33,452 bases of DNA from Deltaproteobacteria bacterium (GTDB lineage: Bacteria > Desulfobacterota > Dissulfuribacteria > Dissulfuribacterales > Dissulfuribacteraceae). The notes beneath the pieces are model-generated. The model did not search any database, was not told where the DNA came from, and saw only the letters and a list, made by a program, of their open reading frames with translations. The translations under genes were made by a program, and so were the position numbers. Where the stretch lies: the NCBI GenBank assembly GCA_015494155.1, contig WGBU01000049.1, positions 1 to 33,452 on the forward strand, in the 5' to 3' direction. Below, one piece after another: positions 1 through 33,452 of this stretch (its first letter is position 1; every line of letters begins with the position of its first letter).

Positions 1-154
1 CTCCCATGCCATACCTCTGGTACAGTTTGTAAGCCACCGGATCGCAGTGATGTACAGGGGAGAGGTGGTAGAGACACTGTTGCCCGGAGAGCCCCCAAGA
101 CACCCCTATACCAAGACCCTGATGGCATCTGTGCCCAGGATCGAGTTATGCTAA
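1..154 (+). CDS. Oligopeptide-type ABC transporter ATP-binding protein, C-terminal end (partial)
   Basis: The frame that opens at base 2 runs 50 codons to a TAA at 152-154. It reads as the end of an OppD/DppD/DppF-type ATPase: SH (H-loop) at the left edge, then RIAVMYRGEVVE, then RHPYTKTLMASVP, the conserved join between the nucleotide-binding domain and the C-terminal region. In the family this ATPase energises import of peptides or nickel at the inner membrane. Most members continue for several dozen residues after this motif with the oligopeptide C-terminal region (a Cys-rich FxPRCP-like segment). Here the protein stops five residues later (RIELC), exactly where the sequence turns A+T-rich. 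I infer that the gene may have lost its 3' end to the island that follows, although short NikE-like members exist. The start lies outside the window. Confidence 0.8.
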   Translation, partial: SHAIPLVQFVSHRIAVMYRGEVVETLLPGEPPRHPYTKTLMASVPRIELC

Positions 155-158
155 AATA

Positions 159-251
159 AAGATTGATATAGATTTTAAAGGGATAGAGCTTTTTGATATA
201 GAAGCAATAACAGCAAAAAGATTTTCAAGAAAAATAGGAGCAATACAATGA
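159..251 (+). pseudogene. 3' fragment of an unidentified gene upstream of the RHH antitoxin
   Basis: An open frame of 30 codons from about 159 ends at TGA 249-251. That stop overlaps the ATG of the RHH gene (ATGA at 248-251), the usual stop-start coupling of a two-gene operon. The predicted tail begins KIDIDFKGIELFDIEA and ends RKIGAIQ. It has an A+T-rich composition like the RHH fragments and unlike the ABC gene just upstream. No start codon or ribosome-binding site is present, so it looks like the surviving 3' end of the partner gene of the RHH antitoxin, perhaps its toxin. I do not recognise the family. Confidence 0.4.
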
Positions 252-293
252 GTACATTAAGTGTTCGTTTGCCCAAATCACTTCATGATATAG
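248..293 (+). pseudogene. RHH (CopG/HicB-like) antitoxin gene, 5' part, cut by cassette insertion
   Basis: ATG at 248 starts MSTLSVRLPKSLHDI, the typical beta-strand and first-helix start of a short ribbon-helix-helix antitoxin. After base 293 (a G followed by TT) the frame runs into unrelated sequence and stops at TGA 314-316. The missing continuation lies 756 bp downstream at 1050. Joining base 293 to base 1050 gives ...SLHDIVKELSKEEGIS... in frame, which is what the family looks like at this point. The start codon overlaps the stop of the preceding frame, so the gene was probably the second gene of a toxin-antitoxin operon. As it stands only about 15 native residues can be made, so the gene is broken. 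Confidence 0.85.
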
Positions 294-312
294 TTATGTA
301 TCCAAAAAATGA

Positions 313-341
313 TTGATGCTTGCTAACAAATTTGTTATCAT
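313..341 (+). promoter_or_regulatory. Predicted promoter of the higBA cassette
   Basis: A -35-like TTGATG (313-318) and a -10-like TATCAT (336-341) are separated by 17 bp. Transcription would begin about base 348, the GTG start of the toxin, so the mRNA would be leaderless or nearly so. The TTG of the -35 overlaps the end of the broken RHH frame. Having its own promoter fits a toxin-antitoxin cassette, which is expressed independently of position. Confidence 0.5.
324..337. promoter_or_regulatory. Perfect 14-bp palindrome, probable HigA operator
   Basis: TAACAAATTTGTTA is a perfect inverted repeat lying between the -35 and -10 elements and touching the -10. HigA-type antitoxins repress their own promoter by binding such palindromes, so I infer this is the autoregulatory operator. 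The assignment rests on position and symmetry only. Confidence 0.6.
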
Positions 342-347
342 GAAAAT

Positions 348-680
348 GTGGATTGGCAGATTGAATACATTAATAGGAAAGTAGCTGAGAATATACTAAA
401 TTTTCCAGATGGAATATTAGCACGATATTTACGTTTAACTGATTTAATGATTGAGTTTGGTCCCAATCTTGGGCGTCCTCATACAAAATTAGTGGAGAAA
501 GGGCTCTTTGAATTAAGAATCAAAGCTCAAGAAGGCATCGCAAGAGTTTTCTTTTGTACAAAAAGAGATAGGAAAATCATTATGTTACATTCATATATCA
601 AGAAAACAAATAAAATTCCAAAAAGAGAATTGAAAATAGCTCAAAAGAGATTGAAAGAGGTTATCAACAATGAATCATAG
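348..680 (+). CDS. higB: HigB-like toxin (phage-derived Gp49-like, RelE superfamily)
   Basis: A 110-residue basic protein with the pattern of Gp49-like/HigB-2 mRNA interferases: DGILARYLRLTDLM near residues 22-35, then GPNLGRPHTKLVEKGLFELRIK, then ARVFFCTKRDRKIIMLHSYIKKTNKIPKREL. The GLFELR...RVFF...ILLHxFxKKxxKxPxxE layout is the family signature, and its basic residues lie in the RNA-cleavage surface. Members cut mRNA at the ribosome. The start is GTG at 348: an in-frame stop at 324 leaves no upstream ATG, and the -10 element lies 7 bp before it. The stop overlaps the antitoxin start by 11 nt. Toxin-first order is typical of higBA. It lies inside the integron-type cassette and is A+T-rich like the rest of that segment. 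Confidence 0.85.
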   Translation: MDWQIEYINRKVAENILNFPDGILARYLRLTDLMIEFGPNLGRPHTKLVEKGLFELRIKAQEGIARVFFCTKRDRKIIMLHSYIKKTNKIPKRELKIAQKRLKEVINNES

Positions 681-957
681 TGAATTAAAGGAATTAGCAT
701 TGAAAAGAGCCTCTGTAAATGAGGCATATGAGGCGTTAGAGCCTGAATTTACCCTCCTAAAGGATTTATTAAGGGCAAGGAAGAAGGCCGGTTTGACCCA
801 AGCGGAAATAGCTAAACGAATGGGAACTAAGCCTCCAGCAGTAACTAGGCTAGAATCAACATTAACATCAGGCAAACATTCACCATCGATAGCAACCTTA
901 AAAAAATATGCAAAAGCAGTAGGTTGTCGTTTGGAAATCAGGCTTGTTAATGAATAA
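670..957 (+). CDS. higA: HigA-like antitoxin, XRE-family helix-turn-helix protein
   Basis: A 95-residue protein. The helix-turn-helix spans about residues 36-60 (RKKAGLTQAEIAKRMG, then PPAVTRLES) and is followed by SPSIATLKKYAKAVGCRLEIRL, the classical end of a HigA/XRE domain. In the family it neutralises HigB by direct binding and represses the shared promoter. The reading frame begins inside the last codons of the toxin gene (11-nt overlap), so the two are translationally coupled. Its stop lies 13 bp before the attC R'' box, the tight packing normal for cassettes. The probable operator is at 324-337. Confidence 0.88.
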   Translation: MNHSELKELALKRASVNEAYEALEPEFTLLKDLLRARKKAGLTQAEIAKRMGTKPPAVTRLESTLTSGKHSPSIATLKKYAKAVGCRLEIRLVNE

Positions 958-970
958 TTGGATTTTTTTA

Positions 971-1049
971 ACATAACAAGTGGGTGCACTTGACCGCTAT
1001 TCCGCTGCGGCCTTCGGCCTTGCTCCATAGTGGCAAGTGACCCTGGACG
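971..1049 (+). repeat. attC recombination site of the cassette
   Basis: R'' is ACATAAC (971-977). The left arm pairs with the right arm as GGGT (982-985) with ACCC (1040-1043), CACTTG (987-992) with CAAGTG (1034-1039), and CCGCTAT (994-1000) with ATAGTGG (1027-1033, one G-T wobble). G986 and A993 on the left arm stay unpaired, matching the extrahelical bases that orient attC folding. The unpaired spacers are 978-981 and 1044-1048. A 26-nt terminal segment (1001-1026) contains a smaller GGCC-TTC-GGCC hairpin. The R' box is completed on the excised circle by G1049 plus TTATGT (294-299). In its present place the base after G1049 is TTAAGG of the target gene. Confidence 0.9.
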
Positions 1050-1239
1050 TTAAGGAACTATCAAAAGAAGAAGGAATATCAATTAAACAATTGATTATTA
1101 CTGCTTTAGCAGAAAAATTAGTGCTTTGAAAACAGTTGATTATCTAAAGCAGAAGGCTAATCAAGCTTCAAGAGAGAAGTTTTTAAAAGCATTAGATGAG
1201 GTACCAGATATTGAGTCTTTTGATAATGATAAAATTTAA
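1050..1239 (+). pseudogene. RHH (CopG/HicB-like) antitoxin gene, 3' part, also frameshifted
   Basis: This is the continuation of the fragment at 248-293. One frame reads VKELSKEEGISIKQLI then ITALAEKL up to 1120. The next frame (from 1120) reads SALKTVDYLKQKANQASREK and continues to FDNDKI and TAA at 1237-1239. One base is missing around 1117-1121, in a run of A and T. With that base restored and the cassette removed the product would be 78 residues, a normal length for these antitoxins. Two lesions, insertion and frameshift, mean the gene is dead. Whether the frameshift came before or after the insertion cannot be told from the sequence. Confidence 0.85.
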
Positions 1240-1260
1240 AACATAACATTATTGATATAA

Positions 1261-1296
1261 ATTTTCATGAAAATTCATGCTTATTCATGAAAATAT
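1261..1296. repeat. Palindrome ATTTTCATGAAAAT with a second partial copy
   Basis: A perfect 14-bp palindrome (1261-1274) is followed by TTATTCATGAAAATAT (1281-1296), which repeats TTCATGAAAAT about 20 bp, or two helical turns, further on. It lies in the A+T-rich end of the island just after the RHH remnant. It could be a pair of operator sites or an island remnant. The remaining gap up to 1376 holds only the two short dyads listed separately. Confidence 0.45.
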
Positions 1297-1322
1297 CTAT
1301 GGCCAACCTCCAGGCAAAGGGT

Positions 1323-1368
1323 ACAGTGCACAACTGTCTTATGGGCATATGTGTTTAATCGATACACA
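1323..1368. promoter_or_regulatory. Two short dyads upstream of the methyltransferase gene
   Basis: ACAGT-GCACA-ACTGT (1323-1337) is a perfect 5-bp-arm dyad, and TGTGT (1350-1354) pairs with ACACA (1364-1368) around a 9-bp centre. Both sit within 55 bp of the ATG at 1377, where a repressor or activator could bind. No convincing -35/-10 pair was found here, so any regulatory role is a guess. Confidence 0.3.
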
Positions 1369-1376
1369 AAACTACC

Positions 1377-2003
1377 ATGGCCAGGATAAAGCCTTTTGAA
1401 GACCACAGTGCTGCCTACGACCAATGGTTTGACCGCCACCCAGACCTCTACCATGCAGAGTTAAAGGCCATCCAAGAGTTCTTTCCACAGGGTGAACACA
1501 AAAGTGGTGTAGAAGTAGGGGTGGGATCTGGCAAATTCGCTGCCCCACTGGGGATCCGGTTCGGTGTGGACCCATCCCTGAAGATGCTTGAAAGGGCTAA
1601 GAGGCAGGGCATTGAGGTGTGCATGGGGGTGGCAGAGGCCCTACCCCTTCACAGCCAGTCTTTCCACTTGGTCCTCATGGTGACTACGATCTGCTTTGTG
1701 GACGATATAGATTTGAGCTTCCGCGAGGCAAAGAGGGTACTCATGCAAGGGGGAAACATCATTGTTGGTTTTGTAGACAAGAAAAGCCCGCTTGGAAGGA
1801 TTTATGAGGCCAAAAAGGGGGAGAGTAGATTCTACAGCCTCGCCACCTTCTACTCCACAGTAGAGGTCCTCCAGCACCTCACTTCCACTGGATTCCAGAT
1901 AGACCGCATCAAACAGACCATCATAGATGGCATGTCTCCAGACGTAGTCCTTGATGGATATGGTAAGGGCTCTTTTATTGTCATAAAGGCACGCAGACCC
2001 TAA
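1377..2003 (+). CDS. Class I SAM-dependent methyltransferase
   Basis: 208 residues. Motif I (VEVGVGSGKFA, about residues 45-55) binds S-adenosylmethionine. It is followed by an acidic motif II region (GVDPS), motif III-like VAEALPLHSQSFHLVLM and motif IV/post-I FREAKRVLMQGGNIIVGFVDK, the order of the Methyltransf_11 family. The N-terminal HSAAYDQWFDRHPDLY is the usual start of small-molecule methyltransferases of this group, related to UbiE/BioC-like enzymes. The substrate cannot be read from sequence. ATG at 1377 has no clear ribosome-binding site. It is the first G+C-balanced gene after the accessory island and lies upstream of the peptidase gene on the same strand. It is an isolated single gene rather than part of an obvious pathway. 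Confidence 0.8.
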   Translation: MARIKPFEDHSAAYDQWFDRHPDLYHAELKAIQEFFPQGEHKSGVEVGVGSGKFAAPLGIRFGVDPSLKMLERAKRQGIEVCMGVAEALPLHSQSFHLVLMVTTICFVDDIDLSFREAKRVLMQGGNIIVGFVDKKSPLGRIYEAKKGESRFYSLATFYSTVEVLQHLTSTGFQIDRIKQTIIDGMSPDVVLDGYGKGSFIVIKARRP

Positions 2004-2092
2004 AAGGCTAAACCTCTAAAGAGAATTCCTTGATCCACTTTCTTTTAACGCCCAATTTACTCCCAATGCACCTTGCTTTCTCAGTCGCAACA

Positions 2093-2121
2093 TTGATTTC
2101 TCTGTCATTTTTTTGTACAAC
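2093..2121 (+). promoter_or_regulatory. Predicted promoter of the PepT-like peptidase gene
   Basis: TTGATT (2093-2098) and TACAAC (2116-2121) are separated by 17 bp. The -10 ends 8 nt before ATG 2129, so the transcript would start at or next to the start codon. This supports 2129 over the longer start at 2030. Confidence 0.45.
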
Positions 2122-2128
2122 AGTGGTC

Positions 2129-3271
2129 ATGATCAATAGAGAACGCCTCAAACAGACCTTTGTGGAACTCTGCGAGATAGAGAGCCCTTCCCGCAAGGAG
2201 GGCGAGGTTGCCTGGTATATCACCAAGGTGTTCAGGGATGAATTGGGGCACGAGGTCGTCACAGATGACTCAAGCCAAGAGACAGGCTCTGAGACAGGGA
2301 ACCTCGTAGTTCGGATAGAGGGCACCAATGGAGATACTTTAGCCCCACTCCTCTTTAATGCACACATGGACACTGTAGGGCCCACAGAGGGGGTGAAGGT
2401 CTTATTTGAAGACGGCATCTTCCGCACAGATGGCACCACCATTTTGGGGGGCGATGACAAGGCAGCCATTGCCATCCTGATGGAGGTGGCAAGGTGCCTG
2501 AAGGAACAGGACGGACAATTACTACCTCCCCTCGAATTCCTCTTCACTGTATGTGAAGAGATAGGGTTACTTGGGGCAAAGGCCCTGGATGCCTCCATTC
2601 TCAGGGCAAGGGCAGGCTATGCACTGGATACCACAGGTACATTTAACCTGATCAATAGGGCACCTTGCGCCATACGCTTTAGCGTAAAGGTCCATGGTAA
2701 GAGTGCCCATGCCGGTATAGCCCCTGAAAAGGGCATTAACGCCATCTCCCTTGCTGCACGTGCCATCTCAAAGGTGCCCCTGGGAAGGATCGACCCTGAA
2801 ACCACTGCCAACATAGGGATCATCAGGGGTGGAAAGGCCACTAACATAGTCCCTGATCTCGTAGAGATAGAAGGTGAGGTGAGGAGCCACAGTGAGGATC
2901 GGCTCAAAAAGGTGCAGGACCAGGTGCTAGCACCCTTTCACCAGTTGCAGTGGGACTTTGACCCCAAGGGCGAAGGGCCAGTGGTACAGGTGGATGTCAT
3001 AGACGACTATCCAGTCTTGAACGTCCCTGAAGATCACAGGCTGGTCACCACAGCACGTGAGGCCGCAGCCTCCATGGGCAGAGAACTCAAGGTGGAGACC
3101 ACAGGCGGGGGGAGCGATGCAAACATATTGTGCGGTAAGGGCATAGATACGGTGATCCTTGGGATTGGCATGGAGAATGTCCATACAACAGACGAGCACA
3201 TCGCACTGTCAGACATGGTGGAATGTGCAAGGTTTATTCTAGAAATCATCTCAAAGTGGGGTCTTCGTTAG
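2129..3271 (+). CDS. Peptidase T-like M20-family metallopeptidase
   Basis: 380 residues from ATG 2129. The fold is a two-zinc M20 aminopeptidase with a lid domain. Zinc and catalytic residues are visible: H79-x-D81 in FNAHMDTVGP, D109/D110 in GGDDKAA, E143/E144 in CEEIGL, D167 in ALDTTG, and the C-terminal His in TTDEHIAL. The layout matches the PepT-like subfamily rather than true tripeptidase PepT. It probably removes N-terminal residues from short peptides in the cytosol. The frame is open back to 2030, but the extra 33 residues have no counterpart in the family, lack a ribosome-binding site and would cover the predicted promoter. The gene ends at TAG 3269-3271, whose G is the first base of the GGAGG site of purQ. 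Confidence 0.88.
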   Translation: MINRERLKQTFVELCEIESPSRKEGEVAWYITKVFRDELGHEVVTDDSSQETGSETGNLVVRIEGTNGDTLAPLLFNAHMDTVGPTEGVKVLFEDGIFRTDGTTILGGDDKAAIAILMEVARCLKEQDGQLLPPLEFLFTVCEEIGLLGAKALDASILRARAGYALDTTGTFNLINRAPCAIRFSVKVHGKSAHAGIAPEKGINAISLAARAISKVPLGRIDPETTANIGIIRGGKATNIVPDLVEIEGEVRSHSEDRLKKVQDQVLAPFHQLQWDFDPKGEGPVVQVDVIDDYPVLNVPEDHRLVTTAREAAASMGRELKVETTGGGSDANILCGKGIDTVILGIGMENVHTTDEHIALSDMVECARFILEIISKWGLR

Positions 3272-3283
3272 GAGGAAATAGCC

Positions 3284-4108
3284 ATGGGCAACGTGAAGAT
3301 AAGGGCCATTGTTACAACCGGTTATGGGACCAACTGTGAAGTGGAGATGGCCCATGCAGTGAGGCTTGGTGGGGCAGATGTAGTGGACATCGTCCACCTA
3401 AGCGATCTCTTGGACGGGAGCGTAAGGCTCGCAGACTATCAATTCCTCAATCTCCCAGGGGGCTTTCTGGATGGTGACAACCTGGGTGCGGCACAGGCAG
3501 GTGCCCACAGGCTGAAATATGCCACAATAAAGGGCTCAGACAGGCGTCTTATAGATGAAATCCTGGAGTTCGTTGAAAGAGGCGGGCTGGTCCTCGGGAT
3601 ATGTAATGGCTTCCAATTACTGGTGAAGACAGGGCTCCTACCAGGTTTTGACGGTGACTACACCAAGAGGCTTGTAAGCCTCACATATAATGACTCTGGG
3701 CGCTTTGAAGACAGATGGGTGACCCTTAGGACAAATCCAGATTCTCCATGCATCTTCACTAGGGGCATAGACACCCTAGAGGTACCAGTGAGGCATGGGG
3801 AGGGTAAGTTTGTCGCAAAAGACGACGGGGTATTAGAACGACTGAAGCGAGAGGGACTCATTGTCTTTCAGTACGCAGATCCCGCCACCCTTGAGGCCAC
3901 CATGGCCTATCCCCAGAACCCCAATGGCTCTGTGGAGGCCATAGCTGGGATCACAGACCCAACGGGCAGGATCTTTGGTCTCATGCCTCACCCAGAGGCA
4001 TTTACCCATAGGACTAATCACCCCAAGTGGACAAGGCTCGATCTCCCAGAAGAAGGGGCTGGGGTGGCCATATTCAAAAATGCCTGCGACTACCTCAAAG
4101 AGGCATGA
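3284..4108 (+). CDS. purQ: Phosphoribosylformylglycinamidine synthase, glutaminase subunit
   Basis: 274 residues, class I glutamine amidotransferase fold. The nucleophile is C107 in GICNGFQLL, and the His/Glu pair is in LMPHPEAF near the C-terminus. The RHGEGKF motif is typical of the PurQ/PurL amidotransferase. With PurL and PurS it supplies ammonia to turn FGAR into FGAM in purine synthesis. It is longer than the roughly 225-residue Bacillus type and resembles the extended archaeal/deltaproteobacterial form. A perfect GGAGG (3271-3275) precedes ATG 3284 by 8 nt. purL and purS are not in this window. The tail overlaps tatC. Confidence 0.9.
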   Translation: MGNVKIRAIVTTGYGTNCEVEMAHAVRLGGADVVDIVHLSDLLDGSVRLADYQFLNLPGGFLDGDNLGAAQAGAHRLKYATIKGSDRRLIDEILEFVERGGLVLGICNGFQLLVKTGLLPGFDGDYTKRLVSLTYNDSGRFEDRWVTLRTNPDSPCIFTRGIDTLEVPVRHGEGKFVAKDDGVLERLKREGLIVFQYADPATLEATMAYPQNPNGSVEAIAGITDPTGRIFGLMPHPEAFTHRTNHPKWTRLDLPEEGAGVAIFKNACDYLKEA

Positions 4109-4784
4109 TGAAGGCTTGAGGCTACTCAAGGTCCTCTTCTATCTAAGGCGCTTTGTGATCGAAGGGGTCGTCTCGTTCCTTGTCACATCTTTGCTCCTAT
4201 TCTTTTACGCACCAGACCTCTTGAATTTCATGAAGGCATACCTTGGTCAAGACCTGGCATTTTATGGGGTGTTTGAACCAATGGTCGCCCTGATCAAGGT
4301 GGCGAGTATTGGCGCCCTCATAGTCCTGTCACCCTGGTTTGCATTCCGGATAAGTCAGGCATTGAGGGCGGTCTTTGGTTTTAGCCTCACCTTTGTCTCC
4401 CTCTTTTTTATCACGTCCTTCATACTCTTTTTTATAGGGGTCCTCTTCTGTTTCTTCGTAACACTCCCCTTTGGCATACACTTTTTACTCCAGTTTGGTT
4501 CAGATACCGTGAGGCCCATTATTGGGGTGGGGAAGTTCGTCAATTTCACAGGCTTTTTCCTCTTGGGCTTTGGGACCATCTTTGAGCTCCCACTCATAAT
4601 GGTGATCATCACGAGGACTGGAGTGGCTGATGCAGAGTTCTTCAAGAAAAACAGGCGCTATGCCATACTGATCGTGGCAATCCTGGCAGCAGTCCTAACC
4701 CCAACACCAGATGTATTCAATATGTCGCTCATGGGGATCCCACTCTATTTTCTCTATGAGATCGGGATCATCTTTTCGAGATAG
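4080..4784 (+). CDS. tatC: Twin-arginine translocase subunit TatC
   Basis: 234 residues with about six membrane segments. Conserved TatC features are present: the FEPMVALIKVAS stretch, GFGTIFELPLIM in the fourth to fifth segments and the AAVLTPTPDVFNMSL-GIPLYFLYE end. It recognises twin-arginine signal peptides and exports folded, cofactor-loaded proteins. ATG 4080 (MPATTSKRHDEG) is the best start because it gives the usual short cytoplasmic N-terminus. The frame is open further up inside purQ, and TTG 4116 is a weaker alternative. The 29-nt overlap with purQ suggests coupled translation. The HLEELR motif of the N-terminus is degenerate (RRFVIEG). No tatA/tatB gene is next to it. Confidence 0.88.
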   Translation: MPATTSKRHDEGLRLLKVLFYLRRFVIEGVVSFLVTSLLLFFYAPDLLNFMKAYLGQDLAFYGVFEPMVALIKVASIGALIVLSPWFAFRISQALRAVFGFSLTFVSLFFITSFILFFIGVLFCFFVTLPFGIHFLLQFGSDTVRPIIGVGKFVNFTGFFLLGFGTIFELPLIMVIITRTGVADAEFFKKNRRYAILIVAILAAVLTPTPDVFNMSLMGIPLYFLYEIGIIFSR

Positions 4785-4814
4785 GCATCCTCTATTTAAA
4801 CACGATCTCACTCC

Positions 4815-4842
4815 TTGACAACTGGACTATAGAACGTATAGT
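4815..4842 (+). promoter_or_regulatory. Sigma70-type promoter of the yceD-nrdR run
   Basis: Consensus TTGACA (4815-4820), a 16-bp spacer and TATAGT (4837-4842). The start site would fall near 4849, giving a leader of about 30 nt before ATG 4880. This is the best promoter match in the window and stands before the 14-gene run. Confidence 0.65.
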
Positions 4843-4879
4843 TAGCGATTCGTATCTTTTATTTTAAAAAATAAGTGCC

Positions 4880-5422
4880 ATGAAAAAAGAACGCTTTAAA
4901 GAGACAGTATTTTTTGAAGATATACCCGATACAGGGCTTGAGTTTTACTATGCCGACCTCCCAGGGCTCTTGGATGAAATATCTGAGTGCAGTCCAAATG
5001 GGGCGATCGAGGCACATTTGAGGTTAACGAGACGCGGGAAGAACATCTGGGCAGAGGGTACCATTGAGTGTGAACTCTCTCTCAATTGCCACAGGTGCCT
5101 TGAGCCGTATCCCTACCCACTCAGCCTCAGATATGCCTATCTCCTCATACCAAGGGAGGTCAAGTGTCACATGAAAGAGGAGATCAGCCTGAAGCCCGAA
5201 GACCTAGACGTTGCATTCTTTGATGGGGTGCGACTGGAGCTATTCGATGTCTTCAGGGAACAGGTCCTCCTGAGCCTCCCAGTAAAGCAACTCTGCAAAG
5301 AGGATTGCAAGGGGCTGTGCCCTAGTTGTGGCTTTGACCTCAATAAGGGCGATTGCGCCTGTAGCATGGTGAGGCCAGACAACCCATTTTCAGTACTCAG
5401 AAAACTCAAATTCGCATCATAA
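4880..5422 (+). CDS. yceD: YceD/DUF177 family protein
   Basis: 180 residues. Cysteine pairs are C70-x2-C73 (LNCHRC) and a C-terminal cluster C147, C150, C159, C161 (LCPSCGFDLNKGDCAC), as in DUF177 proteins with a rubredoxin-like metal knuckle. In E. coli and plants YceD is needed for 23S rRNA accumulation. The strict yceD-rpmF pairing across bacteria, seen here with 17 bp between them, links it to 50S assembly. No strong ribosome-binding site precedes ATG 4880. It is the first gene of the large fab run and sits directly behind the TTGACA/TATAGT promoter. Confidence 0.9.
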   Translation: MKKERFKETVFFEDIPDTGLEFYYADLPGLLDEISECSPNGAIEAHLRLTRRGKNIWAEGTIECELSLNCHRCLEPYPYPLSLRYAYLLIPREVKCHMKEEISLKPEDLDVAFFDGVRLELFDVFREQVLLSLPVKQLCKEDCKGLCPSCGFDLNKGDCACSMVRPDNPFSVLRKLKFAS

Positions 5423-5439
5423 TCTGGAGGTAATTCAAG

Positions 5440-5625
5440 ATGGCAGTACCCAAGAGAAAGGTATCCAGGGCCAGGAGGGGCAAGAGGCGCGCGCATGATG
5501 CCCTGAGCGCACCTAGTCTCTCACTGTGCGCCCATTGCGCTGAACCCAAGATGCCCCACAGGATTTGCCCAAGCTGTGGCACCTATAAGGGCAAGAACTT
5601 CGAAGAAAAGGAAGAGATGGAATAG
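5440..5625 (+). CDS. rpmF: 50S ribosomal protein L32
   Basis: 61 residues, [19 protein letters not shown] at the start, then a zinc-binding knuckle C30-x2-C33 ... C43-x2-C46 (the C+ form of L32, which usually implies ample zinc). The acidic tail [10 protein letters not shown] ends the protein. It is a structural component of the 50S subunit. A clear GGAGG lies 9 bp before ATG 5440. It lies between yceD and plsX, the standard order. Confidence 0.96.
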
Positions 5626-5628
5626 ATC

Positions 5629-6618
5629 ATGCCTGTGGCATTGGATGCCATGGGGGGTGATTACGGCCCTGGGGTCCTAGTAGAAGGGGCCATACAGGCT
5701 GCAAGGGACTTTGGTGTAGAGACTATCCTGGTGGGGGATGAAGGCACCCTCAAGGGGCTCTTGGAAGAGAAGGGGGCAAATGGTCTTCCACTAGACATAG
5801 TCCATGCGAGCCAGGTGGTGAGCATGGACGAGGCACCCTCAGAGGCCCTGCGCAGAAAAAAGGACTCTACCATCCAGGTCTCCTTTGGCCTCATAAGGGA
5901 TGGCAGGGCCACTGCCTGTGTGAGCGCTGGTAACTCTGGGGCCACCATGGCCTCTGCCCTCTTCACCCTTGGCAGGATAAAGGGAGTAAGGCCTGCTATA
6001 GCCACTGTGATGCCCACGCTAAAGGAGCCAGTGGTGCTCATAGACGTGGGCGCCAATGTGGACTGTAAGCCAATACACCTCTACCAGTTTGCCATAATGG
6101 GACATGTCTTTTCAAAGATCCATCTAAAAAAAGACTCCCCCTCTATCGGGCTCTTGAGCATCGGAGAGGAAGACACCAAGGGGAATGTACAGGTAAAAAA
6201 GGCCTACGACATGCTCCAGGCCAGTGAGCTCAACTTCGTTGGGAATGTAGAGGGCCGCGACATCTTCAAGGGCGATGTAGATGTAGTGGTATGCGACGGC
6301 TTTGTGGGAAACATCTGTCTCAAACTAAGTGAGGGCCTTGCAGAGAGCATCCTCCTTATGCTCAAGCAGGAGATCGAGTCGAGCCTCGTGGCATCCATGG
6401 GCTACAAACTCGCGAAAAACGCATTTAAGAGATTTAAGAAAAAGGTTGACTATGCAGAGTATGGTGGTGCGCCGCTCCTCGGTGTCAAGGGCATTGCCAT
6501 AATCTGTCATGGCAGGTCCAAGGCAAAGGCCATCAAAAACGCCATCCGGGTGGCAGATGAGCTGGCCCGTATGGACCTTCACGCCCACCTCGAGTCATCT
6601 TTAAAGGCCATGACATAA
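5629..6618 (+). CDS. plsX: Phosphate acyltransferase PlsX
   Basis: 329 residues, with the family start ALDAMGGDYGP. Further conserved blocks are VSAGNSGATMASAL, PVVLIDVGANVDCKP, NFVGNVEGRDIFKGDVDVVVCDGFVGN and GGAPLLGVKGIAIICHGRS. It converts acyl-ACP to acyl-phosphate, the donor for PlsY in phosphatidic acid synthesis, and is a peripheral membrane enzyme. It starts 3 bp after rpmF and is followed 13 bp later by fabH. Length and motifs are normal. Confidence 0.95.
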   Translation: MPVALDAMGGDYGPGVLVEGAIQAARDFGVETILVGDEGTLKGLLEEKGANGLPLDIVHASQVVSMDEAPSEALRRKKDSTIQVSFGLIRDGRATACVSAGNSGATMASALFTLGRIKGVRPAIATVMPTLKEPVVLIDVGANVDCKPIHLYQFAIMGHVFSKIHLKKDSPSIGLLSIGEEDTKGNVQVKKAYDMLQASELNFVGNVEGRDIFKGDVDVVVCDGFVGNICLKLSEGLAESILLMLKQEIESSLVASMGYKLAKNAFKRFKKKVDYAEYGGAPLLGVKGIAIICHGRSKAKAIKNAIRVADELARMDLHAHLESSLKAMT

Positions 6619-6631
6619 GTTGAAGTAGTAT

Positions 6632-7615
6632 ATGGAGACTAGAAGTATCATCATAGGCACAGGCTCTGCCATACCCAAAAAGATCATTCACAACAAGGAC
6701 CTCGAAGAGCTAGTGGATACAAGCGACGAGTGGATCCGGACGAGAACGGGCATTGTCACCCGCCACGTGGTGGAAGAGGGCGAGACGAACTCGAGGCTAG
6801 CAGGTGAGGCTGCCAAGAACGCACTAGAGATGGCAGGCCTGTCTCCCGTGGATATCAATCTCATAATCGTCGCAACCCTTACCCCTGACATGCCCATGCC
6901 CAGTGTGGCCTGCCTAGTGCAAGATGCCATAGGGGCCAAACAGGCAGGGGCCTTTGACCTGGCAGCCACATGTTCGGGCTTTCTCTACGGACTGGCCATG
7001 GCAGATGGCTACCTCAGGATACACCCCGACCACCACGTACTGGTCATCGGAAGCGAGGTCCTCTCCCGTAGAGTAAATTGGAAGGACAGGGGTACATGCA
7101 TACTCTTTGGCGATGGTGCAGGGGCCGCTATTTTGACAGGGGCTGAGAATGGACGGGGCATAGTCACTAGCCACCTCCATGCAGACGGCTCTCTCTGGGA
7201 CCTCCTCGCCATACGTGGCCTCGGCACCAGGGAAGAGGTCACCCCTGCACAACTTGAGGCAGGTCTCCAATTCATAGAGATGAATGGAAGGGAGGTGTTC
7301 AAACACGCTGTGCGCGCCCTGGAGTCCGTAACCATGGAGGCCTTGGAGACCGCAGGTTGGAAGGGAGAGGATATCGACCTGTTTGTACCACACCAGGCAA
7401 ACATGCGGATCATAGAACACCTTCGCCAAAGGCTTGGTCTTTCAGAGGAAAAGGTCTTTATCAATATCCACAAGTATGGTAATACCTCCGCAGCTAGTAT
7501 CCCCATTGCATTAGATGAAGCCAATAGATCGGGCATACTGAAGCCTGGGGCCAAGGTGCTCATGGTGGCATTTGGCGGTGGATTCACCTGGGGATCAGTT
7601 GCAATGAAGTGGTGA
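6632..7615 (+). CDS. fabH: 3-oxoacyl-ACP synthase III
   Basis: 327 residues. The Cys-His-Asn triad is C114 (AATCSGFLYG), H254 (FVPHQANMRI) and N284 (HKYGNTSAAS). GGGFTWGSVAMKW is the normal end. It condenses acetyl-CoA (or a branched acyl-CoA) with malonyl-ACP and so starts fatty-acid chains. In many related operons fabD follows. Here an acyl-CoA dehydrogenase gene begins 8 bp after the stop, its GAGAGG ribosome-binding site overlapping the end of fabH. Confidence 0.95.
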   Translation: METRSIIIGTGSAIPKKIIHNKDLEELVDTSDEWIRTRTGIVTRHVVEEGETNSRLAGEAAKNALEMAGLSPVDINLIIVATLTPDMPMPSVACLVQDAIGAKQAGAFDLAATCSGFLYGLAMADGYLRIHPDHHVLVIGSEVLSRRVNWKDRGTCILFGDGAGAAILTGAENGRGIVTSHLHADGSLWDLLAIRGLGTREEVTPAQLEAGLQFIEMNGREVFKHAVRALESVTMEALETAGWKGEDIDLFVPHQANMRIIEHLRQRLGLSEEKVFINIHKYGNTSAASIPIALDEANRSGILKPGAKVLMVAFGGGFTWGSVAMKW

Positions 7616-7623
7616 GAGGTAAC

Positions 7624-8787
7624 ATGGCATCAGTAAACTATTTTCTCACAGAAGAACAGCAGATGATAAAGGAGCTGGCTCGACAGATAGCGCGAGAGAA
7701 GATCATTCCCCAGAGGGCCGAGCTCGATGAAAAGGAAGAATTCCCCTGGTCCATCATGAAGGACCTGGCACAGGCAGACCTCTTTGGTCTATTTGTGCCA
7801 GAGGAGTATGGGGGGCTTGGTGGTGGCTGTATGGACATATGTGTGGCACTTGAGGAATTGGCCTATGGCTGCATTGCAGTGACCACCACCTATGCAGCAA
7901 GTGCCCTTGGCAGCTACCCGATTCAGCTCTTCGGTACAGAAGAACAGAAGAAAAAATACCTCCCTCCCATAGCAACTGGCGAGAAGTTTGCCGCCTTTGG
8001 TCTCACAGAGGTGAATGCAGGGAGCGATGCAGCAGCCATCCAGACCACAGCAGTAGAAGATGGCGACTACTGGGTCCTCAATGGGTCCAAACAGTGGATC
8101 ACTACAGGGGGTGAGGCAGAGATCTACACTATCATTGCCCTCACCGACAAACACAAGGGTCCCAGGGGGGCATCGGCCTTCATAGTGGAAAAGGGCGACC
8201 CTGGATTCACCTTTGGGAAAAAGGAACGCAAGATGGGGCTCAGGGCCTCCACCACCAGGGAGCTCTTTTTTACGGATTGTCGCATCCCAAAGGACAGGCT
8301 TTTGGGAAGGCGCGGGCTAGGCTTTATCATCGCCATGAAGACCCTGGATCTTGCAAGACCCGGTATTGGAGCCATGGGAGTTGGCCTCTCTCAGGCAGCC
8401 CTGGACGAAGCGGTCAATCATGCGAGAAAGCGCATCCAGTTTGGGGCCCCAATAATCTCCTTCCAGGCAATCCAACACATGCTCGCCAACATGGCCACTG
8501 AGATAGAGGCGTCCAGGGCCCTTGTCTATGCAGTGGCACGCACCATTGATGCAGGAGAAAAGGATATCCAGAAGCTCTCTGCCATGGCAAAGCTCTTCCC
8601 CACAGACGTGGCCATGAAGGTGACCACTGATGCGGTCCAGATATTGGGTGGCTACGGCTATATGAAGGACTATCCTGTGGAAAAGATGATGAGGGATGCC
8701 AAGGTATTGCAGATATACGAGGGCACAAACCAGATCTTGAGGAACGTCATTGGCCAGTCACTCAACAAGGAATATTCGAAAAGGTAA
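7624..8787 (+). CDS. Short-chain acyl-CoA dehydrogenase (butyryl-CoA dehydrogenase type)
   Basis: 387 residues, a full-length flavoprotein of the acyl-CoA dehydrogenase family. Visible features: FGLTEVNAGSDA, SKQWITTGGEA, KKERKMGLRAST, the HARKRIQFGAPI helix, QILGGYGYMKDYPVEKMMRDAK, and catalytic E366 in YEGTNQILRN. E366 occupies the position used by butyryl-CoA and short/medium-chain enzymes. It interconverts acyl-CoA and enoyl-CoA with ETF as electron partner. ATG 7624 follows GAGAGGT; the frame is open to 7609 but that start would overlap fabH. etfB follows after 3 bp, so the ACAD and ETF are surely one unit. Its place inside a fab cluster is unusual. It may act as an enoyl reductase or in fatty-acid breakdown; the sequence alone does not decide. 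Confidence 0.92.
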   Translation: MASVNYFLTEEQQMIKELARQIAREKIIPQRAELDEKEEFPWSIMKDLAQADLFGLFVPEEYGGLGGGCMDICVALEELAYGCIAVTTTYAASALGSYPIQLFGTEEQKKKYLPPIATGEKFAAFGLTEVNAGSDAAAIQTTAVEDGDYWVLNGSKQWITTGGEAEIYTIIALTDKHKGPRGASAFIVEKGDPGFTFGKKERKMGLRASTTRELFFTDCRIPKDRLLGRRGLGFIIAMKTLDLARPGIGAMGVGLSQAALDEAVNHARKRIQFGAPIISFQAIQHMLANMATEIEASRALVYAVARTIDAGEKDIQKLSAMAKLFPTDVAMKVTTDAVQILGGYGYMKDYPVEKMMRDAKVLQIYEGTNQILRNVIGQSLNKEYSKR

Positions 8788-8790
8788 CCT

Positions 8791-9573
8791 ATGGAGATCA
8801 TCTGCTGCATAAAACAGGTACCTGCCACAGACACCGTCCGTTTTGACCCTGAAAAGGGGACCCTCATTAGAGAGGGCATAGTGGCAGAGATAAACCCCTA
8901 CGACCTCTTTGCCCTGGAGGCAGCGGTCCAGTTGCGCGAAAGCTATGGCGGCAGGGTCACAGTCCTTTCCATGGGCCCCCCGCAGGCTGAAGAGGCCATC
9001 CGAGAGGCCATAAGCCGTGGGGCAGACGGAGGTATACTCCTCTCAGACAGGGCATTTGCTGGTTCAGATACCCTTGCCACATCATATATCCTCAAAAAGG
9101 CCATAGAAAAGATAGGTTCCTGGGACGTGGTGCTCTGTGGAAAGCAGACTACTGATGGAGACACTGCCCAGGTAGGTCCGGGGCTCGCAGCGCGCCTGGG
9201 TTGTACTTGTATAACTTGCGTAGAGGCCATAGAGAGGATGGAGGATGGACGTTTTAGAGTGCGCCGAAGGCTAGAAGAGGGAACCTACACCCTTGAGGCC
9301 GACTCTCCCCTGGTCATAACCATAGAGATGGGGGCTAACAGCCCAAGGGTGCCATCGTTAAAAGGCAAGATGAGGGCCAAGAAGGCAGAGATCCCCATCT
9401 TTACCAAAGAGGACATTGGTGCAGAGGATGAGATGATCGGCCTTGCCGGTTCTCCCACCTCAGTGGACTCCACCTATGTGCCTGAATTCAAGGGAACCCA
9501 CGAGATGATCCAGGGTACACCGGCTGAACAGGTAGATGCCCTCTTGAAGATATTCAGGGAGGCAGGCGTCTAA
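8791..9573 (+). CDS. etfB: Electron transfer flavoprotein, beta subunit
   Basis: 260 residues. The AMP/FAD-domain motifs read CIKQVPATDTVRFDPEKGTL, NPYDLFALEAAVQL, VLSMGPPQAEEAIREA, LLSDRAFAGSDTLATSY and GKQTTDGDTAQVGPGLA. This wording is very close to the EtfB of clostridial Bcd-EtfAB, the electron-bifurcating group, and less like mitochondrial-type ETFB. That comparison is from memory of the family and is the basis for calling it bifurcating-like. It pairs with EtfA, 13 bp downstream, and with the upstream dehydrogenase. Confidence 0.93.
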   Translation: MEIICCIKQVPATDTVRFDPEKGTLIREGIVAEINPYDLFALEAAVQLRESYGGRVTVLSMGPPQAEEAIREAISRGADGGILLSDRAFAGSDTLATSYILKKAIEKIGSWDVVLCGKQTTDGDTAQVGPGLAARLGCTCITCVEAIERMEDGRFRVRRRLEEGTYTLEADSPLVITIEMGANSPRVPSLKGKMRAKKAEIPIFTKEDIGAEDEMIGLAGSPTSVDSTYVPEFKGTHEMIQGTPAEQVDALLKIFREAGV

Positions 9574-9586
9574 GGGGTTAATAGAT

Positions 9587-10603
9587 ATGGGCAGTGGAAT
9601 TTGGGTAATTGGAGAAATCGAAGGATATGGGCTCCACCCAGTGACCCAGGAACTCCTTTCAAAATCGAGGTCTTTAAGAGAAGAACTGGGAGAAGAGCTC
9701 TCCTGTCTGCTCGTGGGGCACGATGTGGCGAGATTCAAGGAAGAGCCCTTCAGATATGGGGCAGACCGTGTGATCCTTGTGGAAGATAGCTCTCTTGAAC
9801 CCTTCTCTGAGACACAATTTGGTAAGATCATAGCAGAACTGGCCCGCGAAAAGGGGCCAACCATCATACTCTCAGGGGCAACTGAACGGGCAAAGGCCTT
9901 TATGCCCATAGCCCAGACCATCTTAGAGACAGGCCTTACTGCCAACTGTATGGACCTTGCCATAGACCCACAGACAAAGGTCCTCCTCCAGACACGTCCT
10001 GCCTATGGCGGAAACCTCATGGCCACCATCGTATGCAGGGAGAGGCGGCCTCAGATGGCCACAGTGAGGGCAGGTGTCTTCAAGGCCGAACAGTTGAGCG
10101 AGTGGAAGGTCGGGCCAGTAGAAGAGGTGGAGCTTAAGGATGAACTCAGGCAAAATCCCCTTACCCAAGTGGCCTTTGAGCCCAAGTCGGATGACGAGGC
10201 CATCCCAGATTATAAGGGCGCAGATGTGGTTGTGGTAGCTGGCCGCGGGGTGGCAGAGAAAGGATTGATAGAAAAACTCAAGGTCATTGCCCAGGCCCTT
10301 GGAGGTGTCTTGGGTGCCACAAGGCCTGTAACAGATATGGGGCTTTTGCCCCGCCACGCCCAGATCGGTCAAACTGGCCAGGTGGTGAGTCCAACCCTCT
10401 ATCTGGGCTTTGGTGTCTCTGGGGCAGCACCACACACCATTGGCATCCAAGGGTCAAAGGTCATTGTAGCAGTAAACAAAGACCCAGAGGCCCCAATATT
10501 TAAGCTTGCAAACTATGGGATCGTAGGTGATGCCAAGGAGATCATAGACCTACTGGTGGACAGACTCAGGGATAGAACAGGACGGGGGGAGCAAAATGTT
10601 TGA
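9587..10603 (+). CDS. etfA: Electron transfer flavoprotein, alpha subunit
   Basis: 338 residues. The N-terminal half is the ETF alpha domain I, and the C-terminal half is the FAD-binding domain: GRGVAEKGLIEKLKVIAQ, GATRPVTDMGLLPRHAQIGQ, TGQVVSPTLYLGFGVSGA and AVNKDPEAPIFKLANYGIVGD. It carries the FAD that exchanges electrons with the dehydrogenase. There is no extra N-terminal ferredoxin domain. The stop overlaps the fabG start by 8 nt, so the ETF pair is physically tied into the fab run rather than merely adjacent. Confidence 0.93.
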   Translation: MGSGIWVIGEIEGYGLHPVTQELLSKSRSLREELGEELSCLLVGHDVARFKEEPFRYGADRVILVEDSSLEPFSETQFGKIIAELAREKGPTIILSGATERAKAFMPIAQTILETGLTANCMDLAIDPQTKVLLQTRPAYGGNLMATIVCRERRPQMATVRAGVFKAEQLSEWKVGPVEEVELKDELRQNPLTQVAFEPKSDDEAIPDYKGADVVVVAGRGVAEKGLIEKLKVIAQALGGVLGATRPVTDMGLLPRHAQIGQTGQVVSPTLYLGFGVSGAAPHTIGIQGSKVIVAVNKDPEAPIFKLANYGIVGDAKEIIDLLVDRLRDRTGRGEQNV

Positions 10604-11345
10604 CCTCACTGGTAAAAGGGCCCTCGTCACAGGGGGGTCCAGGGGTATAGGAAGGGCCATTTGCCTTGGTCTTGCGCGGGCAGGTGCAGAGGTTTTCATA
10701 AATTATGCCAGAGGTGAAGAAGCGGCCCAAAAGGTAAAGGAAGAGGTGGAAGGCGCAGGCGGCACTGCCCATGTAGTGGGTTTTGATGTGGGCTCGGGGG
10801 ATACAGTAAAAGAGGTCATAGGAGACCTCATCAAGACACACGGCCCCATCCAGATCTTGGTGAACAACGCAGGTATTACAAGGGATTCCCTCTTTATGCG
10901 CATGAAAGATGAGGCAATCGAGGAGGTCATAAGGACAAACCTCATTGGGGCCATGAACTGCACCAAGGCAGTCTTAAACCCTATGATGAAGGGGCGATGG
11001 GGGCGCATCATAAATATTGGCTCTGTTGTGGCGAGTGTCGGTAATGTGGGCCAGGCCAACTACTGTGCATCCAAGGCTGGGATCGAGGGCTTTTCCAAGG
11101 CCATTGCCAAGGAGGTGGCCACCAGGGGCATAACGTGTAATGTCATTGCACCAGGATTTATCGCGACCGACATGACCGCAGGTCTTCCAGAAAAGGTAAA
11201 AGATGCCATCCTGGGCGAGATCCCAATAGGTCGCATGGGTACCCCAGAAGAAGTGGCGGCGGCGTGTGTATTTTTGGCCTCAAACGAGGCTTCGTATATC
11301 ACAGGGCACGTACTCCATGTCAATGGTGGTATGCTCTGTATTTGA
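10596..11345 (+). CDS. fabG: 3-oxoacyl-ACP reductase FabG
   Basis: 249 residues, a classical short-chain dehydrogenase. TGGSRGIG (12-19) binds the cofactor, NNAG is at 90-93, and the catalytic set is N115, S143, Y156 and K160 (YxxxK in QANYCASK). It reduces beta-ketoacyl-ACP with NADPH. The ending SYITGHVLHVNGGM is typical of FabG. It overlaps etfA by 8 nt. acpP follows after 27 bp with a strong AAGGAGG. Length is normal. Confidence 0.95.
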   Translation: MFDLTGKRALVTGGSRGIGRAICLGLARAGAEVFINYARGEEAAQKVKEEVEGAGGTAHVVGFDVGSGDTVKEVIGDLIKTHGPIQILVNNAGITRDSLFMRMKDEAIEEVIRTNLIGAMNCTKAVLNPMMKGRWGRIINIGSVVASVGNVGQANYCASKAGIEGFSKAIAKEVATRGITCNVIAPGFIATDMTAGLPEKVKDAILGEIPIGRMGTPEEVAAACVFLASNEASYITGHVLHVNGGMLCI

Positions 11346-11372
11346 TGATCTTTAAGTATCAAGGAGGATAAC

Positions 11373-11603
11373 ATGAGTGTCGAAGAAAAAATGGTGGAAA
11401 TAATTGCAAAGCAGTTGAGTGTGGACAAGTCCAAGGTAGTGCCAGAGGCGTCCTTTGTAGATGACCTTGGGGCAGACTCACTGGACCTTGTGGAGCTTGT
11501 GATGGCTATGGAAGAGGAATTTGGCATGGAAATCGCCGATGAAGATGCTGAAAAGCTACAGACAGTTCAAGACGCCATCAACTATGTAAAAGAGAGGCAA
11601 TAG
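11373..11603 (+). CDS. acpP: Acyl carrier protein
   Basis: 76 residues, very acidic. S36 in [11 protein letters not shown] receives the 4'-phosphopantetheine arm. The protein carries growing acyl chains for FabH, FabG and FabF. AAGGAGG at 11361-11367 precedes ATG 11373, the strongest ribosome-binding site seen in this run and in keeping with the high abundance of ACP. Position between fabG and fabF is standard. Confidence 0.97.
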
Positions 11604-11648
11604 AGACCAACCCGAAAGAGAGATTTATATTCCTTTAGTGGGGCTACC

Positions 11649-12896
11649 GTGACAGGCAAAAGAAGAGTCGTCGTAACCGGAATGGGCATTTTATCCCCTG
11701 TGGGGATTGGCCTTGAGGAAAACTGGGACAACATCGTAGCGGGGCGCTCTGGCATCGGTCCTGTGACCCGATTCGATTGCTCTAACTATCCGTCAAGGAT
11801 AGCTGGAGAGGTCAAAGACTTCAAACCAGAAGACTACATGCCTCAAAAACTGGTAAAGAGGCTCGACCCCTTTGTCCAGTTGGCAGTGGCCGCTGCTTCT
11901 ATGGCCATGGAGGATGCAGACCTTGACCTCACCAAACAAGACCCTCATCGCTGTGGAGTGATCACTGGTGTTGGACTCGGGGGATTAGGGACCATTGAAT
12001 TCTACAGGGACGTACTGGTAAATCGAGGCCCCAGACGGGTGAGCCCGTTCTTCATACCTATGGCCATACCAAACATGGCCTCTGGCCAGATCTCCATCGT
12101 ATTTGGGGCAAAGGGGCCAAATACAGTGGTCTGCACTGCCTGTGCAGCAGGTACCCATGCCATAGGCGAGGCCTTTAAGGCCATCCAGAGGGGCGATGCC
12201 GACTGTATGATCACAGGAGGCTGCGAATCTGTCATAACGCCCCTTGCCTTTGCAGGCTTTTCTGCCCTAAAGGCACTCTCTACCAGAAATGATGAACCAG
12301 AGCGGGCGTCTCGTCCATTTGATAAAGACAGGGACGGCTTTGTCATTGGCGAGGGGGCAGGAATCCTCATTTTGGAAGAGCTCGAACACGCACTCCAACG
12401 AGGTGCACGTATAAGGGCAGAGGTATTGGGGTATGGGCTCACTGGTGATGCCTATCACATGACAGCCCCACCAGAAGATGGTGAGGGTGCCATAAACTGT
12501 ATGAAGATGGCCATTGGCGATGCAGGCCTTACCCCAGAGGATATAGACTACATAAATGCCCACGGGACCAGCACGCCACTGAACGACGCCGTAGAGACCA
12601 GGGCCATAAAGGCCGTCTTTGGGGAGAGGGCGAGGTCCATCCCTGTAAGCTCCACAAAATCCATGACAGGTCACCTCTTAGGTGGTACTGGCGGAATAGA
12701 GGCCATCTACTCCATAATGGCCATCCAGTCGGGCATCATACCACCTACTATCAATCTCGAGGCCACAGAGCCAGACATGGACCTAGACTATGTGCCCAAC
12801 GAGGCGCGTCAGATGGATATCGATGTGGCCATGAGCAACTCCTTTGGCTTTGGCGGCACCAATGCAGTAATCATCTTTGGAAAGTACAGGGATTAG
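11649..12896 (+). CDS. fabF: 3-oxoacyl-ACP synthase II
   Basis: 415 residues. The Cys-His-His triad is C165 ([10 protein letters not shown]), H305 (INAHGTSTP) and H342 (MTGHLLGG). [10 protein letters not shown] near the end is the family hallmark. It elongates acyl-ACP with malonyl-ACP. The start is GTG 11649 ([11 protein letters not shown]), with AGTGGGG shortly upstream; the 45-bp gap after acpP contains no other feature. It is followed by rpiB after 12 bp. Confidence 0.95.
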
Positions 12897-12908
12897 AGTG
12901 ATACTGAA

Positions 12909-13343
12909 ATGAAGATAGCCATAGGATCGGACCACGGCGGTTTTGAATTGAAAGAGAACTTGAAGCGTCTCATCACAGAGTTGGGCCACGAGGTCAAGGA
13001 CTGCGGGTGCCACAGTAGCGAGTCCACCGACTACCCCATCTATGGGAAGGCTGTGGCAGAGTTGGTCATGGCAGGCGCTGTGGACAGCGGCATCCTCATA
13101 TGCGGTACAGGGATTGGGATGAGCATGGTGGCCAATAGGTTTCCTGGAATAAGGGCAGCCCTTTGTCATGAACTCTACACGGCGCGTATGAGCCGTGCCC
13201 ACAACGATGCCAACATCTTGTGTATTGGGGCCAGGGTCACTGGACCAGGGCTTGCAGAGGAGATGGTAAAGGTGTGGCTCTCCACCCCATTTGAAGGCGG
13301 CCGCCACCTCAGGAGGATCAGCCTGTTCGACAGAAAGGGATAG
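12909..13343 (+). CDS. rpiB: Ribose-5-phosphate isomerase B
   Basis: 144 residues. SDHGG (7-11) and the catalytic C65 in [11 protein letters not shown] identify the RpiB/LacAB family. The [12 protein letters not shown] block supplies the phosphate-binding and His residues. It interconverts ribose 5-phosphate and ribulose 5-phosphate for nucleotide and pentose phosphate metabolism. The rpiB-glyA-nrdR order is conserved in many deltaproteobacteria. glyA begins 5 bp after its stop. Confidence 0.93.
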
Positions 13344-13348
13344 AAGAG

Positions 13349-14626
13349 ATGCAGTACCTCTACGAGACAGACAGAGAGATTTTTAGGGCACTTAAGGCCG
13401 AGATCGAAAGGCAGACTGGGCAGTTGGAGATGATCGCCTCTGAGAACTTTGTGAGCGAGGCGGTGATGGAGGCCGAGGGCAGTGCATTCATGAACAAATA
13501 TGCCGAGGGCTATCCAGGCAGACGCTACTACGGTGGATGCGAAAACATGGATGTGGTGGAGAGGCTCGCAGTGGAGAGGCTGAACATGCTCTTTGGCTCT
13601 GAATTCGCAAACGTCCAGCCCCACTCTGGCAGCCAGGCCAACATGGCAGTCTACTTTGCCATACTAAACCCAGGGGACACCATCTTGTCCATGAGCCTTG
13701 CCCATGGCGGCCACCTCTCCCATGGGGCCAGGGTTAGCTTTTCTGGAAGGCTCTTTAATGTTGTACACTACGGGGTGAGCAAGGATACGGAACAGATAGA
13801 CTTTGACGAGGTGGGGGCAAAGGCCCTTAAACACCGGCCGCGGCTCATCGTGGCAGGTGCCAGTGCCTACCCAAGGACCATCAACTTCGAGGAATTCAAA
13901 ATGATCGCAGACGAGGTGGGGGCCTACCTCATGGTGGACATGGCCCACATTGCAGGGCTCGTTGCCGCAGGCATACATCCGTCTCCAGTACCCTTTGCAG
14001 ACTTTGTCACCTCCACCACACACAAGACGCTTAGGGGTCCCAGGGGTGGTTTCATCCTGGCAAAAGAGCAGTATGCAAGGCTCATCAACTCTCAGATATT
14101 TCCTGGCATCCAGGGCGGCCCCCTAATGCACGTGATCGCCGCCAAGGCAGTGGCCTTCAAAGAGGCCCTCGCAGCAGAGTTCAAGACCTATCAGCAGAAT
14201 ATAGTGAAGAATGCAAGACAGCTTGCAACTACCTTAAAGGACAGGGGTTTTAGGTTGGTCTCTGGCGGCACAGACAATCATATGGTGCTCGTAGACCTTA
14301 CAGATAAAAAAATCACTGGGAAAGAGGCAGAAGAGGTATTGGAGATGGCAGGGATCACTGTGAACAAGAACGCCATCCCCTTTGACCCTCAGCCCCCCAC
14401 AGTGACCAGTGGAATCCGCATTGGCACCCCTGCTATTACAACAAGAGGCCTCACGGAGAAAGACGTAGAGGAGGTGGCCAATTACATCGCAGACATCCTC
14501 TTGGACCCATCCAATGACTCTCTCATAAGGGATGTGCGTCTCAAGATCAAGGCCATCTGCGATCGCTATCCCCTCTACACAGAAAGGCTTGAACGCTATA
14601 ATGCCGTGCTCCAAAGGGAAAAATGA
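13349..14626 (+). CDS. glyA: Serine hydroxymethyltransferase
   Basis: 425 residues. The PLP lysine is K226 in [23 protein letters not shown] (28-36), [15 protein letters not shown] and [13 protein letters not shown] are signature stretches. It transfers the serine hydroxymethyl group to tetrahydrofolate, giving glycine and methylene-THF for purine and dTMP synthesis. This fits the dCMP deaminase and NrdR that follow. Its last 26 nt overlap the predicted start of the deaminase. Confidence 0.96.
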
Positions 14627-15071
14627 CCAACGCCCCGATTGGGACCACTACTTCATGTCCATCTGTGACCTCGTGGCCACGAGGTCTACATGCCTCAGGC
14701 GCCAGGTTGGCGCAATCCTCGTAAAAGAAAACCGCATACTTGCAACTGGTTATAACGGCGCCCCAAGCGGACTCAGACACTGCCTGGAGATAGGGTGTCT
14801 GCGTGAGGCGCTCAAGATCCCATCTGGGACCCGTCATGAACTCTGTAGGGCACTCCATGCAGAGCAGAACTGCCTCATCCAGGCCGCCTACCACGGGGTG
14901 AGCGTTGCAGGCTCAATCTTGTACTGCACCAATCTCCCTTGCATAATCTGCACTAAGATGCTTATAAATGCAGGTATCATGAAGATCTTCTACAAATCGG
15001 GCTACCCCGATGAATTGTCTAAAGACATGTTGAGGGAGGCAGGGGTGAGGCTTGTGAAGTTGGAGGAGTGA
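14601..15071 (+). CDS. dCMP/cytidine deaminase family protein (ComEB-like)
   Basis: 156 residues. The zinc site is H86-A-E88 (LHAEQN) and C114-x2-C117 (PCIICT), with the substrate motif [17 protein letters not shown] at the N-terminus is the usual start of the dCMP deaminase/ComEB group. It would turn dCMP into dUMP for thymidylate synthesis, using methylene-THF made by GlyA next door. ATG 14601 was chosen because it places RPDWDHYF ten residues in; the frame is open further upstream inside glyA. The stop overlaps the nrdR start (TGATG). Confidence 0.9.
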
Positions 15072-15526
15072 TGAAGTGCCCCTTTTGCCATGCACCAGAC
15101 ACCCGGGTAGTGGATTCCAGGCCCAGCCAAGATGGACGGGCCATAAGACGAAGGCGTGAGTGCACTTCGTGCCAGAAGCGCTTTACCACTTACGAGCGCG
15201 TTGAGGAGTTCCAACCCCTGGTGATCAAGAAGGACGGGAGGCGTGAACCCTTTAACAGGACCAAGATTATTGAGGGCATATTGAAGGCGTGTGAAAAGCG
15301 TCCTATCGGTCTCGACCAGATCGAGGATTTCGTCCAGGAACTGGAACGGGAGATCCAGGAGAAGGGCGAACGGGAGATCCCCTCGTCAAAGATCGGAGAA
15401 CGGGTCATGGCAAAGCTGAAGGAGTGGGACGACGTGGCCTATGTACGCTTTGCCTCTGTGTACAAGCAATTTAAGGACCTCAATGCCTTTATGGAACAGT
15501 TAAAAGAGCTCCTCAATGAGAACTGA
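15071..15526 (+). CDS. nrdR: Transcriptional repressor NrdR
   Basis: 151 residues. A zinc ribbon is formed by C3, C6, C31 and C34, followed by an ATP-cone of about 90 residues starting near [16 protein letters not shown]. NrdR senses the dATP/ATP balance and represses ribonucleotide reductase genes. ATG 15071 overlaps the deaminase stop, with GGAGGAG just upstream. Its 3' end overlaps the convergent ASKHA gene by 14 nt. It is the last gene of the large plus-strand run. Confidence 0.95.
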
Positions 15527-17120
15527 GTGACCTCAGTGACTCTATCTTGGCGAAAACTGAAGGGAAGCGGCCTCTGTCTGTATGGGGTAGGAAGAGGGCA
15601 CCAGTCAGCTTGCTCATGAAATCTCCCCTCACATTCATCTCAAGATAGGTGATTCTCTTAGTAATCTCGTCTATCTCCTTAATGGCCCCCCTATCCAACA
15701 AGAGGGCCTTGGCCCCAAGACCTGCTGCATTCCCCAGGCCCACGAATCTCTCTATGGGTACGTCTGGCAACATCCCTATGGTGATGGCACGCCCTGGGTC
15801 TATGTAGTTTCCAAATGCCCCTGCCACATAAAACTTGTCTATGTCCTCAAAACCTATCCCAACGCTCTCGATCACCACATTCAATATGGTGTACATGGCC
15901 CCCTTGGACCTTATGAGGTTCTTGATGTCGCTCTGGGTAATATAGATGGGAGACCCTGTGGCAGTCTCTTGAGACGTGGCCACTATAAAGGCCATTTCAC
16001 CGCCTATCTCTTTAACACGCCCTGGCCACCTCTCGGGGACGAGTTTTCCAGTGGGGTCCACCAGCCCAGCCACAAACATCTCTGCCATGAGATCGATTAT
16101 CCCAGAGCCACAAAGGCCCTTGGGAGGGACATCACCTATGGTCTTATAGGTGATCTCAAGCCTCTCCGGATCTATCCTCACCCGCTCTATGGCCCCCTGA
16201 GTTGCCCTCATGCCACAGGTGAGGATGCCACTTTCAAGGGCAGGGCCTGCTGCACCAGCACAGGCCACCATCCACATGGAGTTCCCCAAGACCACCTCTG
16301 CATTGGTCCCAACGTCTATTAACATGGAGATCTCCTCCCTGCGGTGCATCCCTGAGGCGAGGATACCTGCCAAAAGATCGCCGCCAAAGTAACTGCCCAC
16401 ATTGGGGAATATATAGATTGAACCCAATGGGTGTATATTTAGACCCAACTCCCTGGCCTCTAAGAGATCGAACCTGTTGGCCACAGGAAGATAGGGCTCT
16501 TTACATATGTGGGATGGGTCGAGTGCCAGGAGGAAGTGGACCATGGTGGTATTGCCGGCAATGGAGGCAAAGTAGATGTCCTCACTTTTCCTCCCAACCA
16601 GTGTAACTAGGTCCTCTATGCCCTTGTTGATGGTATCTAGTGCCTCTTTTTGGAGCTCCAAGAGCCCCTCCCTTTTGGCTGCATGGAGAATCCTCGCCAG
16701 GATGTCTTCTCCATGGCGCCGCTGGGGGTTTTCATATTGCCTCCTTGCGAGCTCTTCACCAGTGGTAAGATCCATGAGATAGAGCACAATGGTGGTGCTC
16801 CCAAGATCCACTGCCACACCAAGGTCACCCTCTATCCCGCCCCTTGGGCCCACCCTGGCCACCCTGAGGCCCGCATCTTGGGCCACCACCAGGATGTCGA
16901 GGTCGAGTACACCTGAAAAGACTAGTGACGATAGCTCCCTCAGTGCTTCCAAAGGGATAACAACATGGGACTCATCCCCTTGAAACCGCCCCTCTAGGGC
17001 CTCTCTCAAACGGGCCTCTGGGCTCCTATTGTCATTAAGCGATGGTTTTTGGAGGGTGATCGCCTCTAGCCTTGCTACTGGATCAATCGAGGGGCTCTTT
17101 TTCGATATCGATGATGCCAC
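15513..17120 (-). CDS. RACo-like ASKHA-domain ATPase (DUF4445), without the ferredoxin domain
   Basis: 535 residues. After a linker ([11 protein letters not shown]), the actin-like core reads [89 protein letters not shown] and [12 protein letters not shown]. This matches the C-terminal part of reductive activators of corrinoid proteins (RACo/AcsV, RamA-type), which use ATP to reactivate Co(II) corrinoids. The usual N-terminal [2Fe-2S] domain is missing: there is no cysteine cluster in the first 100 residues. It is the last gene of the arginine run and overlaps the small membrane protein gene by 38 nt. No methyltransferase or corrinoid protein partner is nearby. Role unknown. Confidence 0.8.
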
Positions 17121-17358
17121 AGCGGTCCCTATCCTCCATAGATCTCAGCTCCCGATCCAACTCCTCTTCCATCTTCTTGATGGCCCTTTTCATTCTCCAG
17201 CCCACATAGAGGGCGATTCCACTAAACACTGCCAGTGCCGCCAAGAATATGGGGAGTGCCAAGAAGAAAAATGCCACTAAAAAGCAGATGGCCCCAAGTA
17301 TGGTAAGAAATGTTGTAAATGGTCCGCCTGTACGCTGATAATAATAGTAATATCTCAT
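17083..17358 (-). CDS. Small membrane protein, two predicted transmembrane segments
   Basis: 91 residues. A start rich in Tyr (MRYYYYYQR) is followed by two hydrophobic segments, about 14-35 and 38-55. A charged, probably helical cytoplasmic tail (RMKRAIKKMEEELDRELRSM) completes it. I recognise no family. It starts 4 bp after the PilZ gene and its 3' end overlaps the ASKHA gene by 38 nt, so the three are probably co-translated. A role with PilZ at the membrane is possible but unsupported. Confidence 0.6.
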   Translation of the reverse strand: MRYYYYYQRTGGPFTTFLTILGAICFLVAFFFLALPIFLAALAVFSGIALYVGWRMKRAIKKMEEELDRELRSMEDRDRCGIIDIEKEPLD

Positions 17359-17362
17359 ATCC

Positions 17363-17752
17363 TTAACCTTTTACTGCCACGATTTCATTATCGATCCTCG
17401 CTGGATCGCCTGAATTATAATATAAGATGTTTTTCAGGTGAAAAAAGCTGTCAATGTCAATTGCCTCGAATAAAAATGCCATCCCCTGCCCATCAGTGCG
17501 GACTACCTTGGCCTTGATGGTCAATATGAGCTCAGATGTAGTGCCGCTCAACCTCAACCTGAGCGTACAAGGGGTGTCTACTGGGAGCCTCTTTGCCGTC
17601 TCCACGTAGAGTCCTTTAAGGCTTATGTCCCTGGTAGAATCGGCCTTAAAGGGTTCTAGGCCCTCCACCATTGGCTCCACAGTACATTCTACCCGAAAGA
17701 CCACCCTGAGGTTCTGCCTCTTTTCCCTATAGTCCACGTGGCCCTCTGTCAA
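17363..17752 (-). CDS. PilZ-domain protein
   Basis: 129 residues. Both c-di-GMP-binding motifs are present: RxxxR at R12-R16 (RQNLR) and DxSxxG at D42-G47 (DISLKG). The remaining beta-strands include TLRLRLSG and KAVVRTDGQGMAFLFE. It should bind cyclic di-GMP as a single-domain effector, with targets such as motility or surface machinery. It begins 1 bp after the argG stop, an unexpected neighbour for arginine genes and a sign of read-through expression. Confidence 0.85.
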   Translation of the reverse strand: MTEGHVDYREKRQNLRVVFRVECTVEPMVEGLEPFKADSTRDISLKGLYVETAKRLPVDTPCTLRLRLSGTTSELILTIKAKVVRTDGQGMAFLFEAIDIDSFFHLKNILYYNSGDPARIDNEIVAVKG

Positions 17753-17753
17753 C

Positions 17754-18971
17754 CTATGCCTCCTCCACCTTTTCTCTGATGAGGGCCCGCATCTTTAACC
17801 TAAGGCCCTGGAGCCTTATGAAGCCCTCTGCATCCCTCTGGTCATAGACCGCATCTTCTTCAAATGTGGCAAGTTCTGGGCTATAGAGGGATTTGGGAGA
17901 CTTCCTGCCCACTACCTGACAGTTACCCTTATAGAGTTTGAGCCTGACAGTACCAGTACACTCCTTCTGGGACTCGTCTATTAGGGCCTGGAGCGATTCC
18001 CTCTCTGGGGAATACCAAAAGCCATAGTAGACCAGCTCTGCATACTTGGGGATGAGGCTATCTCTTAGGTGGACTACCTCCCTGTCAAGGGTAATGGACT
18101 CTATGGCCTGGTGCGCCACTCGCCAGATCGTACCCCCTGGGGTCTCATATACACCCCTCGACTTCATGCCCACAAACCTGTTTTCCACGATGTCCACCCG
18201 CCCAATGCCGTGTAGTGCCCCGAACTCATTGAGCCTTTGGAGGACCTGGCTTGGGCCAAGGGGTTCCCCATCTATGGCCACTGGATCGCCCTTTTCGAAG
18301 GTGATTTCCACATATTGGGGCTCATTTGGTGCATCTTCTAGGGACCTTGTCCACTTGAACATGTCCTCTGGTGGCTCTCGCCAGGGGTCTTCCAGGATAC
18401 CGCCCTCGTAGCTTATGTGGAGCATGTTCTCGTCCATACTGTATGGCTTTTCCTTTGTGGCAGTAACAGGGATACCCTGGGCCTCTGCAAAGGCAATGAG
18501 CTTTGTCCTGCTGTTGAGGTCCCATATACGCCAAGGGGCAATGATCTTGAGAGATGGGTCTAGGGCCATGTAGGTGAGTTCAAAGCGCACCTGATCGTTG
18601 CCCTTTCCTGTTGCACCATGGCTTACGGCATCTGCCCCAAACGCCTGGGCCACCCTCACCTGTTCCTTGGCGATGAGCGGCCTTGCAATGGATGTCCCAA
18701 GGAGATACTGGCCCTCGTAGATGGCATTGGCTCTCATCATGGGGAACACAAAGTCCCTTACGAACTCTTCTTTGAGGTCCTTGATCACCACCTCGTCTGC
18801 CCCAGTGGCCCATGCCTTTTCGCGAACCCTATCCCAGTCCTCATCCTGGCCTATGTCTGCTGAATAGCAGATGATCTCACAACCATAGGTCTCTTTCAAC
18901 CACTTGAGGATCACTGAGGTATCTAAACCGCCTGAGTATGCAAGACAGATCTTCTTTGGTCTATCGTTCAT
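17754..18971 (-). CDS. argG: Argininosuccinate synthase
   Basis: 405 residues. The ATP-binding PP-loop is at the N-terminus ([16 protein letters not shown]). [15 protein letters not shown] and [13 protein letters not shown] are family signatures. It joins citrulline and aspartate using ATP. It starts 5 bp after argF in the argB-argD-argF-argG string. argH is not in the window. Confidence 0.96.
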
Positions 18972-18976
18972 GGCAT

Positions 18977-19915
18977 CTATACTCCATCTCTAAGATCTAG
19001 CGCCCAAAAGAGGATGCTCGCTGCAAGGTGCATCTTGTTTTCAGCCTGATCCCATACCACAGACTGGGGGCCCTCCAAGACCTCCTCTGTTATCTCTTCA
19101 CCCCTGTGGGCTGGGAGGCAGTGGAGCACTATGGCGTCACTAGGTGCATGGGAAAGGAGCGTGCTGTTCAACTGATATGGCATGAAGACCTCGCGGCGCC
19201 TTTCTGCCTCGTCTTCCTGGCCCATGCTCGCCCAGACATCTGTATTGATCACCTGGGCACTACGCACTGCCTCTACAGGGTCTTCCACAATCTCTACCTT
19301 TGCCCCCTGCGTCCTCGCCTCTTTGAGGATGGCCTCGTCTGGCTCAAAGCCTTTGGGGCAAGCCACTTTGAGGGAAAACCCAAGGCGTGCCGAAAGCTCT
19401 ATCCAGGAGTGACACACATTGTTACCGTCTCCCACCCAGGCCACCGAGAGACCAGAGCAATCGTGCCCCTTCCTCTCCATCACTGTCATTATGTCAGAGA
19501 GTGCCTGGCATGGGTGATGTTCATTGGTGAGCCCATTTATAACAGGGATTTCAGACCACTCTGCAAACTCGTCCACCACAGACTGGCCAAAGGTCCTTAT
19601 TACCACACAGTCTAGATATCTCGAAAGGACCCTGGCAGTGTCCTTTATGGGCTCTCCTCTTTGGAGTTGTAGGTCCTTGGACGACATAAAAGTGACCTGG
19701 CCGCCCAGGGTAAACATGGCTGCCTCAAAGGAGACACGGGTCCTCGTAGATGGCTTTTCAAAAAGGAGGCCAAGGCTCTTCCCAGTGGCAGGAAAGGACT
19801 GTATCCCCGCCTGCTTCTGGCGCTTTAGCCTAAAGGCCCCTTCAAGTACCCTCTCTATCTCTTCACTCGTAAGGTCCAATACCCTTAAAAAGTGTCTTGG
19901 TTTGCCTTGCTTCAT
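18977..19915 (-). CDS. argF: Ornithine carbamoyltransferase
   Basis: 312 residues from ATG 19915. STRTR (56-60) binds carbamoyl phosphate, HPCQALSD is the second signature and [12 protein letters not shown] supplies the ornithine-site Cys. It makes citrulline from ornithine. The frame is open to 19936, but the later ATG has GAGGAAAGAGAG in front and gives the normal N-terminus. argD lies 42 bp upstream. Confidence 0.95.
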
Positions 19916-19957
19916 AGTCTCTCTTTCCTCTATCATAATTCTAATCCAAGGGAGGCC

Positions 19958-21142
19958 TCACGCAGGGCCTATGGCAGACAATACCTCCCTCACACAGGTC
20001 AAAAACTCCTCTATCTCCTCTCTCGTTATAATGAGTGGCGGCAGACACCTCAAGAGTTTGTCCCCTGGGGTGATTACCAAGACCCCCTTCTCTAGGAACC
20101 TTTTCCCAATCCCAGGGATTGGACTGTGGAACTCAACTGCCTGAATGAGGCCTCGTCCACGCACCTCCTTCACAAGCCCTGGATACTCGCCTTTTATTGC
20201 CCAAAGCCCCTCTTTCAAGACCTCGCCCTTTTCTCTGACCTCATCCAAGAAGCGCACATCTCCAACCAGTTCTACCACCCTCTTTGCCACCTGGCAGATT
20301 ACTGGATTACCGCCAAAGGTGGAGGCGTGTGTCCCAGGTGGGAGATAGGACATGGCGCGCTCTCGTGCCACCAACGCCCCTATGGGAAGCCCATTTCCAA
20401 GGGCCTTGGCAAGGCACATGAGGTCTGGGACGACTGGCGTCCCCTGGTGGGCAAAGAGGTGGCCTGTCCTTCCCATACCCACCTGCACCTCATCGAAACA
20501 GAGGAGGAGCCCATTTTCATCACAAAGACGCCTTGCCGCCTCAAGGTATTCGTCTTCCAGTTCAAACACCCCACCCTCTCCCTGGATGGGTTCAAGTATC
20601 ACCCCGCAGGTCCTCTTTCCAATGGCGAGCCTAAGGGCCTTTATGTCGTTCCTGGGGACAAAGGTGACGGTTGGCAACATGGGGCGAAAGTCTTTCTGAA
20701 ACTTGGGTTGACCTGTGAGGGAGAGTGCCCCAAGGGTGCGCCCATGAAACGAGCCCTCAAGGGCAATGACCTCCACTGCCCCAGGCCCCTTGGTCTCCCT
20801 CCCAAAGCGGCGCATGAGCTTAAAGGCCGCCTCTACTGCCTCTGCCCCTGAGTTACAGAAAAATACCTTCTCCCCGAATGAACGCTCACAGATGGCGCTG
20901 GCAAGCTCTGCCTGGGGCCTCGTCCAGTAGAGGTTTGATACGTGCCAGAGCTCTTCAAGCGCCCTTTTTGCCACCTCTATGAGTCCTGGGTGGCAGTGGC
21001 CCAGGTTGCAGACTGCAATCCCAGAGGTGAAGTCCAGGTACTCTCGACCAGTCTCATCCATGAGCCTCGTGCCATTCCCCTTTACGAGCACTACAGGAAA
21101 TCTCGCATATGTATCTGCAATATGTTCAAAAAACCGCGTCAT
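19958..21142 (-). CDS. argD: Acetylornithine aminotransferase
   Basis: 394 residues, class III PLP aminotransferase. [42 protein letters not shown] and the lysine in [13 protein letters not shown] are all present. It forms N-acetylornithine from the semialdehyde and may also act on succinyldiaminopimelate, as many ArgD enzymes do. The start overlaps the argB stop (ATGA, 4 nt), so the two are translationally coupled. Confidence 0.94.
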
Positions 21143-22026
21143 TTTGCCACCACCTCCGTACCAACACCCTTATCGGTCAGGAGTTCAAGGAGGATGGCAT
21201 GTTCTATCCTGCCATCTATGATGTGGGCCTTTTTTACCCCCTGTCGCAAGGCCTTCTTACACGCCTTTAGCTTGGGTATCATCCCGCCCTTGGCCACTCC
21301 CTCTTCAATTAGGGCATCCACCTGGTCCAGCGTAATAGATGGGATGAGTTCCTGTTCCCCTGTCTCGCTCTCTCTCATCACCCCTGATACATCGGTCAGG
21401 AGTATGAGTTTCTCCGCCTTGAGTGCCCCTGCTATGGCGCCTGCCACCAGATCTGCATTGATGTTGTGAGCCGTACCATCTGGGCCAACACCTACAGGTG
21501 CAATCACCGGTACGAACCCCGCATTTTCAAGGGCATTCAAGACCTCTACATTGACCTCCTCCACCTTCCCCACCCTTCCTATGTCAATGATCTCTGGAGG
21601 CCTCTCATCTCCACTATACTTGTATATCTTCATACGGGACGTCTTTATGAGGTCGCCGTCTCTGCCAGAGAGCCCCACTGCCCTTCCACCATGGGCATTG
21701 ATGAGGCCAACGATCTCCTTGTTCACAGTGCCTACCAACACCATCTCCACCACGCTCATGGTCTCGTCGTCTGTCACCCTCTGCCCCTCTACAAAGGTGG
21801 GCTGTATGCCCATGCGCTCGAGGGTCTTGGAGATCTGTGGGCCACCACCGTGTACAACCACAGGCCTTATGCCAATGTATTTTAAGAGTATTATATCGAG
21901 CACAAAATTCTTCTTGAGGCCCTGGTCCACCATGGCGTGGCCGCCATACTTAATGACCACGGTCTTACCAAAGAACTTCCTTATGTATGGTAGGGCCTCT
22001 ATGAGGACATTTGCACGATCATTCAT
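21139..22026 (-). CDS. argB: Acetylglutamate kinase
   Basis: 295 residues, amino-acid kinase fold: [33 protein letters not shown] and [15 protein letters not shown]. The extra N-terminal helix ([17 protein letters not shown]) is the mark of hexameric, arginine-inhibited NAGK, so the pathway is probably controlled here by feedback. It phosphorylates N-acetylglutamate. It lies 17 bp after hslU. argC and argJ are not in the window. Confidence 0.95.
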
Positions 22027-22043
22027 CTGAACGCCCCCACTTT

Positions 22044-23405
22044 CTACAGGATGAACCTGCTCAGGTCTTCGTCGCCAATGATCCCTTCAAGCCTCTCTCT
22101 CACATACTCGGCAGTGATAGGTATTGACCTTGGGCCAATGTCTGGGGCCTCGAAGGAGACCTCCTCTAGGAGCTTCTCCATTACCGTGTGTAGCCTCCTT
22201 GCCCCAATGTTCTCTGTACGTTCATTGACCTCAAAGGCGATCCGCGCAATCTCCCTAATGGCCTCGTCGTCGAAATCGAGCGTAATACCCTCTGTCTCCA
22301 TGAGTGCCTTGTACTGGGTGACCAGGGCATTTTCTGGCTCTTTTAATATCCTGTAAAAGTCTTCCTGGGTGAGTGGGCTCAGCTCAACCCTGATGGGGAA
22401 ACGCCCCTGGAGTTCTGGGAGTAGATCTGAAGGCTTTGCCACATGAAATGCACCGCTCGCAATAAAGAGTATGTGATCTGTGCGCACAATCCCATACTTG
22501 GTATGGACGCTCGTACCCTCCACGATGGGAAGGAGGTCACGCTGCACGCCCTCCCTGGACACGTCAGGGCCAGAGCCACCCCCTTTGGCAGCCACCTTGT
22601 CGATCTCGTCCAAGAAGATTATGCCAGACTGTTCCACCCGCTGGATGGCCATCTCCACCACCTTGTCCATGTCGATCAACTGGCCTGCTGCCTCCTGTTC
22701 CAGGAACTTGCGTGCCTCGCTCACCTTCACCTTCCGGCGCTTCTTACGGGATGGAAAGAGGTTTGAAAACATCTCCTGGATATTCGACTGGAGCTCCTCC
22801 ATGCCTGATGCCGCCAGGATCTCCACCATGGGCCCTTGGGGCCGCTGCGGAAGGTCCAATTCCACATACCGGTCCTCGAGTTTACCCTCTCTCAGCATCT
22901 CACGTAGCCGCTCCCTGGTGGAGTCGTAGCTCCTCTCTGGGGCAGGCCCTCCACCTGGGGGTCCGACCGGTGTGCCTGGTGTGGGAAGGAGTAGGTCGAG
23001 AAGCCTCTCTTCTGCCTTTACCTTCGCCTCCTTTTCCACCTTTGCCTTTTCCTCGGTCTTCACCATGTCTACTGCCAGGTGAGTGAGGTCACGGATCATG
23101 GATTCCACGTCTCTCCCCACATAGCCCACCTCAGTAAACTTGGTGGCCTCCACCTTTAGAAAGGGGGAGTTGGCAAGGCGTGCAAGCCGCCTGGCAATCT
23201 CTGTCTTTCCCACGCCAGTAGGCCCTATCATGATGATATTTTTGGGTGCAATCTCGTCTCTCAGTGCCTCTGGTATCTGTTGCCTGCGCCACCTGTTTCT
23301 CAGGGCAATGGCAACTGAGCGCTTGGCCTGATCCTGGCCTATTATGTACTTATCAAGTTCACTTACTATCTCTCTTGGAGTTAGAGGTGCCTCTTGCATT
23401 CTCAT
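22044..23405 (-). CDS. hslU: HslU, ATPase subunit of the HslUV protease
   Basis: 453 residues from ATG 23405, which has AGGAGGA six bases upstream. Walker A is GPTGVGKT (61-68) and Walker B is [27 protein letters not shown] at the start, the GYVGRDVES pore loop and the DLSRFIL C-terminus that docks into HslV are all family features. The frame is open upstream to 23582, but those 59 basic residues overlap hslV and are not native. It unfolds substrates for HslV. argB follows after 17 bp. Confidence 0.96.
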
Positions 23406-23442
23406 TCCTTCCTCCTCACTCTTCCTCTTGAGTCTATTCTGG

Positions 23443-23973
23443 TCACCAGTTGAGTTCCTCGACGAAAACCGATGAGTTCGTGTATATACAAATGGACGAG
23501 GCGATCTCCAAGGACTTTTCTGCGATCTCTCTTGCGCTGAGTTCTGTGTTTTCGAGGAGTGCCTTTGCCGCTGCCTGGGCATAGGGTCCTCCAGAGCCTA
23601 TGGCCAACACGCCATGGTCTGGCTCTATGACATCCCCTGCCCCAGAGAGTAGGAGCGACTTTTCCCTGTCTCCTGCAATGAGCATTGCCTCGAGGCGCCT
23701 AAGTATCTTGTCTGTACGCCAGTCCTTAGCGAGCTCCACAGAGGCCCTAACAAGGTTACCGTTATATTCCTCAAGGCGCTTTTCTAGCTTTTCAAAGAGT
23801 GTCATGGCGTCGGCCGTAGAGCCGGCAAATCCTACGAGCACCTTTCCATTATAGAGACGACGCACCTTCCGCGCCTGGTGTTTTATCACAGTATTTCCAA
23901 GCGTCACCTGGCCGTCAGAGGCCAGGACAAGGCTATTTCCCCGTCGGACTGCAACTACTGTTGTCCCATGCAT
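23443..23973 (-). CDS. hslV: HslV, peptidase subunit of the HslUV protease
   Basis: 176 residues. [12 protein letters not shown] places the nucleophilic threonine right after a short propeptide. [21 protein letters not shown] and [14 protein letters not shown] are the conserved parts of this proteasome-like Ntn hydrolase. It forms dodecamers capped by HslU. It begins 9 bp after xerC, with the GGGG before its ATG overlapping the xerC stop. hslU starts 37 bp later. Confidence 0.96.
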
Positions 23974-23982
23974 ATGATGATC

Positions 23983-24933
23983 TTACCCCTTTTTTCCTTT
24001 TTCCAATGTGGAGGCCCCCTTCTTGGCCCCCTTTCCTGCCCTTGGATGGCACCTGTCGTAGATGGTGGCAAGGGCCGAGATCTCAAGGTGAGTATATCTC
24101 TGGGTAGTCTGTAGGCTAGAGTGGCCCAGCATCTCCTGGATGGCCCTAAGATCTGCGCCCGCCTCAAGGAGGTGGGATGCCATGGCATGGCGCAGGGTGT
24201 GGGGTGTACAGTGGGCAGAGACCCCTGACCGCAACCTTAAGGCCTTTATTAGACGCTGTACAGCCCTCACAGAGAGTCTTTCGCCACTTCGGTTCAAAAA
24301 GAGTGGTTGACTTGTGCCCTCTTCGGGAGCGCCCCTTTTGACCAATTCTCCACGCCTGGCCAGGTAAGACTTTAATGCCTCAATGGCCTTTTCCCCAATA
24401 GGCACGATCCGCTCCTTACGCCCCTTTCCCCTCACTTTGACTACTGTGAGATCAGTCGAGACGTCATCGAGATCAAGGCCCACGAGCTCACTCACCCTGA
24501 GGCCCGAGCTATAGAGTAGTTCACAGATCGCCCTGTTACGCAGTCCCAAGACCCCTTTTTTCTCGTTGGCCTCGATGATACAAAAGACGTCATCCACATT
24601 GAGATAGTCTGGCAGATTCGGGCGGTGCTTTGGTAGCCTCACCAATCTGGCAGGATTCTGGTCCACCATACCCTCTCTCTGTAGGTGGTCAAAAAAGGCC
24701 CTAAGAGAAGAGAGCTTCCTCGAAAGTGTTACGGGCCTTAGACCCTCCTTGGCCATATTGTAAAGCCATGCACGTATTGACTTCACATCAGTGGGCGTCA
24801 TCTTAGATGAGCGGACATATCCCAAAAAAGACTGTACATCTCTCACATAACCCCGTATTGTATGGGGTGAATAGTTCTTCTCACTCTCGAGGCTATTTTC
24901 AAATCCCTTAAGGGCCTTTAGGTAGTTTTTCAT
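23983..24933 (-). CDS. xerC: Tyrosine recombinase of the XerC/XerD family
   Basis: 316 residues. SAM-like N-terminal domain (about 1-95) and catalytic domain with R146 (SSGLRVSEL), K170 (VRGKGRKE), H245-x2-R248 (HTLRHAM), H271 (LGHSSLQTT) and nucleophile Y280 (QRYTHLE). It resolves chromosome dimers at dif with a partner Xer. The order recombinase-hslV-hslU copies the codV-clpQ-clpY operon of Bacillus. This is not an integron integrase: the stretch between the second and third catalytic boxes has no extra domain. It opens the ten-gene minus-strand run; TATATT stands 7 bp before the ATG but no good -35 is visible. Confidence 0.93.
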   Translation of the reverse strand: MKNYLKALKGFENSLESEKNYSPHTIRGYVRDVQSFLGYVRSSKMTPTDVKSIRAWLYNMAKEGLRPVTLSRKLSSLRAFFDHLQREGMVDQNPARLVRLPKHRPNLPDYLNVDDVFCIIEANEKKGVLGLRNRAICELLYSSGLRVSELVGLDLDDVSTDLTVVKVRGKGRKERIVPIGEKAIEALKSYLARRGELVKRGAPEEGTSQPLFLNRSGERLSVRAVQRLIKALRLRSGVSAHCTPHTLRHAMASHLLEAGADLRAIQEMLGHSSLQTTQRYTHLEISALATIYDRCHPRAGKGAKKGASTLEKGKKG

Positions 24934-25011
24934 ATTAAAAATATAAAATGAAACTTCCTTTTTACCATATCATACTTAGAATTCAACTATTGGATTATCA
25001 GTACCATTAAC

Positions 25012-25040
25012 TTGGCAATCGTTTGAGGAACGTATATAAG
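25012..25040 (+). promoter_or_regulatory. Predicted promoter of the arsR-led run
   Basis: TTGGCA (25012-25017), a 17-bp spacer and TATAAG (25035-25040). The -10 ends 8 nt before ATG 25048, so the transcript should start at the start codon. No ribosome-binding site is present. It lies in the 114-bp divergent gap between xerC and arsR. Confidence 0.6.
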
Positions 25041-25047
25041 TAGCACT

Positions 25048-25452
25048 ATGGGTAAACTACCTCACATAATACTAAGCAAAAAGCTTAAGGCCCTGCAGGA
25101 CCCTACACGGCTCAAGATACTCTCGCTCCTTTCAAAAAGGCCACTTTGTGTATGTGTGATCACCGAGGCCCTTAGGCTTGCACAACCCACGATCTCTCGC
25201 CACCTGGCACTCTTGGAAAACGCAGGCTTCATACAAAAGGAAAGGCAGGGCCGTATGATAATCTATGCCATATCACCAGAAGACGAACTGGCCCAGAGGC
25301 TCTTAGACGTGACCCTTAAAGAGACTGCAAAGGACCCAGAGTGTGCCGCTCTCTCGAACCATGTAGAAGACGAGACAGGAGGTACCCTTGCCCTCTTGAG
25401 ACGGCAGGAAGACCCGCTTACTCCAAGGAAAAAACAGCAGGAGATGATCTGA
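25048..25452 (+). CDS. ArsR/SmtB-family metalloregulator with a CxC motif
   Basis: 134 residues. The winged helix runs ALQDPTRLKILSLLSK, PTISRHLALLENAGFIQKER and GRMIIYAIS. C34-V-C36 (RPLCVCVITEAL) sits in the helix used by ArsR-type regulators to bind As(III)/Sb(III). A third cysteine is in KDPECAAL (about residue 98). Such proteins repress their own operon until metalloid binds. Here the downstream genes are not arsenic genes, so the inducer may differ. It is first in a five-gene run; the next start is 5 bp after its stop. Confidence 0.85.
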   Translation: MGKLPHIILSKKLKALQDPTRLKILSLLSKRPLCVCVITEALRLAQPTISRHLALLENAGFIQKERQGRMIIYAISPEDELAQRLLDVTLKETAKDPECAALSNHVEDETGGTLALLRRQEDPLTPRKKQQEMI

Positions 25453-25456
25453 CAAG

Positions 25457-26311
25457 ATGGCCACACACGAGATGCTCTATAGACTGCTGGGCTTTGCAGG
25501 GACCTTTTTGGCAGTTGCCATATTCGAATGGGTGAGGCCAAGGAGGCAACTCACACAGGACAAGAAAAAGAGGTGGCAGAAAAACCTCCTATTGATCCTC
25601 GTAGACACTGTGGCCATGAGGTTGATCCTGCCCGTCTCGTTTGTGCTCCTCGCCTACTCTGCTCAAGAGGCGGGCTGGGGGCTACTAAATGTTCTAGATC
25701 TGCCAGGGTGGATCAGATTTCTGGTGGGCTTCTTTGCACTGGATCTGGTCATCTACCTCCAGCACCTGATGTTCCATGCAGTCCCACTCCTCTGGCGGCT
25801 CCACATGGTACACCACGCAGACATGGACATAGACGTTACCACTGGGCTCCGCTTTCACCCCATAGAGATCATACTCTCAGGGCTCATAAAGATGGCCACT
25901 ATTGCAGCGCTTGGCCCACCCCCAGAGGCAGTCCTGGCCTTTGAAATCGCGCTTAATGCCACCTCCCTCTTTAACCACGGCAATATCTTCATTCCCACCG
26001 GTTTAGACTCCATCTTGCGTCTAGTTGTAGTGACGCCAGATATGCACAGGGTGCATCACTCCGTGACCATACGCGAGACAAACAGCAATTTTGGCTTCAA
26101 TTTTCCATGGTGGGACAGGATCTTTGGGACATACAGGGCCCAGCCCGTCATGGGGCACCATGGGATGACCATTGGGCTCTCGCACATAAGATATGAGTCT
26201 GACCTCGGGCTCATTGGGCTGCTCCTCCTGCCCTTTACAGGAGACCAAGGTGCGTATCCCATCAATAGAAGTGGCCAGGACCCAGAAATTCTCATCAAGG
26301 GGCGCAAATGA
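25457..26311 (+). CDS. Fatty acid hydroxylase / sterol desaturase family membrane protein
   Basis: 284 residues. The di-iron histidine clusters are H103-x3-H107 (HLMFH), H116-x2-HH120 (HMVHH), H134 (RFHP), H174 (FNHGN) and H197-x2-HH201 (HRVHH). There are about four hydrophobic segments, roughly 7-25, 44-66, 84-101 and 137-165. The family inserts oxygen or double bonds into membrane lipids such as sterols, hopanoids or fatty acids; an oxygen-using enzyme is notable if the host is an anaerobe. Substrate unknown. Its stop overlaps the TatD gene start (ATGA). Confidence 0.85.
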   Translation: MATHEMLYRLLGFAGTFLAVAIFEWVRPRRQLTQDKKKRWQKNLLLILVDTVAMRLILPVSFVLLAYSAQEAGWGLLNVLDLPGWIRFLVGFFALDLVIYLQHLMFHAVPLLWRLHMVHHADMDIDVTTGLRFHPIEIILSGLIKMATIAALGPPPEAVLAFEIALNATSLFNHGNIFIPTGLDSILRLVVVTPDMHRVHHSVTIRETNSNFGFNFPWWDRIFGTYRAQPVMGHHGMTIGLSHIRYESDLGLIGLLLLPFTGDQGAYPINRSGQDPEILIKGRK

Positions 26312-27063
26312 TCATAGACACCCACGCACATCTCACCTCAAAAGAATTTTCTAGGGACCTGGACCAGTGTATTAGGGCAGCAAAGGATTCTGGTGTCGCA
26401 AGGATAGTGACAGTGAGCGAAGACCTGGAAGATGCCAAGGCAGCCCTTAGGCTTTCGCGGGATTCAGACCTGGTGAGGGCCGGGGTAGGCCTCTTCCCCA
26501 CCATCCTAGACCGTGGGCAGGCAGAAGAGATGTATAGATTCATAAGGGAAAAAATGGATGAGCTTGCCTGCATTGGTGAGGTGGGTCTCGATTTCTGGAA
26601 AGTAAAGGACCATGAGGGACGGGAGGTACAAAAGGAGATCTTAAGTGGATTTGTTGAACTCTCCAAGGAGACAGGGCTCCCATTGAACTGTCACAGCCGC
26701 TCTGCTGGTAGACACATCATCGAACTACTCCTAAGCCTTGGGGCAAAAAAGGTTCAGCTCCACGCATTCGACGCAAGGCCTGGCACTGCCTTGATGGGGG
26801 AGGAGGCAGGCTTCTTCTTCTCCATTCCGCCGTCTATAGTCCGCTCTAGGCAGAAACAGAGGCTTGTCAGGGCCCTAAGGTTAGAAAGCCTCCTTCTTGA
26901 GAGCGATGCCCCAGTGTTGGGCCCTGAACCAGGGGTTAGGAATGAACCAAAGAACACCCGAATAGCCCTTGAGGCCATTGCAGAAATAAAGGCATTGCCT
27001 GTGGAGCAGGTGGAAGAGACAATATTTGAAAACAGTCGAAGGCTCTATGGTGAGCGCATATGA
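26308..27063 (+). CDS. TatD-family metal-dependent nuclease
   Basis: 251 residues, amidohydrolase-type barrel. Metal ligands are seen in DTHAHL (H-x-H), GEVGLDF (Glu), NCHSRSAG (His), a degenerate LHAFDA, and ESDAP (Asp). NSRRLYG is the usual end. TatD enzymes are Mg-dependent DNases/exonucleases. It overlaps by 4 nt (ATGA) both the gene before and the gene after, so it is fully coupled to the run. It is only distantly like E. coli TatD, judging by the shortened metal loops. Confidence 0.82.
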   Translation: MIIDTHAHLTSKEFSRDLDQCIRAAKDSGVARIVTVSEDLEDAKAALRLSRDSDLVRAGVGLFPTILDRGQAEEMYRFIREKMDELACIGEVGLDFWKVKDHEGREVQKEILSGFVELSKETGLPLNCHSRSAGRHIIELLLSLGAKKVQLHAFDARPGTALMGEEAGFFFSIPPSIVRSRQKQRLVRALRLESLLLESDAPVLGPEPGVRNEPKNTRIALEAIAEIKALPVEQVEETIFENSRRLYGERI

Positions 27064-29384
27064 ATATTGATCTCGATCTCATCTATAAGGCAGTATTCGA
27101 TGCCTCTAAAGAGGGCATCTTCGTCCATGATGCAAAGAGCGGGAAGCTCATTGCCGTAAATGAAGGGGCAGAACAACTCCTAAGATGTTCCAAGCAGGAG
27201 ATAATGGAGGGGTTTATAGACAAGTTTAGCCTTGGCGAATCCCCTTACTCGGCAAGAGAGGCAGAATATCTCATCAGAAAGGCCGTGCGCGAAGGCCCCC
27301 AGCGCTTTGAATGGCTGGCAAAACGGGCAGACGGGCAGATCTTCTGGTGTGAGGTCTCACTTACTTACACCACTGTAAATGGTCAGGGCATTGTAGTGGC
27401 AATCGTCCGTGAGATATCGCGTCAAAAGGACCTCGAGAGACGCCTTAGCCTCAGTGAAGCGAGATATAGGACGCTCTTTGAGTTCATGGCAGACGGCGTT
27501 GCCGTATATAGGGCGGTGAACGATGGAGAGGACTTTGTCTTTATCGACTTCAATCGTGCTGCAGAGAAGATAGAGCGGATCAACCGCTCCGACATCCTTG
27601 GCAAGAGACTTACAGAGGTCTTTCCTGGCGTAGATGAATTTGGCTTTCTCGATGTACTTAGACGGGTCTACAAGACAGGGGTCCCAGTACACTACCCTGC
27701 CAAGCTCTACAAAGACCACCGTATCCAGGGTTGGCGAGAAAACTATGTCTATAGGCTGCCATCTGGAGAGATCGTCGCCATATACCAGGACAAGACAGAA
27801 GAGGTGACCACCAAAGACGCCCTAAGGGAACGGACTGAATTTCTCGATCGGCTCATGGCCTCGATGCCCACAGGGGTGATCGTATCTACTCTAACACGGC
27901 GCATCGAATGGGTAAGCCCAAAGTTCGAAGAGATTACAGGCTACAGCCTCGAAGAACTCAAGGGGAAGGATACAAGGGTACTCTATGCATCAGAAGAAGA
28001 GTATGAGAGGGCTGGAAATGCCTATGCCCTTTTAGAACATGACAAAGAGGCAGACCTTGAGGCAGTCTGGATGAAAAAAGATGGGGAGCTAATCAATGTT
28101 CTACTACGCGGCTCAAAGCTCCAGACCAAGGATGGTGAGCGTGTGGTGGCCACAGTCCTCGATATCACTAACCTCAAGAAGATGGAACAGGAACGGATTG
28201 AGATGGAAAAGAGACTGGGCGATGTCCAGAGGCTCGAAAGCCTTGGGCTTATAGCTGGGGGCATTGCTCACGATTTCAATAACATACTCATGGGAGTAAT
28301 GGGGAACACAGAACTTGCCCTCATAAGATCCCAGGACAAGGCCCAGGAAGGCTATCTCAAATCCATTATAAAGGCATGTAAAAAGGCCTCTTCCCTCTGC
28401 AATCAACTGCTCTCTTATGCTGGCAAGGGGACCATTGAGCCAAAGATCGTAGATGTAAACGACACCATCAATGGGATGAAGGAATTTCTCGCCCTGAGCG
28501 TCTCAAAAGACGTAGAACTGGTCTTTGACCTCACACCTGCCCTACCCAATGTCTCCATCGATCCAGGACAACTTGAGCAGATCATAGTCAACCTGGTCTT
28601 AAACGCATCAGAGGCCATAGAAGAGGCCAAGGCCCCCCCTGGCCCCAACGGGAAAAGGGGCACTGTCGAGATCAAGACGAGGCTCTTATCCTGCGACCCA
28701 TCTTCGGGTTCCCAGTGCAATCCTGCGGTTTCTGAAGGGGATCGCACAGTGGTATCTATCCGCATCGAAGACAATGGGTGTGGCATGGACGAGGCCACAT
28801 TAAAAAAGGTCTTTGATCCCTTCTTTACCACAAAGTTCTTTGGCCGTGGCCTTGGCATGGCCAATGTCCTTGGGATCGTACGGCAAAATCGTGGTTGCAT
28901 CAAAGTGGAGAGCGAAAAAGGTCGTGGGACCAGTGTGTGTATTGGTCTGCCAGCCTTTTGTAAAGAACAGCCAGAGACAACAGGGCCAGAGCCAGAGGAT
29001 CAAATTTATGGACGCCTCCCCAAGCTGCCTGTACTGGTAATAGACGACGAGGCCAGCATCCTCTCCGTAACATCTGACTTCCTCTCTGCCCTCGGGATAG
29101 AGAGCATAACGTGCGGTAGCGGCATCGAGGCGATAAATGTCTTGAAGGAACAGCCCCATAGCTTTAGCTGCGCAATCTGTGACCTCACCATGCCCGGCCT
29201 CTCTGGTAGAGAGACCCTTCGCGAACTCAAGAAGATAAACAGTGACCTCCCTGTGATTATGACCAGCGGACTTTCAAGGCATCAGGTAATCGAAGAGCTA
29301 AAAGGCCAAGATGTGGCAGAATTCTTGCAGAAACCTTATTCCCTAGAAGACCTTAAAAAAGCACTGGGAAGGATTAACAAATAA
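27060..29384 (+). CDS. Soluble PAS hybrid histidine kinase with C-terminal receiver
   Basis: 774 residues with no membrane segment. Three PAS domains lie at about 1-125, 140-255 and 265-380. The dimerisation helix holds the phospho-acceptor H404 (GGIAHDFNN), the ATPase domain has the N box at 511-519 (NLVLNASEA) and D571 (DNGCGM), then GRGLGMANVLG. A receiver spans about 660-774 with D708 (CDLTMPG) and LQKPYS. It should sense an internal signal and pass phosphate to its own receiver. No response regulator or phosphotransfer gene is adjacent, so the output is unknown. It is coupled to tatD by ATGA, and a MinD-like gene follows after 7 bp. Confidence 0.92.
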   Translation: MNIDLDLIYKAVFDASKEGIFVHDAKSGKLIAVNEGAEQLLRCSKQEIMEGFIDKFSLGESPYSAREAEYLIRKAVREGPQRFEWLAKRADGQIFWCEVSLTYTTVNGQGIVVAIVREISRQKDLERRLSLSEARYRTLFEFMADGVAVYRAVNDGEDFVFIDFNRAAEKIERINRSDILGKRLTEVFPGVDEFGFLDVLRRVYKTGVPVHYPAKLYKDHRIQGWRENYVYRLPSGEIVAIYQDKTEEVTTKDALRERTEFLDRLMASMPTGVIVSTLTRRIEWVSPKFEEITGYSLEELKGKDTRVLYASEEEYERAGNAYALLEHDKEADLEAVWMKKDGELINVLLRGSKLQTKDGERVVATVLDITNLKKMEQERIEMEKRLGDVQRLESLGLIAGGIAHDFNNILMGVMGNTELALIRSQDKAQEGYLKSIIKACKKASSLCNQLLSYAGKGTIEPKIVDVNDTINGMKEFLALSVSKDVELVFDLTPALPNVSIDPGQLEQIIVNLVLNASEAIEEAKAPPGPNGKRGTVEIKTRLLSCDPSSGSQCNPAVSEGDRTVVSIRIEDNGCGMDEATLKKVFDPFFTTKFFGRGLGMANVLGIVRQNRGCIKVESEKGRGTSVCIGLPAFCKEQPETTGPEPEDQIYGRLPKLPVLVIDDEASILSVTSDFLSALGIESITCGSGIEAINVLKEQPHSFSCAICDLTMPGLSGRETLRELKKINSDLPVIMTSGLSRHQVIEELKGQDVAEFLQKPYSLEDLKKALGRINK

Positions 29385-29391
29385 TTTCAGG

Positions 29392-30300
29392 ATGATGCCC
29401 ATTATAGTATCAGTTGGCTCTGGCAAAGGTGGTACAGGAAAGAGTCTTGTGGCATCCAATGTAGCTGCAATTCTTTCCGCCAAGGGGGAAAACGTCTATC
29501 TCTTGGACCTGGATGTGGGTGGGGCAGACGCACATGTCCTGTATGGATTATTTAAGACAGAACACACGCTCACAGATTTCCTCTCTGGTCGCATCTCCCA
29601 CCTGGATGAAGTGGCCACCACCCTCCAATCGTTCCATGGATTAAAGCTCATTGTCGGCACTGGGGAGACCCTCAGGACTGCCAACATGCCCTACGGTACA
29701 AAAAAAAGGCTCATAAAACAGATAAGACACCTCAGTGCAGACATTGTCATAGTAGATGTGGGTGCAGGGACAAACCTCAACACCCTGGACTTTTTCATTG
29801 CCTCTGACATACAAGTGTGCGTATCTACCTTGGACCCCACCTCTATCTTGGATTTTTACCGGTTCCTCAAACTCGCCACCATCAGAAAGGTACTCTCCAG
29901 CTTCCTTGCCAGGGACGAAGTGACCAAGGCGATCAGTCAACGCGACTTCCAAAAGATTGACGAGGTACTTGAATTTGCAGACAAGGTGAAGCCGGGGGCA
30001 GGTGAAGTGGCAAAGAGGGCACTGGAAGACTTTACACCAGCGCTCATACTCAACCAGGTGAGGAGTGGGAACAGCGCCATGGACCGTATAAAACTCAAAC
30101 ATGTGGTAACGAGATTTCTGGGGATCGAGCTACCAGAACTCGGCGTCATACCCTGGGATGAAAAGGTTATAGAGGCCATCCGCTCCTATATGCCAGTAGT
30201 GGAATATGCCCCTGAGTCAAAGGCCTCTCTAGCGCTTAGAGATGTTGGTAGAAGCCTCCTTGCCCTCATCAATAAGAAACGGGCCGAGATGGAGAGATGA
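29392..30300 (+). CDS. MinD/ParA-family ATPase, FlhG-like
   Basis: 302 residues. Deviant Walker A GKGGTGKS has the signature lysine K12. LLDLDVGGADAH and the Walker B region DIVIVDVGAGTN follow; the DxGAG form and the STLDPTSILDFYRF stretch resemble FlhG/MinD-like proteins. No C-terminal membrane-targeting amphipathic helix is clear. It could position a polar structure or a chemosensory or flagellar machine, but no flagellar genes are here. The tail overlaps the convergent Nudix gene by 32 nt. Confidence 0.85.
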   Translation: MMPIIVSVGSGKGGTGKSLVASNVAAILSAKGENVYLLDLDVGGADAHVLYGLFKTEHTLTDFLSGRISHLDEVATTLQSFHGLKLIVGTGETLRTANMPYGTKKRLIKQIRHLSADIVIVDVGAGTNLNTLDFFIASDIQVCVSTLDPTSILDFYRFLKLATIRKVLSSFLARDEVTKAISQRDFQKIDEVLEFADKVKPGAGEVAKRALEDFTPALILNQVRSGNSAMDRIKLKHVVTRFLGIELPELGVIPWDEKVIEAIRSYMPVVEYAPESKASLALRDVGRSLLALINKKRAEMER

Positions 30301-30802
30301 CCCCCTTTTCCCTCAGGAGCCCAAGGAGATAGATGCTGTCTGGGGTGAACCGTTCTTTCTCAATCATCTTTATGAGTGCATCTACACTCAAAAACATCCC
30401 CATTTCCACCTCTTCCTTTTGAAATGTGAGATCTCCATCATAGACGCACCTAAAGGCCCTACCCCACACAAAGTTTTCTTCGTCCTCGAAGGAAAAATCA
30501 AAGAGAGGCTCAAGATCGACCCCTCTTATGCCCAGTTCCTCCTCGAGCTCTCTTTTGGCAGATGCCTCATAGGTCTCGCCCTTAGAGACCACCCCGCCTG
30601 CTGCGATCTCCCAGTGAGATGGGTAGATATCCTTCTGAGAGGTCCTCTTCTGGACAAAGATCTCACCCTTGCTTGAAAAGACGAGGCAATATGTGGCCCT
30701 ATGAGGTAGCCTCTTGGCGCGCATCACACTCCTAGGGGCGCTTCCCACTATATTATTTTCTCTATCAACTATTATTACCTCTTCTTCCCGTGCATCAGGC
30801 AT
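30269..30802 (-). CDS. Nudix hydrolase
   Basis: 177 residues. The Nudix box lies at 70-92 (GVVSKGETYEAS, then AKRELEEELGI), with the REXXEE metal-binding core intact. The domain setting (VFSSKGEIFVQKRT before, SHWEIAAGG at the start of the box) resembles YfcD and isopentenyl-diphosphate isomerase-like hydrolases. The substrate is uncertain. It overlaps the ygiQ gene by 28 nt and is the last of the minus-strand overlapping run. Confidence 0.9.
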   Translation of the reverse strand: MPDAREEEVIIVDRENNIVGSAPRSVMRAKRLPHRATYCLVFSSKGEIFVQKRTSQKDIYPSHWEIAAGGVVSKGETYEASAKRELEEELGIRGVDLEPLFDFSFEDEENFVWGRAFRCVYDGDLTFQKEEVEMGMFLSVDALIKMIEKERFTPDSIYLLGLLREKGVISPSRPVSY

Positions 30803-32568
30803 TCCTCTATGATCCTCCTCTGTAATCGCCTCTCCTTTCTGCCCCTGGGGACATGTATAGGCCGCTCATTGTCCCTGTCAAGGCCCGAAACGTACATGGC
30901 AGTGGACAAGGTGCCAGGAGTGGGAGTGAAGTCCTGGAGCTCCACCCGAGACAACCCAAGGGTCTTGAGTGTCCTGCACGCCCTTTTCATATGATCTACA
31001 GTGCACCCAGGATGGGACGAGATCAAGTATGCAGAGAACCTGGGACGCGCCCCCGTACCCTTAAATAGCCCCCTTGTAAAAGAGAGAAAGTCTTCGAGTA
31101 GCCCATGGCCTGGCTTGTGCATCAATCTCAAGACTTCGTCTTCAGTGTGTTCTGGCGCTATCTTTATCCTCCCTGGCATGTGGACTCGGACCAATCTCTC
31201 TAGAAGCCGCGGTGTCCTCAACAATAATTCCATCCTGAGACCAGAGGATACAAAGCAGTGGCGCACCCCCTTCACCCTTTTTACACCCTTTAGGAGTGCC
31301 AGGAATAGGTCTTCGTCTATGCTGAGGTGCTTGCAAGGCGATGGATATAGGCAGTCGTGCCTCTTACATACTCCAGAAAGGCTACATTTTGCCCCATAGA
31401 GGTTGGCAGTTGGCCCACCCAGGTCTGTTATCACCCCGTCAAACCCCTCATCCTTGGCTATACGCTCCACTTCTCTCATGACAGAGTCTGGGGACCGCCA
31501 CGTGACCACTGGTCCCTGGTGTCGGCTTATGGCGCAGAAGGAACAATTCCCTGGACACCCCCTCACTATGGTTACGGATGTTCGGATCATCCTATGGGCA
31601 GGGACTGGACCAAAGAGGGGGTGTACTCTCCTGGTAAATGGGAGTTCGTAGAGCCTGTCAAGTTCGCTAGAATTTAGTGGCGGCTGGGGAGGTTCTTGGA
31701 GCACCCACACCCCTCCCTTTTGTTCCTGGGCAATCTGCCCCCTTAAGCCCATTCTGGACGACCTTTCCACCAACTTTTCTGCGTGAAAATATGCCCGTTC
31801 ATCAGAGACGATCTTTTCAAAGGAGGGCAGGATCAGTGGTGACTCGCTCTCGAGGAGCTCTTGTATGCGTCCCCTTCCCACAGGGACACAGGTCCCAGGT
31901 ATGGAGGAAAGGCCTTTTCCCTGGGAGAGGCGGCTGGCTATCTCCAACACTGCCCGCTCCCCCATGCCATAGACGAGGATGTCTGCCTTTGAGTCTGTGA
32001 GCACAGAGGAACGGAAGGACTCGGCCTTGTAGTCATAGTGGACAAATCGCCTGAGCGATGCCTCGATCCCGCCCAAAACTATTGTTGTGGTCCTGTAGGC
32101 CGCTCTGGCCAGTTGGGCATAGCGGATTGTGGCCCTGTCAGGCCGCCTCCTCTCTCGACGATTGCCGCTCCCCCTTGAGAAATATGGGTCTCCATTGGGA
32201 CTGTACACATCCCTCTTTCTCACCCTGGCATTTCCAGTATAGTTTGAACAGATGGAGTCCAGATTCCCTGCTGTGATGCCAAAAAAGAGCCTCGGTCTGC
32301 CAAAACGCCTAAAGTCCTCTGGGCCGTGGTGTCTGGGCTGGGCTAGGATGGCTACCCTGAGCCCATGGGACTCAAGGAGTCTTCCGATGAGGGCCACCCC
32401 AAAGGATGGATGATCTACATATGCATCCCCTGTGACCAAGACCACATCCACCTCGTCCCAGCCACGATCGAGGCACTCTTCGCGTGTAACTGGAAGTGGG
32501 AGCAGAGGGCCCTGCTTTACACTACTACCAGGATTGCGCCGCTCTTTGCCTTTTTTCGCTTCTCCCAT
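30775..32568 (-). CDS. ygiQ: YgiQ-family radical SAM protein
   Basis: 597 residues. The N-terminal YgiQ domain contains RGWDEVDVVLVTGDAYVDHP and GGIEASLRRFVHYDY. The radical SAM cluster is C338-x3-C342-x2-C345 (GCPGNCSFCAI), and the Cys-rich segment after LGGPTAN (CSLSGVCKRHDCLYPSPC) is typical of the family. The C-terminal DUF3362-like part (VELQDFTPTPGTLSTAMY) is intact but ends early. Function in any host is not established. The start overlaps the Smr gene by 52 nt and its end overlaps the Nudix gene by 28 nt. Confidence 0.93.
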   Translation of the reverse strand: MGEAKKGKERRNPGSSVKQGPLLPLPVTREECLDRGWDEVDVVLVTGDAYVDHPSFGVALIGRLLESHGLRVAILAQPRHHGPEDFRRFGRPRLFFGITAGNLDSICSNYTGNARVRKRDVYSPNGDPYFSRGSGNRRERRRPDRATIRYAQLARAAYRTTTIVLGGIEASLRRFVHYDYKAESFRSSVLTDSKADILVYGMGERAVLEIASRLSQGKGLSSIPGTCVPVGRGRIQELLESESPLILPSFEKIVSDERAYFHAEKLVERSSRMGLRGQIAQEQKGGVWVLQEPPQPPLNSSELDRLYELPFTRRVHPLFGPVPAHRMIRTSVTIVRGCPGNCSFCAISRHQGPVVTWRSPDSVMREVERIAKDEGFDGVITDLGGPTANLYGAKCSLSGVCKRHDCLYPSPCKHLSIDEDLFLALLKGVKRVKGVRHCFVSSGLRMELLLRTPRLLERLVRVHMPGRIKIAPEHTEDEVLRLMHKPGHGLLEDFLSFTRGLFKGTGARPRFSAYLISSHPGCTVDHMKRACRTLKTLGLSRVELQDFTPTPGTLSTAMYVSGLDRDNERPIHVPRGRKERRLQRRIIEECLMHGKKR

Positions 32569-32972
32569 CTAAATGCCTTTACAATACCCCTTTTCTTGAG
32601 GGCCACGAGGAGGGACTCTACCGCATCTTTTAGGACCGGAGAAGTACCGGAATGGATGCCCTTTCCAGTAATTATCCTCAAAAGACCAAGGCCCTGATAT
32701 CGGGAATTTCGACAAAAATTCTCGACACGCCCCAACGCCTCCCTGCGCGTAAGGCCATGGAGGTCGAGCTCTGCCTGTATAGGACCACAAAATCGCCTTT
32801 TCTTCCTTTTCTCGCCCTCCTCTGATTTATGCGGGATTTCAGCTAGATAATCCTCTAAAAGGGCCTCAAATGCCTCATCTCCATGGCCTGTGGCGAGCCT
32901 TTCCTCTTGTGGTAGAAAGAGTGCCTCTAGGTCTATATCGTCAGACAACTTCCTTGGCCTACGCCTTGCCAT
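32517..32972 (-). CDS. Smr-domain protein
   Basis: 151 residues. The Smr domain has LDLHGLTRREAL (LDxHG motif) and ITGKGIHSGTSPVLKDAV (TGxGxHS motif). The N-terminal part is charged and probably flexible. Stand-alone Smr proteins are nicking nucleases; SmrB-type members rescue collided ribosomes by cutting mRNA. It starts inside the 3' end of the flavodoxin-like gene (14-nt overlap) and overlaps ygiQ by 52 nt. Confidence 0.88.
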   Translation of the reverse strand: MARRRPRKLSDDIDLEALFLPQEERLATGHGDEAFEALLEDYLAEIPHKSEEGEKRKKRRFCGPIQAELDLHGLTRREALGRVENFCRNSRYQGLGLLRIITGKGIHSGTSPVLKDAVESLLVALKKRGIVKAFRWEKRKKAKSGAILVVV

Positions 32973-33452
32973 GAATACCCCTCAAGACCTCTTCAAGATC
33001 TGCCCTGAGTTCCTCCAATTGCTCCCTAGTATGTCCATACTGGACATAGTGTTCACGGAGGAGTGGGATGCGCTTTGGGTTCCTTCCAGCAATGGTCAAA
33101 AAGACTCCTAGGGTCTTCCATGGTTCTTTGAGTGGATGGCGAAGCACGATTGGGGGCAAGACCGTACCTCCTACGGACTGGATTCGACCCCTTAGGTATC
33201 TATAGTGGCTCTTCCAATAGCTTCGACACGAGATTAGGGGTAGTACCAGTCTCGTGCGAAAGAGCTTTGGGCCATAGAGATCCAGGAGAGAGAGGACTGG
33301 TCCGCTTGGATTATATGACCAGGTGGGCCCGGCCAAGATGACCAGGTCAAAATCGCCTGTAAGGGCCCTTTGAGACAGGGGTTCAATGGGTACTCGCCAC
33401 CTAAAAAAGGTCTTTATCATCAATACAAATGTATTCGATATGGAATTCACAG
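32959..33452 (-). CDS. Flavodoxin-like protein, C-terminal part (cut by the window edge)
   Basis: The frame is open to the window edge and the visible part is about 163 residues. GDFDLVILAGPTWSYNPSGPV is the second FMN-binding loop of flavodoxin-like reductases (DLVIxGxPTWxGNPSxPV). The residues next to the edge (NSISNTFVLM) look like the end of the phosphate-binding loop, so only a short N-terminus is missing. The ending is a long helix (HTREQLEELRADLEEVL). Flavodoxin-type electron carrier or NAD(P)H-dependent oxidoreductase are both possible. An internal GTG at 33450 is not the real start, in my view. Confidence 0.6.
   Translation of the reverse strand, partial: VNSISNTFVLMIKTFFRWRVPIEPLSQRALTGDFDLVILAGPTWSYNPSGPVLSLLDLYGPKLFRTRLVLPLISCRSYWKSHYRYLRGRIQSVGGTVLPPIVLRHPLKEPWKTLGVFLTIAGRNPKRIPLLREHYVQYGHTREQLEELRADLEEVLRGIHGKA

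Follow-up and report, generated by a model that had tools for sequence, protein, structure and literature searches.

A solitary HigBA-type integron cassette within an antitoxin-type gene of a Dissulfuribacteraceae genome

What has happened at a chromosomal locus where a single attC site follows a pair of toxin-antitoxin-like genes and no integron lies nearby? Cassette insertion outside integrons has been demonstrated experimentally in E. coli, and besides such experimental insertions the familiar secondary-site examples are plasmid-borne resistance cassettes. Lone attC sites are often dismissed as false positives or assembly artefacts, and because they are discounted in this way, natural chromosomal records of non-integron insertion are hard to prove. 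The window, which is the whole stretch of DNA that was analysed (33,452 nt), is contig C49 of a genome (G000) with a size of 2.38 Mb and a completeness of 97.5%. It contains one attC site and no integron integrase within its 33 kb. To the left of the cassette lies the end of an ABC-transporter gene, and to its right a methyltransferase gene. The attC site and the cassette ends comprise the following elements:

294-1049, plus strand: integron gene cassette (756 bp) that entered as one unit (boundary rule, healed gene, sister cassette shared exactly over its length)
294-299, plus strand: cassette left edge TTATGT, which on the circle supplies the second part of R' (fold, R''/left-edge rule)
971-1049, minus strand: attC site, the bottom strand being presumed recombinogenic (independent model, fold, covariation)
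971-977, plus strand: R'' box ACATAAC (exact complement of GTTATGT at 293-299)
982-1000, plus strand: stem arm on the L'' side with extrahelical G986 and A993 (fold, sequence)
1001-1026, plus strand: variable terminal structure of the attC site, with an inner stem GGCC/GGCC at 1009-1012 and 1016-1019 (fold)
1027-1043, plus strand: stem arm on the L' side (fold, sequence)

Reading the stem from the sequence showed pairing of GGGT at 982-985 with 1040-1043, of CACTTG at 987-992 with 1034-1039, of CC at 994-995 with 1032-1033, of G996 with T1031 and of CTAT at 997-1000 with 1027-1030. As the preliminary description of this locus had proposed, two bases of the left arm are unpaired, which we find to be G986 and A993, and so are the two spacers, at 978-981 (4 bases) and 1044-1048 (5 bases). 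The bottom-strand fold that it had suggested, of 971-1049 plus 294-299 (an 85-mer representing the circular form, with the attC site and six left-edge bases), revealed a textbook attC shape of -17.3 kcal/mol (z -2.9) with a 7-bp R box, spacers, an L-type stem from which two bases protrude, and a terminal structure. The top strand of the 85-mer adopts the same shape and folds slightly better (-18.1 kcal/mol, z -3.5). The one wobble described for the inner arms holds for the top strand (G996.T1031), but on the bottom, recombining strand this position is a C-A mismatch; the attC copies on contigs C66, C21 and C83 of the same genome have a proper pair at the equivalent position. The exact complementarity of the R'' box ACATAAC (971-977) to GTTATGT at the cassette left edge was confirmed. 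The accompanying claim that GTTATGT exists only on the circular form had to be abandoned, as G293 together with 294-299 spells GTTATGT on linear DNA, which is its one occurrence in the 33,452 nt. Specific to the circle is the placement of GTTATGT beside the L' arm. The target copy at 1049-1052 also reads GTTA, so that only TGT, three of the seven pairs, discriminates at this site. Fold, covariation and an independent model agree on a conserved fold in which the spacers are unpaired and single bases are extrahelical, and the R'' and R' boxes are complementary, R' being divided between the cassette ends in the linear form.

For a fair test of the site we used a covariance model (R2) trained on 15 classical-array attC sites of other genomes, with zero sequences of the window's genome; an earlier model (R1) had contained the window's own copy. 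The array-only model R2 matched exactly 971-1049 (75.6 bits, E 7.6e-23) and detected no second attC site in the 33,452-nt window up to E 10. A low covariance score combined with an absence of homologous attC sites had been named in advance as evidence against the hairpin; the score was 75.6 bits, and homologous attC sites were found. Alignment of 40 related sites showed 90 compensated cells compared with 26 after shuffling and 89.7% of cells paired compared with 30-37% with slid partners, values that are biased towards the structure to which this alignment was fitted. Among 25 attC sites whose R'' box ends in AAC, 16 have the exact R'' complement in the 1,500 bases upstream; when R'' boxes were exchanged among sites in 20,000 permutation rounds, the count averaged 2.5 and reached 10 at most. 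In the window's family alone (three genomes), this match of R'' and left edge was present in 9/15 sites (permuted mean 1.6, maximum 8). The identical pair of a TTATGT left edge and an ACATAAC R'' box also occurs in one cassette of a classical, integrase-bearing array (G023:C58). A BLASTN search with the attC site against plasmid and phage records gave zero matches. The stretch 971-1049 is a genuine integron attC site.

Both ends of the insert have GTTA in common, so that the crossover can be placed only within G|TTA (293-296 and 1049-1052), with one shared base left of the cut and three to the right. The junction G|TT lies in a ribbon-helix-helix gene, in non-integron DNA, and agrees with the G|WT of attG sites; the target GTTAAGG departs from GTTRRRY at the last base. 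These ends also bear on the idea that another process (a transposon, a group IIC intron beside attC or illegitimate recombination) brought in an attC-like hairpin or terminator. Bacteria have many hairpins of this size, and the top strand folds no worse than the bottom one, but the target duplication is limited to the shared G|TTA, the right end of the insert is the exact attC crossover point and the left end fits the R'' rule. In addition, no transposase, intron or other recombinase was seen within 294-1049, and an Rfam gathering search of the window gave zero matches. We therefore consider such an origin barely credible.

The gene that was interrupted by the cassette is represented by these parts:

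147-251, plus strand: C-terminal relic resembling a PIN_3 toxin, tentative (17-residue match, E 4e-4; gene order in loci L060 and L062)
248-293, plus strand: 5' part of the host gene, encoding a ribbon-helix-helix antitoxin-type protein, to ATA G| (ungapped relatives)
1050-1236, plus strand: 3' part of the host gene, the joined frame resuming with TT AAG GAA (ungapped relatives)

Joining 293 to 1050 restored the frame of the ribbon-helix-helix protein, MSTLSVRLPKSLHDIV|KELSKEEGIS..., and eight related proteins with 44-63% identity aligned ungapped across the joint; the query was obtained by reading through the broken antitoxin-type gene and served for searching only. The joined gene contains a further frameshift and reaches a stop at 1127-1129 after 41 residues, and homology extends to 1236. 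In the relatives, the homologous antitoxin gene is preceded by a PIN_3 toxin gene, in identical order in L060 and L062. The PIN_3-like relic in the window seems to comprise only the last ~30 residues of the toxin and is a weak match. Since the joined gene is frameshifted and the toxin apparently reduced to a C-terminal relic, the target was, judging from the sequence, probably a module that was dead before the insertion or dying soon after it. A search via the methyltransferase neighbour in the family members G001 and G002 found no nucleotide-level empty site; the locus is not syntenic in these genomes, and the empty site is therefore known at the protein level only.

A refinement compatible with cassette insertion would be that the host gene was itself a former PIN/ribbon-helix-helix cassette whose attC site has decayed. 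Homologous antitoxin genes in L062 and L066 are followed by an attC site within about 16 bases, the stretch 146-1310 is AT-rich, its GC content being 27-34% outside the attC site and that of the flanks 56% and 51%, and two boxes look like cassette ends (GTTATGC, 145-151; ACATAAC, 1240-1246). However, the attC models detected no attC site after the host gene (1237-1376), the two end boxes agree at 6/7 bases only, and the insertion point lies inside the gene and not at an attC or attI site. We regard a cassette ancestry of the host gene as possible, yet on balance doubtful.

Further observations concern the surroundings of this gene. The second ACATAAC (1240-1246), located just past the host antitoxin gene, is followed by a 17-nt AT-rich inverted repeat (1255-1300). 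The end of contig C3 (L148) shares exactly 151 bases with C49 and stops after GTTATGC (145-151), at an oppF-like gene end; at this 145-151 boundary GC content falls from 56% to 29%. The end of the overlap may be a branch of the assembly graph, i.e. a variant junction, or else another, older edge of a cassette.

Within the cassette, we identified the following cargo:

313-341, plus strand: promoter-like TTGATG-17-TATCAT over the palindrome 321-340, putative (consensus scan and palindrome)
348-680, plus strand: toxin-like gene of the Gp49 / RelE-ParE family (HigB type), GTG start, 110 aa (Pfam PF05973, 94 bits)
670-957, plus strand: helix-turn-helix antitoxin-like gene (HigA type), 95 aa, overlapping the toxin gene (Pfam PF01381, 46 bits)

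The overlap of a Gp49/RelE-type toxin gene with a gene for a helix-turn-helix antitoxin is the layout of HigBA-type pairs, and the predicted products may act as a toxin-antitoxin pair; the NCBIfam toxin model scores the product of 348-680 under its cut-off. The promoter consensus scan gave a number of matches not above chance, and 313-341 is a possible own, self-regulated promoter of the pair. HigBA homologues followed by an attC site were found in L080, from a Desulfobacteraceae MAG, and in L143 (genome G036), with toxin identities to the window of 66% and 64% (the latter a partial match). A search within the order revealed no second copy of the exact window cassette; the best full-length HigBA relative there is 52% identical and a partial one 64%. 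The toxin alone is no evidence of a cassette, because its family is common on plasmids at <80% identity.

A search of the genome for an integron integrase revealed an uninterrupted gene on contig C60 (413 bits, cut-off 265). Its translation has all the catalytic positions (Arg, His-x-x-Arg, His, Tyr), and the nearest solved structure is that of IntI4 (2a3v). No array is visible on C60, which ends 395 bases upstream of intI. The window itself contains, at 24085-24897 on the minus strand, a tyrosine recombinase gene with sub-threshold integron-integrase matches of 70 and 57 bits; its product is probably of the XerC/XerD type.

Four further attC sites of the family are present in the genome, on contigs C66, C21, C83 and C58, and all five, the window's included, are solitary. 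The C66 site lies between what we take from the translations to be corA-like and phoH-like genes, and the C21 site between presumed hemA-like and hybrid-cluster-protein-like genes. Going by their translations, we assume that the genes which follow the C83 and C58 sites are hflX-like and splB-like, respectively. Toxin-antitoxin-type cargo is found in 4/5 of these lone cassettes, i.e. the HigBA type of the window, a Phd antitoxin with a PIN toxin on C21, a PIN protein with a small protein on C83 and an antitoxin-type gene with PIN_3 on C58/C155; the C66 cassette encodes an unknown membrane-type protein. A search for partner contigs joined C58 to C155 over 151 bases and gave none for C83. Scattered attC sites are also present in the family members G001 and G002.

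The sister cassettes bear on the alternative that the window cassette stems from a normal integron array and only appears solitary because a draft assembly split that array. Draft assemblies do inflate counts of lone attC sites (PMC9024848), an array could start where C60 ends, 395 bases upstream of intI, and C49 begins only 293 bases before the cassette. At the window locus this explanation is contradicted, as both flanks are contiguous non-cassette DNA on one contig and carry the two halves of one gene. The C66 and C21 cassettes likewise lie between ordinary genes on single contigs, and C58 continues into C155. We consider a split array very unlikely.

Movement as a discrete unit is documented for the sister cassette on C21, which is 91.5% identical over 722-1577 of L003 to a cassette in another family of the order (G025:C91). 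The match runs from the first cassette base (TTAGCC) to one base past the attC site, and the flanks are unrelated. For the window cassette the corresponding evidence consists of homologous gene pairs beside attC sites only.

Several observations on other loci of the lineage were made. In L003 (C21), a degenerate half attC (TTCGGCCTTGTCACGCAGCGGCTAGTGCCCCTGG) at 650-715 precedes the Phd-PIN cassette, as if a neighbouring cassette had been lost. L150 (320-693, C83) and L096 (245-619, G001:C57) share a cassette segment of 90.7% identity near an attC site. In one genus this segment precedes the hflX-like gene, in another it precedes a gene for an ABC ATPase, which places the same cassette at different loci. 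Three attC sites of G002 (L102 at 6411, L103 at 5839 and 9481) are followed exactly at the crossover point by TTGAGGCTG(T/C)AG and related DNA with an adjoining transposase-like gene, which suggests that an insertion sequence either uses attC sites as targets or has itself been captured in the form of a cassette. A near-perfect palindromic attC site follows a HigBA-type pair in L100 (2722-2799, G001:C115); the model matches both of its strands, and such a site should lack strand selectivity.

Taken together, we regard it as very likely that 294-1049 is a one-unit HigBA-type cassette inserted by an integron integrase at G|TTA outside any integron. The cassette identity put forward in the preliminary description is backed by the array-only model, covariation, the intI gene, the sister attC copies, the R''/left-edge rule and the ungapped host-gene relatives, and further by the C21 sister cassette shared across families and the HigBA homologues with attC sites. 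Against this reading count the lack of a same-locus empty-site genome and of a second locus, the slightly better top-strand fold and the misfit of GTTAAGG. According to the proposed mechanism, the cassette would have existed as a circle in which G1049 is joined to TTATGT (294-299), and the bottom strand of this circle would fold into the attC hairpin. An integron integrase, presumably that encoded on C60, would then recombine the hairpin with G|TTA in the ribbon-helix-helix antitoxin-type gene by a putative single-strand route, and the cassette may still be excisable.

The type of event is already known; as a natural example, this locus is unusually open to proof. Here a lone attC site can be proven base by base because left edge, R'' box and interrupted gene agree and the same pattern recurs at the sister loci. 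In any genome, comparing R'' with the left edge could serve as a simple way to tell true lone cassettes from false ones. What merits following is the lineage's scattered single, mostly toxin-antitoxin cassettes with GAT as well as GTT junctions. Right-hand junctions in arrays have GTT in 22/23 and GAT in 0/23 cases, whereas 9/48 solitary junctions have GAT (Fisher P 0.023; 0.033 without one duplicate), an excess that is suggestive, not strong; some of the solitary sites are weak model hits, which may dilute the contrast. The lineage provides a set for measuring natural attG preference (GTT vs GAT) and is also suited to asking whether toxin-antitoxin cargo aids the survival of lone cassettes. 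As a tentative and rather speculative idea, its integrase might act mainly as a scatterer that seeds single self-promoted toxin-antitoxin cassettes at GTT/GAT sites chromosome-wide instead of building arrays, the cargo hindering their loss.

Published work describes secondary and attG sites, recognition that is relaxed at the second base, and GAT as a site of cleavage (PMC10127599, PMC12901181, PMC12444791, PMC11200725); cassettes at secondary sites are credited to Recchia and Hall 1995 and Segal and Elisha 1997 as cited in PMC10127599, and insertion at attG sites is a subject of Loot et al. 2024 (doi 10.1038/s41564-023-01548-y). Like those insertions, the present one is a single cassette with an intact attC site outside an integron, at a G|TT junction (G|AT in sister cassettes) and interrupting a gene. 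In contrast to them it belongs to a natural, apparently old set with mostly toxin-antitoxin cargo in an uncultured environmental lineage. With SALINs, defined as single attC sites lacking an integrase (PMC12690207), the locus shares its one attC site and the lack of a nearby integron integrase; it differs in that an integrase is encoded elsewhere in the genome (C60) and may act in trans. The toxin-antitoxin cassettes of Vibrio sedentary chromosomal integrons, which have been proposed to stabilise arrays (PMC11023631), are likewise two-gene type II pairs, probably with their own promoter, whereas here such cassettes are scattered singly, outside any array.
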